Shown here piece by piece: positions 1 through 64,000 of a stretch of DNA of 64,000 nucleotides (position 1 is its first letter; the number at the start of each line of letters is the position of its first letter). This stretch comes from Sphingopyxis sp. LC363 (lineage in GTDB: Bacteria; Pseudomonadota; Alphaproteobacteria; Sphingomonadales; Sphingomonadaceae), in contig NZ_JNFC01000005.1 of assembly GCF_000756385.1 (NCBI RefSeq), forward strand, positions 1-64,000. The letters run 5' to 3'. The notes under the pieces are model-generated. The model was not told the origin of the DNA. It saw nothing but the letters and a program-made list of their open reading frames with translations, and searched no databases. The translations under genes and the position numbers were made by a program.

Positions 1-11
1 GGCGGGGGTTG

Positions 12-57
12 GGGGTGGGGTCTATCGGCCTTGCGCAAGGCCGATAGACCCCACCCC
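12..57. repeat. 46-nt perfect palindrome
   Basis: Position i pairs with position 69-i over the whole interval without a mismatch; the centre is TTGCGCAA at 31-38. It lies downstream of the DUF1467 gene that ends the nuo-birA-coaX-rnj transcript. It could act as a transcription end or be a copy of a palindromic repeat family. There is no adjacent T-run on either strand, so a classical intrinsic terminator is not clear. Confidence 0.85.
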
Positions 58-92
58 ACTACGACCAGGCAGCAAGCTGCCAAGTCTGCGTT

Positions 93-116
93 GCCCCTCC
101 CCTGAAGGGGAGGGGC
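93..116. repeat. Stem-loop, possible transcription end of the nuo-rnj operon
   Basis: GCCCCTCCCCT at 93-103 pairs perfectly with AGGGGAGGGGC at 106-116 around a 2-nt centre. The CCCCTCCC arm resembles the arms of the repeats at 20.05 kb and 42.49 kb. It lies 74 nt beyond the DUF1467 stop codon. No long T-run follows on the minus strand, so a terminator role is inferred only from position. Confidence 0.6.
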
Positions 117-189
117 TAAATTACCGCAACGTCCGCTCATCACCCCAAAGCCGACGATGCCAGAGCGACAATCGTGCCTGCCGGGGAAC

Positions 190-450
190 TCAGGCCCGCC
201 CGGTCAGCACGTCCGGGTCGGCCCAGCCGTTCACATAGGCGGTATAATAGAGCACAAAGGCAACCGCTGCGGCGATAGTCATCTGCAGCATGATACGCCC
301 CGGACGAAAACGCGCGGGTGCACCGCGATCCTGCCCCGGCACGAACGGCTCATCGTCGTCGCTCACGCGTCGCCCGTGAAAGGGCAGAACGAAAAAAGCG
401 CTGAACACCCAGAATAGCGTGAAGATCGCGAGCGCCGAGGTCCATTTCAT
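190..450 (-). CDS. DUF1467 family small membrane protein
   Basis: An 86-residue protein with two predicted membrane helices, one at about residues 5-24 and one at about 55-73, separated by a charged loop containing DDDEPF. Size, topology and position match the alphaproteobacterial DUF1467 family, whose function is not known. It starts 12 nt after the rnj stop and is the last gene of the nuo-birA-coaX-rnj run, so it is probably co-transcribed. The ATG at 450 begins with MKWTSA, typical of the family. Its constant placement behind rnj says little about function. Confidence 0.8.
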   Translation of the reverse strand: MKWTSALAIFTLFWVFSAFFVLPFHGRRVSDDDEPFVPGQDRGAPARFRPGRIMLQMTIAAAVAFVLYYTAYVNGWADPDVLTGRA

Positions 451-462
451 CGCGATCGCTCC

Positions 463-2097
463 TCAGACATCGACGAGCATGACATCGACGACGGGCTTTT
501 TCCCCGTCCAGTCGGTCGCGACGCGGCGCACGCCCAGCCGGATCGCCTCGCGCAGCTTGTCTTCTTCGCGTGCGGGGCCGGTGGCGGCCTGCTCGGCCGC
601 CTCGCGCATTTCGTCGATAAAGGCTTCGCGCTCATCCTCGACCGGCACACCGCGATAACTGATCGCGCTTTCGACGAAGGCCTTGCCGGAGAAGATCGCC
701 GCAACGGTTATATGGCCGTTGAGCGACAGCTTGCGCCGCTCGTTGATCGTCTCGCCGTCGGCGGGAAGGATGACGTCGCCGTCGAGGATCAACCGCCCCG
801 CGCGCACGCGTTCGACGATCTTCGCCTTGCCCGGCGCCAGTTTCACCAGATCGCCATTTTCCTGCACCAGCGCGTCGGGCACGCCCTTTTCGAGCGCGAA
901 GCGCGCCTGTTCGTGCATATGACGAATCTCGCCATGCACGGGCACGACGAGCTTCGGCCGCAGCCAGCCATAAAGCGCGGCAAGCTCAGGTTGCCCCGGA
1001 TGGCCGCTGACATGGATATGCGCCTGCTTCTCGGTCACCGTCAGCACATCTTTTGCCGCAAGCTGGTTCATGATCCGCCCGATCGCGACCTCGTTGCCCG
1101 GGATCTGCTTCGACGAGAAGACGACAGTGTCGCCCGCCTCGAGCTTGATCTGGTGGATGTCTGCCGCCATGCGCGCGAGCGCGGCGCGCGGTTCGCCCTG
1201 GCCTCCCGTGGCGATCACCATCACCTTGTCGCGCGGCAGACGCATCGCCTCGTCGAAATCGACCGTCGGCGGGAAATCCTTCAAATAGCCGACCGAACGC
1301 GCGACGCCGAGAATGCGGTCGAGCGAACGCCCCGCGACGCACAGGCTGCGCCCGGTGGCCTTCGCAACTTCGCCCAGCGTCGCGAGCCGTGCGGCGTTCG
1401 ATGCGAAGGTGGTGACGACCACGCGCCCCTTGGCCGCGCCGACCGCTTGTTCCAGTCCTTCGCGAAGCGCCCCTTCGCTGCCCGAGGCCTCGGCGTTGAA
1501 GGCGTTGGTCGAATCGCACACGAGCACATCGACGCCCTCGTCGCCGATCGCGGTCAGCGCCGCGACGGTCGCGGGCACGCCGAGGATCGGTTCCTCGTCG
1601 AGCTTCCAGTCGCCGGTGTGGAAGACACGGCCGTAAGGCGTGTCGATCACCACCGCGCTCATTTCGAGAATCGAGTGCGCGAGCGGGACGAGGCGGATGC
1701 CGAACGGGCCAATCCGGAAATTGTCGTCGATATCGACCACCTTGATCTCGACTTCATTTTCCAGCCCCTCTTCGGCGAGCTTGTGCGCGATCAGCCCCGC
1801 GGTGAAGCGGTTCGCATAGAGCGGCACACCGAGCTCGGCGGCGAGATAGGGGATGGCGCCGATATGATCCTCATGCCCGTGCGTCAATATGATGCCGAGC
1901 AGGTCCTTCTTCCGGTCCTCGATGAATTCGAGGTCGGGCATAACGATGTCGATGCCCGGATAATCGTGGCTGCCAAAGGTCACGCCCAGATCGGCCATGA
2001 TCCATTTGCCGTCGCAGCCATAGAGATTGGCGTTCATGCCGATCTCGCCCGATCCGCCCAGCGCGAGAAAAAGCAGCTCCTTGCCCGGAGTCGTCAT
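463..2097 (-). CDS. rnj: Ribonuclease J
   Basis: A 544-residue metallo-beta-lactamase / beta-CASP ribonuclease. The N-terminal fold carries the zinc-ligand motif [10 protein letters not shown] at about residues 70-80, and further metal and CASP motifs follow (HTGDWKLDE; the KQIPGNE region; HVSGHPGQ). RNase J has 5'-to-3' exo- and endonuclease activity in mRNA decay and rRNA maturation in the cytoplasm. The start at 2097 ([15 protein letters not shown]) overlaps the coaX stop as ATGA, favouring it over an upstream extension that would run through coaX. Length is normal for the family. Confidence 0.95.
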
Positions 2098-2879
2098 ATT
2101 ATTGGCTTTCGTTGATGATAGAGGTGCATCAGCCCGTTCAGCGTCAGATCGGGTTCGATACGATCGAACAGGTGCGCCTGTTCCTGGAATAGCGTCGCGA
2201 GACCGCCCGTCGCGACGACGGTGAGCGGCTTGCCGATCTCGGCTTTCATGCGCGCGATGAGCCCTTCCATCATCGCGACATAGCCCCAATAGACGCCGAT
2301 CAGCATCTGGCTTTCGGTGGTCCGCCCGATAACGCTGTCGGTCGCCGGCGCCTCGATCGCGATGCGCGGCAGTTTCGCCGCCGCCGCGACCAATGCCTCC
2401 AACGACAGATTGACCCCGGGCGCGATGATTCCGCCCATATAGGCGCCGTCGGGGCCGATATGGTCGAGCGTCGTCGCGGTGCCGAAGCTGATTACGAGCT
2501 TGTCCTTGCCGGGCTCGACCGCCTGCGCCGAAATCGCGTTGCACGCGCGGTCGGCGCCGACCGATTGCGGCTCGTCGACCTTGAGCGCGATGCCCCAGCT
2601 CACCGGATCGCGTCCCGCGACGAGCGCGTCGACGCCGAAATATTTGTGGGCGAGCAGCTGGAGATTGTGGAGCGCTCGCGGGACGACGGTCGAGATGATC
2701 ACCGCGTCGACCTCGCGGCGCTCATGGCCTTCGATCCGCATCAGCTGGTCGAGCCACACCATATATTCGTCGGCGGTGCGCCGGTCGTCGGTCGCGATCC
2801 GCCAGCGCGCGAGGAGTTCGGTGCCGCGGAACAGCGCAAATTTGGCATTGGTGTTGCCGACGTCGATCGCGAGCAGCAT
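2094..2879 (-). CDS. coaX: Type III pantothenate kinase
   Basis: A 261-residue ASKHA-fold kinase starting [14 protein letters not shown], the DxGNTN phosphate motif of CoaX. It phosphorylates pantothenate in the first step of CoA synthesis, and this type is not feedback-inhibited by CoA. Further family motifs are GADRACNA, the [10 protein letters not shown] region and the YMGGIIAPG segment. It begins directly after the birA stop (no gap) and overlaps rnj by 4 nt, so translation is probably coupled. No ORF for a type I kinase is seen nearby. Confidence 0.95.
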
Positions 2880-3608
2880 CTATTTCCCCTCCTCGACCGG
2901 ACGGCGTAGTTCGATGTCGCCCGCATGGATCAGCATGACTTCCCCGTCCGCGCGGCGCAAGCGCAGCGCACCGTCGGCGGCGAGCCCGTCGAACGTCCCG
3001 TCGATGTCCTGCTCCAATACGCGGAGCGGCGTCCCGACCGGATGCCCAAGCGGCAGCCACGCGCGGACGATGCTTTCGACGCCCTCGTGCCGCCAGGTCC
3101 AGAGCGCATCGACCAGCGCGACGGCCAGCGCCTCGGCGAAGCGATCGCGGTCGATCGCAACGCCGCACTCGGCGAAGCAGAAGGTTTTGCGATCGGGCAG
3201 TTCGGGCGCCGACGCCAGATTGACCCCGATGCCGATCACCACGCTATCGCCGCTACGCTCAAGGAGGATGCCTGAACATTTCGCGCCATCGACCAGCAGG
3301 TCGTTCGGCCATTTGAGTTCGAGCGGAACCGAGGGCGCGAAAATCTTTACGACCTTCGCCAGTGCGACCGCGACAACGAGCGCGAGCGTCGCCGGCGACG
3401 GATCGCTCGCGGTCAGCCGGACGACGGTCGAGCCCATGAAATTTCCCAAGCCGTCGCCCCACACCCGACCCAAACGGCCGCGCCCGGCGGTCTGGCGGTC
3501 GGCGACCAGCCAATGCCCCTCGCCGACATGCTCGCCGCCTGCCAGCCGCGCCAGCAGGTCGGCGTTGGTCGAGCCTGTCTGCTGGGTCCGCTCGATCGGC
3601 GGGGTCAG
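2880..3608 (-). CDS. birA: Biotin-[acetyl-CoA-carboxylase] ligase, probable CTG start
   Basis: The catalytic domain of biotin protein ligase, without an N-terminal DNA-binding domain, so an enzyme and not a repressor. Conserved parts are TGSTNADLL near the N-terminus, ADRQTAGRGR (biotin/ATP loop), KWPNDLLV and GIGVNL. It attaches biotin to carboxyl carrier proteins. No ATG, GTG or TTG lies in frame between nuoN and the conserved TGSTN motif. The in-frame CTG at 3608 overlaps the nuoN stop as CTGA, and GGGG lies about 6 nt upstream, giving 242 residues. A TTG at 3473 would delete the essential GRGR loop. The start is inferred; the gene identity is firm. Confidence 0.88.
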   Translation of the reverse strand: MTPPIERTQQTGSTNADLLARLAGGEHVGEGHWLVADRQTAGRGRLGRVWGDGLGNFMGSTVVRLTASDPSPATLALVVAVALAKVVKIFAPSVPLELKWPNDLLVDGAKCSGILLERSGDSVVIGIGVNLASAPELPDRKTFCFAECGVAIDRDRFAEALAVALVDALWTWRHEGVESIVRAWLPLGHPVGTPLRVLEQDIDGTFDGLAADGALRLRRADGEVMLIHAGDIELRRPVEEGK

Positions 3609-5038
3609 AAGAGCCCCGCCGCCGCGCCGGCCGAAAGAACCGCCAGTGCAGGGATGAAGAGATAGCCGATGACCGAGAGCCAGAGAGCGCTCGCGGTAAT
3701 CACCGCATCCTCGACGATCGCCCCGCCGCCCTTCGGAAATTCGGTGTCCGACTTGTCGTCGAAATACATCGTCTTGATGATCGCGATATAATAGAAAGCG
3801 CCGATCACCGAAGCGACGATGCCCGCAACCGCCAGCGGCACGAGGTTCGCGTTCACCGCGGCCTCGAACACCAGATATTTCGGCCAGAAACCGAACAGCG
3901 GCGGGATGCCTGCAAGGCTGAACAGAAACACCGCCATCGCCGCGGCGAGCCCCGGGCGGCGCTGCGACAGGCCGGCGAGCGCCGGAATGCTCTCGACCTG
4001 ATTGCCGCCCTCATCGTGCAACTGGAGCACGACGAGGAAGGCGCCGAGCGTCGTCAGCATATAGACGAGCAGATAGGTCAGCACGCCCTCGACCCCCTGC
4101 TGCGTCCCCGCCGCAAGGCCGATGAGCATGAAGCCGACATTGTTGATCGACGAATAGGCGAGCAGGCGCTTGATATTCTTCTGCCCGATCGCCCCGACCG
4201 CGCCGAGGATGATCGACGCGAGCGCGAGGAAGATGACGATCTGCTGCCACGCGCCGGCCGCGGGGCCCATCGCGTCGATCACGACGCGCGTCATCAGCGC
4301 CATCGCCGCGACCTTCGGCGCGGTGGCGAAGAAGGTCGTCACCGGGGTCGGCGCGCCCTCATAGACGTCGGGCGTCCACATGTGGAACGGCACCGCGCTA
4401 ATCTTGAAGCCGAGACCCGCGAGCACGAAGACGATGCCGAAGATGAGCCCGATGTTGAGCTCGCCTCCCATCGCCTTTGCGATGCCCGCAAAATCCGTGG
4501 TGCCCGAAAAGCCGTAGAGCAAAGAAATGCCATAGAGCAGCATGCCCGACGCCAGCGCGCCGAGGACGAAATATTTGAGGCCCGCTTCGCTCGACCGCTC
4601 GTCGGTGCGCATGAAGCTCGCCAGCACATAGGCGGCAAGACTGTTGAGCTCGAGCCCGACGTACAGCGTCATCAGGTCGCGCGACGAGGCCATGATCCCC
4701 ATGCCAAGCGCGGCGAACAGGATCAAAGCCGGATATTCGGCGCGCATTCCGCCGCAGAAGAAGCGCGGCGCGACGACGATGCAGACGAAGCTCGCGGCAT
4801 AGATCAGTAGTTTGGCGAAGCCGCCGAAGCTGTCTACCGAGAGCGTGCCCGAAAAGACCGTCGCCTCGACCCCGAACAGCGCAACCGCGGCGGCAGCTGC
4901 CGCAGCGAGCGTCAGCAGCGCGCTGAGCTGGTAGAGGCCGACCTGCCGGTCACCGACGAAGGTGCCGAGCATCAGCGTGATGAGCCCGCCGATCGTCAGG
5001 ATCAGCTCGGGCCAGATGAGCGCGAGATCGGCGGTCAT
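3605..5038 (-). CDS. nuoN: NADH-quinone oxidoreductase subunit N
   Basis: A 477-residue antiporter-like membrane subunit of complex I with about 14 predicted helices, related to NuoL and NuoM. It belongs to the proton-pumping arm in the cytoplasmic membrane. Family landmarks are PFHMWTPDVYEGAPTPVT, with the conserved helix-breaking region, and KRLLAYSSINNVGF. The ATG at 5038 ([14 protein letters not shown]) overlaps the nuoM stop as ATGA; longer upstream in-frame sequence lies inside nuoM and is not used. It is the last structural gene of complex I and is followed without a gap by birA. Confidence 0.97.
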   Translation of the reverse strand: MTADLALIWPELILTIGGLITLMLGTFVGDRQVGLYQLSALLTLAAAAAAAVALFGVEATVFSGTLSVDSFGGFAKLLIYAASFVCIVVAPRFFCGGMRAEYPALILFAALGMGIMASSRDLMTLYVGLELNSLAAYVLASFMRTDERSSEAGLKYFVLGALASGMLLYGISLLYGFSGTTDFAGIAKAMGGELNIGLIFGIVFVLAGLGFKISAVPFHMWTPDVYEGAPTPVTTFFATAPKVAAMALMTRVVIDAMGPAAGAWQQIVIFLALASIILGAVGAIGQKNIKRLLAYSSINNVGFMLIGLAAGTQQGVEGVLTYLLVYMLTTLGAFLVVLQLHDEGGNQVESIPALAGLSQRRPGLAAAMAVFLFSLAGIPPLFGFWPKYLVFEAAVNANLVPLAVAGIVASVIGAFYYIAIIKTMYFDDKSDTEFPKGGGAIVEDAVITASALWLSVIGYLFIPALAVLSAGAAAGLF

Positions 5039-6588
5039 TGGACGCCTCCCGCATGGCTCGATCCGTGGGCGGCTTCTCCGTGCGCGGCAGCCGGCTTGGG
5101 CTTGCCGGCGGCAAGATGCGCGTCGCCCGCGGGCCTCGCGGGAGCGAGGCGCGCAACGACCGTCGTCACATCGCCGCGCATCGGCGCGAGGAAGCTTTCG
5201 GGATAGACGCCCATCCACAGCGCCACGGCGGCGAGCGGGGCCATGATCGCCCATTCGCGTGCGTTCAGATCGGGCATCGCCTTCACATCGTCCTTGGTGA
5301 GTTCGCCGAACACGACGCGGCGGTAGAGATAGAGCATGTACGCGGCGCCGAGGATGATGCCGGTGGTGCAAACGAAGGCGACGACGCTCGACGCTTCATA
5401 GATGCCGAGCAGACTCAGGAATTCGCCGACGAAGCCGCTGGTCCCCGGCAGGCCGATCGACGCCATGGTGAACAGCATAAAGAAGAGCGCATAGGCCGGC
5501 ATGTTCACCGCAAGCCCGCCGTAGCGGTCGATCTCGCGCGTGTGCAGCCGGTCATAGATCACGCCGACGCAGAAGAAGAGCGCGGCCGAGACGACACCAT
5601 GGCTGAGCATGATGATCAGCGCGCCTTCGATCCCCTGCTGGTTGAAGGCGAAGAGACCCGCGGTGACGATCGCCATATGCGCGACCGACGAGTAAGCGAT
5701 CAGCTTCTTCATGTCGTTCTGCGCCAGCGCGACGAGGCTGGTGTAGACCACCGCGATCATCGACAGGCCGAAAACGATCCACATCAATTGAGCGGACGCA
5801 TCGGGGAACATCGGCATCATGAAGCGGATGAAACCATAGGCACCGAGCTTCAGCAGCACGCCCGCAAGGATCATCGACCCCGCGGTCGGCGCCTGCACAT
5901 GCGCGTCGGGAAGCCAGGTGTGGACGGGCCACATCGGCATCTTGACCGCAAGGCTGGCGAAGAAGGCGAGCCACAGCCAGGTCTGCATCGCGGGCGGGAA
6001 ATCATAGTTCAGCAGCGTCGGAATGTCGGTCGTTCCCGCTTCCATGATCATCGCGATCATCGCGATCAGCATCAGCACCGATCCGAGCAGCGTGTAGAGG
6101 AAGAATTTGAACGCCGCATATTTGCGGTTCGCCCCGCCCCAGATGCCGATGATGAAATACATCGGGATCAGTCCGGCTTCGAAGAAGATGTAAAAGAGCA
6201 GCAGGTCCTGCGCCATGAAGACGCCGATCATGACGACTTCCATGATCAGGAACATCGCCATGTAGAGCCCGACGCGTTGCTTGATCGCATCCCAGCTCGC
6301 GAGGATGCAGAGCGGCATCAGGAAGACGCTGAGCATGATCAGCATCAGCGCCATGCCGTCGATACCGAGCGCCCACTGAAAACGCCCGAACAGGTCGGCG
6401 CGCTCGGTGAACTGCCACTGCGCGCCGCCGATGTCGAAATTCGCCCAGAGGATGCAGCCGAGGACAAAGGTCGCCAGCGTCGCGCCGAGAGCGACGAAGC
6501 GCGACATCTTGTCGCCGACGAACAGACAGACGATGGCGGCGATCGCGGGGACCGCCAGCATCAGCGAAAGGATGGGAAGCCCGCTCAC
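5035..6588 (-). CDS. nuoM: NADH-quinone oxidoreductase subunit M
   Basis: A 517-residue Mrp-antiporter-like subunit of the complex I membrane arm. Landmarks are [18 protein letters not shown], the conserved lysine-bearing helices, and [12 protein letters not shown]. It starts with GTG at 6588, overlapping the nuoL stop as GTGA. The C-terminus after the last helix is Ala/Pro/His-rich ([20 protein letters not shown]) and not part of the conserved core. Its stop overlaps the nuoN start by 4 nt. Confidence 0.97.
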
Positions 6589-8636
6589 AGGAAATTCACC
6601 ATGGCCCAGCTGGCGAGGCCGACAAGACCGAGCAGCATCACAAACGCATATCCATAAACATAACCCGATTGCAGCCGGACCGCGAGACGGGTCCCCCCTT
6701 GGACGAGCGCCGCGGCGCCATCGGGACCGAAGCGGTCGATGGTGCCTTCATCCCCTCGCTTCCAGAAGAAGCGGCCGATCGCGAAGGCGGGCTTCACGAA
6801 GAGGATGTTGTAGAGCTCGTCGAAATACCATTTGTTGTACAGGAACTGGTGGAGCAGCTTGAACTGCGCAACGAAGCGCGCCGGCAGGCTGGTGTTGCGG
6901 ATATAGCTGTTCCAAGCGAGGAACAGGCCGATCGCCATCACCGCGAACGGCGTCCACTTCACCCAGGTCGGAACCTCGTGCGCGGCGTGCATCAGATGCT
7001 CGTCGAAAGCGATGCTGCCCTTCCAGAAGGCAAGCCCTTCCTCGGGATAGATGAAGGGGTGCGCGAAGACGAAGCCCGCGAACACCGCGCCGATCGACAG
7101 CACGACCAGCGGGATGAGCATGCTGACCGGGCTTTCGTGCGGGTGATAGCCCGCGGTGCCGTCGCCGTGCGCATCATGATGGTGATGCGCATGGGCATGA
7201 TCGTCGGCCGAATGCTCCTCGGAGGGATCCTCATGCTCGCCATGCACCGCATGCTGGATATGCTCGCTCTCTTCCCAGCGCGGCTTGCCGTAGAAGGTCA
7301 GGAAGACCAGGCGCCACGAATAGAAGCTCGTGAGCAGCGCGGCAAAGATGCCGACCCAGAAAGCGACCACGCCGCCGCCTCCGGCAGCGAAGGCCGCTTC
7401 GAGGATGCCGTCCTTCGAGTGGAAGCCAGCAAAGCCCGCGACGCCCGCGATACCGACGCCGGTGATCGCCAGCGTGCCCATCATCATCGCCCAGAAGGTG
7501 AGCGGGATATGCTTCCTGAGGCCGCCATAATAGCGCATGTCCTGTTCGTGGTGCATCGCATGGATCACCGAACCGGCACCGAGGAACAGCAGCGCCTTGA
7601 AGAAGGCGTGCGTAAACAGGTGGAACATCGCCGCGCCATAGGCGCCGACACCCGCGGCAAAGAACATATAGCCGAGCTGCGAACAGGTCGAATAGGCGAT
7701 GACGCGCTTGATGTCCCACTGTGTCGTGCCGACGGTCGCGGCGAACAGGCAGGTCGCCGCGCCGACGAAGGTAACGACGCCGAGCGCAATCGGCGCGGTT
7801 TCGAACATCGGCGACAGGCGGCACACCATGAAGACGCCCGCGGTGACCATCGTCGCGGCGTGGATCAGCGCCGACACCGGGGTCGGGCCTTCCATCGCGT
7901 CGGGAAGCCAAGTGTGGAGGCCGAGCTGCGCCGACTTGCCCATCGCGCCGATGAACAGCAGCAGGCAGAGGATCGTCATCGTGTCGAGACGCATCCCCAT
8001 GAAGGTGATGCTGCTGCCAGCCATGCCCGGCGCCGCGGCGAGGATCTCGGGGATCGAGACGGTGCCGAAGACGAGGAAGGTGCCGAAGATTCCGAGCATG
8101 AAGCCCAGATCGCCGACGCGGTTCACGACGAACGCCTTGATCGCGGCGGCGTTGGCGCTCGGCTTCTTGTACCAGAAACCGATGAGCAGATAGGATGCGA
8201 GGCCGACACCTTCCCAGCCGAAGAACATCTGGACAAGATTGTTCGCGGTCACGAGCATCAGCATCGCGAAGGTGAAGAGCGACAGATAGGCGAAGAAGCG
8301 CGGCTGGTCCGGATCCTCCTCCATATAGCCCCAGCTGTAGAGGTGGACGAGCGCCGACACCGTCGTGATCACGACGAGCATCACCGCGGTCAGCGTATCG
8401 ACGCGCAATTCCCAGTTGAACTGGAGCGCGCCCGAGCTCACCCAGTGCAGCACCGGGGTCACGCCAGCTTCGCCGGTGCCCATCACGAACGACAGGAAGA
8501 TCGGCCAGCTCAAGGCGCAGCTGGTGAACAGCGCGCCCGTCGTGATGATTTTCGACGGCACATTGCCGATCACGCGCTGGCCGAGCCCTGCAACAAGCGC
8601 CGCCAAGAGCGGCAGGAATACGATCGCCTGGATCAC
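6585..8636 (-). CDS. nuoL: NADH-quinone oxidoreductase subunit L
   Basis: A 683-residue distal proton-pumping subunit of complex I, with the long C-terminal lateral helix expected of NuoL. Motifs: [20 protein letters not shown] and [15 protein letters not shown]. The start is GTG at 8636 ([11 protein letters not shown]). Around residues 457-502 a loop contains 14 histidines with several Asp/Glu (core [14 protein letters not shown]), a possible metal-binding insertion. It lies 4 nt after nuoK and overlaps nuoM by 4 nt. Confidence 0.97.
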
Positions 8637-8640
8637 CGGC

Positions 8641-8946
8641 TTACCCCTTCATCCGGTTGGCATCGTCGACGGCAATGGTGCCGCGGCCGCGGAAATAGAT
8701 AACGAGAATGGCGAGACCGATCGCGGCTTCACCCGCGGCGACGGTCAGCACGAACATCGAGAAGACTTGGCCCACGAGATCGCCGAGCGCCGCGCTGAAC
8801 GCGACGAGGTTGATGTTCACCGCGAGCAGGATCAGCTCGATCGCCATCAGGATAACGATGATATTCTTGCGGTTGATGAAGATGCCGAGCACGCCCAATG
8901 TGAACAGCACCGCAGAAACGGCGAGATAATGGCCGACCGAAATCAC
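8641..8946 (-). CDS. nuoK: NADH-quinone oxidoreductase subunit K
   Basis: A 101-residue, three-helix subunit of the complex I membrane arm, homologous to mitochondrial ND4L. It has the expected buried glutamates ([11 protein letters not shown] and [11 protein letters not shown]), which take part in proton transfer in the family. The ATG at 8946 (MISVGHYL) overlaps the nuoJ stop by 4 nt. Length is exactly that of the family. Confidence 0.97.
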
Positions 8947-9554
8947 AATTCCATCCCCTGCCCGACGCCCGGATCGACGAGGCGCGTCGCCTCTTCGGGA
9001 CGGCGCCGGTTCTGCGCCGAAATATTCTGGATGCGAACGCCACCGCGCGTGCGATGTGTCAGCACGATCGCGCCGATCATTGCGACGAGAAGAACGATGC
9101 CCGCCGCCTCGAACAGGAAGATATACTTCGTGTAGAGCAGTTCGCCGATCTGCTGGATATTGCTCTTGTCGCTGACGACCGGCGCCGCGCGCGCGGCGAG
9201 GTCGACCCCGCCCGCCTGCCAGGCGCCGACCGCGAACACCAGCTCGGCCGCCAAGATGATCGCGACGAGCGCACCGAGCGGCAGATAACGCACGAAACCG
9301 GCACGCAGTTCAGCGAAATCGATGTCGAGCATCATTACGACGAACAGGAACAGCACCGCGACCGCGCCGACATAGACGATGACGAGCAGCATCGCGATGA
9401 ATTCGGCTCCCGCGAGCAGCATCAGTCCCGCCGCGTTGAAGAAGGCGAGGATCAGCCACATGACGCTGTGGACGGGGTTGCGCGCGAAGATCACCATCGC
9501 CGCGGAGGCGATGACGATCGTCGCGAAGAGGTAGAAGGCGAAGAGCTGGATCAT
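8943..9554 (-). CDS. nuoJ: NADH-quinone oxidoreductase subunit J
   Basis: A 203-residue, five-helix membrane subunit homologous to ND6. The third helix holds the conserved glycine-rich [19 protein letters not shown] segment, a hinge between quinone chemistry and proton pumping in the family. The start at 9554 ([10 protein letters not shown]) lies 12 nt after the nuoI stop. The soluble C-terminus after residue 170 is variable, as usual. Confidence 0.97.
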
Positions 9555-9566
9555 GTGCGCGCGCCC

Positions 9567-10055
9567 TTATCGCCAGGGCGCGTCGGCGGCAAGATTCGCC
9601 GCGATCGCGCGTTCCCATTTGTCGCCGTTGGCGAGCAGCTTGGCCTTGTCATAGAGCAGTTCTTCGCGCGTTTCGGTCGCGAATTCGAAGTTCGGCCCCT
9701 CGACCACCGCATCGACCGGGCATGCTTCCTGACAGAAGCCGCAATAGATGCACTTGGTCATGTCGATGTCGTAGCGCGTCGTGCGGCGCGAACCGTCTTC
9801 GCGCGGTTCGGCCTCGATCGTGATCGCCTGCGCCGGGCACACCGCCTCGCACAGCTTGCACGCGATGCAGCGTTCCTCGCCGTTCGGATAGCGGCGCAGC
9901 GCATGCTCGCCGCGGAAACGCGGGCTCAGCGGGTTTTTCTCGAACGGATAGTTGATCGTCGCCTTCGGCTTGAAGAAATATTTCAGCGTGAGGGCGTGCG
10001 CCTTCACAAACTCCCACAGCGTGAAGCTTTTGATGAGGTGGGCAATGGTACTCAT
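9567..10055 (-). CDS. nuoI: NADH-quinone oxidoreductase subunit I
   Basis: A 162-residue ferredoxin-like subunit of the peripheral arm carrying two [4Fe-4S] clusters, N6a and N6b. Both ligand motifs are intact: [12 protein letters not shown] and [12 protein letters not shown]. It passes electrons from NuoG towards NuoB. The N-terminus is an amphipathic helix resting on the membrane arm. The start at 10055 overlaps the nuoH stop as ATGA. Confidence 0.97.
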
Positions 10056-11095
10056 GAATACCTCGTCAGCATCAGATAGCCGGAGATCAGGAAGATCCAG
10101 AGAAGCGAGATCGGCAGGAAGACCTTCCAGCCCAGCCGCATCAGCTGGTCATAGCGGTAGCGCGGGACCGTCGCCTTGACCCAGCTGAAGACGAAGAAGA
10201 AGAACAGGATCTTCGCGAACAGCCAGATGATGCCGGGAACGGCATAGAGCGGCGCCCAGTCGATCGGGGGCAGCCAGCCGCCCCAGAAGAGCACCGCGTT
10301 GAGCGTGCACATCAGAAGGACATTGGCATATTCGCCGAGCCAGAAGAGCGCGAAGCTCATCGACGAATATTCGGTCTGATAGCCCGCGACGAGCTCGCTT
10401 TCCGCTTCGGTCAAGTCGAACGGCGCGCGCGCGGTTTCGGCGAGCGACGAGATGAGGAACATCACCGCGAGCGGGAAGAGCAGCAGGTTGAAGCCGAACG
10501 CGTTGACGAAGCCGAGCCCGTGGCCCTGCTGCGCTTTCACGATCTCGTTCATGTTGAAGCTGTCGGCGAAGAGCACGACGCCGATCAGGATGAAGCCGAT
10601 CGAGACTTCATAGCTGATCATCTGCGCCGAAGCGCGCATCGCCGAGAAGAAGGGATATTTCGAGTTCGACGACCAGCCCGACAGGATCACGCCGTAGACG
10701 CCGAGCGACGAGATCGCGAGAATGTAGAGCAGCCCGACGTTGATGTCAGCGAGCACCGCGCCCGAATTGAACGGGATCACCGCCCATGCGAGCAGCGCGA
10801 CGGTGAAGGTGATGATCGGCGCGATCAGGAACAGGCCGCGGTTGGCCGAGCTCGGGATGATCGTTTCCTGCAGGAACACTTTCAAACCGTCGGCGAAGCT
10901 TTGCAGCAGGCCGAAGGGGCCGACGACGTTCGGGCCGCGGCGCAGCGCGATCGCCGCCCAGATCTTGCGGTCGGCATAGATGATCATCGCAACCGCGAGC
11001 ATCAGCGGCAAAGCGATGAGCAGGATGCCGCAAATCGTCGCGACGCCCCACGCCCAGTTCGGGTCCATGCCCCACGAGATGAAGGTCTCGGTCAT
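10052..11095 (-). CDS. nuoH: NADH-quinone oxidoreductase subunit H
   Basis: A 347-residue, eight-helix subunit linking the peripheral and membrane arms and forming part of the quinone chamber, homologous to ND1. Family segments visible are [16 protein letters not shown], the [25 protein letters not shown] loop (acidic E-channel entry) and [13 protein letters not shown]. The ATG at 11095 overlaps the stop of a 46-codon ORF, and its own stop overlaps nuoI. Confidence 0.97.
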
Positions 11096-11232
11096 TTGCC
11101 GGCCCCGTCCTGGTTGCGCCAGCCGTTATGCGGGCCGGGCCGTTCCGACTTGCCCTTGGGATCGAAGCCGCGCCAGACGGCATAACCCATGCCGGCAAAC
11201 AGCACGCCAGCGATTGCATGTACCGGGGTCAT
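11092..11232 (-). CDS. Small ORF between nuoG and nuoH, one membrane helix
   Basis: A 46-codon ORF beginning [20 protein letters not shown] (one predicted helix) with a hydrophilic tail ending in NQDGAGK. Its ATG overlaps the nuoG stop as ATGA, and its own TGA overlaps the nuoH ATG as ATGA, so it closes the gap in a chain of coupled genes. No function is known to me. It could be an accessory subunit of complex I, an assembly factor, or only a translational relay. Paracoccus has unidentified reading frames within its nuo cluster (established knowledge), but homology is not shown here. Confidence 0.65.
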
Positions 11233-13241
11233 TCCGCGGCCTCCGCAAAATCGACGCCATGGATCAGCTCTTCCGAGCAGCGCTGCATCGTCGGCGACGC
11301 GCGGCAGATGGCGTTGGTGAGATAGAAATCCTTGATCGGCGACGGGATCGCGCGCGCTTCGGGCTTGGCGGGCAGCTTGGGCACCGTCCAGCCATAGTCG
11401 GCGATGCCTTCGACGCCCAGCGCAGGCACGGCAGCGATCATCGCGGCGCGGCACTGGTCGAAGCTATCGAAGCCGACCGAGACGCCGACCGCATCGGCGA
11501 GCGCACGGAAAATGCTCCAGTCCTCGCGCGCATCGCCAGGTGCGAACACCGCCTTCTCGCTGCGCTGAACGCGGCCTTCGGTGTTGACTGTGGTGAAGTC
11601 CTTTTCGGTCCACGCGGCGGCGGGCAGGATAACGTCGGCGGCATGCGCGCCCTTGTCGCCATGATGGCCGACATAGACTTTGAACGTCTCGGGCAGCGCC
11701 GCGAAATCGACCTCGTCGGCGCCGAGGAAGAAAGCGAGCTTCGGCTTCGCCGCGATCACATCCTTGATCCCGCCGGGCAGGCCGTAGCCGAGCATCAGCG
11801 ATCCCATGCGCGCGGCCGAGAAATGGACGACGTTAAAGCCGTTCCAGCCGTCCTTGACCGCATTCACCGCCTTGGCGAGCGCGAGGCCCGCGCCATGCAC
11901 GCCGGGAACCGACAGCGCGCCGCCACCGAAGATCAGCATCGGCCGCTCGGCGCCCTTCAGCGCGTCGAGGACATGCGCGGGCAGCTTCGTGACGAGCGAT
12001 GCGTCGTCGCCGAGCCATTCGGTCTTGTAGGTGAGGTCGGTTTCGGGGCCGATCGCAAAGACCTTCGCGCCCTTCTTCCACGCCGCCTTGCGGATACGCG
12101 TGTTGATGAGCGGCGCTTCCCAGCGAAGGTTCGTGCCGACGAGCAGGATCACGTCGGCATTCTCGGCCTCGGCAATCGTCGTGTTGAAATTGACCGCCGA
12201 CAGGCTGGTAACGTCATAGTCGAGCCCGGTCTGGCGTCCTTCGAGCAGGTTGCCGCCGAGCGCGGTCACCAGCGATTTCGCGGCGAACATCGTCTCGCAA
12301 TCGGCGAGGTCTCCCGCGATCGCGGCGACCGACGAGCCCGCATTCACCGCCTTGATCGCGGCAAAGGCTTCGGCCCAGCTTGCGGGCTGGAGAGCGCCGT
12401 TCACGCGGACATAGGGCTGGTCGAGGCGGCGGCGGGTCAGACCGTCGACATGGTGGCGCGTCTTGTCGTTCGCCCATTCCTCGTTCACATCGTCGTTGAT
12501 GCGCGGCAGCACGCGCAGCACCTGCCGCCCGCGGCTGTCGATGCGGACGTTGGTACCGACCGCATCCATCATGTCGATGCCGAGCGTCTTGGTCAGCTCC
12601 CACGGACGCGCCTCGAACGCATAGGGCTTGCTGGTCAGCGCGCCGACGGGGCAGAGGTCGACGACATTGCCGCTGAGTTCGCTCTGGATTGCATGCTCCA
12701 GATACGACGTGATCTGCATATTCTCGCCGCGATAGATCGCGCCGATATCCTCAACGCCCGCGACTTCCTCCGCAAAGCGGACGCAGCGCGTGCACTGGAT
12801 ACAGCGGGTCATCACCGTCTTGACGATGGGGCCCATATATTTTTCGGTGACCGCGCGCTTGTTCTCGTCATAGCGCGTCGCGCCGCGGCCATAGGCGACC
12901 GACTGGTCCTGCAGGTCGCATTCGCCGCCCTGATCGCAGATCGGGCAGTCGAGCGGGTGGTTGATGAGCAGGAACTCCATCACCCCTTCGCGCGCCTTCT
13001 TCACCATCGGGCTATCGGTGCGGATCACCTGCCCTTCGGCGGTCGGCAGCGCGCACGATGCCTGCGGCTTCGGCGGGCCGGGCGATACTTCGACAAGGCA
13101 CATACGGCAATTGCCGGCGATCGACAGACGCTCGTGGTAGCAGAAGCGCGGAATTTCCTTCCCCGCCATCTCGCACGCCTGCAGAACGGTCGCGCCCTGC
13201 GGGACGTCGAGTTCTACGCCATCTACGGTAACTTTAGGCAT
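11229..13241 (-). CDS. nuoG: NADH-quinone oxidoreductase subunit G
   Basis: A 670-residue iron-sulphur subunit of the NADH-dehydrogenase module, with a molybdopterin-oxidoreductase-like C-terminal fold. It begins [16 protein letters not shown], followed by the [2Fe-2S] ligands (CYHERLSIAGNCRMC plus a later Cys), the His-Cys3 region CPICDQGGECDLQ and the [4Fe-4S] motif CIQCTRCVRF. The ATG at 13241 overlaps the nuoF stop as TAATG; an upstream in-frame extension would run inside nuoF. The C-terminal half keeps the fold, but I see no sign that it holds a molybdenum cofactor. Confidence 0.97.
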   Translation of the reverse strand: MPKVTVDGVELDVPQGATVLQACEMAGKEIPRFCYHERLSIAGNCRMCLVEVSPGPPKPQASCALPTAEGQVIRTDSPMVKKAREGVMEFLLINHPLDCPICDQGGECDLQDQSVAYGRGATRYDENKRAVTEKYMGPIVKTVMTRCIQCTRCVRFAEEVAGVEDIGAIYRGENMQITSYLEHAIQSELSGNVVDLCPVGALTSKPYAFEARPWELTKTLGIDMMDAVGTNVRIDSRGRQVLRVLPRINDDVNEEWANDKTRHHVDGLTRRRLDQPYVRVNGALQPASWAEAFAAIKAVNAGSSVAAIAGDLADCETMFAAKSLVTALGGNLLEGRQTGLDYDVTSLSAVNFNTTIAEAENADVILLVGTNLRWEAPLINTRIRKAAWKKGAKVFAIGPETDLTYKTEWLGDDASLVTKLPAHVLDALKGAERPMLIFGGGALSVPGVHGAGLALAKAVNAVKDGWNGFNVVHFSAARMGSLMLGYGLPGGIKDVIAAKPKLAFFLGADEVDFAALPETFKVYVGHHGDKGAHAADVILPAAAWTEKDFTTVNTEGRVQRSEKAVFAPGDAREDWSIFRALADAVGVSVGFDSFDQCRAAMIAAVPALGVEGIADYGWTVPKLPAKPEARAIPSPIKDFYLTNAICRASPTMQRCSEELIHGVDFAEAAE

Positions 13242-14530
13242 TATTCGGCTGCCTCCAGCGCGCCGCCATTCTCGCGGATGCGGCGTTCGATTTCGGGGCG
13301 GAAATGCTTGATCAGGCCCTGGATCGGCCACGCCGCCGCGTCGCCGAGCGCGCAGATCGTGTGGCCTTCGACCTGCTTGGTCACGTCGAACAAAGTGTCG
13401 ATCTCGCTGATGTCGGCGTCGCCGGTGCGCAGCCGCTCCATCACGCGCCACATCCAGCCGGTGCCTTCGCGGCACGGCGTGCACTGGCCGCAGCTTTCAT
13501 GCTTGTAGAAATAGCTGATGCGGCTGATCGCCTGAACGACGTCGGTCGACTTGTCCATCACGATCGCGGCGGCGGTGCCGAGACCCGATCCGACGGCCTT
13601 CAGGCCGTCGAAATCCATCGGCGCGTCCATGATCTCGGCCGCGGGAACCAGCGGAACCGACGAGCCGCCGGGGATCACCGCGAGCAGATTGTCCCAGCCG
13701 CCGCGAATGCCGCCGCAATGCTTGTCGATCAGTTCGCGGAAGCTGATGCCCATCTCTTCCTCGACGACGCACGGGCGCTCGACATGGCCCGAGATCTGGA
13801 AGAGCTTGGTGCCCTTGTTATTCTCGCGCCCGAAGCTTGCGAACCACGGCGCGCCGCGGCGGAGGATTGTCGGGACGACCGCGATGCTTTCGACATTGTT
13901 CACCGTCGTCGGGCAGCCGTAGAGGCCCGCGCCCGCCGGGAACGGGGGCTTGAGGCGCGGCTGGCCCTTCTTGCCCTCGAGGCTTTCGATCATCGCGGTT
14001 TCTTCGCCGCAAATGTACGCGCCGGCGCCGCGGTGGACGAAGACGTCGAAATCATAGCCCGACTTCGCCGCATTCTTGCCGAGCAGGCCGGCATCATACG
14101 CCTCCTGCACCGCGGCGAAGAGCGTCTCCGCCTCGCGGATGAACTCGCCGCGAATATAGATATAGGCAGCGCGCGCGCGCATCGCGAAGCCCGCGATCAG
14201 CGCGCCTTCGATCAGCTTGTGCGGATCGTGACGGATGATCTCGCGGTCCTTGCACGAACCCGGTTCGGATTCGTCGGCGTTGATGACGAGGAAGCTCGGG
14301 CGATCGGCGCGCGGCTCCTTCGGCATGAAGCTCCATTTGAGCCCGGTCGGGAAGCCCGCGCCGCCGCGGCCGCGAAGCCCCGACGCCTTGATCTCCTCGA
14401 TAATCGCGTCCTGGCCGCGGCTCATCAGATCCTTGGTCTTGTCCCAATCGCCGCGCGCCTGCGCGGATTTGAGGTTCCACGGCTGGAAACCGTAGAGATT
14501 GGTGAAAATGCGATCCTTGTCGGCGAGCAT
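13241..14530 (-). CDS. nuoF: NADH-quinone oxidoreductase subunit F
   Basis: A 429-residue NADH-binding flavoprotein, the entry point of complex I. The NADH/FMN glycine loop is [16 protein letters not shown], the FMN site includes [13 protein letters not shown], and the N3 [4Fe-4S] ligands are [12 protein letters not shown] plus a later Cys (HTICALGD). The start at 14530 lies 2 nt after the stop of a 33-codon ORF whose GGGAAGGGTGAG end serves as its ribosome-binding region. The stop overlaps the nuoG start. Confidence 0.97.
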
Positions 14531-14532
14531 GG

Positions 14533-14634
14533 TTACTCACCCTTCCCTTTGCCGCCCTGACGCGCGGCATATGTGGCAAAAAACACGACGGCGAGCCCCA
14601 TGAAGGCGGCGCCCAATGCGATCCAGACCGCCAT
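14533..14634 (-). CDS. 33-residue membrane mini-protein ORF between nuoE and nuoF
   Basis: The ATG at 14634 overlaps the nuoE stop as TGATG. The product begins [20 protein letters not shown], a single hydrophobic helix, then a short basic Gly/Lys-rich tail (RQGGKGKGE). It ends 2 nt before nuoF and its 3' end supplies the nuoF Shine-Dalgarno sequence. It may be a true micro-protein of the complex I operon or a translational bridge between nuoE and nuoF. I know of no function. Confidence 0.6.
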
Positions 14635-15302
14635 CACCAATCCTTCCGATAGTCGTGGTTGGCCTTGACCATTTCCTTCAGCGTCGTTGGTCCGCCCTCG
14701 GGCTCGCTCGTATGGCGTCCCGGAACCTGCGTCCCCGTCTTCGGCGTCTTGCCCGCGGCAAGGTCGTCGAGGATGCGCGTCATGCTGTCGTAGTCGAGGT
14801 CTTCGTAATTATCGTCGTTGATCTGAACCATCGGTGCGTTGGTGCAGGTGCCCATGCACTCGACCTCGGTCAGCGTGAACAGCCCGTCGGGCGTCGTCTT
14901 GCCCTTGGTCATCCCGCGGTTCTTGCACGCCGCCATCACATCGTCCGACCCGCGCAGCAGGCACGGCGTCGTGCCGCAGACCTGCACATGATAGCGGCCG
15001 ACGGGGACGAGATTGTACATCGTATAGAAGGTCGCGACCTCATAGGCGCGGATGAACGGCATATCGAGCGCGGCGGCGACATATTCGATCACCGGTACGG
15101 GCAGCCAGCCCTGCGTCTGCGTCTCGGCACCGACCTGGCGTTGCGCAAGGTCGAGCAAAGGCATCACCGCCGAACGCTGCCGCCCCGCAGGATAGCGCGC
15201 GATGACCGCCTTCGCCTTCTCGGCATTTTCGGCGGTCCACGCAAAAGCGCCCCAGCGCGCGCGGACTTCGGCTTCATCTGGAATTTGCGGTGCGTCGGCC
15301 AT
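14634..15302 (-). CDS. nuoE: NADH-quinone oxidoreductase subunit E
   Basis: A 222-residue thioredoxin-fold subunit with the N1a [2Fe-2S] cluster. The four ligands are seen as CGTTPCLLRG, beginning the first pair, and ECMGTCTNAP, the second. The C-terminus extends past the core with RHTSEPEGGPTTLKEM, common in alphaproteobacterial NuoE. The ATG at 15302 overlaps the nuoD stop as TAATG. It works with NuoF and NuoG in NADH oxidation. Confidence 0.97.
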   Translation of the reverse strand: MADAPQIPDEAEVRARWGAFAWTAENAEKAKAVIARYPAGRQRSAVMPLLDLAQRQVGAETQTQGWLPVPVIEYVAAALDMPFIRAYEVATFYTMYNLVPVGRYHVQVCGTTPCLLRGSDDVMAACKNRGMTKGKTTPDGLFTLTEVECMGTCTNAPMVQINDDNYEDLDYDSMTRILDDLAAGKTPKTGTQVPGRHTSEPEGGPTTLKEMVKANHDYRKDW

Positions 15303-16573
15303 TAGCGGTCACACTCTCCGAAAACGACGTCAATGGCGCCGATAATTGCAGTGGTGTCGGCGAGCATGTGGCCCTTCGACATCATGTCCATCGCCTGCAG
15401 GTGCGAAAATGCCGTCGGGCGGATCTTGCAGCGGTACGGCTTGTTGGTGCCGTCGCTGACCAGATAGACGCCGAATTCGCCCTTGGGGCTTTCGGTCGCC
15501 ACGTAAACCTCGCCCGCCGGGACGTGGAATCCCTCGGTATAAAGCTTGAAGTGGTGGATCAGCGATTCCATCGACTGCTTCATCTCGCCGCGCTTTGGCG
15601 GGACGACCTTGCGGTCGAGGCTCGCGACCGGGCCGGTGGGCATGTCGCGCAGGCATTGGAGAATGATGCGCGCCGACTGATAGACTTCCTGCACGCGGAC
15701 CATGAAGCGGTCGTAGCAGTCGCCGCGCGTGCCGACCGGAATCTCGAAATCCATCTTGGCATAGGCGTCATAGGGCTGCGACTTGCGCAGATCCCAAGCG
15801 ATGCCGCTGCCGCGGATCATCGGGCCCGAAAAGCCCCATGCCAGCGCGTCTTCTTTCGACACCGTCGCGATGTCGACGTTGCGCTGCTTGAAGATGCGGT
15901 TGTCGATGACGAGGCTCATCGCGTCGCCGAACAGCTTCGGCAGCCGCTTTTCGCACCATTCGCCGATGTCGTAGAGCAGCCGTTCCGGCACGTCCTGATG
16001 GACGCCGCCCGGACGGAAATAGGCGCTGTGCATCCGCGCGCCCGACGCGCGCTCGAAGAAGTTGAGGCAATCCTCGCGCAGCTCGAACACCCAGAGGTTC
16101 GGGGTCATCGCGCCGACGTCCATGACGTGCGAGCCGATGTTGAGCATGTGATTGCAGATGCGCGTCAGCTCGGCGAACAGCACGCGCAGATATTGCGCGC
16201 GGTCGGGCACTTCGAGGTCGAGCAGCTTCTCGATCGCGAGGACATAGCTGTGCTCCATCCCGAGCGGCGAGCAATAGTCGAGCCGGTCGAAATAGGGCAG
16301 CGCCTGCAGATAGGTCTTATACTCGATCAGCTTTTCGGTGCCGCGGTGGAGCAGCCCGACGTGCGGGTCGACGCGCTCGATGATTTCGCCGTCGAGCTCC
16401 ATCACCATGCGGAGAACGCCGTGCGCCGCGGGGTGCTGCGGGCCGAAGTTGATCGTGTAATTGGTGACGACTTGATCGCCCGCGGTATCGGCGGTATCGA
16501 CCGGATAGCCCTCGAACATGTCGCTGCCGTGGTGCTTGACCGCCCCGGAATAATTGGAGGGAGAGTCGGTCAT
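15302..16573 (-). CDS. nuoD: NADH-quinone oxidoreductase subunit D
   Basis: A 423-residue 49-kDa-type subunit that shapes the quinone-binding cavity with NuoB, related to [NiFe] hydrogenase large subunits. Visible landmarks: [15 protein letters not shown] (quinone-site His), [26 protein letters not shown] and the C-terminal EGECDR-like end. The start at 16573 overlaps the nuoC stop as ATGA. NuoC and NuoD are separate genes here, unlike the fused nuoCD of E. coli. Confidence 0.97.
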
Positions 16574-17469
16574 GCGTCACCTCCTGTTTTGGGCTTGCGC
16601 GGCGCGCGCGGCTTGGCGGGCGCCTTTTCGGCTTTCTCGGTCGCGGGCGTCTTGGCCTTGGCGGCCTTGGTCGCCTTTGCGCCGTCGCGACTCGTCTTCG
16701 CGGCCTTGATGTTGGTCTTCGCGCCCGCGCCGGTCTGCGCCGTGTTTTCGGTCGTTTTCGGAGTCGGCGGCGGCGAAGCCTTCGCCTTTTCGTCGGCTGC
16801 CTTGACCTCTTTTGCGGTCATCGGCGTCGGTGCGCCCTTGCCCGGACCTTCGCCCGTCCCGCCGGCCTTTTCATCGCCCGGCAGCACATAATCGGCGCCT
16901 TCCCACGGGGACAGGAAGTCGAAATTGCGGAAATCCTGCGCCAGCCGCACGGGCTCGTACACGACGCGCTTGTCCTCTTCGGAATAGCGCAGCTCCGTAT
17001 AGCCGGTCAGCGGGAAGTCCTTGCGCTGCGGATGTCCCTGAAAACCATAGTCGGTCAGGATGCGGCGGAGGTCGGGGTTGCCGCTGAACAACACGCCGTA
17101 CATGTCGAACACTTCGCGCTCGAGCCAGCCGGCGTTCGGCCACACGGGAACGATCGTCGGAACCGGCGTCGCCTCGTCGGTCGACACGCGGACGCGCAGG
17201 CGGTGATTCTTCGTCACGCTGAGCAGGTGATAGACCACCTCGAACCGCTCGGCGCGATCGGGATAGTCGACCCCGGCGATTTCCATCAGCTGCTGATATT
17301 CAAGGCTGTCGCGCAGCGCGACCATCACCCCGGCGACGGCTTCGCGCGTCACCGTGATGCTGTCTTCATCGACCGTGAACACATGCGCGACGAGGTCGGC
17401 GCCGAGCACCGTCTTCAGCGAAGCCGCGAGCGAAGGCTGCGGCGCGACGAGGGGAGCGGGATGGGCCAT
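16570..17469 (-). CDS. nuoC: NADH-quinone oxidoreductase subunit C with long basic tail
   Basis: A 299-residue protein. Residues 1-198 are the 30-kDa-type subunit, including the signature [25 protein letters not shown] and [10 protein letters not shown]. From about residue 200 to the end (DNA 16570-16872) there is a low-complexity tail rich in Ala, Lys, Pro and Thr (for example [20 protein letters not shown]), resembling histone H1-like tails. The core connects NuoD to the NADH module; the tail is not needed by the family and is probably disordered. The ATG at 17469 ([10 protein letters not shown]) overlaps the nuoB stop as TGATG. Confidence 0.96.
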
Positions 17470-18023
17470 CAGCGTTCGATCGTTCCGACGCGGCGGATCT
17501 TCCGCTGCAACTGCATCACGCCATAGAGCAGAGCCTCGGCGGTCGGCGGGCAACCGGGAACATAGATGTCGACGGGCACGATGCGGTCGCAGCCGCGCAC
17601 CACCGAATAGCTATAGTGATAATAGCCGCCGCCATTGGCGCAGCTGCCCATCGAGATCACATACTTCGGGTTCGACATCTGGTCGTAAACCCGGCGCAGC
17701 GCGGGGGCCATCTTGTTGCACAGCGTTCCCGCGACGATCATCACGTCCGACTGGCGCGGGCTCGCGCGCGGCGCGGCGCCGAAGCGTTCCATGTCGTAAC
17801 GTGGCATGTTGACGTGAATCATCTCGACCGCGCAGCAGGCGAGCCCGAAGGTCATCCACCAGAGCGAGCCGGTGCGCGCCCAGTTGAACAGATCCTCGGT
17901 CGAGGTGACGAGAAAGCCCTTGTCGCCGACCTCTGAATTGAGGTCGTCGAAGAAGCCCTGATCGGGGTTCGTGCCGGGGGCAACCGGCATCTGGCCGGGC
18001 ATGATGATGCTGGAAGTGCTCAT
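17469..18023 (-). CDS. nuoB: NADH-quinone oxidoreductase subunit B
   Basis: A 184-residue protein with the N2 [4Fe-4S] cluster that reduces quinone. All four ligands are visible: the adjacent pair in GLACCAVEM, then [10 protein letters not shown] and [14 protein letters not shown]. The N-terminal about 35 residues are variable. The start at 18023 ([10 protein letters not shown]) overlaps the nuoA stop as ATGA; sequence upstream in the same frame belongs to nuoA. Confidence 0.97.
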
Positions 18024-18394
18024 TCCCAATCCAACGCGCCTTTTTTCCACGCGTACACAAGGCCGAGGGTCAATTCGGCGAGGAAGATCATCATCGTCGC
18101 CCAACCGGCCCAGCCGATTTCCTCGAGGCTCACCGCCCAAGGAAAGAGGAAGGCCGCTTCGAGGTCGAAGATGATGAAAAGGATGGCGACGAGGTAGAAA
18201 CGCACGTCGAACTGGCTGCGCGCGTCTTCAAAAGCGGGAAAACCGCATTCATATTCGGTCAGCTTCGCCGGATCGGGCTTGTGCGCCCCGGTCAGCCGGG
18301 CGACCCCCATCGGAAGGAACACGAAGGCACAGGACAGGCCGAGGGCGATGACCAGAAAGATCAGAATCGGCAAATATTGCGTCAGATCGACCAT
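18020..18394 (-). CDS. nuoA: NADH-quinone oxidoreductase subunit A
   Basis: A 124-residue, three-helix membrane subunit homologous to ND3, first gene of the complex I operon. The family loop [32 protein letters not shown] is present, including the Cys of the quinone-site loop. The divergent neighbour starts at 18617, so the 222-nt space between them must hold the nuo promoter. Confidence 0.97.
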
Positions 18395-18447
18395 GGGAGC
18401 TCGCAGTTCTGTTGTTTTGGGGTGTCGCGCACCCGTTTATGGGGGGC

Positions 18448-18476
18448 GCTTTAGGCCAGCGCGACGCGTGTCGCAA
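18448..18476 (-). promoter_or_regulatory. Candidate nuo operon promoter
   Basis: Read on the minus strand, TTGCGA (18471-18476) and TAAAGC (18448-18453) are separated by 17 nt, fitting a loose sigma-70-type -35/-10 pair. They lie 54-82 nt upstream of the nuoA ATG. Only similarity to consensus supports this. Confidence 0.35.
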
Positions 18477-18616
18477 GCGCTGCGGGCAGGATTTTCGTTC
18501 CTTGCGTAACCAAAAACCCATTGCATGCTGGCGAGCGGGCCTATCGCTGTGATACGCCATCGAAAAAGGGCCGCTGGACCGCAGTTTCAGGGCCAAAATC
18601 GATAAAGGGAGCTTTC

Positions 18617-19099
18617 ATGGGACCAATCACCGCTCGCGCCGCCCTCGCCCTCGCCCCGCTGGCGCTTTTTCCGGCGACCCCGGCGCATGCCGAACTGGTC
18701 AACGCGGCGAATCCGGAAACGATCAAGGCGATCGTCGAGTCGCAGGGCTGGCCCGCGACGATCGTCGCCAAGGATGGTGACGACCCTTATATCGAGAGCA
18801 ACCGGGCCGGCCTCAAATTCCTCGTGCTTTTTATGAACTGCGACGCGGGCGAGCGGTGCAAGACGCTGCAATATTATATGGGTTTCAGCGACGCGAAAGA
18901 CGTCACGCTCGACCGGCTCAACCAGTGGAACAAGGAAAAACGCTTCGCGCGCGCCTATAAGGACGACGCGGGCGACCCGGTGCTCGAAATGGACGTCGAC
19001 CTCGATTTCCAGGGCATCCCGCGCGAGAATGTCGGCGAGACCTTCAACACCTGGGCGTCGCTGATGGACAGCTTTCGGGCGTATGTTTTCGAGAAGTGA
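18617..19099 (+). CDS. Secreted YbjN-domain protein
   Basis: A 160-residue protein with a clear signal peptide (hydrophobic residues about 7-20; cleavage after AHA near residue 25) and a YbjN-like domain beginning LVNAANPETIKAIVESQGWPA. In the family this domain has a chaperone-like alpha/beta fold, but the role of secreted forms is unknown. A GGGA motif precedes the ATG at 18617. The reading frame continues upstream to 18521, but that part lacks a signal and a ribosome site. It diverges from nuoA. CysX5Cys (CDAGERC) in the mature part could form a disulphide. Confidence 0.85.
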   Translation: MGPITARAALALAPLALFPATPAHAELVNAANPETIKAIVESQGWPATIVAKDGDDPYIESNRAGLKFLVLFMNCDAGERCKTLQYYMGFSDAKDVTLDRLNQWNKEKRFARAYKDDAGDPVLEMDVDLDFQGIPRENVGETFNTWASLMDSFRAYVFEK

Positions 19100-19139
19100 G
19101 ACAGGCCAAGCAAAAACGCACAGCACTTCCCCCTTTTCG

Positions 19140-19208
19140 TCACCCCGGACTTGATCCGGGGTCCATAACCGCACCGTTGGAATGGATGCCGGATCAAGTC
19201 CGGCATGA
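19140..19208. repeat. Paired-palindrome intergenic repeat (copy 1)
   Basis: The 26-nt arms 19140-19165 and 19183-19208 are inverted copies of each other with four mismatches, and each arm is itself a small palindrome centred on GACTTGATCCGG. It lies between the convergent YbjN-like gene and suhB. The same architecture recurs at 24155-24232 and 27102-27202. It may serve as a bidirectional transcription end. Confidence 0.75.
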
Positions 19209-19219
19209 TGAAAGGAAGA

Positions 19220-20038
19220 TCACGCGTTGCGCAGCGCGCCCGCGACCAGCTTCTGCAGCTTCGAATGCACCGCGGCGCTGCCCGCAATGAATTCGCTGCG
19301 GTCGATCGCACGGTCGCCGCCGCGGAAATCGCTGACGAAGCCGCCGGCTTCGCGCACGAGCAACATGCCCGCGGCGACGTCCCAGACCTGCAGGTCGCTT
19401 TCCCAGAAACCGTCGTAGCGGCCCGCCGCGACCCACGCGAGGTCCAGGCTCGCGGCGCCGAAGCGGCGGATGCCGGCGACTTCGGGCGCGACCGCACCGA
19501 AAATGCGACTCCACTGCGCCATATTGCCATGGCCCATATACGGAATGCCCGTCGCGATCAGGCATTCGTTGAGGTGGCGGCGCGACGCGACGCGAAGGCG
19601 CCGGTCATGCAGCCACGCGCCGCGGCCGCGCTCGGCCCAATAGCTTTCGTCGGTGACGGGCTGATAGACGAGCGCCGCCGTCACCTCGCCCCAGCCGCCG
19701 CCGGGCTTGGGCTCCTGCACCGCGATCGAGATCGCGAAATGCGGGATCGCGTGGAGAAAGTTCGAGGTTCCGTCGAGCGGATCGATGATGAAGCGCGGCT
19801 TGCCGGGATCGCCCTCGATCTCGCCTGCCTCTTCCATCTTGAAGCCCCAGCCCGGACGCGCGTGGGTCAGCTCGTCGTAAAGCGTGCGCTCGGCCGCCTG
19901 ATCGGCCTTCGACACGAAATCGGCCGGGCCCTTCTGCGAGACCTGCAGATGCTCGATCTCGCCGAAGTCGCGACGCAGCTTTGTGCCGGCCTTGCGCGCG
20001 GCGCGTTCCATGACGGTGATGATGCCGGATACGGCCAT
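19220..20038 (-). CDS. suhB: Inositol-phosphate phosphatase / SuhB family
   Basis: A 272-residue Mg-dependent phosphatase of the inositol monophosphatase family. Metal-site motifs are complete: E at KMEEAGE, DPLDGTSNF, and WDVAAGMLLVREAGG. In E. coli SuhB also acts in rRNA transcription complexes, but that is not evident from the sequence. It is downstream of efp on the same strand with a repeat between them. The ATG at 20038 (MAVSGIITVMERAARKAG) is preferred over a TTG two codons upstream. Confidence 0.92.
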   Translation of the reverse strand: MAVSGIITVMERAARKAGTKLRRDFGEIEHLQVSQKGPADFVSKADQAAERTLYDELTHARPGWGFKMEEAGEIEGDPGKPRFIIDPLDGTSNFLHAIPHFAISIAVQEPKPGGGWGEVTAALVYQPVTDESYWAERGRGAWLHDRRLRVASRRHLNECLIATGIPYMGHGNMAQWSRIFGAVAPEVAGIRRFGAASLDLAWVAAGRYDGFWESDLQVWDVAAGMLLVREAGGFVSDFRGGDRAIDRSEFIAGSAAVHSKLQKLVAGALRNA

Positions 20039-20049
20039 AATCAATCTCC

Positions 20050-20152
20050 CCCCTCCCGCTTGCGGGAGGGGTCGGGGGAGGGAATGTTTCCTACCGGAAA
20101 GAACCCGTCCCTCGACAGGCCCTCCCCTAGCCCCTCCCGCACGCGGGAGGGG
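20050..20152. repeat. Compound palindromic repeat between efp and suhB
   Basis: Two hairpins, CCCCTCCCGC-TT-GCGGGAGGGG (20050-20071) and CCCCTCCCGC-AC-GCGGGAGGGG (20131-20152), lie at the ends, and the inner tails GGGGGAGGG and CCCTCCCC also pair. The whole element is therefore a long inverted repeat of about 103 nt. Its first 33 nt recur identically at 42487-42519 inside bkdB. Confidence 0.85.
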
Positions 20153-20159
20153 AACTCAT

Positions 20160-20723
20160 TCAATCCGCACGCCGCACATATTCGCGGTCGTACACATGCA
20201 CGACGATGCGGGTCCCGCTGGTGATGTGCGGCGGCACCATCACGCGCACGCCATTGTCGAGGATCGCGGGCTTGTACGACGAGGACGCGGTTTGTCCTTT
20301 GACCACCGCGTCGGCCTCGACGATCGTCGCTTCGATCGTTTCAGGGAGTTCGACCGAGATCGGGCGTTCTTCCCAAAGCTCGAGCACGACGTCCATGCCG
20401 TCCTGCAGGAACTCGTGCGCTTCGCCGACGACGTCCTTCGAGATGTTGATCTGTTCGAAGCTGTCCTTGTCCATGAATACCAGATCGTCGCCCTCGGCAT
20501 AGAGGAACTGGAAATCCTTGGTGTCGAGGCGCACCTTTTCGACCGTATCCGCGCTGCGGAAACGGTTGTTGAGCTTGCGCCCGTCGATCAGATTCTTGGC
20601 TTCGACCTGCATATAGGCGCCGCCCTTGCCCGGCTGGGTGTGCTGGATCTTGGTGACCTTCCAGATGCCGCCTTCATATTCGATAATATTGCCGGGACGG
20701 ATTTCAACGCCGGTGATCTTCAT
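20160..20723 (-). CDS. efp: Translation elongation factor P
   Basis: A 187-residue, three-domain EF-P, which relieves ribosome stalling at polyproline stretches. The N-terminal KOW-like domain has the modification loop PGKGGA with Lys at about residue 33; the C-terminal OB domain ends [22 protein letters not shown]. The ATG at 20723 ([12 protein letters not shown]) is chosen because three extra codons upstream (MCA) are unlike the family. The Lys suggests a lysyl-type modification, but epmA/epmB are not in the window. Confidence 0.95.
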
Positions 20724-20830
20724 CGCGCACACTCACTAGACAAGAATGGAAAGAGCAAAGCCGCGCCCGCCGGGCACCGCCATCAGGTGCGCGCCTTTAG
20801 CCGCGCGCGCGCCGAAGGGCAAGCGGCGTG

Positions 20831-22792
20831 TCAGGGCGTCGCCACGACCATCGCGCGCGTGCGCTTGTAGCTGAGCCAGACCAGCCCGACGAAGAGCAGC
20901 AGGCCCACCCACGGCGCATAGGGCGCATAACCGTCGCCGACCACGGCGAGCGGCGCGTCGCTGCCGCTGCCCGCGACAATGCCTGCATAGAGCACGCCGA
21001 ACAGGCTTTCGCCGACGATCATGCCCGTCGCGGTGAGCACGCCCATGCGGTGCGCGAAGCTCGCGTTCGGGCGCTTTGCCGCCCAGCGATCGTAGAACCA
21101 GCCGCCGACCGCGCCGATCACCACCGGCAGGATCACCGCCATCGGCAGATAGATACCGATGCCGATCGCCAAGGGGGGAAGCCGGAGCTTGCCCGCGCGC
21201 CCCAGCATCGCATCGACGACGATGAAGCCGGCCCCCGCGATCGCGCCATAGCTCAGCATCGTCCAGTTGAGGTCGCCGCCGAGCACCCCCTGCGCGAGCG
21301 ACGAGATCAGCCCCGCCTGCGGCGCCGCGAGCGCGTTCGGCCCTGCCCCCGGCGCGCCGACGAAACCCAATGTCTCGTTGAGCACGTTGAGCACCGGCGG
21401 CACGACAAGCGAGCCGAAGATCACGCCGATGATCAGCGCGACCTGCTGCTTCCAAGGCGTCGCGCCGACGAGCTGGCCGGTTTTGAGGTCCTGCAGATTG
21501 TCGTTCGAGATCGTCGCGATGCCGAAGACGAGCCCGGTGACGATCAGCGCATAGGCGACCATCGCGCTCACTTCGACCTCGCCCCCACCGCGCCCGAGCA
21601 GGCCGAGAAGGAGCAGCGACGAAGCGATGATCGCGAGGATGCCGATTCCCGACACGGGCGAGTTCGACGCCCCGATCAAGCCCGCCATATAGCCGGTGAC
21701 CGAGGCGATCATCAGCCCGACGATGATGATGAACAGGATCGCGCCCGCGATCAGCGCGAACGACGCGCCGGCGAGCGGCCCGCCCGAAAGCTCCGTCCAG
21801 AGCAAAGCGCCGATCGGCAGCATCAGGAACAGCGACCCGCCGAACACCCAGCCGATCGACATATCCTGTTCCTCGATCGCCAGCGCCTGCCCGCCCTGTC
21901 GCGCGCGGCTTGCCGCCATCGCCGAACGGATGCCGCCGAGCACCGGGCCTGCGATCTTGATCAGCGTCCAGATCGCCGCGACCGCGATCACCCCCGCGCC
22001 GAAAAAGCGCACGTCGGCGCGAAACACCGTGTTCGCCAGCGTCTCGGCATCGCCCGCGCCGCCTTGCGTCAGGATCGGTAGCAGCACCCACCAGCCGGTG
22101 ATCAACCCGACGAGTTGCGCCATGCCGACCGACAGCCCGACGAGGTGGCCGACCCCGAACAGCGCGAAGGCGAGCCCGCCCGCGACGCCGGTCGCGCCGC
22201 TCCCGACCGCGAACCAGCGCGCGACCTCGGCCCCTGCGAGCTTCATCTGGGTGAGCAGGGTAAAGCCCGCCGCGACGAGCGCGTTCCACACGAGCGCCGA
22301 CAGGCCCGCGCGATTCTCCTCGGCGCCCTCGGCGCTGGCCACACCGACCTTCAGCACTTCGGCGGCGGCGCGGCCTTCGGGATAGGGCAGGTCCGAATCG
22401 ACGACGAGCGCGCGGCGCAGCGGTACCGAGAAGAGCACCCCCAATATGCCGCCGAGCATCGTGATCGCGGTCGTTTCGAGCAGCGGAAAGCCCTGCCAGT
22501 AACCGACCATGACCAGCCCCGGCAGCACGAAGATGATCGCCGCCAGCGTGCCGGCGGCGCTCGCGATCGTCTGGACGATATTATTCTCGAGGATCGTCGA
22601 CCCCGCCATATAGCGCAGCAGCGCCATCGAAATCACCGCCGCGGGAATCGACGTCGCAAAGGTCAGCCCGACCTTCAGCCCCAGATAGACGTTCGCCGCG
22701 GTGAACGCCAAAGTCAGCAGCCCCCCGAGCAAGACGGCCCGGATCGTAAGTTCGCGCCCGCGTGACGTCGGCGCTGCGGTGGTTTCGGCCAT
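20831..22792 (-). CDS. OPT family oligopeptide transporter
   Basis: A 653-residue integral membrane protein with about 15-16 predicted helices. The OPT signature region appears at the start (RAVLLGGLLTLAFTAANVYLGLKVGLTFATSIPAAV) and in the middle (NSPVSGIGI). Family members import small peptides or metal chelates by proton symport; the bacterial substrate cannot be told from sequence. It lies 107 nt before efp on the same strand. A Gly-rich stretch in mid-protein connects two halves. Confidence 0.9.
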   Translation of the reverse strand: MAETTAAPTSRGRELTIRAVLLGGLLTLAFTAANVYLGLKVGLTFATSIPAAVISMALLRYMAGSTILENNIVQTIASAAGTLAAIIFVLPGLVMVGYWQGFPLLETTAITMLGGILGVLFSVPLRRALVVDSDLPYPEGRAAAEVLKVGVASAEGAEENRAGLSALVWNALVAAGFTLLTQMKLAGAEVARWFAVGSGATGVAGGLAFALFGVGHLVGLSVGMAQLVGLITGWWVLLPILTQGGAGDAETLANTVFRADVRFFGAGVIAVAAIWTLIKIAGPVLGGIRSAMAASRARQGGQALAIEEQDMSIGWVFGGSLFLMLPIGALLWTELSGGPLAGASFALIAGAILFIIIVGLMIASVTGYMAGLIGASNSPVSGIGILAIIASSLLLLGLLGRGGGEVEVSAMVAYALIVTGLVFGIATISNDNLQDLKTGQLVGATPWKQQVALIIGVIFGSLVVPPVLNVLNETLGFVGAPGAGPNALAAPQAGLISSLAQGVLGGDLNWTMLSYGAIAGAGFIVVDAMLGRAGKLRLPPLAIGIGIYLPMAVILPVVIGAVGGWFYDRWAAKRPNASFAHRMGVLTATGMIVGESLFGVLYAGIVAGSGSDAPLAVVGDGYAPYAPWVGLLLFVGLVWLSYKRTRAMVVATP

Positions 22793-23075
22793 AAATTTCT
22801 CCCCGGCGGCTGTCTTGCGGGCTGGCGCGCGCCGCGCAAGCGAAAACGCGATGAACCGAAGCCGATTTGACGCATCGATCCAATATGGCGCGCGGCAACG
22901 GTGCCATATCGGCCGCCATGATGAGTATCGAGCGTCCTGACCTTACCCCGCCGCCCCCTCGCGGCAACGCAGCAACTTCGTCGCGGGGGGCTCCTTGCGC
23001 CGGCCTTTTTGGCTGGCGCAAGGATGCGGCGACGTCGCCTGCTCCCAAAAAGGCGCCGAAAACGCCGGGGCGCGA
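22793..23075. other. Intergenic stretch with two hairpins, no convincing gene
   Basis: This 283-nt space separates thiE from the OPT gene, both on the minus strand. ATATGGC at 22883-22889 pairs with GCCATAT at 22903-22909. CCTTGCGCC at 22993-23001 pairs with GGCGCAAGG at 23015-23023. Short reading frames here have no recognisable motif or ribosome site. It probably contains the promoter of the OPT gene and the end of thiE. Confidence 0.5.
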
Positions 23076-23714
23076 CTATCCCGCCGGCTGATTTTCGAGA
23101 ATATCGGCAAAGGCGCGCACCGCCGCTGCCGGCCCGTCGGGATGCGCCCACACGCCGCCGGACACCGCAAGAAAATCGGCCCCGGCTTCGACCAGAATCT
23201 TTGCATTATCCGTCGTGATCCCGCCGATCGCGACGCACGGCAGTTCGAACAAGCCCTGCCACCAGGTCAATATTTCGGGTTCGGGATGATGCTCGACGGC
23301 CTTGGTCGTCGTCGGGAAGAAGGCGCCGAACGCGACATAATCCGCGCCGGCTTCACCCGCTTCCATCGCGAGATGGCGGCTGTCGTGGCACGTCACCCCG
23401 ATCTGCGTGTCGGGGCCGAGCAGGCGGCGCGCTTCCTTCGGATCGCCATCGCCCTGCCCCAGATGGACCCCGTCGGCCTTCAGCCGTTTCGCGAGCGCGA
23501 CGTCGTCGTTGACGATGAAGGCGACCTCGTGCGCGGCGCAAATCGCCTGCAGCGGTTCGGCGAGCCGCGCCGCTTCATGCTGGTCGATGTCTTTGACGCG
23601 AAACTGGAAAGCGGCGACAGGTCCGGCGGACAGCGCTTCCTCCAGCCGGGCCGGAAAATCGCCCCCGACGTCGAGAGGAGAAATGAGGTAAAGCTGGCAA
23701 TGGGTCGTGGTCAT
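23076..23714 (-). CDS. thiE: Thiamine phosphate synthase
   Basis: A 212-residue TIM-barrel enzyme joining the thiazole and pyrimidine phosphates in thiamine synthesis. Matching family parts are QLYLISP at the N-terminus, FQFRVKD, NDDVALAKRLKADGVHLGQGD, GVTCHDSRH, DYVAFGAFFPTTTK and AIGGITTDNA. It stands alone, 36 nt from the divergently oriented lipoprotein gene, so there is little room for a TPP riboswitch. Thiamine diphosphate is used by transketolase and the bkd E1 enzyme encoded nearby. A TenI-type aminase would share the fold, but the conserved synthase motifs favour ThiE. Confidence 0.85.
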   Translation of the reverse strand: MTTTHCQLYLISPLDVGGDFPARLEEALSAGPVAAFQFRVKDIDQHEAARLAEPLQAICAAHEVAFIVNDDVALAKRLKADGVHLGQGDGDPKEARRLLGPDTQIGVTCHDSRHLAMEAGEAGADYVAFGAFFPTTTKAVEHHPEPEILTWWQGLFELPCVAIGGITTDNAKILVEAGADFLAVSGGVWAHPDGPAAAVRAFADILENQPAG

Positions 23715-23749
23715 GGCGCGTTCATAGCGATGCCGCCAGAGACGGGCAA

Positions 23750-24148
23750 ATGCAGAACATCGTGCGCCTTGCCGCCATCACCCTCCCCGCCGCCATCGCG
23801 CTTTCGGCCTGCGCCACTACGGCCGCTGCACCGCTGCCCGACGGCAGCGACGTCGCGCTTGGCGAGCGCGCCTATGTCGACGGCCCGATCGTCCAGCCGG
23901 TCGAAGTTATCGAGGACAGCCGCTGCCCGATGAACGCGCGCTGCGTCTGGGCCGGGCGCGTGCGGGTCAAGATGGTCTGGATCCGCGGCAATGGCGAAAA
24001 ACAGCCGTTCGAGGCCACGCTCGGCGAGCCGACCCATCTCGCCGACGGCCAGTTCACGCTCGAATCGGTGCGGCCGGAAAAGCGCACCGATGTGGCGCTG
24101 GAATCCTCCGACTACCGCTTCTCGTTCCGTTTCGCGGGCGGGCTGTAG
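23750..24148 (+). CDS. Predicted lipoprotein of unknown function
   Basis: A 132-residue protein with a lipoprotein signal: hydrophobic residues 7-19, then lipobox LSAC with Cys at residue 21. The mature part contains CPMNARCVWAGRVRVKM, two cysteines seven residues apart, and many beta-type strands, suggesting a small periplasmic beta domain. I do not recognise a named family. It diverges from thiE and is followed by an inverted repeat at 24155. Confidence 0.75.
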   Translation: MQNIVRLAAITLPAAIALSACATTAAAPLPDGSDVALGERAYVDGPIVQPVEVIEDSRCPMNARCVWAGRVRVKMVWIRGNGEKQPFEATLGEPTHLADGQFTLESVRPEKRTDVALESSDYRFSFRFAGGL

Positions 24149-24154
24149 ATCCCT

Positions 24155-24232
24155 CGTCATCCCGGCGAAGGCCGGGATCTCGCCGGTGCATCAGAACGCG
24201 AGGTTGAGATTCCGGACTTCGCCGGGATGACG
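24155..24232. repeat. Paired-palindrome intergenic repeat (copy 2)
   Basis: Arms 24155-24180 and 24207-24232 (26 nt each, two mismatches) form an inverted pair, each containing a small palindrome of the type TCCCGGCGAAGGCCGGGA. It lies between the convergent lipoprotein and O-methyltransferase genes. It has the same layout as 19140-19208 and 27102-27202 but a different core. Confidence 0.75.
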
Positions 24233-24251
24233 CCCGACATGGGGCGGCCGG

Positions 24252-24908
24252 CTAACGCACCCGCGCCAGCACGAAACCGTCCCATTTCTTCGCGCCGACC
24301 GTCTGCACCGCGGTCGCGTCGAGGCGCGGATTGGTCGCAAGCATGTCGAACAACGCGCGTGTGCCGGCAATGCGCTCGTCGTCGCTGTCCGCGTCGAGCA
24401 CCCCGCCCTCGCGCACGACATTGTCGACGATGATCGTCGTGCCGGGACGGCCGAGCCGGATCGCCTCCTCGACATAATGCGCGTTGTTCTGCTTGTCGGC
24501 GTCGATGAAGACGAAGTCGAAAGGCGCTTCGCCGGTCATCGCGGCAAGGCTGTCGGCGGCGGGGCCGACGCGGATATCGACCTTTCCCGCCTGTCCCGCC
24601 CGCTCCAGATTCTCGCGCGCCACGCGGGCGTGATGCGCCTCCAACTCGAGCGTCACCAGTTCGCCGCCGTCGGGCAGCGCCCGCGCCAGCCAGATCGTCG
24701 AATAACCGCCGAGCGTTCCGATTTCGAGGATGCGCTTCGCGCCGGCGATCTGCGCGAGCAGGAAGAGCATCTTGCCCTGCACCGCCGACACGTCAATCGG
24801 CGGCAGTCCCTGTTTTTCATTGTTGGCGAGCGTGGTGGCAAGCGCGTCGTCCGTGCCCAGCAATTTGCCGGCGATATAATCGTCGACGGCTTGCCACCCC
24901 TCTCCCAT
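24252..24908 (-). CDS. O-methyltransferase, family 3 type
   Basis: A 218-residue SAM-dependent methyltransferase of the catechol/caffeoyl-CoA O-methyltransferase type. The SAM site is ILEIGTLGGYSTIWLA; VTLELEAHHA follows; the metal-site region is FDFVFIDADKQNNAHYVEEAI and TIIVDNVVREG. The substrate cannot be assigned. A GTG one codon upstream (24911) is an alternative start. It lies 3 nt after the aldolase stop, so it is probably co-transcribed with fda. Confidence 0.85.
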   Translation of the reverse strand: MGEGWQAVDDYIAGKLLGTDDALATTLANNEKQGLPPIDVSAVQGKMLFLLAQIAGAKRILEIGTLGGYSTIWLARALPDGGELVTLELEAHHARVARENLERAGQAGKVDIRVGPAADSLAAMTGEAPFDFVFIDADKQNNAHYVEEAIRLGRPGTTIIVDNVVREGGVLDADSDDERIAGTRALFDMLATNPRLDATAVQTVGAKKWDGFVLARVR

Positions 24909-24911
24909 CAC

Positions 24912-25802
24912 CTAGGCCACAGAGGCCGCGTGAATTTCGTCGATCGCGCCGCCGAGCGAGCTGTTGAACTCGTCGTCATTCATCTGGTGACGAAGGTCTT
25001 CCAGAAGCGCGCGGCTGAAGCTCGCGATGATGCCCGGGTTTTTCGCCAGCTCGACGCACGCCTCGGGGCGCGCGAAGCCGCCCGACAGCGCGACGACGCG
25101 CAGTACCTTGGGATGATCGACGAGCGGTTGGAACAGGCCTGCTTCGGTCGGCAAGGAGAGCTTCAGCATCACCGGCGCGCCGGTCCAGGCATCGAGCGCC
25201 GCGAGCAGTTCCTTGAGCAGCAGGCGGTCGGCGGCATCGCGCTCGGCGCTCTTGATGTTCACTTCGGGTTCGATGATCGGGACGAGGCCATGCGCCGCGA
25301 TGCGCTTCGCTTCGGCGAACTGCTGATCGACGATCGCCTTGATCCCCGCCGGATTGGCGAGATTGACGACGCTGCGCATCTTGGTGCCGAACACGCCCTT
25401 CGCAACCGCGCGTTCGCACAGATCGTCGAGGCCCGGGTTCGCCTTCATCAACTGGACGCCATCGGCTTCGTCCTCAAGCCCCTTGTCCACTTTAAGGAAC
25501 GGCACCACGCCGCGTTCCCACAAGAGCGCCGGAACCGGCTTGCCGCCCGCTTCGCCGTCCATCGTGCGTTCGAACAGGATCGCGCCGATCACCTTCTCGC
25601 CATTGAAGCAGGGTGCAGTGACGATGCGGCTGCGCATGTCGTGGATCAGGCCGAACATCTCTTCGTCGTTCGAAAAGGCGTCGGCTTCGATGCCATAACC
25701 CTTCAATGCCTTGGGCGTCGAACCGCCGCTCTGGTCGAGCGCGGCGATAAAGCCCTGCCCCGATTTGATCTGGTCGAGCATTTCGGCATTGGCGGTGGTC
25801 AT
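24912..25802 (-). CDS. fda: Class I fructose-bisphosphate aldolase
   Basis: A 296-residue Schiff-base aldolase cleaving fructose 1,6-bisphosphate to triose phosphates. Family segments are ALDQSGGSTPKAL, ERGVVPFLKVDKG, PIIEPEVNI and VMLKLSLPTE, whose Lys is the probable catalytic residue. The ATG at 25802 (MTTANAEMLDQIKSGQGF) is preferred to a TTG seven codons upstream. It is 79 nt downstream of pgk on the same strand, part of the tkt-gap-pgk-fda block. A bacterial class I enzyme is less common than class II, but known in sphingomonads. Confidence 0.92.
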   Translation of the reverse strand: MTTANAEMLDQIKSGQGFIAALDQSGGSTPKALKGYGIEADAFSNDEEMFGLIHDMRSRIVTAPCFNGEKVIGAILFERTMDGEAGGKPVPALLWERGVVPFLKVDKGLEDEADGVQLMKANPGLDDLCERAVAKGVFGTKMRSVVNLANPAGIKAIVDQQFAEAKRIAAHGLVPIIEPEVNIKSAERDAADRLLLKELLAALDAWTGAPVMLKLSLPTEAGLFQPLVDHPKVLRVVALSGGFARPEACVELAKNPGIIASFSRALLEDLRHQMNDDEFNSSLGGAIDEIHAASVA

Positions 25803-25881
25803 GGGATCTCCGGTTGTTTGCATACGTATGTGGCGGTGCCCATAGCGGCCCCAGTGGCCCGATGCAACGCGGGCGGAAGTT

Positions 25882-27078
25882 CTACGCCTTCAGCGCGTCG
25901 ACGCCCGGCAACGGCTTGCCTTCCATCCATTCCAGGAAGGCACCGCCGGCGGTCGAAACGAAGCTGAAGTCGCCGGCGACTCCGGCGTGGTTGAGCGCCG
26001 CGACGGTATCGCCGCCGCCCGCGACCGAGGTCAGCGAGCCTTCGCGCGTCAGCGCGGCGGCAGTCTTGGCGAGCGCGACGGTCGCGGTGTCGAACGGCGG
26101 CGTCTCGAACGCACCGAGCGGCCCGTTCCACACGAGCGTGCGGCAATTTTTGAGAACGTCGGCGAGCGCCTCGACCGCGGCGGGGCCGACGTCGAGGATC
26201 ATTTCGTCGGCGGCGACCTCGTGGACGTTGACGGTGCGCGTCGGCGGATTCGGCGCGAATTCCTTCGCCACCACGACGTCATAGGGCAGATGGATCGTGC
26301 AGCCCGCCGCATCGGCGGCGTCGAAGATCGCATTGGCGGTGTCGACCAGATCATGCTCGCAAAGCGACTTGCCGACATCGACCCCGCGCGCGGCGAGGAA
26401 GGTGTTCGCCATGCCGCCGCCGATGATCAGATGATCGACCTGCGCAACCAGGTTCCTGAGCACATCGATCTTGCTCGACACCTTCGCGCCGCCGACGACC
26501 GCCGCGACGGGATGCGCCGGATTGCCGAGCGCGGCGTCGAGTGCCTTGAGTTCGGCTTCCATCGCGCGGCCGGCATAGGCAGGCAGGCGATGCGCGATAC
26601 CCTCGGTCGAGCCATGCGCGCGGTGCGCCGCCGAAAAGGCGTCGTTGACGTACAGGTCGCCGATCTTGGCGAGCGCATCGGCGAAGGCGGGGTCGTTCTT
26701 TTCCTCGCCGGGATAGAAGCGCGTATTTTCGAGCACCGCGACGTCGCCGGGCGCGAGCACCGCGACGCCCGCCTTCGCGCCGTCCCCTATGGCTTCGGGG
26801 ATGAACATGACCGAATGGCCGAGCACATCCTCGACCCCGCCCATGACGAGGCTCAGCGACTGCGTCGGGTTCTTCGCGCCCTTCGGCCGCCCGAAATGCG
26901 CGAGCAGCAGGACGATCGCCCCCTTGTCCGACAGTTCGCGGATCGTCGGCATCGCCGCCTGGATCCGGGTCGCGTCGCTGACCGCCCCCTCGAACAACGG
27001 AACGTTGAGGTCGACGCGCACGAGCACGCGCTTGCCGGTGACGTCACCGATATCGTCGAGGGTCTTGAACGCGGTCAT
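25882..27078 (-). CDS. pgk: Phosphoglycerate kinase
   Basis: A 398-residue, two-domain kinase interconverting 1,3-bisphosphoglycerate and 3-phosphoglycerate. The signature is [12 protein letters not shown] near the N-terminus; further landmarks are AHFGRPKG, the substrate-binding [14 protein letters not shown], the hinge and the nucleotide region GGGDTVAAL. The ATG at 27078 ([16 protein letters not shown]) is preferred over an upstream frame extension. It is downstream of gap, with a paired-palindrome repeat between them that may set differential expression. Confidence 0.96.
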
Positions 27079-27101
27079 TTCTCTCACTCCGTCCCCGGAG
27101 C

Positions 27102-27202
27102 GTGCCCCTGCGAAGGCAGGGGCCCATCTCCTAAGCTTTCCGTCTCCGCGTCCTCACTGTATCGATCCGACCGGAGATGGCCCCCTGTTTTCGCAGGGGC
27201 AC
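27102..27202. repeat. Paired-palindrome repeat between gap and pgk (copy 3)
   Basis: The 30-nt arms 27102-27131 and 27173-27202 are inverted copies with a few mismatches. Each contains a GCCCCTGCGAA..CAGGGGC hairpin followed by CCATCTCC. It lies in the 131-nt space between gap (upstream) and pgk on the minus strand, so it would be transcribed if the two genes share an mRNA. Confidence 0.8.
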
Positions 27203-27209
27203 CGTCGAA

Positions 27210-28217
27210 TTACAGCAGCTTGGCGATCACGCCCGCGGTGTCGACCATGCGGTTCGAGAAACCCCATTCATTGTCGTACCAGCTGACGACGCGAACCAGC
27301 TTGCCTTCGAGCACCGAGGTTTCGAGGCTGTCGATCGTCGAGCTGGCCGGGCAGTGGTTGTAATCGATCGAAACCAGCGGTTCGTCCGAATAAGCGAGCA
27401 CGCCCTTCAGCGCGCCTTCCGACGCATCCTTCAGGATCTTGTTCACTTCCTCGACGCTCGTGTCGCGCTTCGGGGTGAAGGTCAGGTCGACCAGGCTGAC
27501 GTTCGGGGTCGGCACGCGGATCGCCGAACCGTCGAGCTTGCCCTTGAGCTCGGGAAGCACTTCGCCGACCGCGCGCGCGGCGCCCGTCGTCGTCGGGATG
27601 ATCGACATGCCCGCGGCACGCGCGCGGCGCATGTCGCTGTGAATCTGGTCGAGGATCTTCTGGTCGTTGGTATAGGCGTGGACCGTGGTCATCAGCCCGC
27701 GCTCGATGCCGAGCGTGTCGTTGAGCACCTTGGCGACCGGCGCGAGGCAGTTGGTCGTGCAGCTCGCGTTCGACACGATCTTGTGCTCGCCGGTCAGCTT
27801 GTCGTGGTTGACGCCATAAACGACGGTCAGGTCGACGCCCTTCGCGGGGGCCGAGATCAGCACGCGCTTCGCGCCGGCGGCGAGGTGCTTGCCCGCGCTG
27901 TCGGCGTCGGTGAAAAAGCCCGTGCATTCGAGCGCGATGTCGACGCCCAGCGCGCCGTGCGGCAGGTTCGCGGGATCGCGTTCGGCGGTCACCTTGATCG
28001 CCTTGCCGTTGACGATCATCTGGTCGCCTTCGGCCGAAACCTCACCCGGGAAAGGACCGTGAACGCTGTCGCGCTTGAACAGCAGCGCATTGGCCTTGGC
28101 GTCGGCGAGGTCGTTGATCGCAACGAGCTCGAGCCCGCAGTCGGGGCGTTCGAGGATCGCGCGCGCCACGAGGCGGCCGATGCGTCCGAAACCGTTGATT
28201 GCGACTTTCACTGCCAT
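27210..28217 (-). CDS. gap: Type I glyceraldehyde-3-phosphate dehydrogenase
   Basis: A 335-residue tetrameric dehydrogenase. The Rossmann start is [16 protein letters not shown], the catalytic Cys lies in [13 protein letters not shown], and [13 protein letters not shown] is at the C-terminus. AINDLADA after strand 2 matters for coenzyme choice; I do not assign NAD or NADP firmly. It is 36 nt after tkt on the same strand. The ATG at 28217 is the natural start. Confidence 0.96.
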
Positions 28218-28253
28218 GTCGGGGAGTCCTTTCTGCGAATGGGCGGCCGGTCC

Positions 28254-30236
28254 TTAATCGTTCAGCCGGGCCAGGATCTGGGGTGCGATAGCATCGGCGG
28301 TCAGGCCGAAATGCTTGAATAGTTCTTCAATCGGGGCCGAGGCGCCGAAGCTGTCGATGCCGAAGCGCAGGCCGTGGCGGCCGGTATAGCGTTCCCAGCC
28401 GAAGGTGGTGCCCGCCTCGATCGACACGATCAGCGCGTCCTGGGGCAGGATATCGGCCTGATAAGCTGCGGTCTGCTCGTCGAACAGCTCGGTTGAGACC
28501 ATCGAAACGACGTCGGCACCCCGACCTGCGGCTTCGAGCTTGTCGGCGACTTCGATCGCGAGCGACACTTCCGAGCCCGTTGCGACGAGCACGACCTTGC
28601 GCGCGGCCGAAGCTCCACGCAGGCGGTAACCGCCTTTCGCGCATAGATTTTCGGTGACGTCATGACGCAGCGGCGGGAGATTCTGGCGGGTCAGTGCGAG
28701 CAGCGACGGGCGATCCTCCTGCGCCAGCGCGAGCGCCCAGCATTCGGCGGTCTCGACCGCGTCGGCGGGACGCATAACGAGCAGGTTCGGCATCGCGCGG
28801 AGCGACTGGAGATGCTCGATCGGCTGGTGCGTCGGGCCGTCCTCGCCGAGCCCGATGCTGTCGTGCGTCATCACATAGACGACGCGCTGCTGCTGGAGCG
28901 CCGACAGGCGGATCGCCGCGCGGCAATAATCGGCGAACACCAGGAAGGTGCCGCCATAGGGCACGACACCGCCATGCAGCGCCATGCCGTTCATCGCCGC
29001 GGCCATGCCGAACTCGCGGATGCCATAATAGATATAGCGGCCCGAATAATCATTCCTTGTCAGCGGCTTGGTCGACGAGGTTTTGGTATTGTTCGAACCC
29101 GTCAGGTCGGCGCTGCCGCCGACCAGCGACGCGATGTCGGCGGTGAGCGCGCTCAGCGTGTTCTCCGACGCCTTGCGCGTCGCGACCTTCGGCGGCTCGG
29201 CGACGAGGCCGTCGAGATAGGCCTTGAAGGCGTCGCCCGGAACGACCTTGCCACTCAGCCGCGCTTCGAAATCCTTTTTCTTTTCGCTACTTGCGAGCCG
29301 ATCATTCCATTCGGCATGAAGCTTCTTGCCCTTCTCGCCGAACGCCGCCCACGCCGACGCGATGTCGGCCGGGATAACGAACGGCTCGGCGGTCCAGCCG
29401 AGTTCCTTGCGCGCCGCGGCGATCTCGTCGGCGCCGAGCGGGGCGCCATGCGTCGCCGACGTCCCCTGCTTGTTCGGCGCGCCGAAGCCGATGATCGTGC
29501 GGCACGCGATCAAAGACGGGCGCGGATCGGCAAGCGCGGCGTCGATTGCGCGGCGAATGTCGGCCGGATCGTGACCGTCGCAGCTTTCGACATGCCAGCC
29601 CGTCGCCGCATAGCGCGCCTGAATGTCCTCGCTCGTCGACAGGTCGGTCGACCCGTCGATCGTGATCTTGTTGTCGTCCCACAGCACCATCAGTCGCCCG
29701 AGCTGCAAATGTCCAGCCAAACCAATGGCTTCGTGGTTGATGCCTTCCATCAGACAGCCGTCGCCGGCGATGACATATGTGCGATGATCGACAAGATCGT
29801 CGCCATAGACCGCGTTCAGATGCCGCTCGGCGATCGCCATCCCGACCGCGGTCGCGAGCCCCTGCCCCAGCGGCCCCGTCGTCGTCTCGACGCCCTCGAG
29901 CTCGAAATTCTCGGGGTGTCCCGCGCACGGACTGCCCAGCTGGCGGAAGTTGCGGATGTCGCCCAGCGTCGGCCGCGCATAGCCCGCGAGATTGAGCGTC
30001 GCATAGGCGAGCATCGAGCCGTGACCCGCGGAAAGAACGAATCGGTCGCGATCGGCCCATTTCGGATCGCTCGGATCGAACTTCAAATAGTCCGAATAAA
30101 GCACGGTGGCGACGTCGGCCATGCCCATCGGCATCCCGGGATGGCCGCTGTTTGCGGCCTGTACGGCGTCCATCGCAAGCGCGCGGATCGCGTTGGCGAG
30201 TTGACGTTCGGCCAAATGACCTTCGGGATATGTCAT
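28254..30236 (-). CDS. tkt: Transketolase
   Basis: A 660-residue thiamine-diphosphate enzyme of the pentose phosphate or Calvin-type carbon shuffle. Motifs: [13 protein letters not shown], the ThDP/metal site [22 protein letters not shown], the pyrimidine domain [12 protein letters not shown] and the C-terminal domain starting near [11 protein letters not shown]. It is the first gene of the tkt-gap-pgk-fda run, so the block promoter should lie in 30237-30392. Length is normal. Confidence 0.96.
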
Positions 30237-30392
30237 GAGTCCCCCGGGAAAGGATGTGAAGATGACCGGATTCGGTGGGGACAGCCCTTTGCGGGGGCGG
30301 GGTCAGGAGTCAACCGCCTGTGGACAAATTGTGGCGCATTTCGGCGCGGAGAGGCGATTGCACCCCTCCCCGCGCGCTGCTAACCCTTGGCC

Positions 30393-30599
30393 ATGGAACT
30401 CGATCTCGACGAATCCAGTCTGGCCATCGGCCGTATCGAACGCGCACTGAGCCGCATCGAAAAGGCCCTGACCGACCGGGCGAACCGCCCCGCACCCAGC
30501 GTTGCCGCGCCCGCCGCCGATCAATCGCCGCTGAAGGCCGAGGTTGCCGCCGTCATCGGCGAACTCGACCGACTGATCGCGGAGGCCGACCGTGGCTGA
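30393..30599 (+). CDS. Small coiled-coil protein upstream of zapA (ZauP-like)
   Basis: A 68-residue protein with two heptad-rich segments, IGRIERALSRIEKALTD and LKAEVAAVIGELDRLIAEA, joined by a Pro/Ala linker. Its 3' end overlaps the zapA GTG by 8 nt. In Caulobacter a small coiled-coil protein, ZauP, is encoded with zapA and together they organise the Z-ring (established knowledge). Position, size and coiled coils suggest the same role here, but I see no sequence signature proving it. The ATG at 30393 is preferred to a TTG two codons before. Confidence 0.7.
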   Translation: MELDLDESSLAIGRIERALSRIEKALTDRANRPAPSVAAPAADQSPLKAEVAAVIGELDRLIAEADRG

Positions 30600-31038
30600 C
30601 GTCAAACTGACCATCGGGGGCCGTCCCTACGACGTCCACTGCGCCGACGGGCAGGAAGCGCAGTTGACCCAGTTGGCGTCGGTCATCGATGAAAAGGTCC
30701 GGACGATGCCGGGCGGGACCGAGGTGCGGCAATTGCTGTTCGCGGCGCTCATGCTCGCCGACGAGATGCAGGAAGCCCGCGGCAGGGTCGAAAAGACCGA
30801 ACCCCAATCCGATTCGCTGCGCGCGGCGGTCGCGCTCGCCGAGAGCCGCGAGGCGCAGGCGCGCGACGAATTGAAGGCGGCCATCGCGCGCGAGCAGGAC
30901 GCGATCAAGGCGCTGGAGACTGCGCGGCAAAATTCGGCGACCACGGCGCCTTCCACCAATCCGTCGAACGACCGCGCGCTGCTGCAGATCGCCGACCGTA
31001 TCGAAGCCCTCGCGGGAAAAGTCGAGCAACTCCCTTGA
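30592..31038 (+). CDS. zapA: Cell division protein ZapA
   Basis: A 148-residue protein. Residues 1-60 form the ZapA head (VKLTIGGRPYDVHCADGQEAQLTQLASVIDEKV), followed by a long coiled coil to about residue 110 and a loose C-terminal part ending in a second helix (DRALLQIADRIEALAGKVEQL). ZapA cross-links FtsZ filaments at mid-cell. The start is GTG at 30592, overlapping the preceding small gene. It is longer than the about 109-residue E. coli protein because of the C-terminal extension. The 6S RNA region follows, the classical zapA-ssrS-fau order. Confidence 0.88.
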   Translation: MADVKLTIGGRPYDVHCADGQEAQLTQLASVIDEKVRTMPGGTEVRQLLFAALMLADEMQEARGRVEKTEPQSDSLRAAVALAESREAQARDELKAAIAREQDAIKALETARQNSATTAPSTNPSNDRALLQIADRIEALAGKVEQLP

Positions 31039-31065
31039 GCACGCGCGTCCGCGCCCTTACATAGG

Positions 31066-31244
31066 GGGCGGCGGGTACTGCCCGGCACGAGCTTTTGCGA
31101 AAATCCCTGAGGCGATACATCATCCTAGGGGGCTGTCCCTGCCCGGACCCTGGTCCGACGTACATGGTCCCCACCTGACGTTACTGGCGTCAGAGGACTT
31201 TCCAGCAAACGACCTCGGCGGTCCCGCCAACCTGCCCGCCAAGC
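31066..31244 (+). ncRNA. ssrS: Probable 6S RNA
   Basis: This 219-nt gene-free space lies between zapA and fau, where 6S RNA sits in many proteobacteria (established synteny). The ends can form a closing stem: GGCGGGTA at 31070-31077 pairs with TGCCCGCC at 31233-31240. The interior carries GC-rich runs that can form a long interrupted hairpin with a large central bubble (for example CCGGACCCTGGTCCG at about 31145). 6S RNA mimics an open promoter and binds sigma-70 RNA polymerase in stationary phase. Ends are approximate. Confidence 0.65.
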
Positions 31245-31257
31245 TCCCGAGGAGGCG

Positions 31258-31851
31258 ATGACCGACCTGTCCGCCGACCTTGCCCAGCAGAAACAGAAAT
31301 TGCGCGAGCGGCTGCGCTTCCGGCGACGGCATTTCGCCGCGAATCTTGACGGCATGGCGCAACTGGCCGCGTTCCGCGCGCCCCCTGCGCCGCTTTCCGA
31401 GCTTCTCGCCGACCATGCCATCGTCGGCGCCTATGTCGCGTGGGGCGACGAGCCCGACATACTTCCGATGTTCGCGGACCTTGCGCAAGCGGGCGCGCTT
31501 GCCCTGCCCCATCACGCCGGACGAATCGCGGAAATGGATTTTCGCTTGTGGCGGCCCGACGAATCGCTGGCGAAAGGACCGTGGGGCACGCGCCAGCCTA
31601 CCGACGACGCACCGTTAGCGAGGCCGAACCTCATTTTCTGTCCGCTCGTCGGATTCGACCGCAGGGGCGGCCGGATCGGTCAGGGCGGCGGTCATTACGA
31701 CCGCTATTTTGTCGCGCATCCCGGCGCGCTGCGCATCGGTATCGGCTGGTCGGTGCAGGAAATCGACGCTACGCCGCGCGAATCGACCGATATCGCGCTC
31801 GACGCGATATTGACCGAGCAGGAATTCATCCTTTGCGGAGATCGTTTGTGA
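31258..31851 (+). CDS. fau: 5-formyltetrahydrofolate cyclo-ligase
   Basis: A 197-residue enzyme converting 5-formyl-THF to 5,10-methenyl-THF with ATP. The family signature is near the C-terminal half: FCPLVGFDRRGGRIGQGGGHYDRYF. The N-terminal basic segment LRERLRFRRRHF is the usual ATP-site helix. The start ATG at 31258 directly follows the 6S RNA region. The stop overlaps the GTG start of a DUF2842 gene as GTGA. Confidence 0.92.
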   Translation: MTDLSADLAQQKQKLRERLRFRRRHFAANLDGMAQLAAFRAPPAPLSELLADHAIVGAYVAWGDEPDILPMFADLAQAGALALPHHAGRIAEMDFRLWRPDESLAKGPWGTRQPTDDAPLARPNLIFCPLVGFDRRGGRIGQGGGHYDRYFVAHPGALRIGIGWSVQEIDATPRESTDIALDAILTEQEFILCGDRL

Positions 31852-32093
31852 ATCAGGACAGCCAGGATCGGTTCGACGGCAATCCTCGCCCGAGCTGGCG
31901 CAAGCCCGCGGGCATGTTCCTGATCCTTGCGCTGATCGGCGGCTGGACCGCGATCGTCGTCAGCCTTTCACCATGGGTCGGCACATGGCCGGTGCTGGTG
32001 CAGGCGATCTTCTATCTCGTGGCCGGGATCATCTGGATCGCGCCCTTGAAGCCGCTGCTGCGCTGGATGGAACTGGGGACTTGGCGCCGCTAA
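31848..32093 (+). CDS. DUF2842 family small membrane protein
   Basis: An 81-residue protein with two predicted helices (MFLILALIGGWTAIVVSL and VLVQAIFYLVAGIIWIAPL) and a C-terminal KPLLRWMELGTWRR. This matches the alphaproteobacterial DUF2842 family of unknown function. Start GTG at 31848, translationally coupled to fau by a GTGA overlap. The sequence KPLLRWM after the second helix is the most family-specific part. Confidence 0.85.
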   Translation: MNQDSQDRFDGNPRPSWRKPAGMFLILALIGGWTAIVVSLSPWVGTWPVLVQAIFYLVAGIIWIAPLKPLLRWMELGTWRR

Positions 32094-32170
32094 AGAGCGG
32101 CGCCAATCCAATTTTCCGGTGATGGAAAGTCCCAAGCTGCGGTGGCCATTCCGTCCCTGAAGACGAGAAA

Positions 32171-32247
32171 TGGCGCGAGTGACGGGGCTCGAACCCGCGA
32201 CCTCCGGCGTGACAGGCCGGCACTCTAACCAACTGAGCTACACCCGC
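32171..32247 (-). tRNA. tRNA-Asp (anticodon GTC)
   Basis: Read on the minus strand, the acceptor GCGGGTG pairs with CACTCGC (one G-T pair), and the D-arm, anticodon loop CTGTCAC and T-loop GGTTCGAACC are all in place. The CCA end is encoded (32171-32173). The anticodon is at 32211-32213. It lies between DUF2842 and the AI-2E transporter gene. Confidence 0.97.
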
Positions 32248-32290
32248 GTGTGCTTGGGAGCCGCGCCAATATGGCCCCCGCTTCGGCCTG

Positions 32291-33490
32291 TCAACCGTCG
32301 CTTTCATCATGCGTGCGATTTAATCGATCGCGCACCTCGTCGGTGGTCGTGAGCGTGCCGTGTTCGAACAGGAAACCCGCGAGATCGGGCGTCCCCGTCG
32401 ACGCGAGCACCGTCTGCAAAATCAGCAGCAGCGGAACCGCGAGCAAAGCGCCCGGCGTCCCCCACACCCACCCCCAGAAGCTCAGCGACACGAGAATGAG
32501 CAGTGGATTGATCGTCAGCCGCTTGCCGAGCACCAGCGGCGTGATCAGATTCGCCTCGACCAGATGGACGCCGATAAAGATCAGTGCAGGCAAAAGCGCG
32601 AGCCCGACGGCGTCGAAGGTCATTAGCCCGCCGAGCCCCAGCAGCACCGCGGCGACGATCGGCCCCAGATAGGGCACGAAATTGCAGATGCTGACGATCC
32701 CGCCCCACATGAAGGGCGACGGCATGCCGAGCGCCCACAGCAGCAGCGCGACCGAAAGGCCCAGAATCGCGTTGATCATCGTGATAGTCGCCAGATAGTC
32801 GGCGGTCGCATCGACGACATTCTGAATCACACGCGCGGTCTGCATCGCGCCGTCGAAGCTGCCGCGCCGGCGAATCGTGCCTTTGCGCAGCCGCGTCCAG
32901 CCCGCGAGAAAGAAGAAGATGACGAGCACCGCGAAGAACAGCTGGATCGCGGCCGAGGGCGCCGACGAGATGAAATAATCGACCACCGAGGTGGGCGCGG
33001 TAGCAGCGACCGCCTGCGCGGTCGCCTCGGTCCCGCTGGCGACCGAGGTCAGCGTGCGGTCGACGAAGCGTTGCAGCGTCGAATAAAAGTCGATGAGCGG
33101 CGCCAGATTGCTCTGGATGCGCGGAATCGATTCGGGGATGCGCGCGAACCAGCCCGTTGCCGGCACGACGATGATTGCGAGCGCCGCGTTGATAATCGCG
33201 AGGAAGGTAGCAAGCGCAAAAAACGCCGCGAGCGCGGATGGCAGGCCGCGGCGTTCGAGCCATTCGAGCAGCGGCACGAGCGCGATCGCGATGACGATCG
33301 CCGCGGTGAGCGGAAGGAAGAATTCCGCGCCGGCTTGCAGGGCAAAGGGCAATCCCAGGCAGAATGCGGCGCCGAGGATCAGCGCGAGCGCGGCAAGCAG
33401 CCGGTCGCGGCGAAAATCGTCGATCTCGATCTGGTGCAGCGGATTGACGCGCGGCGGACGCACATCCTTGCTGCCCCGGTCCTCCGCCAC
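32291..33490 (-). CDS. AI-2E / PerM family transporter
   Basis: A 399-residue membrane protein with about eight helices in the family arrangement, two N-terminal groups and a cluster after a long periplasmic stretch (residues about 120-190). The signature LPALIFIGVHLVEANLITPLVLGKRL is typical of the family. Some members export AI-2 or act as Na/H antiporters; the substrate is not evident. The GTG at 33490 (VAEDRGSKDVRPPRV), preceded by GAGAAG, is chosen over an upstream in-frame start because the extra N-terminus is basic and unlike the family. Confidence 0.85.
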   Translation of the reverse strand: MAEDRGSKDVRPPRVNPLHQIEIDDFRRDRLLAALALILGAAFCLGLPFALQAGAEFFLPLTAAIVIAIALVPLLEWLERRGLPSALAAFFALATFLAIINAALAIIVVPATGWFARIPESIPRIQSNLAPLIDFYSTLQRFVDRTLTSVASGTEATAQAVAATAPTSVVDYFISSAPSAAIQLFFAVLVIFFFLAGWTRLRKGTIRRRGSFDGAMQTARVIQNVVDATADYLATITMINAILGLSVALLLWALGMPSPFMWGGIVSICNFVPYLGPIVAAVLLGLGGLMTFDAVGLALLPALIFIGVHLVEANLITPLVLGKRLTINPLLILVSLSFWGWVWGTPGALLAVPLLLILQTVLASTGTPDLAGFLFEHGTLTTTDEVRDRLNRTHDESDG

Positions 33491-33683
33491 CCCGCTTCTC
33501 CTCGTTAACCGCCTCACCTTACGCGCGCTTTCCTTGCCGCGCCAGCCGCCCTGTTTCGCGCCGGGCAAGGACCGCACCTGTCCCTAATTGGAGCAAAACA
33601 TCCTCTTCTACCTGCATTTTAACCAGAAATTACCCTTTATCGGCGACTGACGGCTCCAAGGACCAACCTGTTTCGGAGTCAAA

Positions 33684-34688
33684 ATGATGATGATAGCGCC
33701 TGTGGGGGGCGCGAAGCATCGGCTTCTTCCCTCTTGTTCGATCGTTGCCCTGCTCGCCGCGCTCGCGCTGCCGATGCAGGCCGACGCCGCCGGCACACGC
33801 GCCGGCTCCACCATCAGCAACACCGCGACCGCGAGCTTCGATGCCGGCGGCGGCGCGACGACGATCGATTCGAACCGCGTCGACCTGCTCGTCGACGAGC
33901 TGCTCGACGTCACCGTCGATTCGAGCAACCCCGCCGACGTCCCGACGACGCCCGGCGCGACGGGTCAGGTGCTGACCTTTTCGGTCACCAACAACGGCAA
34001 CGGCGTCGAGGCCTTCGCCCTGACGACGATCGCCAATGCGGGCGGCGACGATTACGACCCCGCTGTCACGCAAATCTATCTCGACAATGGCGACGGCCTT
34101 TTCGATTCGAGTACCGACGCGCTTTATACGCCGGGCGCGAACGACCCGTCGTTCGATCCCGACGAAAGCGTGACGGTCTTCGTCCTCGCAACGACCCCGG
34201 GTTCGGCCGCCGACGGCAATCGCGGTATCATCAGCCTCGCCGCCGCCGCAAAAACGGGCACGGGCGATCCCGGCGACAGCTTCGCGGGACAAGGCGAAGG
34301 CGGCGGCGATGCTGTCGTCGGCTCGACCGGCGCCGACGGGCAGGACGCGGGTGCATTCCTCGTTTCGGCCGCGACCGTGACGCTCGTCAAATCGGCGGTC
34401 GTCACCAATTCGCTGAGCACAGCCGACCCGATCCCGGGTGCGACGATAACCTACACGATCGTCGCCACCGTCGCCGGCAGCGGCTCGGTGAACGGCCTCG
34501 CGATCACCGACGATATTCCGGCGGACACCAGCTATGTCCCCGGGTCGATCACGCTCGGCGGCAGCGTGCTCTCCGACGCGGCTGATGCCGACGCCGGCAA
34601 TTATAACGGCACGCGGATCAACGTCGCGCTCGGCACCGTTGCCGGCGGCCAGACCCGCACCGTCACCTTCCGCACCACGATCGATTGA
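33684..34688 (+). CDS. Secreted DUF11-type repeat protein A
   Basis: A 334-residue protein with a signal peptide (hydrophobic about residues 16-30; cleavage near ADA-A). The mature N-terminus has AGSTISNTATASFDAGG, a motif shared with the two larger neighbours. The C-terminal about 105 residues (VTLVKSAVVTNSL...VTFRTTID) look like one DUF11/conserved-repeat beta domain with the LVKSA...DPIPGATITYTI...ITDDIPADTSYVPGSI pattern. Very few Lys, many Asp, Thr and Gly, so acidic. It is the first of four genes in one direction. Function is unknown; a surface or cell-envelope role is inferred. Confidence 0.8.
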   Translation: MMMIAPVGGAKHRLLPSCSIVALLAALALPMQADAAGTRAGSTISNTATASFDAGGGATTIDSNRVDLLVDELLDVTVDSSNPADVPTTPGATGQVLTFSVTNNGNGVEAFALTTIANAGGDDYDPAVTQIYLDNGDGLFDSSTDALYTPGANDPSFDPDESVTVFVLATTPGSAADGNRGIISLAAAAKTGTGDPGDSFAGQGEGGGDAVVGSTGADGQDAGAFLVSAATVTLVKSAVVTNSLSTADPIPGATITYTIVATVAGSGSVNGLAITDDIPADTSYVPGSITLGGSVLSDAADADAGNYNGTRINVALGTVAGGQTRTVTFRTTID

Positions 34689-35164
34689 TGGAGATGCCCA
34701 TGCGCACCGGCCTTTTCCTTTTGCTCGCCGCACTGATGCCCGGTCCGGCGCTTGCCGCGAACCAGGTCGCGCTCGACAATCATGTGTTCGTCGAGCGCGT
34801 TTCGACCGACGCCGAGGGCAAGCAACGCATATTGCTCGAAGAACCCAAGGTCGTCGTTCCCGGCGACCGGCTCGTCTTCGTGCTCAACTATCGCAACGCC
34901 GGCGCGCAGCCGGCCGACAAGTTCGTCGTCACCAATCCGATGCCCGCGGCGGTTCGCTTCGCGGACGCCGGCGACACGCGGCCTTTCGTCTCGGTCGATG
35001 GCGGCAAGCAGTGGGGACTGCTTGCCGACCTCAGCGTTCCGATGGCGGACGGCACGCGCCGCGCCGCGCAACCCGCCGACGTGACGCATATCCGCTGGGC
35101 TTTCCAGACCCCGATCCCGGTCGGCGGCACGGGCAAGCTCATGTTTCGGGGAGTTGTCAAATAG
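34688..35164 (+). CDS. Secreted single-domain protein B of the DUF11 cluster
   Basis: A 158-residue protein with a signal peptide (LFLLLAALMPGPALA) and one beta-rich domain beginning NQVALDNHVFVERVS, then VVVPGDRLVFVLNYRNAGAQPADKFVVTNPMPAAVRF, the classical conserved-repeat pattern in a shortened form. The start at 34688 overlaps the previous stop as TGATG; the internal ATG at 34700 is an alternative and would bring the signal peptide closer to the N-terminus. Probably exported to periplasm or surface. Co-expression with its neighbours is implied by the overlap. Confidence 0.75.
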   Translation: MEMPMRTGLFLLLAALMPGPALAANQVALDNHVFVERVSTDAEGKQRILLEEPKVVVPGDRLVFVLNYRNAGAQPADKFVVTNPMPAAVRFADAGDTRPFVSVDGGKQWGLLADLSVPMADGTRRAAQPADVTHIRWAFQTPIPVGGTGKLMFRGVVK

Positions 35165-35237
35165 CGAAGTGAAATAACCGCTTAACGGTCGCCAGCGGTG
35201 GGGAAACGGCGACCACATAAAGCCCAGGAGCTCAGCT

Positions 35238-36305
35238 ATGACCAGCAAGCTGACTTATATGGGTGCCATCGGTCTGACGGCGCTTTCGAGCGTCGCCGCC
35301 GCGCCGGCCCTTGCCGCCGGCACGACCGCGGGCACCACGATCACCAATACCGCCACCGTCGACTATCAGGTCGGTGGCGTCGCGCAGGGCCAGCAATCGG
35401 CCTCGAACAATTTCACCGTCGACCGCAAGATCAACCTGCTCGTCGAGGAAGTCGCGGATCTCACGACGACCGTCGTGCCCGGGCAGGCCAATGCGGTCAC
35501 CACTTTCCAGTTGACCAACATATCGAACGAGACGCTCGATTTCGCGCTAGTGGCGACGCAGATCGTCGGCGGCACCGCCTCGCACGGCGGCAGCGACAGC
35601 TTCAACGTCAACAATGTCCGCATCTATCGCGACAATATCTCGTCGGGGACGATCGGCAGCTGGGATGCGGGCGATACGCTGATCACCGGCTATGTCGACG
35701 AACTCGTCGTCGATACCGCAATCCGCCTGTTCGTCGTCGCCGATATCCCGGCAGCCCTCGCGAACAATTCGGTGGCGGGCGTAACGCTCCGCGCGACCGC
35801 CCGCGAAGGCGGGAGCATCGGAACCCAGGGGGCGGCTATTACCGAGACGGCCGGCGCGAACACCGCCGGCAAGGACACGGTATTCGCCGATATCACGGCG
35901 GGCGTCGCCGGCGATGCGGCCCGTGATGGATCGCACAGCGATAACGACGATTATACGGTGCAGACGGCGACGCTTGCGGTCACGAAGACCAGTCGCATCA
36001 TCTCGGATCCGGTCAATGCTACGTCCAATCCGAAGCTGATACCCGGCGCGGTCATCGAATATTGCATTGCGGTCGCCAATAGCGGCAGCGCCGCGGCGAC
36101 ATCGGTGGTCATCACCGACCCGGTTCCGGGCCAGTTGACGTTCAATGCGGGCTCGATCCTGCTCGGCGGAACGGTCACCAGCGGAACGTGCGATTTCAAC
36201 GGCGCGACGGGCGGCAGCTATGCGGCGCCGAACGTATCGGGGACGATCGCGTCGATCGCCGCGGGCACCGCCAGCACGCTCGTCTTCCGCGCGACCGTCA
36301 ACTGA
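35238..36305 (+). CDS. Secreted DUF11-type repeat protein C
   Basis: A 355-residue paralogue of protein A. The signal peptide ends APALAAG; the mature start GTTAGTTITNTATVDYQVGG carries the shared motif. The C-terminal domain runs LAVTKTSRIISDP...PGAVIEYCIAVANSGSAAATSVVITDPVPGQLTF...LVFRATVN. Two Cys (EYC, GTCDF) in this domain could form a disulphide. AGGAGCTC precedes the ATG at 35238 by about 8 nt. It lies 73 nt after protein B and 67 nt before the giant protein. No enzyme motif is visible. Confidence 0.8.
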   Translation: MTSKLTYMGAIGLTALSSVAAAPALAAGTTAGTTITNTATVDYQVGGVAQGQQSASNNFTVDRKINLLVEEVADLTTTVVPGQANAVTTFQLTNISNETLDFALVATQIVGGTASHGGSDSFNVNNVRIYRDNISSGTIGSWDAGDTLITGYVDELVVDTAIRLFVVADIPAALANNSVAGVTLRATAREGGSIGTQGAAITETAGANTAGKDTVFADITAGVAGDAARDGSHSDNDDYTVQTATLAVTKTSRIISDPVNATSNPKLIPGAVIEYCIAVANSGSAAATSVVITDPVPGQLTFNAGSILLGGTVTSGTCDFNGATGGSYAAPNVSGTIASIAAGTASTLVFRATVN

Positions 36306-36372
36306 CCGGGTAACGAAGGGGGCTGCGGGCGATCCGGCAAAGCCGGCGTCCGCAGCCTCCTTCGGGGCTTGT

Positions 36373-39300
36373 ATGGCACTCCGCACGACCTTTTCCGGCC
36401 TCGTGACCGCCCTGGTCGCGGCAGCGCTGCTGCCCGCAACCACGGCCGATGCGCAGATGATCAGCAACACCGCTTCGGCGCAGTGGACGCATGACGGGCG
36501 CCCCGGTCAAGCGCTGTCGAACCGCGTCGATGTAACTGTCAGCCCGCAACCGCCCGACCGCCCGACGATTACCACCTATCGCCTGACGAACGGCGGTGGC
36601 ACCAAATCGGCACCGATCGCGCCGACGCAATGCAGCCGCGCCGCCGCGCGTAGCGCGACGAGCACGATCAGCCTCGGCGGCGCCTATGCGGGCATATCGA
36701 CCGCTCCGGCGTCGCTGCAAAGCACCGACAATTTCCGTGCCGGCGAAGTGCTGGTGGTGGGAATCACGCTCGCATCAGCGAATAGCGATCCACAGGCGCG
36801 CGACATTCTCTCCGTCGCTCTCGAACTCGAAAACGGCGATCGCGAGCAAATCGGCTTGACCGAGACCGCGGCCAACAGCGGCGAATTCGTCGGCTTCATC
36901 AACACGATCGGCGTCCCTCCCGCCGTCGTGCAGGGCGATTGCCGCCTGTCGGTCAATCCCGGCGCCCCGGTGGCGCTACGCTTCACCGGTTCGGCAAACG
37001 CCAGCCTCGTTGGGCTCGCGACGATCAATTTCCTCGTCGACCCGTTCGGCATCGTCTTCGACAGCGGCGACGGCGCGCCCGTTGCCGGCAGCCGCGTGAC
37101 GATCGTCGACGCAGCGACCGGCCAGCCGGCACCGGTGTTCGGCGACGACGGCGTCTCGGCCTATCCGTCGAGCGTGGTCACGGGCCAGAGCGTCACCGAC
37201 GCGGGCGGCACCGTCTACGACTTTCCGCCGGGCGACTATCGCTTTCCTTTTGTCACACCCGGCAGCTACCGCCTCATCGTCGAACCGCCAGCGCCGTTCA
37301 CCGCGCCTTCGAAGTCAAACGCCGCCGATCTGGCGAGCTTGCGACGCCCCGACGACGGCCAGCCGTTCGAGATCACGCGCGCAAGCTACGGCGATATATT
37401 CACGCTGAGCAGCCCCGCCCCCGTGCGCGTCGATATTCCCGTCGATCAGCCGGGGGTGCCGCTGGTTCTGCGTAAAACGACCTCGACACAGGTCGCGGTG
37501 CCCGGCGACGTGATCCAGTATCGCATCGAGGTTGCGAACCGCGATGCCCGCCGCAGCACCGGCGCCGTCACGGTGCGGGATCTGCTGCCCACCGGCATGC
37601 GCCTCCGCGCCAATACGGTGCGCATCGACGGCGTCCGCACCGACGCTCTCGTCCAAGCGAATGGCCGCGAGTTCGCGGTCACCCTGCCCGGTATTGCCGC
37701 GTCGCGATCGCTGCTTCTCACCTATCTCGCCGAGGTCATTGTGTCGGCGCAGCCCGGCAATGCGCTCAACCGTGCGAGCGCGACCGACAACCGTGGAACA
37801 CAAAGCAATATCGCCGAAGCGACGATCGCGATCAAACGCGACCAGCTCGGCGACCGCATGACGATCATCGGCCGCATTACCGACGGCGGCTGCAGCGTCG
37901 ATCCGGGCAAGGCCGACGGCATCGGCGGCGTTCGCGTGATGCTGCAGGACGGTAGCTACACCGTCACCGACGAGGACGGCCGCTATCATTTCGAGGGCGT
38001 GCGCCCCGGCATCCATGTCGTCCAGATCGACCCGTCGACGTTGCCGCTCGATCGCGAAGCGGTCGATTGCGCCCGTTCGACGCAGAGCGCCGGCAGCGCC
38101 ATCTCGCGCTTCGTCAAAGGGCGCGGCGGGTCGCTGAAGCGCGCCGATTTCCGCGCGTTCGCCGCTACGCCCCGCGCCGCGCCCGACAAGGCGACCATCA
38201 AGGCGCCCAAGGTTCTGAGCGATCCCGAAGCCGCCGGTGGGGGCCGCGACTGGCTTGCCGGCCAGGCACCGGGCATCGGCTGGCTCTTTCCCGAAAGCGA
38301 CCACAATCCGCGCGCGAAGGCGATCCGCGCCGCGATCAAGCACGCGCCCGGGCAGACGGTGTCGCTTCACGTCAACGGCAAGCCCGCCGATCCACTGACC
38401 TTCGAGGGCGTGAGCAAGTCGGCCGACGGCAGCGTCGCGGTCAGCCTGTGGCGCGGCCTCGAAATCCGCGAAGGCGAAAACCGTCTTGTCGCCGAGGTGA
38501 AGGACGCGAACGGCGCCACCGTCGAAACGCTCGAACGCACCGTCCATTATTCGATCACCCCGATGCGCGCATCGCTGATCCGCGAAAAGTCGGCGCTCGT
38601 CGCCGATGGCGTGACGCGGCCGGTGATCGCGGTGCGCCTGACCGATCGCGACGGCAAGCCGATCCGCGACGGGCTGACGGGGGATTTCAGCGTTCCCGCT
38701 CCCTATTACCCGGCGGTCGAGGCCGACGCGCAGCAGGCGCGCCAGCTCGCGGGTCTCGAACGCGCGCAGCCGGTGTGGAAAATCGACGGCGACGACGGCA
38801 TTGCCTATATCGAACTCGAACCGACGACGGCATCGGGCACGCTCGCGATCGATTTCATCTTCCGCGACGACAAGGTGACGCGCAAGCAGACGATCGAGGC
38901 CTGGCTCGATCCTGGCAATCGTCCGTGGACTGTGGTCGGCTTCGCCGCCGGCACGCTCGGATACAACAGGCTGGACGACCGGATGGAGCCGGTGGCCGAG
39001 ACGCTCGACGATCTCAACGCCGATGCGCGTCTCGCCTTGTACGCCAAGGGCCGCGTGCTCGGAAAATGGCTGATGACGCTCGCATACGACAGCGACAAGG
39101 ACAAGGACGACGCGCGCTTCGGCGGCGTGATCGACCCGCGCGCCTATTACACCATCTACGCCGACCGCAACGAGACGCGCTACGACGCCGCCTCGGTCCG
39201 CAAGCTCTACCTGCGGCTCGAACGTGCGCAATTCTATGCGATGTTCGGCGATATCGAGACCCGCATTTCCGAACCCGAACTCGCCCGCTACCAGCGCGCG

Positions 39301-41478
39301 CTCAACGGCGGCAAGGCGGAGTATCGCGGCCGCAACCTCGCCGCGACCGCCTTCGTCGCCGACACCCCCTATCGCTTCCGCCGAGACGAAATTCAGGGTA
39401 ACGGCCTGACGGGCCCGTACCAGCTCGGCGCCAAGGACATCTTGCCGAACAGCGAGCGGATTGTCCTCGAAACGCGCGATCGGCTGCACAGTGAGCGCAT
39501 CGTCGAGAGCATCAGCCTATCGCGCCATGTCGATTACGACATCGATTATCTGGCGGGCACGATCCGGTTGCGCGAACCGGTGCTCAGCCGTTCTTCCGCG
39601 CTCGATCCACAATTCATCGTCGCCGAATATGAGGTCGACGGCGTCGGCCAGCGTGTGCTCAATGCGGGCGGCCGCGTCAGCTACCAGTCGAGCGACGAGA
39701 CATTGCGCGTCGGCGCGACTTTCATCCACGACGAGGACGGCAACGCCCGCACCGACCTCGGCGGGATCGACGCGCGCTATCGCCCGACGATCGAGACCGA
39801 GGTGCGCGCCGAACTCGCGGTAAGCGAAGCCAAGGCGGTCAACGGCGGCACGGCCGCCGCCGGCACCGCGAAGGCATGGCTGATCGAAGCCGAGCATCAT
39901 AGCAGCAACGCCGACTTTCTCACCTATGTCCGCGAGCGCGAGGCTGGTTTCGGCACCGGCCAGCTCAACAGCGGCGAGAACGGGACGCGCAAGTTCGGTT
40001 TCGACGCGCGCGTGAAAGCCAGCCGCAACCTGTCGGTGATGGGCAGCGCGTGGCAGGAAGATTATCTCGAAACCAGCGCGCGACGCCGCGCGGCGCGCGC
40101 GCGCGCCGAATATGACAATGGCAACAGCGTCATGCGTGCCGGACTGACCCATGCCGAGGACCGCTTGGCCGATGGCACGCGTAACCGGTCGGACATCATC
40201 CAGCTCGGCGCGACGCAGCGGCTCTTCGCCAAACGGCTCGAACTCGATGCGCAGACCGAATTCGCGCTGGGCGGGAAAGATGCGAGTGTTGATTTCCCGA
40301 CCCGCCATCGCCTCGGCGCGCGTTTTGCGGTGACCCGTGACGTCAATTTCGTCGGCAGCTACGAGATCGCCGACGGCGATACGATCAAGGCGCGCACCGC
40401 GCGGCTCGGCTTCGACCTGGCGCCATGGTCGGGCGCGCGATTGCTCGCGACAGCGAACCGGCAGGAGATTGGCGAATATGGCCCGCGCAGCTTCGCCGCC
40501 TATGGCCTGTCGCAATCGCTGAAGCTCAGCGAGCGCGTGTCGGTCGATGTATCGGTCGACAGCAACCGGACGCTCGACGGCGTCCGCGCGAAGGACGTGC
40601 TCAATGTCGATCATCCGGTCGCGTCGGGAGGCTTCCTCGGCGGTAACGGCGCGCTGACCGAAGATTTCGTCGCGATCAGCACCGGCGCGACCTATCGCGC
40701 CGGCCGCTGGACGCTGACCGGCCGCGCCGAATATCGCGACGGCGAACTCGCCAACCGGTACGGCCTGACGCTCGGCGGTCTCCGCCAGCTCGGCGAAGGC
40801 CGCGCGCTTGGCGCCCTTTTCACCTACGCCAAGGCGAGCGGCAGCGGCGCGACGCCAACGACCGAGGTCATCAACTTCGAATTGAGCTGGGCCCACCGCC
40901 CCGCTGATTCGCGCGTGTCATGGCTGGGCAAGAGCGAATTCCGTTCGGACAAGGTGCGCGACGCCGTCGCGGGCGAGGCCAGCCCGATCGGCGGCGGCGC
41001 GCTGACCATCGATGGCGACGCGACGAGCCGCCGCGCGCTCAACAGCCTGTCGGTCAACTGGACGCCGATGGGCAACCGCGAGGTGGGCGGCCGCCGCGGC
41101 GGCGACCGGATGTGGTATGAACGCGGCGAATTCGGCTTCTTCTGGGGCACGCGCTATAATTTCGACAAATTCGGCGCCGACGACGTCAAGGGCTGGTCGA
41201 ACCTGCTCGGCGCCGATTTCCGCTTCAACCTCGGTGAGCATATCGACGTCGGGGCATCGGGCACCGTGCGCGTCGGCACCGGCGGCGACACCGCGAGCTG
41301 GGCGGGAGGCCCGACGGTCACGCTGGCGCCGATGAAGAATGCGAATGTGACGTTCGGCTATAATTTCGCGGGGTTTCACGACCGCGATTTCGAGGATGCG
41401 CGTTATTCGCGCTCGGGCGCCTATGTGACCTTCAAGCTGAAGTTCGACCAGTCGAGTTTTCAGGGGTTGGGCTTGTAA
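36373..41478 (+). CDS. Giant DUF11 / SdrD-like protein with C-terminal barrel
   Basis: A 1701-residue protein. Residues 1-28 are a signal peptide, followed by the shared motif MISNTASAQWTHDG. A DUF11 domain lies at about 362-492 (VPLVLRKTTSTQVAVPGDVIQYRIEVANRD). An SdrD-B / carboxypeptidase-regulatory beta domain is at about 496-560 (IGGVRVMLQDGSYTVTDEDG). An Ig- or invasin-like region occupies about 615-845. From about 850 to the end many amphipathic strands alternate with short turns, ending in YVTFKLKFD, consistent with an outer-membrane beta-barrel; the FGDIETRISEPELARYQR region is distinctive. It could display or anchor proteins A-C. The ATG at 36373 is the only start that gives a signal peptide. 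Function unknown. Confidence 0.8.
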   Translation: MALRTTFSGLVTALVAAALLPATTADAQMISNTASAQWTHDGRPGQALSNRVDVTVSPQPPDRPTITTYRLTNGGGTKSAPIAPTQCSRAAARSATSTISLGGAYAGISTAPASLQSTDNFRAGEVLVVGITLASANSDPQARDILSVALELENGDREQIGLTETAANSGEFVGFINTIGVPPAVVQGDCRLSVNPGAPVALRFTGSANASLVGLATINFLVDPFGIVFDSGDGAPVAGSRVTIVDAATGQPAPVFGDDGVSAYPSSVVTGQSVTDAGGTVYDFPPGDYRFPFVTPGSYRLIVEPPAPFTAPSKSNAADLASLRRPDDGQPFEITRASYGDIFTLSSPAPVRVDIPVDQPGVPLVLRKTTSTQVAVPGDVIQYRIEVANRDARRSTGAVTVRDLLPTGMRLRANTVRIDGVRTDALVQANGREFAVTLPGIAASRSLLLTYLAEVIVSAQPGNALNRASATDNRGTQSNIAEATIAIKRDQLGDRMTIIGRITDGGCSVDPGKADGIGGVRVMLQDGSYTVTDEDGRYHFEGVRPGIHVVQIDPSTLPLDREAVDCARSTQSAGSAISRFVKGRGGSLKRADFRAFAATPRAAPDKATIKAPKVLSDPEAAGGGRDWLAGQAPGIGWLFPESDHNPRAKAIRAAIKHAPGQTVSLHVNGKPADPLTFEGVSKSADGSVAVSLWRGLEIREGENRLVAEVKDANGATVETLERTVHYSITPMRASLIREKSALVADGVTRPVIAVRLTDRDGKPIRDGLTGDFSVPAPYYPAVEADAQQARQLAGLERAQPVWKIDGDDGIAYIELEPTTASGTLAIDFIFRDDKVTRKQTIEAWLDPGNRPWTVVGFAAGTLGYNRLDDRMEPVAETLDDLNADARLALYAKGRVLGKWLMTLAYDSDKDKDDARFGGVIDPRAYYTIYADRNETRYDAASVRKLYLRLERAQFYAMFGDIETRISEPELARYQRALNGGKAEYRGRNLAATAFVADTPYRFRRDEIQGNGLTGPYQLGAKDILPNSERIVLETRDRLHSERIVESISLSRHVDYDIDYLAGTIRLREPVLSRSSALDPQFIVAEYEVDGVGQRVLNAGGRVSYQSSDETLRVGATFIHDEDGNARTDLGGIDARYRPTIETEVRAELAVSEAKAVNGGTAAAGTAKAWLIEAEHHSSNADFLTYVREREAGFGTGQLNSGENGTRKFGFDARVKASRNLSVMGSAWQEDYLETSARRRAARARAEYDNGNSVMRAGLTHAEDRLADGTRNRSDIIQLGATQRLFAKRLELDAQTEFALGGKDASVDFPTRHRLGARFAVTRDVNFVGSYEIADGDTIKARTARLGFDLAPWSGARLLATANRQEIGEYGPRSFAAYGLSQSLKLSERVSVDVSVDSNRTLDGVRAKDVLNVDHPVASGGFLGGNGALTEDFVAISTGATYRAGRWTLTGRAEYRDGELANRYGLTLGGLRQLGEGRALGALFTYAKASGSGATPTTEVINFELSWAHRPADSRVSWLGKSEFRSDKVRDAVAGEASPIGGGALTIDGDATSRRALNSLSVNWTPMGNREVGGRRGGDRMWYERGEFGFFWGTRYNFDKFGADDVKGWSNLLGADFRFNLGEHIDVGASGTVRVGTGGDTASWAGGPTVTLAPMKNANVTFGYNFAGFHDRDFEDARYSRSGAYVTFKLKFDQSSFQGLGL

Positions 41479-41482
41479 TGGC

Positions 41483-41618
41483 TAATCCTCCCTGTGGCGA
41501 AGCCATGGAGAGGTGACAGCGCGAAGCGCTGACGGAGGGGCAAGGAAGCAACGTTGCTCGCCCCTCCACCACCCTTCGGGCGGTCCCCCTCCCCACCGCT
41601 TCGCGGCAGGGAGGATTA
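41483..41618. repeat. 136-nt inverted repeat after the giant protein gene
   Basis: TAATCCTCCCTG at 41483-41494 pairs perfectly with CAGGGAGGATTA at 41607-41618, and the pairing extends inward through GGCGAAGC / GCTTCGCGG with two mismatches. Smaller hairpins such as GCGCGAAGCGC fill the centre. It sits between the convergent giant-protein and bkdB genes and may be a non-autonomous repeat used as a shared transcription end. Confidence 0.75.
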
Positions 41619-41621
41619 ATC

Positions 41622-42923
41622 TCAATCCGCGAACAGCAGGACCGGCGTCTCGATCAATTTCTTGAGCGCCTGCACATAGCTCGCGGCGTCCCAGCCATCG
41701 ACGACGCGGTGGTCGCAGCTTATCGACAGGTTCATCAGCTTCGCGCGGCGGATATCGTCGCCGTCGAACACCGGGCGTTCGACGATCTTGTTCGGGCCGA
41801 TGATCGCGACCTCGGGCCGGTTGATCACCGGGGTCGTCGCGATGCCGCCGAGCGGGCCGAGCGAGGTCACGGTCAAAGTGCCGCCGGTTAATTCCTCGAC
41901 CTTCGCCTTGCCCGTGCGCGCGGCTTCGGCAAGGCGCGCGATCTCGCTCGCAAGCTGCCAGACATTCTTGTCCTGCGCATCACGGATCACCGGAACCATC
42001 AGCCCCGCGTCGGTCTGCGTCGCCATGCCGAGATGCACCGCGCCGTGGCGCGTGACCACGCCGCCTTCGTCGTCGTAGCGCGCGTTGATCATCGGAAATT
42101 CGGGAATCGTGCGGCAGATCGCGACGATCAGGAAGGGCAGCATCGTCAGCTTGGGACGGCCACCACGGTTGGCGTTGAGGTCGGCGCGCATCTCTTCGAG
42201 CGCGGTAACGTCCATTTCCTCGACATAGGTGAAGTGCGGGATCGCGCGTTTCGACGCCGCCATATTCTCGGCAATCTTGCGGCGCATGCCGATGACCTTG
42301 ATCGGCTCGTCGGCGCGCGCACGGCTGGCGCCGGGGGCGTGATAGCCCTGCCCCGCGCTGTAACGCAGGAAGGCATCGAGATCGGCGTGACGGACCCGGT
42401 CGCCATCGGATTGCACCTGTGACAGATCGATGCCCAGATCCTTGGCGCGCGCGCGGACAGCGGGCGATGCCAGGACAGCCTTATCTCCCCTCCCGCTTGC
42501 GGGAGGGGTCGGGGGAGGGGTTGTTTCAGAAACGGCCGGAGTGGGCTCAACAGGCCCTTCCGCAACCGGGAGCGAAACCGCCTCAGCATCCGAAACCTCT
42601 TCGGCCCCCGGCGTCTCCGAGACAATCTCTTCTTCGATCGGCGTATCGGCAGGGGGCGCTTCAACCTCGCCCTCCCCATCGCCATCGGTCTCGATCACCG
42701 CGAGCGTCGAGCCGATCGGGATCAGGTCGCCGACCTCGCCCGCCAGTTCAACGACGATCCCCGACACGGGCGATTCCATTTCGACGGTCGCCTTGTCGGT
42801 CATCATGTCGGCAAGCTGCGCATCTTCCTCGACGCGTTCGCCTACACGCACGTGCCAAGCGACAATTTCGGCCTCGGCGATGCCTTCGCCGATGTCGGGC
42901 AGACGGAATGAATAGCGGGCCAT
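41622..42923 (-). CDS. bkdB: Branched-chain 2-oxoacid dehydrogenase E2 (lipoamide acyltransferase)
   Basis: A 433-residue E2. Residues 1-80 are one lipoyl domain with the lipoylated Lys in DKATVEMESPVSG. A Glu/Pro-rich linker covers about 85-147. The E3/E1-binding domain is at about 150-185 (ASPAVRARAKDLGIDLSQV). The catalytic domain is the C-terminal half, ending SCDHRVVDGWDAASYVQALK with the HxxxDG active site. It transfers acyl groups from lipoate to CoA in valine, leucine and isoleucine breakdown. Part of the linker (residues about 135-146) is encoded by a palindromic repeat. It is 4 nt after bkdA2. Lipoate may come via LipB at 60.9 kb. Confidence 0.92.
   Translation of the reverse strand: MARYSFRLPDIGEGIAEAEIVAWHVRVGERVEEDAQLADMMTDKATVEMESPVSGIVVELAGEVGDLIPIGSTLAVIETDGDGEGEVEAPPADTPIEEEIVSETPGAEEVSDAEAVSLPVAEGPVEPTPAVSETTPPPTPPASGRGDKAVLASPAVRARAKDLGIDLSQVQSDGDRVRHADLDAFLRYSAGQGYHAPGASRARADEPIKVIGMRRKIAENMAASKRAIPHFTYVEEMDVTALEEMRADLNANRGGRPKLTMLPFLIVAICRTIPEFPMINARYDDEGGVVTRHGAVHLGMATQTDAGLMVPVIRDAQDKNVWQLASEIARLAEAARTGKAKVEELTGGTLTVTSLGPLGGIATTPVINRPEVAIIGPNKIVERPVFDGDDIRRAKLMNLSISCDHRVVDGWDAASYVQALKKLIETPVLLFAD
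42487..42558. repeat. Palindromic repeat copy inside the bkdB reading frame
   Basis: Positions 42487-42519 are identical to the first 33 nt of the intergenic repeat at 20050-20082. Further on, TGTTTC and ACAGGCCCT (42550-42558) match the same order and nearly the same spacing in the intergenic copy. On the coding strand the element is read in frame as the Pro-rich linker PPPTPPASGRG. Confidence 0.85.
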
Positions 42924-42927
42924 GGCG

Positions 42928-43950
42928 TCAGTCCTTCAAAATCTTGGTCAGCGCGGTCGCGATACGCACCGGGCCGGGGAAATAGGCCCATTCGAGGCTA
43001 TGCGGATAAGGCGTGTCGAAGCCGGTGACGCGCTCGACCGGCGCCTCGAGATGATAGAAGCAGCGTTCCTGCACCAGCGCGGCGAGTTCGGCGCCGAAGC
43101 CCGAGGTGCGCGTCGCTTCGTGGATGATCAGGCAGCGGCCGGTCTTTTTCACCGACGCCTCGATCGCTTCGATATCGAGCGGCAGCAGCGTACGCAGGTC
43201 GAGAATCTCGGCGTCGATGCCCATTTCCTCGACGATCGTCTTGGTCACATGCACCATCGTGCCATAGGCGAGGATCGTCAGCGCCTCGCCGGCGCGAACC
43301 GTCGCCGCCTTGCCGAGATCGATGCGGTAATAGCCCTCGGGCACCGCGCTCGCGTCATGCTTCGACCAGGGTTCGACCGGGCGGTCGTAATAGCCGCTGA
43401 ACGGGCCGTTATAAATGCGCTTGGGTTCGAGGAAGACGACGGGATCATTATCCTCGATCGCCGCGATCAGCAGACCCTTTGCATCATAGGGATTCGACGG
43501 AATCACCGTCTTCACGCCGCAGATGTGCGTCATGATGCTTTCGGGCGACTGGCTGTGCGTCTGGCCGCCGAAAATACCGCCGCCGAACGGGGTGCGCACG
43601 GTCATCGGACAGATGAAATCGTTCGCCGAACGATAGCGCAGGCGCGCCGCCTCGCTGACCAGCTGGTCGAGCCCGGGATAGATATAGTCGGCGAACTGGA
43701 TCTCGGGAACCGGGCGAAGGCCATAGGCGCCCATGCCGACCGCGACCCCGATGATCCCGCACTCGTTGATCGGCGTGTCGAACACCCGGGTCTTGCCATG
43801 CTTTCTCTGGAGGCCCGCGGTGGCGCGGAACACGCCGCCGAAAAAGCCGACATCCTCGCCCATCACGACGGTCGCCGGATCGCGTTCGAGCATGACGTCC
43901 ATGGCGCTGTTGATCGCCTCGATCATGTTCATCGTTTTGGTTTCGGCCAT
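42928..43950 (-). CDS. bkdA2: Branched-chain 2-oxoacid dehydrogenase E1 beta subunit
   Basis: A 340-residue transketolase-like pyrimidine-binding subunit. Family segments: ERDPATVVMGEDVGFFGGVFRAT, DTPINECGIIGVAVGMGAYGLRPVPEIQFADYIYPGLDQLVSEAA, and TYGTMVH-like ILAYGTMVHV. It pairs with E1 alpha to decarboxylate branched-chain 2-oxoacids. The ATG at 43950 (MAETKTMNMIEAINS) overlaps the bkdA1 stop as TGATG. The order E1alpha-E1beta-E2 and strong similarity to BCKDH-type sequences favour branched-chain over pyruvate substrate. E3 is not in the window. Confidence 0.93.
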   Translation of the reverse strand: MAETKTMNMIEAINSAMDVMLERDPATVVMGEDVGFFGGVFRATAGLQRKHGKTRVFDTPINECGIIGVAVGMGAYGLRPVPEIQFADYIYPGLDQLVSEAARLRYRSANDFICPMTVRTPFGGGIFGGQTHSQSPESIMTHICGVKTVIPSNPYDAKGLLIAAIEDNDPVVFLEPKRIYNGPFSGYYDRPVEPWSKHDASAVPEGYYRIDLGKAATVRAGEALTILAYGTMVHVTKTIVEEMGIDAEILDLRTLLPLDIEAIEASVKKTGRCLIIHEATRTSGFGAELAALVQERCFYHLEAPVERVTGFDTPYPHSLEWAYFPGPVRIATALTKILKD

Positions 43951-45260
43951 CATTCGGGCTTCCAATCCGGGCCGAACTTGGCCTCTTGCTCGGCGAGCAT
44001 CTGATCGCATTGCTCCTTGAGATGCCAAGGCATCTCCTCGAACACATCCTCGAACATCGTCTCAAACGGCTGGTGCATCCCGTGCCCCAATATGCCGAGC
44101 TTTTCAGATTGTTTCTGCGTCGTCTTGACCAGCTCGTCGAGCTCCTTCGCCTGCGCCGCGTGGCGCTCCTCGTCCCATTCGCCGAGCGTGATCAGGTGCT
44201 GCTTGAGCCGCGCGATCGGGTCGCCGAACGGCCAGGCGGTCGCTTCGTCGGCGGCGCGATAGGCGCTCGGGTCGTCCGAGGTGCTGTGCCCCTCGCTGCG
44301 ATAGGTGAAATGCTCGATCAAAGTCGGGCCGTTGTTCGTCCGCGCCCGGTCCGCCGCCCATTGCGTCGCGGCGTAAACCGCGAGCGGGTCGTTGCCGTCG
44401 ACGCGCAGCCCGGCGATGCCATATCCGACCGCGCGCGCCGCAAAGGTTGTCCGCTCGCCGCCGGCAAAGCCCGAGAAGCTCGAGATCGCCCACTGGTTGT
44501 TCACGACGTTGAAGATGACCGGTGCGTTGTAGACGGTCGCAAAGGTCAGCGCCGAATGGAAGTCGCCCTCCGCCGACGAGCCTTCGCCGCACCATACGGT
44601 CGCGATACGGCTGTCGCCCTTCGACGCCGAAGCCATCGCCCAGCCCACCGCCTGCGGATATTGCGTCGCGAGATTGCCCGACACGCTGAAGAAGCCATGC
44701 TCGGGCGCCGAATACATGATCGGCAACTGGCGACCGAGCAGATGATCGCCGCGATTCGAATAGATCTGGTTCATCATCTGGATCAGCGGATAATCGCGCG
44801 TGATCAATATGCCCTGCTGGCGATAGCTCGGGAAAACCATGTCGGTCCGGTCGATCGCCATCGTCGAGGCGACCGAGGTCGCTTCCTCGCCGGTACACTT
44901 CATATAGAAGCTCGTCTTGCCCTGCCGCTGCGCGCGGAACATCCGGTCGTCGAACGCCCGCGTCAGCATCATGTTGCGCAGCATCGAACGGAGCCGCTCG
45001 GGCGAGAGCCGGGGATCCCACTGCCCCTTCGCCTGCCCATCGAAATCGAGCACACGGACAAGACCATAGCAAAGCTCGCGCATCGCATCGGGCTTGGTCG
45101 CTTCGCCGGGGCGCGGGGTCGCTTCGACGGCGGGGACCTCGATATCGCCGAAGTCGGGCGTGTCGCCCGGACGATAGCGCGGTTCCGGGATATGAAGCGA
45201 CAGCGGCGGCAAATTGCTCGCCGGACGCCCAACCTCCTTTTGGGGGGTCGTCTCAGGCAT
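43950..45260 (-). CDS. bkdA1: Branched-chain 2-oxoacid dehydrogenase E1 alpha subunit
   Basis: A 436-residue ThDP-dependent subunit. The ThDP motif is GEGSSAEGDFHSALTFATVYNAPVIFNVVNNQWAIS, and the phosphorylation-loop-like YRSEGHSTSDDPSAYR follows. The N-terminal about 80-residue extension (HIPEPRYRPGDTPDFG) is characteristic of bacterial BCKDH E1 alpha and distinguishes it from pyruvate dehydrogenase. It is first of the bkd operon; a promoter-like sequence with a dyad lies upstream at 45312-45344. Confidence 0.93.
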   Translation of the reverse strand: MPETTPQKEVGRPASNLPPLSLHIPEPRYRPGDTPDFGDIEVPAVEATPRPGEATKPDAMRELCYGLVRVLDFDGQAKGQWDPRLSPERLRSMLRNMMLTRAFDDRMFRAQRQGKTSFYMKCTGEEATSVASTMAIDRTDMVFPSYRQQGILITRDYPLIQMMNQIYSNRGDHLLGRQLPIMYSAPEHGFFSVSGNLATQYPQAVGWAMASASKGDSRIATVWCGEGSSAEGDFHSALTFATVYNAPVIFNVVNNQWAISSFSGFAGGERTTFAARAVGYGIAGLRVDGNDPLAVYAATQWAADRARTNNGPTLIEHFTYRSEGHSTSDDPSAYRAADEATAWPFGDPIARLKQHLITLGEWDEERHAAQAKELDELVKTTQKQSEKLGILGHGMHQPFETMFEDVFEEMPWHLKEQCDQMLAEQEAKFGPDWKPE

Positions 45261-45311
45261 ATCTTCTTCCCTTCGGGCGCGAATCGCGCACCTAGTTATA
45301 TTTCAACGTGG

Positions 45312-45344
45312 CGACATATTATTACTGTCGTCATACGAATGCAA
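45312..45344 (-). promoter_or_regulatory. Candidate bkd promoter with operator-like dyad
   Basis: On the minus strand TTGCAT (45339-45344) and TAATAT (45316-45321) are spaced by 17 nt, a good -35/-10 pair about 55 nt before the bkdA1 start. CGACA at 45326-45330 (read on the minus strand) and TGTCG at 45312-45316 form an inverted repeat that spans the -10, a place where a repressor could act. The regulator is unknown. Confidence 0.5.
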
Positions 45345-45353
45345 TGCCGGCGG

Positions 45354-46289
45354 TCAGACCGCTACCGGCGCGGAAATATGCGCTTGCGGCGCATAATCCT
45401 CGACCGCGAAATCCTCGAATCTATAGTCGAATATGCTCGAAGGCCGGCGAATGATGCGCAGCTTCGGCGCGCCTTCGGGAATGCGCTGCAACTGCCGTTC
45501 GACCAGTTCGGCGTGATTGAGATAGAGATGGACGTCACCGCCGGTCCAGACGACTTCATGCGCAGTGAGATCGCACATCTCGGCGATCATCCGCGTCAGG
45601 AGCGCCGCCTCGAAGATGTTGAACGCAAAGCCGAGACCGAGGTCGCACGACCGCTGGAAGAGCAGGCACGACAGTCCGCCGTCGCTGCGGATGTGGAACT
45701 GATAGGTCATGTGGCAGGGTGGCAGCGCCATCCGGTCGAGATCGGCGACGTTCCAGCCGGTGAAGATATGCCGGCGCGACCCCGGATTGTTGCGAAGCGA
45801 ATCGATCAGCGCCGCGATCTGGTTGTGGCCCCGCTCGGAGCGGCGGAAGAGTCCGTCGCCCGCCGGCTCGTAGCGGGGCCAGTTCACCCATTGGTGCCCA
45901 TAGACCGGCCCGAGATCGCCCCACTTGGCGGCGAAATCCACGTCGGCGATGATCCGCGCCTCGAAATCCTCGGCGCTGATCGCCTCACCCGTCGCGCGGC
46001 GATATTTGTCGAGCGGCCAGTCGGTCCAAATCCGCACGCCTTGCGCAACGAGCGACCGGATATTGGTGTCGCCGGTCAGGAACCACAGCATCTCGCGCAG
46101 CGCGGTCTTCCAATAGACGCGCTTGGTGGTCAGCAGCGGAATCGCATCGTCCTTCAGCGAGAATCGCATCGTCTCGCCGAACAGCGAGCGCGTGCCGACG
46201 CCGGTGCGATCGACGCGCTCGTCGCCTTCGACCCAGATCCTGCGCATCAGGTCGAGATATTGCAGTTCATAATGGATGGAATCAGACAA
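45354..46289 (-). CDS. thyA: Thymidylate synthase
   Basis: A 311-residue enzyme methylating dUMP to dTMP with methylene-THF. The catalytic Cys is in ALPPCHMTYQFH; RRHIFTGWN, QRSCDLGLGFAFNI and the C-terminal HISAPVAV are conserved. It is longer than the 264-residue E. coli enzyme because of an insertion around residues 85-145 (ATGEAISAEDFEARI and the RYEPAGDGLFRRSERGH part), which many bacteria share. The start is TTG at 46289 (LSDSIHYELQYLDLM) with GGGAG about 8 nt upstream; the next ATG would cut conserved sequence. Confidence 0.93.
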   Translation of the reverse strand: MSDSIHYELQYLDLMRRIWVEGDERVDRTGVGTRSLFGETMRFSLKDDAIPLLTTKRVYWKTALREMLWFLTGDTNIRSLVAQGVRIWTDWPLDKYRRATGEAISAEDFEARIIADVDFAAKWGDLGPVYGHQWVNWPRYEPAGDGLFRRSERGHNQIAALIDSLRNNPGSRRHIFTGWNVADLDRMALPPCHMTYQFHIRSDGGLSCLLFQRSCDLGLGFAFNIFEAALLTRMIAEMCDLTAHEVVWTGGDVHLYLNHAELVERQLQRIPEGAPKLRIIRRPSSIFDYRFEDFAVEDYAPQAHISAPVAV

Positions 46290-46353
46290 GACTCGGCTCC
46301 CGGCTTTGTCCCTTGGTGCTAGGCTTCGCGCCGCGACGGGACAAGGGAACAAC

Positions 46354-46872
46354 ATGGGAAGCGGCATGGCTTGCGTCACAAAGCCTCCGATGCGGGGCAG
46401 TCGGACGTTGGGAATCGCGCTGCGTGAGCGCATGGGGACGGCGATGACCCTGTTCGAACCCCTCGGCAAAGCGCCGGATCCGGCGGCGCTGGCTGGCTTC
46501 GTGCCGTGCCAGCTTGAGGATGATTTCGCGCGCCTTTTGCTGCGCCCGATGTTCAACGACGAGCGCGAAACCCTGTTCCTCGCCGCATTCGACGCCTTCG
46601 AACGCCTCGTGCGGCTCGAACGCGTCGATGGCGATAGATCGGGCCGCTGCGTTATCCCGCCGAGCGCTTGGCGCACGCTCGTCGATGGCGGCATTACGAC
46701 GGTCGTCATGGCGCACAACCACCCCTCCGACACGCCCTGGCCGAGCGATGCCGACATCCGCGCGACGCACGCTGCCGCGCTTTTCCTGCGGACCATGGAC
46801 ATCGATCTGGCCGATCATCTGATTTTCGTTGCGGGCGGTCATTTCAGCTTTCGAACTGCCGAAATGCTGTAG
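46354..46872 (+). CDS. RadC-like JAB domain protein
   Basis: A 172-residue protein whose C-terminal half has the JAMM-like metal motif MAHNHPSDTPWPSDAD and HLIFVAGGHFSF, as in RadC C-terminal domains. The helix-hairpin-helix N-terminus of full RadC is absent. RadC is no longer thought to be a repair protein, and the function of short forms is unknown. AAGGGA precedes the ATG at 46354; ATGs at 46390 or 46432 are alternatives. It diverges from thyA across 64 nt. Confidence 0.75.
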   Translation: MGSGMACVTKPPMRGSRTLGIALRERMGTAMTLFEPLGKAPDPAALAGFVPCQLEDDFARLLLRPMFNDERETLFLAAFDAFERLVRLERVDGDRSGRCVIPPSAWRTLVDGGITTVVMAHNHPSDTPWPSDADIRATHAAALFLRTMDIDLADHLIFVAGGHFSFRTAEML

Positions 46873-46979
46873 CTACGGCAATTGCATTGAATGTGCCGAT
46901 TGGCGCTTGAAGTTCACAGATTGCGCGTCTAGAGGACCGCCCTGCCTTCGCGGCGACCCCGGTCGGCGCGCAGATCGGT

Positions 46980-47056
46980 CGGGGAGTAGCTCAGCCTGGT
47001 AGAGCACTGTCTTCGGGAGGCAGGGGCCGGAGGTTCGAATCCTCTCTCCCCGACCA
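46980..47056 (+). tRNA. tRNA-Pro (anticodon CGG)
   Basis: Acceptor CGGGGAG pairs with CTCCCCG. The anticodon loop TTCGGGA is closed by CTGTC/GGCAG, and the T-loop GGTTCGAATCC and CCA end are present. The leading C at 46980 is typical of tRNA-Pro. A strong terminator follows about 150 nt downstream at 47209-47240. Confidence 0.96.
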
Positions 47057-47208
47057 ATTTCCTGCAAATTGCAGATTCTATACTGTCGCTTCTTGTAAGT
47101 CGGCGAACAAATCCCTAAATTCAAACTACGCCGCCATGGTTTTCCCCCTTTCCATCGCGGCCAGTGTCCCGTCAGCTTTGGCGCGGACGCGTCCTCCCTG
47201 GACCCTGG

Positions 47209-47240
47209 CCACCTCGTACTTCGGTACGAGGTGGTTTTTT
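47209..47240 (+). terminator. Intrinsic terminator (11-bp stem, UUCG loop, T6)
   Basis: CCACCTCGTAC (47209-47219), TTCG, GTACGAGGTGG (47224-47234) and TTTTTT (47235-47240). The T-run follows only on the plus strand, so it ends a plus-strand transcript: either long tRNA-Pro readthrough or a separate small RNA from 47.06-47.24 kb. It also lies 1 nt beyond the convergent N-formylglutamate amidohydrolase stop. Confidence 0.93.
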
Positions 47241-47241
47241 A

Positions 47242-48117
47242 TTATTCGGCTGCCTCGGGATAAATTTCCGAGTCGGGGGTCGCTCGACCGACCTCGGCAA
47301 CAAGGTTCGAAAACCAGTTCGCAAGACGCATGACCCGTTCCGAATCCGGCGTTCGGCCGGGCGCGAGATACAGGCTTCGGTCGATCTCGATCTGCACGGC
47401 ATGGATCGCATGTCCCGGCTTCCCATGTGTTCGAACGATATGCCCGCCGGCATAGGGCTGATTTCGCGACAGCGGCGCGCCCAGACACTCCGCCGATGCC
47501 ATGACCCGATCGACCAGCCATGCGCCCGCCGTCGCTCCGAAATGGTCGCCAACGACGATTCGCGCACCATGCCCCATCTGGCCGGCAGGAATCGGGGGCA
47601 TCGAATGCAGGTCGATCAGGATCGCATGTCCGAACCGGCGCCGCGCCTCCTCCAGCGTGCGGGCCAGCGCAGCATGATAGGGCCGGTGGAACGATTCGAG
47701 CCGCCAATGCAGTGCTGCATGATCGATCGGCCGCCTCCACAGCGGCCCGCAGTCGGCAAGCCGCGTCGGAATCACGCCGAGCCCCGCACGCTCCTTTCGC
47801 CCCGGCGCCGAAAATTGCATCCGAAGCGGCATCGCGACCTCGCCCGGCGCCATCTGCCCTTCGCCGCGATTGAGGTCGGCTACCGCGCGTGCCCACAGGG
47901 CCTGCACGACGGTGGCACCCGCATCGGCGGCACCCGCGGCGATCAGGTCGCACCAGCTATCCTCGAGCCGTTCGAGCTCGGGCCGGCCAACGCGGGCGGC
48001 GGCGAGGATCTCGGGCGGATAGATGCGCCCGGCGTGCGGCACCGACACCACGACCGGGCTGCTCACCTCAGGCCGGTTGACAGCGATGGCCGTGGGCGGA
48101 ATGGTGCGGGAGGGCAT
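47242..48117 (-). CDS. N-formylglutamate amidohydrolase family protein
   Basis: A 291-residue member of the FGase family. The family start is SPVVVSVPHAGRIYPPEI. RGEGQMAPGEV is next, ILIDLHSMPP follows, then a GDHFG segment and QIEIDRSLYL (metal and substrate residues). These enzymes release formate from N-formylglutamate at the end of some histidine degradation routes, but no hut gene is nearby. The ATG at 48117 (MPSRTIPPTA) is preferred over a TTG upstream. Pairing with a divergent cpdR is common in alphaproteobacteria; the reason is not known to me. Confidence 0.85.
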   Translation of the reverse strand: MPSRTIPPTAIAVNRPEVSSPVVVSVPHAGRIYPPEILAAARVGRPELERLEDSWCDLIAAGAADAGATVVQALWARAVADLNRGEGQMAPGEVAMPLRMQFSAPGRKERAGLGVIPTRLADCGPLWRRPIDHAALHWRLESFHRPYHAALARTLEEARRRFGHAILIDLHSMPPIPAGQMGHGARIVVGDHFGATAGAWLVDRVMASAECLGAPLSRNQPYAGGHIVRTHGKPGHAIHAVQIEIDRSLYLAPGRTPDSERVMRLANWFSNLVAEVGRATPDSEIYPEAAE

Positions 48118-48258
48118 GAACGATGGGTGGCAAAAAAAGCCGGACAAATCCAGTGTCCGCGTCAATTTGTTAAATCTCTGACGCTATGCCGGACGGGATT
48201 TTGAAGGCGCATTCCGAACGAATGGGCGGCGCCGAAAGACCAGGGAACAGATTTCAGC

Positions 48259-48636
48259 ATGACTCGCATTTTGCTCGCCGAAGACGATGATGTGATGCGC
48301 GAGTATCTGGCGCGAGCGCTGACAACCGCCGGCTATCACGTCACTGCGGTCGACCGCGGCACCGCCGCCGTGCCCTATATCGATTCGGGAACCTTCGACC
48401 TGCTCCTCTCCGATATCGTCATGCCCGAAATGGACGGGATCGAACTTGCGCAGCACACCGCGAAGGCGGCGCCGCAGACGCAGGTGATGTTCATCACCGG
48501 ATTCGCCGCGGTGTCGTTGCGCGCCGAGGAAAATGTGCCGCAGGCCAAGCTCTTGTCGAAACCCTTCCACCTCAAGGATCTGGTGCGCGAGGTCGACAAT
48601 CTGTTCGGCCGTGCGGACCGGTCGAACCAGCAATAG
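48259..48636 (+). CDS. cpdR: Response regulator CpdR
   Basis: A 125-residue single-domain receiver. Acidic pocket Asp residues lie in LLAEDDDVM, the phospho-acceptor Asp in LLLSDIVMPEMDG (about residue 51), then the Thr in FITGFAAV and the Lys in LLSKPFHLKDLV. In Caulobacter CpdR is the unphosphorylated adaptor that recruits substrates such as PdeA to ClpXP during the cell cycle (established knowledge). The sequence is close to CpdR in the N-terminal and KPFHLKDLV regions; the C-terminus RADRSNQQ is short. The start ATG has AGGGAACAG upstream. Confidence 0.88.
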   Translation: MTRILLAEDDDVMREYLARALTTAGYHVTAVDRGTAAVPYIDSGTFDLLLSDIVMPEMDGIELAQHTAKAAPQTQVMFITGFAAVSLRAEENVPQAKLLSKPFHLKDLVREVDNLFGRADRSNQQ

Positions 48637-48660
48637 CCTTCTTTTCCGCTCGCGCGGAGG

Positions 48661-48767
48661 CGGCACCGGCCCGGTCCCCCAGCGCCCCAAGACGACGCGT
48701 GGCGTCGAAGGGCCTCCCTGACGATAGTAGCCTATGGGAGGCCGGGTGGGGGAGCGGGCCGGTGCCG
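48661..48767. repeat. 107-nt nested inverted repeat
   Basis: The outer arms 48661-48680 and 48748-48767 pair over 20 nt with one mismatch; the inner arms GGCCTCCC (48711-48718) and GGGAGGCC (48736-48743) pair perfectly. It lies between cpdR and tRNA-Val, probably ending cpdR transcription or representing a repeat element. Confidence 0.8.
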
Positions 48768-48844
48768 AACTGTTGGAACAGACTCGAAGGAAGGGCTTGC
48801 CAAGCCGCGCAGAGGCCTTTAGGGGCCGCGTCACCCCAAGGGAT

Positions 48845-48919
48845 GGGCGTGTAGCTCAGTGGTAGAGCACTGTGTTGACATCGCAGGGGTCGCAAGTTCA
48901 ATCCTTGCCACGCCCACCA
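48845..48919 (+). tRNA. tRNA-Val (anticodon GAC)
   Basis: Acceptor GGGCGTG pairs with CACGCCC; the anticodon loop TTGACAT is closed by CTGTG and a CGCAG strand with one non-standard closing pair. T-loop AGTTCAATCC; the CCA end is encoded at 48917-48919. A perfect terminator hairpin follows immediately. Confidence 0.95.
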
Positions 48920-48921
48920 TT

Positions 48922-48958
48922 AAAAACGCCGCCGCCCCATCGGGTTGGCGGCGTTTTT
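48922..48958 (+). terminator. Bidirectional terminator after tRNA-Val
   Basis: AAAAACGCCGCC (48922-48933) pairs perfectly with GGCGGCGTTTTT (48947-48958), giving a T-run on both strands. It ends tRNA-Val from the left and the SDR gene from the right. Confidence 0.93.
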
Positions 48959-48962
48959 GCTG

Positions 48963-49763
48963 TCAGGCCATTCCCTTCGTCAGGTCGCCGCGCGACGCGT
49001 CGCCGATCTGGCTGCCGCCGTCGCAGTCGAGAATCGTGCCGGTGATATAGCCCGCGGCCGGCGAGCAGAGGAACACCGCCGATTCGGCGACCTCTTCGAT
49101 CCGGCCCCACCGTTTCATCGCGATCCGGTCGTAATGCGCAGCCCGTGTTTCGGCGTCGGGCGCGAGGCGCTTGATCCCTTCGGTATCGGCGATCGGTCCC
49201 GGCGAGATGCCGTTCACCCGCACCTCCGGCCCCCACTCGAGCGCGAGCACGCGAATCAGCTGGTTGATCCCCGCCTTCGCCGCACAGGCATGCGCCTGCA
49301 AAGCCGAGGCGTTGATCGCTTGCCCCGCGGTAATCGCGATCAACGAGGCGCCCGGCCGGTTGAGCAGATCATGACAGCCACGAAACACGTTGAAGGTGCC
49401 GTTGAGGTCGATGTCGACGACCGTGCGAAAGGCGTTCGCCGACATGCCGAGCACGGGTGCGAGGAAATTCCCCGCCGCGCCCGAAATCACGATATCCATC
49501 GGCCCCAGTTCGCCCGCGACCTGTTCCATCACGCCGCGGATCGCAGAAAAATCGCGCACGTCGCCCGTAAGGCCGAGCGCCCCCTTGCCGATCTCCGCTG
49601 CCGCGCGCGCCGCCTTATCGGGATCGCGCCCGGCGACGGCGACCTTCGCGCCGAGTTCGGCAAAGCGTTTCGCGATGCCAAGGTTGATGCCGCTTGTGCC
49701 GCCTGCGACAAAGGCGGTCTTTCCTGCCAGCAGGTTATCCCGAAATGTCGACATCGCATTCAT
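48963..49763 (-). CDS. SDR, 2,4-dienoyl-CoA reductase-like
   Basis: A 266-residue Rossmann oxidoreductase. The NADP site is TAFVAGGTSGINLGIAKRFAELG, with ISGAAGNF. The usual YxxxK active site is replaced by AHACAAK in ASALQAHACAAKAGINQL, and RVNGISPGPIADTEGIKRL follows. This pattern (no Tyr, VHA-like, PGPI-TEG) is that of eukaryotic DECR-type 2,4-dienoyl-CoA reductases, which help degrade unsaturated fatty acids; some FabG-like enzymes are alternatives. The start is 49763 (MNAMSTF) or 49754 (MSTFRDNLLAGK). A divergent hydrolase begins 97 nt away. Confidence 0.8.
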   Translation of the reverse strand: MNAMSTFRDNLLAGKTAFVAGGTSGINLGIAKRFAELGAKVAVAGRDPDKAARAAAEIGKGALGLTGDVRDFSAIRGVMEQVAGELGPMDIVISGAAGNFLAPVLGMSANAFRTVVDIDLNGTFNVFRGCHDLLNRPGASLIAITAGQAINASALQAHACAAKAGINQLIRVLALEWGPEVRVNGISPGPIADTEGIKRLAPDAETRAAHYDRIAMKRWGRIEEVAESAVFLCSPAAGYITGTILDCDGGSQIGDASRGDLTKGMA

Positions 49764-49860
49764 CCTCTTCTCCACGGTTGGCGACGACCTGGACGATGCG
49801 GGGTTGACGGATCGAAACCAGTCGCCTTTTGAAACTGGAACAGACAGCAAGGATGATCCG

Positions 49861-50730
49861 ATGGCAAGTGCCGGCCCCACCTCGAACAGCTTCATCTCGC
49901 AGCGGCTGAAACTTCATTATGTCGACTGGGGCAATCGCGGCGCGCCGCCGCTTCTCCTCGTCCACGGCGGCCGCGACCATTGCCGCAACTGGGACTGGGT
50001 CGCCGAAAAGCTCCGCGATCGCTACCATATCATCGCCCCCGACCTTCGCGGTCATGGCGACAGCGCCTGGTCGCCCGACGGCAATTACGACATGGACGGC
50101 TTCGTCTACGACCTCGCGCAGCTGATCCATCAGCTCGACCTCGGACCGCTGTCGATCGTCGCGCATTCGATGGGGGGGAATATCGCGCTGCGCTATACCG
50201 GCCTTTATCCGGACAATGTCCGCAAGCTCGTCGCGATCGAAGGGCTCGGGCCCTCCCCCAAGGTGATCGCCGAGCGCGCGAAGACCAGCTATGCAGAGCG
50301 TTTCCGCAAATGGATCGACGACAAGAGGCAGGCGGCGGGACGCACCCCGCGCCGCTACGCTACGCTCGAAGATGCACTGGCGCGCATGATGGGCGAGAAC
50401 GCCTATCTGACCGAAGCGCAGGCGCGCCACCTGACGATCCACGGCATCAGCCGTAACGAGGACGGGACGTGGAGCTGGAAGTTCGACAATTATCTGAACG
50501 TCTGGCCCGCCTTCGACATGCGGCAGGACGACATCGCGTCGCTATGGGGCGCGATCGCCTGCCCCACCCTGCTCCTCTATGGCGCGAACAGTTGGGCCTC
50601 GAATCCCGAGAAGGACGGCCGGCTCGAGCATTTCAACACAGCAAAGGTCATCGAGTTCGAAAATGCCGGCCACTGGCTGCACCACGATCAGTTCGACCGG
50701 TTCATGTCCACGCTAGACGAATTCCTCTAA
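49861..50730 (+). CDS. Alpha/beta hydrolase
   Basis: A 289-residue hydrolase. The oxyanion region is LLLVHGGRDHCRNWD, the nucleophile elbow is IVAHSMGGNIALR (Ser), an acidic residue lies in the GANSWASNPEKD loop and the catalytic His in NAGHWLHHDQ. The cap domain is about residues 140-200. The ester, thioester or epoxide substrate cannot be told. It is read divergently from the DECR-like reductase, so a shared promoter region and a lipid-related role are possible. The ATG at 49861 starts MASAGPTSNSF. Confidence 0.85.
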   Translation: MASAGPTSNSFISQRLKLHYVDWGNRGAPPLLLVHGGRDHCRNWDWVAEKLRDRYHIIAPDLRGHGDSAWSPDGNYDMDGFVYDLAQLIHQLDLGPLSIVAHSMGGNIALRYTGLYPDNVRKLVAIEGLGPSPKVIAERAKTSYAERFRKWIDDKRQAAGRTPRRYATLEDALARMMGENAYLTEAQARHLTIHGISRNEDGTWSWKFDNYLNVWPAFDMRQDDIASLWGAIACPTLLLYGANSWASNPEKDGRLEHFNTAKVIEFENAGHWLHHDQFDRFMSTLDEFL

Positions 50731-50776
50731 GCCGGACGTCGATTGCGCGCCGCGGCGCGCGATGAGAGGCGGCGCG

Positions 50777-51502
50777 ATGGCCTATACGGGGCACATATCG
50801 ACAAGACAGCGTGTGTTGGCCGGCGGCAGCGCCCTGATGATCGTCGTCGCGGTCGGTTTCGGTCTTGCGAGCGGCCTCGACCTCGACGTCGTTCGCAAGG
50901 CGAGTGAAGCCATCACGGCTATCGCGATCCCGGCCCCTCCCCCGCCCCGCTCGGAGGCTCGGCCTGCGGAGACACCAAGCGAAAAGGCCAGCGGCAAGGC
51001 CTCGCCCGCCAACAAGGAGGCAAGGGCCACGGCGGTTGCCGCGCCGCCACCGAAGCTGCCGCCGGTCATCCCGCCCGTCGCGGCTGCGCCGAAACCCGGG
51101 GCCGGCAACGATATCTCGGCGGGCGCCGCCCCCCAAACCGGACCGGGATCAGGTGCAGGCGGGCGCGGCGACGGGACGGGCGCAGGCGGCGCGGGGAGCG
51201 GCACCGGCGGGGGCACCAAAGCTGCGTGGCGGAGCGGGACGATCCGCGACCGCGATTATCCGCGCGAAGCGAGCCGGGCGAAAACCGGGGGCGAGGTCGA
51301 GGTGCGCTTCACCATCGAGGCCAGCGGCCGGGTCAGCGGGTGCCGCGTCACCCGGTCGAGCGGCGACGCTTCGCTCGACGAAACGACGTGCCGGCTAATC
51401 GAGGAGCGGTTTCGCTTCAAGCCCGCGACCAACGCGGCGGGCGAGGCAATCGCAAGCCCCTATGGCTGGCGGCAGACATGGTGGCTGGAGCGGCGGCGCT
51501 AG
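50777..51502 (+). CDS. TonB-family energy-transducer-like protein
   Basis: A 241-residue protein: N-terminal basic stretch and one membrane helix (about residues 15-34), a Pro/Ala- then Gly-rich linker (residues about 55-150), and a C-terminal TonB-like domain (GTIRDRDYPREASRAKTGGEVEVRFTIEASGRVSGCRVTRSSGDASLD). Two Cys in the domain are close enough for a disulphide. TonB proteins carry energy to outer-membrane receptors; ExbB/D genes are not here. GAGAGG precedes the ATG at 50777; an ATG at 50762 is an alternative. Confidence 0.85.
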   Translation: MAYTGHISTRQRVLAGGSALMIVVAVGFGLASGLDLDVVRKASEAITAIAIPAPPPPRSEARPAETPSEKASGKASPANKEARATAVAAPPPKLPPVIPPVAAAPKPGAGNDISAGAAPQTGPGSGAGGRGDGTGAGGAGSGTGGGTKAAWRSGTIRDRDYPREASRAKTGGEVEVRFTIEASGRVSGCRVTRSSGDASLDETTCRLIEERFRFKPATNAAGEAIASPYGWRQTWWLERRR

Positions 51503-51572
51503 GGGCCGGACAGCGGCCGGAGGGACCACCCGGTAGGACGGTCGGCTCGCTTCGATCGATCGGGAAATGAGG

Positions 51573-51665
51573 TGGCGGAGACGGAGGGATTCGAACCCTC
51601 GGTACCGGATTTACCAGTACGACGGTTTAGCAAACCGTTGGTTTCAGCCACTCACCCACGTCTCC
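51573..51665 (-). tRNA. tRNA-Ser (anticodon GCT)
   Basis: On the minus strand the acceptor GGAGACG pairs with CGTCTCC, the anticodon loop TTGCTAA sits in ACGGT/ACCGT, a long variable arm follows (class II), and the T-loop GGTTCGAATCC and CCA end are encoded. About 93 nt in all, as expected for serine. Confidence 0.97.
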
Positions 51666-51908
51666 GCATGGTCTGCCGCGCTAACGGCAGTCTGGCCTAG
51701 GCGGGTCGCTATAGCTATGCGCTTCGCGCCCCGCAACGCCAAAGATTGTGCTTTTTTGACGTCGCCGCGGCCATTTCGTCGCGCGAACGATTCGATCCGG
51801 CGCAAATTCGACTCGGGTCATCGCCCGTTCATTGCCCGGGCGCCAAAGCGAGTCATGATTAACGCAGGTTTCGCCGTGAAGGCGCGGTTCGATTTTTGGG
51901 GGTCCACT

Positions 51909-52688
51909 ATGCGGAAGACGTTCACCAGCCTTGCTTTTGCGGCGATGGCATCGCTCGGCCTCGCGCTGACGCCGCTGCCCGCGGCGGCGCAGATGCGCGA
52001 GATCGACCCCAGCAACATGGAAATCGATTCCGACCTCGATAATCCCGCCCCGCCGCCGGTGACGAGCTCGACGACGGACCCGTCTTACGACAGCGACCTT
52101 GCGACCGGCGATCAGCAGACGAGCGAAGTGCCCATCGACGGCAGCACGGCGGCTAGCGCCGCTCCCGCCGACGTGACGGCCACCGACGTTTCCGCCGACG
52201 CCAGTTCGACCTATAAGAAGGATGATCTGATTGGCGCCGCCGAAGGCATCTTCGGCAAGGGCGCGCAGGGGCTTGCCGGCTTGATCGAGGATATCCTCAA
52301 GGAACAGGGCGAACCCAATGCCTATATCGTCGGGCGCGAGGCGGGCGGCGCGCTGGTGGTCGGGCTGCGCTACGGGTCGGGGACGCTCCACCACAAGATC
52401 GAGGGCGAGCTTCCCGCCTATTGGACCGGCCCGTCGATCGGTTTCGACGCCGGCGCCAATGCCGGCAACACCTTCGTCCTCGTCTATAACCTCTTCGACA
52501 GCGAGGACCTCTACAAGCGTTATCCGGCGGGCGAAGGCGCCGCCTATCTGGTCGGCGGCTTCAACGCGAGCTATCTGCGCCGCGGCGACGTCGTGCTCAT
52601 CCCGATCCGCGTCGGCGTCGGCGCACGGCTCGGCGCGAACGTCGGCTATATGAAGTTCCGCAAGAAACAGAATTGGCTGCCATTCTGA
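51909..52688 (+). CDS. eipA: EipA / DUF1134 envelope protein
   Basis: A 259-residue protein with a signal peptide (MRKTFTSLAFAAMASLGLALTPLPAAAQ), an acidic low-complexity region to about residue 95, and a conserved DUF1134 domain (AYIVGREAGGALVVGLRYGSGTLHHKIEGELPAYWTGPSIGFDAGANAGN). In Brucella EipA is a periplasmic protein needed for envelope integrity (established knowledge). The ATG at 51909, after GGGGGTCC, is chosen over an earlier in-frame ATG because it gives a clean signal. A terminator follows at 52717. Confidence 0.85.
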   Translation: MRKTFTSLAFAAMASLGLALTPLPAAAQMREIDPSNMEIDSDLDNPAPPPVTSSTTDPSYDSDLATGDQQTSEVPIDGSTAASAAPADVTATDVSADASSTYKKDDLIGAAEGIFGKGAQGLAGLIEDILKEQGEPNAYIVGREAGGALVVGLRYGSGTLHHKIEGELPAYWTGPSIGFDAGANAGNTFVLVYNLFDSEDLYKRYPAGEGAAYLVGGFNASYLRRGDVVLIPIRVGVGARLGANVGYMKFRKKQNWLPF

Positions 52689-52716
52689 TAACAACCCGTT
52701 TGCCACGGGGGCGATA

Positions 52717-52745
52717 GCCCGCGCTTCGGCGCGGGCTTTTTCTTT
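52717..52745 (+). terminator. Intrinsic terminator after eipA
   Basis: GCCCGCGC (52717-52724), TTCG loop, GCGCGGGC (52729-52736), then TTTTTCTTT. It is 28 nt past the eipA stop. Confidence 0.93.
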
Positions 52746-52829
52746 GCGCGGCGGCTCGATCCGCCCTTTTCTGGCGTCGGGCGATCCATCGTTACCGGAC
52801 GTTAATATGATTGGTGCACAGTGGGCAGC

Positions 52830-54044
52830 ATGAGACGGTCGGATTCCTCCACACCGATCGAGCCGCGCCGCTTTCGCTTTCGGATTTTTCCCAGCCCGGC
52901 GGCCCTGCCGTTACCGGTGTATCGCGATTTTGTGGCGATGCTGTACAGCATGTGGCTTCCCATATCCGGGCTCGGAATCGTGTTCGTCGGCATCTGCCTG
53001 CTTGTCGGCCGCGAGCTCGAAAGCCCCTTCCTGCTCTTTCTGGCCGCAATGGGCGCTCTCACCACCCTTCTGCGCCTCGCCACCATCCGTGCCTATTCCC
53101 GCGCCGCCCCGGTGGGCAGTTTCGACGACCTCAGACGCTGGGAACGGCGTTACGCGATCGGAAACTATGCCTTCGCGATCCTGTTGGCACTTCTCAACAT
53201 GGTCGCAATCTCCGCCCATTATCCGCTGCTGCATCTCATCACGATCAGTCTGGTATTCAGCTTTGGCGCGGGTATCGTCTCGCGCACCTCGATCCGCCCG
53301 AATATCTGCGTAATCAGCCTGCTTCTCGCAACGCTGCCGACTGTTGCCGCGCTGACGCTCCATGCGCTCGAACGCCATGGCATGCCGTTGCATGCCGAAC
53401 TGTTTCTGGTCGAGGCGCTGGTTGTCGCGATGATCACGGCGCTCAGCCTCCAGACCGTTGCCCACCTCTACCGCTCGGCGGTCGAGCACCATACGGCACG
53501 GCACGACATGGCGAAGCTTGCAAGAACCGACGCATTGACCGGTCTCTCGAATCGCCTGCTGCTCCGCGAACTGTTCCAGCTTCATACCGAGACGGCGATC
53601 CGCGCCAAAAACATGGTCGCACTGCATTTTCTCGACCTCGACGGCTTCAAGGCGATCAACGATCGCTACGGCCATCCGGCGGGCGACGCGTTGCTCGAAC
53701 AGGTCGCGCGGCGCCTTGAGGGGATGGTTCGCGCCGACGACGTCGTGTCGCGGCTGGGCGGAGACGAATTCGTCGTGCTTCAGATCGGCTTGCGCGATGA
53801 TTCCGAAGCCGAGTTGCTCGCGCGCCGGATCATCCGCGAGATCAGCAAGCCCTATGTCGTCGATGGCATATCGATGTCGGTGTCGGTCAGCGTCGGCATC
53901 GCCACCGCGCCCAAGCTGGGAGTCGAGCTGGAACGCCTTTTGGCGTGTGCCGATGCCGCTCTCTATCGCGCGAAGGCGGATGGAAAGGCGCGCGCGCTCT
54001 TCTGTATCGAAGCCGACGCTGCGATGGCCGACATGGCGGCCTGA
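52830..54044 (+). CDS. Membrane diguanylate cyclase (GGDEF)
   Basis: A 404-residue protein. Residues about 35-215 hold several helices (MASE-like N-terminal membrane sensor, not identified by name). From about 235 the GGDEF domain has DALTGLSNRLLL, ALHFLDLDGFKAINDRYGHPAGD and an intact active site RLGGDEFVVLQ. The inhibitory I-site RADD lies five residues before GGDEF. It should therefore make cyclic-di-GMP and be product-inhibited. No EAL domain. Starts at 52830 ATG or 52821 GTG are both possible. It follows the eipA terminator and stands alone. Confidence 0.9.
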   Translation: MRRSDSSTPIEPRRFRFRIFPSPAALPLPVYRDFVAMLYSMWLPISGLGIVFVGICLLVGRELESPFLLFLAAMGALTTLLRLATIRAYSRAAPVGSFDDLRRWERRYAIGNYAFAILLALLNMVAISAHYPLLHLITISLVFSFGAGIVSRTSIRPNICVISLLLATLPTVAALTLHALERHGMPLHAELFLVEALVVAMITALSLQTVAHLYRSAVEHHTARHDMAKLARTDALTGLSNRLLLRELFQLHTETAIRAKNMVALHFLDLDGFKAINDRYGHPAGDALLEQVARRLEGMVRADDVVSRLGGDEFVVLQIGLRDDSEAELLARRIIREISKPYVVDGISMSVSVSVGIATAPKLGVELERLLACADAALYRAKADGKARALFCIEADAAMADMAA

Positions 54045-54099
54045 CGCCTCCCGTCCGCACAATTGTCCGAAAGGCGGCTCATCGTTTCCTTCGCCGCTG

Positions 54100-54654
54100 T
54101 CAGTCGCCGTCGAAGGCGATCAGCGTTTCGCACGCCAGCCCCGCCGCCGTCAGCCGCTGCGATCCTCCGAGGTCGGGCAGGTCGATGACGAACAGCGCCG
54201 CGGCGACTTCGGCGCCGACGCTCCGCATCAGCGCCGCGGCGGCGAGGATCGTGCCGCCGGTCGCGAGCAGATCGTCGACGAGGATAACGCGGTGCCCGGG
54301 CAGCACGGCGCCTTCGTGCAGTTCGAGGCGGTCGACGCCATATTCGAGTTCGTAATCGACGCCGATCGTCACGCCGGGCAGCTTGCCCGCCTTGCGCACG
54401 GGGACGACGCCGAGGCCCATCGCGGTCGCCATCGCGGCGCCGAACAGGAAGCCGCGCGCTTCGACCGCGACGACGAAATCGGGGCGATAGGCCGCCGCGC
54501 GTGCGCTCAGCCGGCGCACGCTCTCACTGAAACCGGCGGCGTCGCCGATCAGCGTCGTGATGTCGCGAAACTGGATGCCCGGCTTTGGAAAGTCCGGGAT
54601 GGTGCGGACCAGCGACGTGAGGTCGAGATCCGGCTGGGGCGGAAGGGCGATCAT
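54100..54654 (-). CDS. apt: Adenine phosphoribosyltransferase
   Basis: A 184-residue enzyme making AMP from adenine and PRPP. The PRPP loop is RVILVDDLLATGGTILAAA; FVVAVEARGFLFGAAMA and the N-terminal PDFPKPGIQFRDITTLI are family hallmarks. It lies 28 nt after petC on the same strand and ends convergent to the cyclase gene. The ATG at 54654 is chosen. Confidence 0.94.
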   Translation of the reverse strand: MIALPPQPDLDLTSLVRTIPDFPKPGIQFRDITTLIGDAAGFSESVRRLSARAAAYRPDFVVAVEARGFLFGAAMATAMGLGVVPVRKAGKLPGVTIGVDYELEYGVDRLELHEGAVLPGHRVILVDDLLATGGTILAAAALMRSVGAEVAAALFVIDLPDLGGSQRLTAAGLACETLIAFDGD

Positions 54655-54682
54655 GTGGTCACAATCGCCCTTCCCTTTTCCC

Positions 54683-55495
54683 TCAATGCTTCTTGTCGGC
54701 CCAGATGTTCCGGTACGACAGGTAGGTCAGCACCGTGAAGATGAGCAGGAAGAAGAAGACGGCATAACCGACCTGGATGCGCTTGATCAGCTTCGGTTCG
54801 GCAGTCCAGACCAGGAACGCGGTCACGTCCTTCGACATCTGGTCGACCGTCGCCTTGGTGCCGTCGGCATAGGTGACCTGGCCTTCGGTCAGCGGCGGCG
54901 CCATCGCGAGGTTGAGGTTCGCGAAATAGGGGTTGTAGTGCAGCCCCGTGCCCGGCTTCAGCTCTGCCGGCAGGTTCGCCGGTGGGTTCTGGAAGCCGGT
55001 CAGCAGCGAATAGACATAGTCCTTGCCACCTTCGCGCGCCTTGGTGATCAGCGAAAGATCGGGCGGCAGCGCATTGTTGTTCGCGGCGCGCGCGGCGACT
55101 TCATTCGCATAGGGCGACGGAAAATAATCCGACGGCAGGCCGTCGCGGGTCGCCGGCTCACCCGTGTCGGGGTTGATCGACGGGACCTGGAAGCCCTTGG
55201 CGAAAGTCTTGATCTGCCCTTCGGTGTATCCGAGGTCCGCAATGTCGCGGAAGGCGACGAGGTGCAGGCTGTGGCAGGCCGAGCAGACTTCCTTGTAAAC
55301 CTGCATCCCGCGTTGCAGCTGGGCCTTGTCCCAATGCGGCAGCAGGATGCCGTCGCTGGCGAGCTTCAGATGCTTGGGATGCTTGTGAAACTCGTGCGCG
55401 ACATTGGGCTCATTCTTGAGCGGCGTCGTGAGGATCGCGAGCACCAGCGCGGTAATGAAACCGAGACCGACGAGAAAACCGAGCGGACGAACCAT
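54683..55495 (-). CDS. petC: Cytochrome c1 of the bc1 complex
   Basis: A 270-residue haem protein with a signal or anchor helix at the N-terminus (PLGFLVGLGFITALVLAIL) and a C-terminal membrane helix (VGYAVFFFLLIFTVLTYLSY). The haem c site is VCSACHSLH. The Met ligand is likely in LNLAMAPPL. It passes electrons from the Rieske protein to cytochrome c. It follows petB by 31 nt. Two acidic and basic C-terminal residues end the protein (ADKKH). Confidence 0.94.
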   Translation of the reverse strand: MVRPLGFLVGLGFITALVLAILTTPLKNEPNVAHEFHKHPKHLKLASDGILLPHWDKAQLQRGMQVYKEVCSACHSLHLVAFRDIADLGYTEGQIKTFAKGFQVPSINPDTGEPATRDGLPSDYFPSPYANEVAARAANNNALPPDLSLITKAREGGKDYVYSLLTGFQNPPANLPAELKPGTGLHYNPYFANLNLAMAPPLTEGQVTYADGTKATVDQMSKDVTAFLVWTAEPKLIKRIQVGYAVFFFLLIFTVLTYLSYRNIWADKKH

Positions 55496-55526
55496 GGCTG
55501 TATCAGCTCCTATTAAAGTCCGGCGC

Positions 55527-56813
55527 TCAGGCCGTTGCCGAAGCCGACGTCGCGTCGGTGGCGTGTTTGGCGAGGACCGCTTCGGTGATCGAATTCGGCA
55601 TCGGCAGCGGGCGTTCGATCCGCGACACGATCGGCAGGATCACCAGGAAGTGAGCGAAATAATAGATCGCACCCAGCTGGCTGAGGATCACCCACGGCTG
55701 TTCGGCGGGCTGCATGCCGCACCAGCCGAGGAGCAGCACGTCGGCGACGAGGATCCAGAAGAAGATGCGGTACAGCGGACGATAGTTCGACGATTTGATC
55801 GGCGAGCTGTCGAGCCAGGGCAGGAAGAACAGCAGCGCGATCGATGCGAACATCGCGATGACGCCCCATAGCTTCGCGTCGATCCACAGGAAGTTGAAGG
55901 TGAAGGCCTTCAGGATCGCGTAGAAGGGCAGGAAATACCATTCGGGAACGATATGCGCCGGGGTTGAAAGCGAGTTCGCCGGGATATAATTGTCGGCGTG
56001 GCCGAGCGTGTTCGGGCTGAAGAAGGTCAGCGCGACGAATACGAGCAGGAAGACGCCGACGCCAAAGCCGTCCTTCGCGGTGTAATAGGGGTGGAACGGG
56101 ACGGTGTCCTGTTCGTCCTTCACTTCGATGCCCGTCGGGTTCGACGAACCCGGGATGTGCAGCGCCCAAATGTGCAGGATGATGACACCCAGGATCACGA
56201 ACGGCAGCAGATAGTGCAGCGAGAAGAAGCGGTTGAGCGTCGCGTTGTCGGGGACGAAGCCGCCGAGCAGCCATTCGCGCACCGGCTCGCCGACGAGCGG
56301 AATCGCCGAGAAGAAGCCGGTGATCACCTGCGCACCCCAGAAGCTCATCTGGCCCCACGGAAGGACGTAGCCCATGAAAGCGGTCGCCATCATGAGGAGG
56401 AAGATCACGACGCCGAGCAGCCACACCATCTCGCGCGGAGCCTTGTACGAACCGTAATAAAGGCCGCGGAAGATGTGGAGATAGACGACGATGAAGAACA
56501 TGCTCGCGCCGTTCATATGCGCGTAGCGGATGAACCAGCCGGCGTTCACGTCGCGCATGATATGCTCGACCGAGTTAAACGCGACGTCTGCATTCGCCGC
56601 ATAGTGCATCGCAAGAACGATGCCGGTGATGATCTGAATCATCAGCGCGGCGCCAGCAAGGACGCCGAAGTTCCAGAAATAGTTGAGGTTGCGCGGGACC
56701 GGATAGCCGGGCCCCGTGGCATTATAGACGAGGCGCGGAATCGGCAGCTTCTCGTCCATCCACTTCATCAGCGGATGCGTCGGCTCATAGGGTTTCGCCC
56801 AGGGAAAGCTCAT
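55527..56813 (-). CDS. petB: Cytochrome b of the bc1 complex
   Basis: A 428-residue membrane protein with eight helices. Haem-ligand histidines lie in [34 protein letters not shown], and the later [23 protein letters not shown]. The quinol-site motif is PEWYF ([13 protein letters not shown]). It houses both quinone sites of complex III. It begins 13 nt after petA. Length and motif order match alphaproteobacterial cytochrome b, not the split b6f form. Confidence 0.96.
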
Positions 56814-56826
56814 CTTATTCCTCTCC

Positions 56827-57384
56827 TCAGCCGATCGTCACGACGGTGTCGCTGGTGAATTCATAGGGCGGCACAACCAGATTCTTGGGTGCTGGCCCTT
56901 TACGGATGCGCGCCGCGGTGTCGTAGTGCGACCCGTGGCACGGGCAGAAATAACCGCCGAAATCGCCGCGATTCTCGCCCTCGGCTGCGCCGAGCGGCAC
57001 GCAGCCCAAATGGGTACAGACGCCCAGCGTGATCAGCCAGTTTTCCTTGCCCGGCTTGGTGCGCTGGTCGATCGTTTCCGGATCGCGCAGGTCGCCCATC
57101 GGGACCGCCTTGGCTTCGGCGATTTCCTTGGCGACGAGATTGCGCACGAACACCGGCTGCTTGCGCCAGCTCGTCTTGATCGCCTGCCCCGGCTGGATCG
57201 CCGAAATGTCGATCTCGGTCGACGACAGCGCGAGCACGTCGGCCGACGGGTTCATCTGGTTAAGCAGGGGCAGCACCACGGCGACCGAACCGACACCAGC
57301 GAAACTCACTGCCGCAATATTGATGAAATCCCGGCGGCGTACGCCATCTTCGATACCGGCGTTGAGTTCAGTTTCACTGGCCAT
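56827..57384 (-). CDS. petA: Rieske iron-sulphur protein of the bc1 complex
   Basis: A 185-residue [2Fe-2S] protein. A Tat-type signal anchor [27 protein letters not shown] precedes the flexible hinge; the cluster ligands are CTHLGC and CPCHGSHYD, and disulphide Cys are included. The ATG at 57384 ([10 protein letters not shown]) with AAGGG about 8 nt upstream is chosen; a longer frame has no ribosome site. First gene of petABC; the 222-nt space to trmL should hold its promoter. Confidence 0.95.
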
Positions 57385-57606
57385 TCGATTGCCCTTGTAT
57401 GGGTGAACCACAATAGTTCTCGAAGGTTTGGCCGTCCCTGTTGCACGCGCACGAAAGCGCACAACCCGGCGGCCCCTCCGGGAATTGCGGGCCTGATAGC
57501 CGCACAGTCCGAGCTTGCCAACAGGCAATTTCCGCTTGCGTCACCCGGCCGCCGCGATGCAGCCAAGCCCCTCGATTCGCGGCGCCTTCGGCTTTATGGC
57601 GGCACC

Positions 57607-58065
57607 ATGGAAATCGCCCTGTTCCAACCCGACATCGCCGGCAACGTCGGCACGATCCTGCGCACTGCCGCCTGCTTCGGCACGCCGGCGCACATCATCG
57701 AACCCTGCGGTTTTCCGTTCGGCGACGCCGCGCTCAAGCGCGCGGGCATGGATTATGCCGTGCGTGCCAACGTCCGGCGGCACCCGGGCTGGGACGCTTT
57801 TCACATATGGTCGCAGATCGGCGGGCAGCGCGTCGTGCTGCTGACGACCGCGGGCGCGACGCCGCTTCCCGATTTCGAATTCGAGGCAAGCGACGTCCTG
57901 CTGTTCGGGTCGGAAAGCGCCGGGGTACCGAAGCACGTCCACGACGCGGCCGCCGCGCGGGTCGCGATTCCAATGCTGCCCGGCTTTCGATCCTTGAATG
58001 TCGCGGTCGCGGCTGGCATCGCGCTCGCCGAGGCGCTCCGGCAAACGAAAGGCTTTCCCGCATGA
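57607..58065 (+). CDS. trmL: tRNA (cytidine/uridine-34-2'-O)-methyltransferase
   Basis: A 152-residue SPOUT-class methyltransferase: MEIALFQPDIAGNVGTILRTAACFGTPAHIIEPCGFPF at the N-terminus and the knot region LLFGSESAGVP plus RSLNVAVAAGIALAEALRQ. TrmL modifies the wobble base of leucine tRNAs. The stop overlaps the hemF ATG as ATGA, so the two are coupled. It diverges from petA. The start ATG is 57607. Confidence 0.93.
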   Translation: MEIALFQPDIAGNVGTILRTAACFGTPAHIIEPCGFPFGDAALKRAGMDYAVRANVRRHPGWDAFHIWSQIGGQRVVLLTTAGATPLPDFEFEASDVLLFGSESAGVPKHVHDAAAARVAIPMLPGFRSLNVAVAAGIALAEALRQTKGFPA

Positions 58066-58922
58066 TCTCGCTCGACCCGCAGCAACAGCGCGCGCGCACC
58101 TGGTTCGAATCGCTTCGCGACCGCATCTGCGCCGAATTCGAGGCGATCGAGGCCGAGGCGGGAAGCGACGCGCGCTTTTCCTATACGCCGTGGGACCGCG
58201 AGGCCGAGGGGCTGGCGCCCGGCGAAGGCGGCGGCGGCGTGCGCGGCGTGATGACGGGCCAGGTTTTCGAAAAGGTCGGGGTCAATGTCTCGACCGTCGG
58301 TGGCCAGTTCGCGCCCGATTTCGCCGCCTCGATCCATGGCGCGGCCGAAGACCCGAGCTTCTTCGCCACCGGAATCAGCCTGGTCGCGCATATGGCGAAC
58401 CCGCACGTCCCCGCGGTGCATATGAACACGCGCTTCCTCGCGACGACGAAGCGCTGGTTCGGGGGCGGCGCCGACCTCAATCCGCCGATCCCGTATCAAG
58501 AAGATACCGATGCGTTCCACGCGCGGCTGCGCGCCGCCTGCGCCCCCTTTGGCCCCGACGTTTATGAACGCTATGCCAAGTGGGCCGAGGATTATTTCTA
58601 TATCCCGCACCGCGGCGTCCATCGCGGCGTCGGCGGCATTTTCTACGACCATCTCGAATGCGGCGACGATGTCGAATATGACCGCAATTTCCAGCTGACG
58701 CAGGCGGTCGGCGAGGCGTTCCTCGACATTTTCCCGCAGATCGTGCGCCGCCGCATGAACCTGCCCTTCACCGAGGCCGAGCGCGAGGAACAGCTTATCT
58801 GGCGCGGCCGCTACGCCGAATTCAACCTCGTCTACGACCGCGGCACGCTGTTCGGGCTCAAGACCGGCGGCAATATCGACGCGATCCTGATGAGCCTGCC
58901 GCCGCTCGCCAAATGGGCCTGA
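58062..58922 (+). CDS. hemF: Oxygen-dependent coproporphyrinogen III oxidase
   Basis: A 286-residue enzyme of haem synthesis. Landmarks: GGGGVRGVMTGQVFEKVGVNVSTVGG, HMNTRFLATTKRWFGGGADLNPPIPY, DYFYIPHRGVHRGVGGIFYDH and EFNLVYDRGTLFGLKTGGNIDAILMSLPP. It needs oxygen, in line with the aerobic chain around it. It is next to the bc1 genes, which require haem. The start at 58062 overlaps trmL by 4 nt; longer upstream frame is out of phase with trmL coding. Confidence 0.95.
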   Translation: MISLDPQQQRARTWFESLRDRICAEFEAIEAEAGSDARFSYTPWDREAEGLAPGEGGGGVRGVMTGQVFEKVGVNVSTVGGQFAPDFAASIHGAAEDPSFFATGISLVAHMANPHVPAVHMNTRFLATTKRWFGGGADLNPPIPYQEDTDAFHARLRAACAPFGPDVYERYAKWAEDYFYIPHRGVHRGVGGIFYDHLECGDDVEYDRNFQLTQAVGEAFLDIFPQIVRRRMNLPFTEAEREEQLIWRGRYAEFNLVYDRGTLFGLKTGGNIDAILMSLPPLAKWA

Positions 58923-58928
58923 TACGAA

Positions 58929-58956
58929 AAGGGCGCCCCGTTGCCGGAGCGCCCTT
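58929..58956 (+). terminator. Stem-loop after hemF
   Basis: AAGGGCGC (58929-58936) pairs with GCGCCCTT (58949-58956) over a 12-nt loop, followed by CTCTCTT. It lies 7 nt after the hemF stop. The T-run is weak on the plus side but the preceding AAAA gives one for the minus-strand gene. Confidence 0.7.
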
Positions 58957-58977
58957 CTCTCTTAGGCTTATGCCGGA

Positions 58978-59859
58978 TCAGGCGAAGACGTCGCCCGACG
59001 CGCGCGGTGCGATCGCGCGATAGACGCCCACCGGCATCGAAAAGGAGATCATGATGATCGGCAGATAGACGAGCGCCGCCATCACGATCATCGTCAGCAT
59101 CGCGCCGACGACCGATCCGCCAACGATCGCCCCAAGCACGCCTCCGAAGATCATGCTTGCGATAAAGATATAGACGAGCATTCCGATCGTGAAGAGCAGG
59201 TAAAAACCCACGATTACCCATTGCGACGGGCCGGTCAGCCGCCACGATTCGCCGAGCCCGGTAACCGGATTGCGCGTCAGCCGCTCGGCCATCACCGGCC
59301 CGGCAACCATGAACCGGCCCTGCACCCACAAGAGAAAGACGACCATCGCGATATAGAGAATGATCATCAGGAAGATCGCCCCGCCGCCGATCGCGCCGGC
59401 GCCGCCCGATTCGAACGCAGCCGGGGACAATCCGCCCATGCCACCGAGCGCCGCACCGAAGATCAACGTCATGATGAACATGACGATGAAGATGACGATA
59501 TAGGCGGCGATCATGACCACGATCATGCCAAAGGCGAGCGCCGGCCCGGCCTGGAATGCCCAAGCGAAATTGGGCGCTTCGCCGGGGTGCATGCCGCCGC
59601 GCCAGATCAACATCGACACGCCGTAGAAAATGACCGCGGCGATCAGCGCGAACAGCCCGATCTTGCCGAAAGCCCCCATGATAAGCGACGGATCGTTGGG
59701 CGACATCGCCATCGCGGAAAAGGTCGACCCGAGAAACAGATAACCGAGCAGACCAACGAGGATCAGCGCCCCGCCGACCCACATCAGCATCTGCATCCAA
59801 TTGGCCTTCAGAAACGCGAAGGTTTCGGAAAAGGCCGCTCCGATACTCATTTTCGTCAT
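58978..59859 (-). CDS. Polytopic membrane protein, YciC/GPDPase-membrane-domain type, copy 1
   Basis: A 293-residue protein with about six to seven predicted helices and a Gly-rich loop at about residues 140-165. The conserved-looking segment RFMVAGPVMAERLTRNPVTGLGESWRLTGPSQWVIVGFYLL (residues about 185-230) resembles one in the next gene upstream, suggesting a duplicated family. Function unknown. GGGGAAAG precedes the ATG at 59859. A second ATG three codons later is possible. Confidence 0.75.
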   Translation of the reverse strand: MTKMSIGAAFSETFAFLKANWMQMLMWVGGALILVGLLGYLFLGSTFSAMAMSPNDPSLIMGAFGKIGLFALIAAVIFYGVSMLIWRGGMHPGEAPNFAWAFQAGPALAFGMIVVMIAAYIVIFIVMFIMTLIFGAALGGMGGLSPAAFESGGAGAIGGGAIFLMIILYIAMVVFLLWVQGRFMVAGPVMAERLTRNPVTGLGESWRLTGPSQWVIVGFYLLFTIGMLVYIFIASMIFGGVLGAIVGGSVVGAMLTMIVMAALVYLPIIMISFSMPVGVYRAIAPRASGDVFA

Positions 59860-59971
59860 GTCACTTTCCCCTGCTTGTCAAAGCCTGTTCTTCACTCCGT
59901 TCAAGACTGGACGAAAACCGACCGGCTTCGTCCCGATTGCGACACCTTTATCATTATTGCGGGCTTGCCCG

Positions 59972-60718
59972 TCACTGAAACACCTCGGACGAGGTCCGTA
60001 GCGCGAGCTGGCGATAAGCGGCCGCCGATACCGCGATCGACACCAGGCTTCCGATCGCGCCGAACGCCGCCTCGACCAGCCCGCCCATCATGCGGCCGAG
60101 GCCCGGTTCGCTGCCGAAGATCACCGAGACGACGCCGCCGATGATCAACGCCGCGATCACGATCACGATGCCGACGAGAAACAGAAAGAAGAACACGGCC
60201 CAGCCGTTGTCGCGCGTGAGCTCCCAGCTCGTCCGGATCGCCTCGAAAGGATTGTAGATCCGGCGATCGGCGATTGCAGGCGTCACAAGCGCGAGCCGCC
60301 CGATCAGGTAGATGCCGGGCACGATCAGCAGGATGAAACCGAAACCGATCGCGATTCCGCACAGGATCTGGACCGCAATCATCGTCGGGAAGAGCATCAG
60401 GCCGAAGGTCAGCGCCTCGCCGACGCTGATCCCCGCCCGCGAGAGCCAGAGCCTCAGGATCGCTGCGGTTCCGATCAGGGTGCAAAGCGCGATCACCACC
60501 TGCCCGGGGATCATCTGGCGGAAGCTTTCGCGGAATGTCGCCATGACCTGGTTGAAATCGGCGCCCGCGGGCGGCTCGATCGGAACGGGTCCGAACCAGG
60601 CGAAGGCGAGCGCCGGCAGGAAGAGAAATACGCCCGCGATCGTGCCGACGAGCGCCGTGTGCGATTTCAAAAGCTGCAACGTGTCGTCCCACGCCGCGCC
60701 CATGTCGAATTTTACCAT
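59972..60718 (-). CDS. Polytopic membrane protein, YciC/GPDPase-membrane-domain type, copy 2
   Basis: A 248-residue protein related to its neighbour: similar start (FDMGAAWDDTLQLLKSH against MSIGAAFSETFAFLKAN) and the segment LVTPAIADRRIYNPFEAIRTSWELTRDNGWAVFFFLFLVG. About six helices, with the C-terminus AYRQLALRTSSEVFQ. Substrate or function unknown; a role in membrane lipid handling is only suggested by the family name. The gene is 112 nt before copy 1 on the same strand. Confidence 0.75.
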   Translation of the reverse strand: MVKFDMGAAWDDTLQLLKSHTALVGTIAGVFLFLPALAFAWFGPVPIEPPAGADFNQVMATFRESFRQMIPGQVVIALCTLIGTAAILRLWLSRAGISVGEALTFGLMLFPTMIAVQILCGIAIGFGFILLIVPGIYLIGRLALVTPAIADRRIYNPFEAIRTSWELTRDNGWAVFFFLFLVGIVIVIAALIIGGVVSVIFGSEPGLGRMMGGLVEAAFGAIGSLVSIAVSAAAYRQLALRTSSEVFQ

Positions 60719-60850
60719 TGATACCCCGTCATTTTTTGGTTCCCCGTTGGCGCGAAGGTGACGATCTTCGGCGCGTCTGTCCAGCCCTGTCGGTCATGCG
60801 GGCCGGGGGGTCTTGCGTCCGAGGCCCCGGCGGGCCAGATAGCCGGCACA

Positions 60851-61504
60851 ATGACCGCCCTGCCCCCGCCCGAATGGACGATAAGCCCCGGCCTCACCTG
60901 CTATGACGCGGCGCTCGTCGACATGGAGGCGCGCGCCGCGGCGATCCACGCAGGGAGCGCCGGCGAGCGCATCTGGCTGATCGAGCATCCGCCGCTCTAT
61001 ACCGCGGGAACGAGCGCCGATCCCGCCGAGCTGCTCAATCCGCAGTTCCCGGTTTACGATGCGGGGCGCGGCGGACGCTATACCTATCATGGGCCCGGCC
61101 AGCGCGTCGGCTATGTCCAGCTCGACCTGACGCGGCGCGGGCGCGACGTGCGCGCCTATGTTTCGGCGCTCGAAGGCTGGGTGATCGACGCGCTCGCGCT
61201 GCTCGGCGTCGCGGCGCGGCGCGCCGAGGGGCGGATCGGCATCTGGACCGATGATGTGGAGGGCCGCGAAGCGAAGATCGGCGCAATCGGCGTGCGCGTG
61301 AAGCGCTGGGTGACGATGCACGGCTTTTCGCTCAACGTCGCGCCCGACCTCGCGCATTTCGGCGGGATCGTGCCGTGCGGCATCGCCGAGTTTCCGGTGA
61401 CCAGCCTCGCCGCGCTCGGCAAGGCCGCGACCTTCGCCGATGTCGACGCGGCGCTGGCCCAGACACTGCCCGCCTTTCTCGACAAGCTCGGGCCGACCGA
61501 CTAG
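60851..61504 (+). CDS. lipB: Octanoyl-ACP:protein N-octanoyltransferase
   Basis: A 217-residue lipoate-synthesis enzyme. The family core is [38 protein letters not shown], the catalytic Lys in [22 protein letters not shown] and the catalytic Cys in [13 protein letters not shown]. It moves octanoate to the lipoyl domains of E2 proteins, such as BkdB at 41.6 kb. The ATG at 60851 ([14 protein letters not shown]) is preferred over an upstream in-frame start. Divergent from the membrane protein gene. Confidence 0.93.
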
Positions 61505-61513
61505 GAAGCCCGC

Positions 61514-61852
61514 ATGACCCGCATATTCCTCACCTCGCTCCCCCTGCTCGCCCTGGCCGCCTGCGGCGGCGGCGACAGCACGGGCAAATCGACGACCAAG
61601 CTCGACGCGGTCGAGGTCCAGCCCGGATCGATCAGCGATTCGATGATCGTCCTCGATAATGTGGCGGGCGACGGCACTGCGGTCGACAACAGCATTCCCG
61701 ACGATGACACGAAAAAGGACGCGCCCAAGGCCGAAGCGGCGAGCGAGGGCGACGAAGCCGCGAGCGACGACGGCGACGATCCCGAAGCGGTCGACATGCC
61801 GATCGCGAAAAAGGCGATTACCGACGACGCCGCCGCCAAGAAGGGAGAATAA
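61514..61852 (+). CDS. Small acidic lipoprotein
   Basis: A 112-residue lipoprotein: signal MTRIFLTSLPLLALAAC with the lipobox Cys at residue 17. The mature part is low-complexity and acidic (SEGDEAASDDGDDPEAVDM), without a recognised domain. It is 9 nt after lipB, so probably co-transcribed, and it ends 3 nt before the convergent queE. Function unknown. Confidence 0.75.
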   Translation: MTRIFLTSLPLLALAACGGGDSTGKSTTKLDAVEVQPGSISDSMIVLDNVAGDGTAVDNSIPDDDTKKDAPKAEAASEGDEAASDDGDDPEAVDMPIAKKAITDDAAAKKGE

Positions 61853-61855
61853 CGC

Positions 61856-62488
61856 CTAGCGCAGCCCCAGATGCTTGTGCGTCTGGAGCGACAGGCGCCA
61901 GCGCGGATCGGCCATCACCAGATCGATGCACGCCTGCACATTGGCGCTCGCGTTCGGGTCGTCGAGCGGCTGGACGAGCAGATGTTTGAAGTCGAGGCCC
62001 GCGAGCCGCGCGACATCGCTGCCGGGCTGCGGCCAGACGAGTTTGAGTTCGTCGCCGCTCGTCTGAACCAGTTCGCTTCCCGCTTTCGGGCTGACGCAGA
62101 TCCAGTCGATGCTGCGCGGGATCGGCAGCGTGCCGTTGCTTTCGATCGCGATGGTGAAGCCGCGATCGTGCAGCGCACCGATCAGCGCGTCGTCGACCTG
62201 CAGCATCGGCTCGCCGCCGGTGAGCACGATATAGCGGTCCTCGCCGCCCTCGCCCCAGCTTTCGGCGACAACGTCGGCTAGCGCCGCGGCCGATTTATAC
62301 TTGCCGCCGAGCGTGCCGTCGGTGCCGACGAAATCGGTATCGCAGAACTGGCAGATCGCCTTGGCACGGTCCTGCTCGCGTCCCGTCCACAAATTGCAGC
62401 CGGCAAAGCGGCAGAAGACCGCGCGGCGTCCCGCCTGCGCCCCCTCCCCCTGCAGGGTGAGGAAAATCTCTTTGACGGCGTAGGTCAT
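61856..62488 (-). CDS. queE: 7-carboxy-7-deazaguanine synthase
   Basis: A 210-residue radical SAM enzyme in queuosine synthesis. The cluster motif is the QueE form C-x14-C-x2-C (GCNLWTG...ICQFCDTDF), and the GGEPMLQ segment is intact. It makes the deazaguanine ring that QueC converts to preQ0. It is 4 nt after queC, so they form an operon; queD and queF are not in this window. The ATG at 62488 starts MTYAVKEIFLTLQGEG. Confidence 0.94.
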   Translation of the reverse strand: MTYAVKEIFLTLQGEGAQAGRRAVFCRFAGCNLWTGREQDRAKAICQFCDTDFVGTDGTLGGKYKSAAALADVVAESWGEGGEDRYIVLTGGEPMLQVDDALIGALHDRGFTIAIESNGTLPIPRSIDWICVSPKAGSELVQTSGDELKLVWPQPGSDVARLAGLDFKHLLVQPLDDPNASANVQACIDLVMADPRWRLSLQTHKHLGLR

Positions 62489-62492
62489 GGCT

Positions 62493-63176
62493 TCAGGCGT
62501 AGCGCGTCGGGTCGGTGAGACCCGCGTCGGCGAAGCCCTTCGACCGCAGGCGGCAGCTGTCGCACGCCCCGCAATGCAGCCCCTCGGGCGTCGGATCGTA
62601 GCACGACCAGCTCATCCCCGCGTCCATGCCGAGCCGCGCCGCTTCGGCGGCGATATCGGCCTTGGTCATATGCTGGAGCGGCGCATGGATGCGGAATTCG
62701 ACGCCCTTGTCGCCGTCGCGCGTCGCCAGCGCCGCGAGCTTCTCGAAACCCTGGATGAATTCGGGGCGGCAGTCGGGATAGCCCGAATAGTCGAGCGCAT
62801 TGACGCCGATGACGATGTCCTGCGCAGCCCGTGCCTCGGCGAGCCCGAGCGTCAACGACAGGAAGATCAGGTTGCGCGCGGGGACATAGGTGATCGGGAC
62901 ATCGTCGCCCACTCCGTCCTTGGGCACGTCGATGTCGGCGGTCAGCGCCGAGCCGCCGAAACGGCGGAGGTCGAGCGGCAACACGATATGTTCGGCGGCG
63001 CCGACATAGTCGGCGATGCGCGCGGCGGATTCGAGTTCAACGCGGTGGCGCTGGTTATAGTCGATGGTGAGCGCGACGATGCGCGCGCCCGCTTCGCGCG
63101 CGAGGCCCGCACAGACCATCGAGTCGAGCCCGCCCGACAGAAGGACGATCACGCTTTTTCCGGAAACTTGCTGCAT
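62493..63176 (-). CDS. queC: 7-cyano-7-deazaguanine synthase
   Basis: A 227-residue ATP-pyrophosphatase-type enzyme making preQ0. The P-loop is VLLSGGLDSMVC; VPARNLIFLSLTLGLAEA is conserved, and the zinc site is CYDPTPEGLHCGACDSCRLRSKGF with four Cys. Start at 63176. Upstream 190 nt contain no recognised preQ1 riboswitch, only a hairpin at 63289-63314. Confidence 0.95.
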   Translation of the reverse strand: MQQVSGKSVIVLLSGGLDSMVCAGLAREAGARIVALTIDYNQRHRVELESAARIADYVGAAEHIVLPLDLRRFGGSALTADIDVPKDGVGDDVPITYVPARNLIFLSLTLGLAEARAAQDIVIGVNALDYSGYPDCRPEFIQGFEKLAALATRDGDKGVEFRIHAPLQHMTKADIAAEAARLGMDAGMSWSCYDPTPEGLHCGACDSCRLRSKGFADAGLTDPTRYA

Positions 63177-63288
63177 CGGCGCCAGATAGGCCCGTGCCGC
63201 CGGGGGTGCAAGAGGGCCCGCCGCATCAAAGAAACGGGCCGCGAGGCGGTCGCCGCGCGGCCCAGTCCGGCATGACAGCCGTTAGGGA

Positions 63289-63314
63289 GAAGACATACGA
63301 AGAAGCATGTCTTC
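63289..63314. promoter_or_regulatory. Dyad between the DUF3617-like gene and queC
   Basis: GAAGACAT at 63289-63296 pairs perfectly with ATGTCTTC at 63307-63314 over a 10-nt loop. It lies 113 nt upstream of queC and 52 nt beyond the DUF3617-like stop, both on the minus strand. There is no T-run, so it could be an operator or an RNA-end structure. No preQ1 riboswitch consensus was seen. Confidence 0.4.
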
Positions 63315-63365
63315 CTTCGACCTAGCGCCGGATGGTAAACATCGGGTTAGCGCGGCGCGCAAAGA

Positions 63366-63773
63366 TCAGCAGCCGCCTGTGCGCCGCGCTTCGATCGCCT
63401 GCGAGAAGGGCCGGCCCTCGGCAATGCCCTGCGTATCGATCTGGACCAGCCGGTTCGTCTCGCTGCGGATGGTCGTACGACCGTGCCCGGCGCCGGGACA
63501 GGTATAGTGGACGGTCACCGAATTCGGCGTATCCTCGATGACATAGCGCGAACAGGTCGCACCCGGGTGATAGACCTGGATCATCCGCCGCGCGTCGCCG
63601 ACGCAGACGGTCTGGACGACCGCGTCCTTGCCGCGTTCACGCAGCTGCCAGCTGCCCTTTTCGAGCCGGTCGAGCATCGCCAGCGACGGCGCCTGCGCCG
63701 GCACCGCGGTCGCCGCGCCCGCAAGGCCGAGCGCCATCAAACCATATCGCACGAGGGGAGAGAAGATCGCCAT
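63366..63773 (-). CDS. Secreted DUF3617-like protein
   Basis: A 135-residue protein with a signal peptide (hydrophobic to AVPAQA) and a domain with four Cys: SWQLRERGKDAVVQTVCVGDARRM, ATCSRY, HYTCPGAG and the terminal GGC. The GSWQLRERG opening and Cys pattern recall the DUF3617 family, periplasmic proteins of unknown function common in sphingomonads. The ATG at 63773 (MAIFSP) is preferred over a GTG two codons upstream. Family match is moderate. Confidence 0.65.
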   Translation of the reverse strand: MAIFSPLVRYGLMALGLAGAATAVPAQAPSLAMLDRLEKGSWQLRERGKDAVVQTVCVGDARRMIQVYHPGATCSRYVIEDTPNSVTVHYTCPGAGHGRTTIRSETNRLVQIDTQGIAEGRPFSQAIEARRTGGC

Positions 63774-63908
63774 TTTCACCTGTCCACTGGTCGCCGCGCG
63801 GGCTGGATGCGACCCCGTTGCCCGTAGGTAACAACGCGCCCGAGGCTTTTCAACCGCTTGGCGCTGGATTTGCTCGTTTCGTCGCCGGCTTCGACGAAGC
63901 CCGTTCGG

Positions 63909-64000
63909 TTATTCGGCGCGATCGTGGGTCGCGATCTCGTCGAGCGGGATCGGGAAAAAGCGCGAGCAAAAGGCGCAGTCGACGACGATCCTGCCGTCGT
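63909..64000 (-). CDS. hslO: Partial: C-terminus of Hsp33 (redox chaperone)
   Basis: The last 30 codons of a gene that enters from the right edge. The visible peptide DGRIVVDCAFCSRFFPIPLD...HDRAE has the CxxC of the zinc-binding C-terminus of Hsp33, compare the DGEIDVDCDYCG pattern of the E. coli protein. Hsp33 is an oxidation-activated holdase. Only the C-terminal zinc part can be seen, so another CxxC protein is possible. The remaining gene lies beyond 64000. Confidence 0.7.
   Translation of the reverse strand, partial: DGRIVVDCAFCSRFFPIPLDEIATHDRAE

Follow-up and report, generated by a model that had tools for sequence, protein, structure and literature searches.

A dispersed palindromic doublet in the reading frame of Sphingopyxis bkdB

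The insert in the bkdB linker and the F1 family

The window, 64,000 nucleotides from Sphingopyxis sp. LC363, carries on its reverse strand a gene for the E2 component of a 2-oxoacid dehydrogenase, in which a lipoyl, an E3-binding and an acyltransferase domain follow one another in this order (Table 1). It adjoins the genes of a putative branched-chain E1, i.e. an E1 alpha with PF00676 and PF12573 and an E1 beta with transketolase domains according to Pfam. PF12573 is the N-terminal domain of 2-oxoisovalerate dehydrogenase and its presence in the adjoining E1 alpha thus supports the label bkdB. No NCBIfam equivalog scored above cut-off for the E2 or for either E1 gene, so the substrate of the E2 is a putative one.

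Table 1. Features of the bkdB locus and of the intergenic copy compared with it (window positions)
Feature	Position	Strand	Evidence
bkdB-type E2 (2-oxoacid dehydrogenase acyltransferase), 433 aa	41622..42923	-	ORF; Pfam PF00364, PF02817, PF00198
Lipoyl domain (Biotin_lipoyl), residues 6-77	42693..42908	-	PF00364
Inter-domain linker, the landing site, residues about 78-151	42471..42692	-	between PF00364 and PF02817
Intact F1 arm and tail, downstream in coding sense, translated TTPPPTPPASGRG	42484..42527	-	33-nt identity, 44-nt repeat, genomic 20-mers
Centre between the F1 arms, sequence variable among relatives	42528..42545	-	comparison with L063-L088
Degenerate upstream F1 arm (coding sense), VSLPVAEGPVE	about 42546..42578	-	palindrome broken; mismatched F1 core, linker offset 125
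E3-binding (PSBD) domain, residues 150-178	42390..42476	-	PF02817
Catalytic acyltransferase domain, residues 205-431	41631..42311	-	PF00198
Intergenic F1 doublet, both palindromes intact, the copy used for comparison by the sequence-only reading	20050..20151	.	palindrome-core matches; RNA fold

The sequence-only reading had placed a copy of an intergenic palindromic repeat at 42487-42558, in frame in the linker between the lipoyl and the E3-binding domain. The insert is indeed in frame, and the Pfam domains on both sides of it are intact. The 33 nucleotides 42487-42519 are identical to 20050-20082 and the identity ends at both sides; with mismatches allowed the match extends over 42484-42527 and 20047-20090, i.e. 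44 nt at 93%. Landmarks further downstream, which had been said to keep order and spacing, proved to be real and are part of a second, inverted arm. The element does lie in the linker, of which it forms a part, but it reaches beyond the limits first given, to about 42484-42578. The reading as a copy of an intergenic palindromic repeat was also correct, and the repeat proved to be a dispersed one; the unit, however, is an inverted doublet of two arms, one of which has decayed here.

In coding sense the intact downstream arm of the window copy reads TPPPTPPASGRG. In the close relatives L063 and L064 (L, G and C numbers are our labels for loci, genomes and contigs) the upstream arm is intact (PLPLAGGARGG), and their linkers measure 237 nt versus 225 nt in the window, which amounts to an in-frame shortening by 12 nt. 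Complete doublets with the frame running through both arms were present in the bkdB linkers of L063, L065, L067, L069 and others. RNA folding of the window linker in mRNA sense gave a z of -0.7 over 147 nt and of -2.1 over 42480-42582; the intergenic copy at 20041-20157 folded with -83.6 kcal/mol and a z of -8.1. The bkdB doublet of the window is an ageing one: one arm has degenerated without loss of the frame, and little of the long mRNA hairpin is left. In L065, a tandem duplication affects the tail of the upstream arm (AGGGAGGG in the protein), by which the captured element is expanded in frame.

An alignment of 26 rows (A1) had no invariant column between E78 and A152. AlphaFold assigned a pLDDT below 50 to residues 82-148, which proves little because the model is poor overall (mean 48.3). 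The view of the sequence-only reading that the linker tolerates inserts appears likely.

When the copies were lined up, many members of the family, here termed F1, took the form of a palindrome, a G-rich tail and a variable centre, followed by the same in reverse. A genome-wide search for the repeat, which had been proposed as a check, yielded 44 exact copies of the 20-mer CCTCCCGCTTGCGGGAGGGG in the 4.21-Mb genome (73 contigs) and none of the reversed control; an 18-nt F1 core had 57 strict places. In the window, the palindrome core matched six times (three places on both strands) versus 0.07 matches expected from shuffles. A second arm with up to four mismatches was found within 160 nt in 34 of 43 distinct copies, a number in which copies with identical flanks were merged. 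The best named relatives of the F1 sequences were from Sphingopyxis. Several copies are located at contig ends (C22, C43 and both ends of C59).

Judged by codon score and ORF reading, F1 spans a gene in frame in two of 38 elements, those in bkdB and carA. The 38 elements represent 54 of the 57 strict places, with 17 less exact places outside the count, and those at contig ends were judged from one side only. Of the other 36, some were placed between genes by ORF reading, and the rest gave no sign of an in-frame span in the codon score. Two loci with a high codon score were rejected by ORF reading: L020 is a spacer between two genes, which from their sequence we take to be purN and purM, and L057 is a spot upstream of an ATG. 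The count of coding copies, likewise proposed as a check, thus gave carA as the second in-frame site of the same genome. Two further E2 genes, presumably of the aceF and sucB type, were inspected. The aceF-like gene has an Ala-Pro linker and no F1; the sucB-like gene is Ala-Pro-rich and has no F1 where it is readable, its N-terminal part meeting a contig end. Among 22 elements of a second family, F2 (loci of 30 of its 60 places), none was in frame by codon score.

The bkdB and carA sites across the genus

Orthologues of bkdB were found in 78 of 80 Sphingopyxis genomes. The linkers of 80 loci from 77 genomes contained F1 in 13 cases (11 in intact genes), F2 in 10, F3 in 6 and none of the three in 51. 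The count takes in paralogues (two loci each in G018, G071 and G078) and a few broken or cut genes: L217 and L218 (F1, frame broken across the repeat) and L222 (F2, cut) were included though not intact, L220 (cut by a contig end) and L214 (N-terminus cut) were entered as none, and L221 stands outside. F2 linkers encode peptides of the type VRPEPVEGPS...GASTSSARTE, F3 linkers of the type SPLQGRGLGEG...PLSPEGERE, and nearly all of them are inverted pairs too. The 51 remaining linkers were Ala-Pro-rich by a simple rule (30), of a KVTELTS type (10) or mixed (11); the mixed ones include two Ala-Pro-like linkers, the degenerate, F2-like L202, L206 and L207, and one that is cut by a contig end.

Forty-four further named bkdB loci, among them one Sphingopyxis record identical to L212, held F1 in 9, F2 in 6, F3 in 4, F4 in 3 and F5 in 2 cases. 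The linkers of the other 20 were entered as none, though several of these resemble degenerate or other palindromes that were not scored; F4 and F5 were defined from their palindromes in linkers alone. Thus the insert in the window is not a one-off, because the same site holds three unrelated families in the genus and two more in other sphingomonads. The sequence-only reading had named an outcome that would have pointed to chance similarity, namely the same nucleotides in all relatives and no other copies in the genome. This outcome did not occur, since copies are many and the site differs between species.

Two of the loci with F1 are broken genes. In L217 (G071, with an intact bkdB elsewhere in the genome) the bkdB-like frame is broken across F1, and a stretch with an F1 arm is duplicated, as if the repeat had promoted a rearrangement. 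L218 is the only bkdB found in G063 (one contig, 87% complete); its frame is also broken across F1, which may be a sequencing error.

As dispersed repeats F1, F2 and F3 were present in 76, 65 and 31 of the 80 genomes, respectively, while the control gave none. F1 was more abundant elsewhere in genomes with an F1 linker (median 55 vs 23, Mann-Whitney p=2.9e-4), and so was F3 in genomes with an F3 linker (27 vs 0, p=2.2e-5); F2 showed no significant difference (11 vs 8, p=0.13). These comparisons cover 77 genomes and ignore kinship. A tree-aware comparison of linker family and copy number relied on three to five pairs, with which no family could reach significance; the pairs that differed did so nearly always in the expected direction.

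In carA of the same genome (L016:903-2162, G000:C10) a complete F1 doublet lies in frame between the CPSase small chain and the GATase domain, both of which are intact according to Pfam. carA was matched in 73 of the 80 genomes; 70 loci were fetched and 69 read, leaving G049, G055, G058 and L297 (G079) outside. The site was empty in 46 genes and filled in 23, with F1 in phase A (11 genes, PSRLREG...PPASGRG), F1 in phase B (7 genes, SPLPLAGG...NPSREREG) or a further family, F6 (5 genes, PFASSEVEMPI...GVSTSLDTNG). F6 is a repeat, too, and was detected at various places in 26 of 359 loci, some of which overlap. All 23 inserts are located between LGxGY and PH, a stretch of 56-73 residues in filled and 28-32 residues in empty genes. 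Comparison of filled and empty sites by eye indicated that native residues were replaced, so that a clean insertion boundary is unreadable. In L250, the carA of G078, a further stretch is inserted in the left arm of F6, which suggests nested capture.

Inheritance, insertion and exchange

The history of the sites was examined on quick single-gene trees built without the linker, in which weak branches were left open (49 of 119 for bkdB, 25 of 66 for carA). The state of the site changed 39 times over 124 rows of bkdB, compared to 49.5 times in shuffles, and 18 times over 69 rows of carA, compared to 22.0 times; none of 200 shuffles was as low in either gene. Part of the pattern is thus inherited. 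Well-supported branches of the bkdB tree alone forced 8 changes for F1, 11 for F2 and 6 for F3. Close sisters on this tree may differ, as do L075 (F1) and L199 (F3) or L187 (F2) and L188 (Ala-Pro).

The phase of the inserts carries further information. The 11 intact bkdB linkers with F1 in the genus share one phase and have similar centres, so that F1 may have entered the bkdB of Sphingopyxis once, followed by recombination or loss. Four Sphingomonas bkdB loci (L131, L136, L143 and L150) use a different phase for the downstream arm, which gives PLPHAGG or PLPQAEG. This further phase and the two phases in carA argue for several F1 insertions.

Taken together we consider it probable that F1 is a REP-like inverted doublet of about 95-115 bp and that the copy in the E2 linker encoded by bkdB arose by in-frame capture; it continues to belong to the predicted reading frame. 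Such an insertion would succeed because the linker is disordered and tolerant of length changes, and also because the F1 arms are free of stops in most phases and would encode a peptide rich in Pro, Gly, Ala and Ser. Turnover at the site may come about when a family that is active in the genome inserts anew, and also when species exchange linker alleles by homologous recombination via the conserved flanking domains.

The latter process could also be nearly the whole story, with linker cassettes being swapped between species via the flanking domains and new insertions being very rare and old. We regard this as a serious possibility. The common phase and similar centres of the 11 bkdB linkers fit it, as does the sister pair L075 and L199 with its similar flanks but different families. 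For 17 of the 23 filled carA rows, the 30 nt preceding the insert had a higher mean identity to alleles of the same state than to the closest empty relative, e.g. 0.80 versus 0.60 in L230 and 0.78 versus 0.57 in L232. Thus some of the carA events were exchanges of an existing allele instead of new insertions. On the other hand, the best match of the same 30 nt was an empty allele in 5 of the 23 rows (L238, L242, L244, L250 and L252), the different phases of F1 in carA and in Sphingomonas bkdB speak for several separate insertions, and F3 occurs elsewhere, in 3 to 35 copies, in each of the six genomes whose bkdB linker contains it. We conclude that insertion and allele exchange have both happened to some extent.

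The arms as nucleic acid and their relation to known repeats

The domains that flank the inserts show ordinary purifying selection, and thus the bkdB and carA proteins appear to be in use. In ten species with F1, the E3-binding and catalytic part of bkdB diverged by 0.065/0.042/0.273 per site at codon positions 1/2/3, whereas the downstream arm diverged by 0.067/0.067/0.033; none of 269 windows compared was as low at the third position. The upstream arm of bkdB gave 0.071/0.104/0.023 (eight species, 0 of 270 windows as low) and that of carA 0.018/0/0 (ten species, 0 of 180). The downstream arm of carA was less extreme with 0.04/0.04/0.036 and 3 of 181 windows as low. Third-position divergence in the two carA domains was 0.239 and 0.309. 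Divergence of the arms follows the pattern of DNA and not that of protein, with third positions at 0-0.04 compared to 0.24-0.31 in the flanking domains, and this applies to whichever phase is read. Uniformity of this kind means that the arms are young, homogenised or selected as nucleic acid, and the data do not choose between these. Within the capture reading, the copies would be young or homogenised with the genomic copies.

With respect to the phases, arm variants with CTAG or TTAG hold a stop in one forward and one reverse phase. Forward phases of intact genes read PLPLAGG or PSRLREG, while the forward phase PPACGRG, in which these variants have the stop, was met only in the broken bkdB genes L217 and L218.

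Selection as nucleic acid is the core of another explanation, in which the palindrome is kept because it is useful, either as an mRNA hairpin that slows the ribosome between domains or as protein-binding DNA. Besides the conservation of the arm nucleotides beyond the needs of the protein, the folding of the complete doublets in mRNA sense would be in accord with it, since most of them fold far better than shuffles. In bkdB, L063 reached -98.2 kcal/mol (z -6.6) and L067 a z of -9.5, with L066 (z -2.1) and L083 (z -3.0) being the weakest; the carA inserts tested ranged from z -3.4 to -9.8, the latter in L247, and three Ala-Pro linkers from +1.6 to -0.8. Yet the copy in the window has lost most of its hairpin, 51 of the 80 genus loci do without the three families, unrelated families occupy the same site, and the aceF-like E2 as well as the sucB-like one, as far as readable, have no palindrome. 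Such a function is improbable in our judgement.

A single ancient insertion that was inherited vertically and lost in many lineages is even harder to maintain. On the bkdB tree F1 indeed showed clustering beyond that of shuffles (13 changes vs 20.7, 0 of 500 as low), and the common phase and related centres of the intact genus linkers would be expected from one origin. F2 and F3, however, were scattered no less than in shuffles (15 changes vs 15.3, with 256 of 500 as low, and 9 vs 9.8, with 105 of 500). In AU tests a single clade was rejected in bkdB for F1 (p-AU 0.011, 11 intact rows), F2 (5e-5, 9 rows) and F3 (0.034, 6 rows), the tests having been run without L217, L218 and L220 (listed as F1) and L222 (F2), and in carA for F1 in phase A, F1 in phase B, F6 and any insert (all <1e-6). 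The arms, moreover, are far too uniform for old coding DNA. The AU tests and the presence of several families at one site led us to reject a single old insertion, which we deem very unlikely. A chance likeness of a linker to an intergenic repeat, for which the GC-rich genome and the many bkdB linkers that are Pro/Ala-rich anyway might be quoted, has a negligible probability and is refuted by the 33 exact nucleotides, the excess of core matches, the copy number against the control and the complete doublets in relatives.

Obligate intracellular Rickettsia are the best-known source of palindromic repeats in protein-coding sequence, and the likeness to these repeats had been noted by the sequence-only reading. 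Relevant sections of two papers describe RPE-1 to RPE-7 and the Wolbachia element WPE as dispersed repeats of about 100-150 bp that lie in frame in genes of conserved proteins without destroying them (PMC2229807, PMC3767692). In the case of RPE-4, RPE-6 and RPE-7, members of different groups lie close together in some orthologues, and the authors left room for insertion hot spots (PMC3767692). F1 behaves alike inasmuch as it is palindromic, located in frame in conserved genes (bkdB and carA) with intact flanking domains, and also intergenic. In contrast, F1 to F3 are GC-rich sphingomonad sequences, unrelated families share one site here, and the site is an inter-domain linker of E2 and CarA. 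F1 was found in Sphingopyxis and other sphingomonads, whereas RPE is an element of Rickettsia and WPE its counterpart in Wolbachia. Membership in the RPE family is unsupported, and in view of the lineage and the GC-rich palindrome sequence homology between F1 and RPE would be unlikely.

In-frame REPs outside Rickettsia have been in print since 2013. According to the main text of Di Nocera et al. 2013, GTAG/CGTC REPs are short palindromes, mostly arranged as head-to-head dimers and mostly intergenic, some of which are located in frame in genes of several species including Sphingopyxis alaskensis (PMC3733652). The same text suggests flexible linkers and loops as places of coding REPs, names mainly DNA repair and RNA genes, and mentions one same-site case, recB in two Xanthomonas (PMC3733652). 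The terms carbamoyl, carA, lipoyl, dehydrogenase and dihydrolipo had no match in that main text, and Additional file 3 may list bkdB or carA (PMC3733652). Like these REPs F1 occurs mostly as inverted dimers, in the 34 of 43 copies given above. Unlike them, it lacks the terminal tag, scored here as the exact motifs: CGTC occurred no more than 8 nt before the palindrome in 4 of 43 copies and GTAG/CTAC in none.

BIME or REP doublets mobilised by RAYT (TnpA-REP) transposases are a known class. F1 resembles it as a many-copy inverted pair of short palindromes with variable centres. It differs in that Y1_Tnp (PF01797), the domain of RAYT-type transposases, had no match in this genome and was matched in 15 of the 80 genus genomes, compared to 76 with F1. 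A resident RAYT was thus rejected as the mover; a past or trans-acting enzyme may have served instead. The translated MITE-like repeats ERIC/RU-1, RU-2 and RU-3 of enterobacteria are described as short non-autonomous elements that have become joined in frame to genes for proteins (PMC2229807, PMC2759123), with target-site duplication reported for RU-1 and RU-2 (PMC2229807). For F1, neither a target-site duplication nor a precise insertion boundary was found.

In-frame REPs are thus a known kind of event that has already been printed. The pattern is an unusual one, and we met no precedent in print for repeated capture at two fixed linker positions where unrelated families replace one another. 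A literature search, run without the name carA and largely confined to openly accessible papers, yielded none that deals with palindromes in the linkers of bkdB or carA.

Sphingopyxis is an environmental genus with many isolates, and two ordinary enzymes offer many natural replicates in the form of filled and empty sites, different families and different phases. With these replicates it can be tested at which rate mobile palindromes turn into protein, whether linkers are preferred targets or just permissive ones, and what keeps the arms identical as DNA. Furthermore, annotators should be warned that linker peptides such as PLPLAGG, PSRLREG and PPASGRG can be translated repeats and not conserved motifs.

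An intergenic site of the window offers a parallel. The element at 20041-20157 lies in a gap between conserved flanks. The gap was read in 29 loci, drawn from the 30 best matches in the genus (L330-L359). A different palindrome pair, CGTCGCCCCCGCGAAGGCGGGGGC and close variants, occupied it in four of them (L353, L355, L358 and L359), and L352 and L354 had mosaics. The data suggest that protein genes are not the only fixed places at which such exchange occurs. A bolder and in our opinion doubtful extension is that certain linkers and intergenic spots are standing palindrome slots of sphingomonad genomes, where a putative process swaps complete doublets of unrelated families, keeps the arms near-identical in any phase and continually rewrites core enzymes.

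The window holds other palindromes. The inverted pairs CGTCATCCCGGCGAAGGCCGGGATCTC at 24155-24232 and TTTCGTCACCCCGGACTTGATCCGGGGTCCAT at 19135-19213 look like other, perhaps CGTC-type, REP doublets. A perfect palindrome of 46 bp at positions 12-57, at the very start of the contig, is possibly an assembly fold-back.
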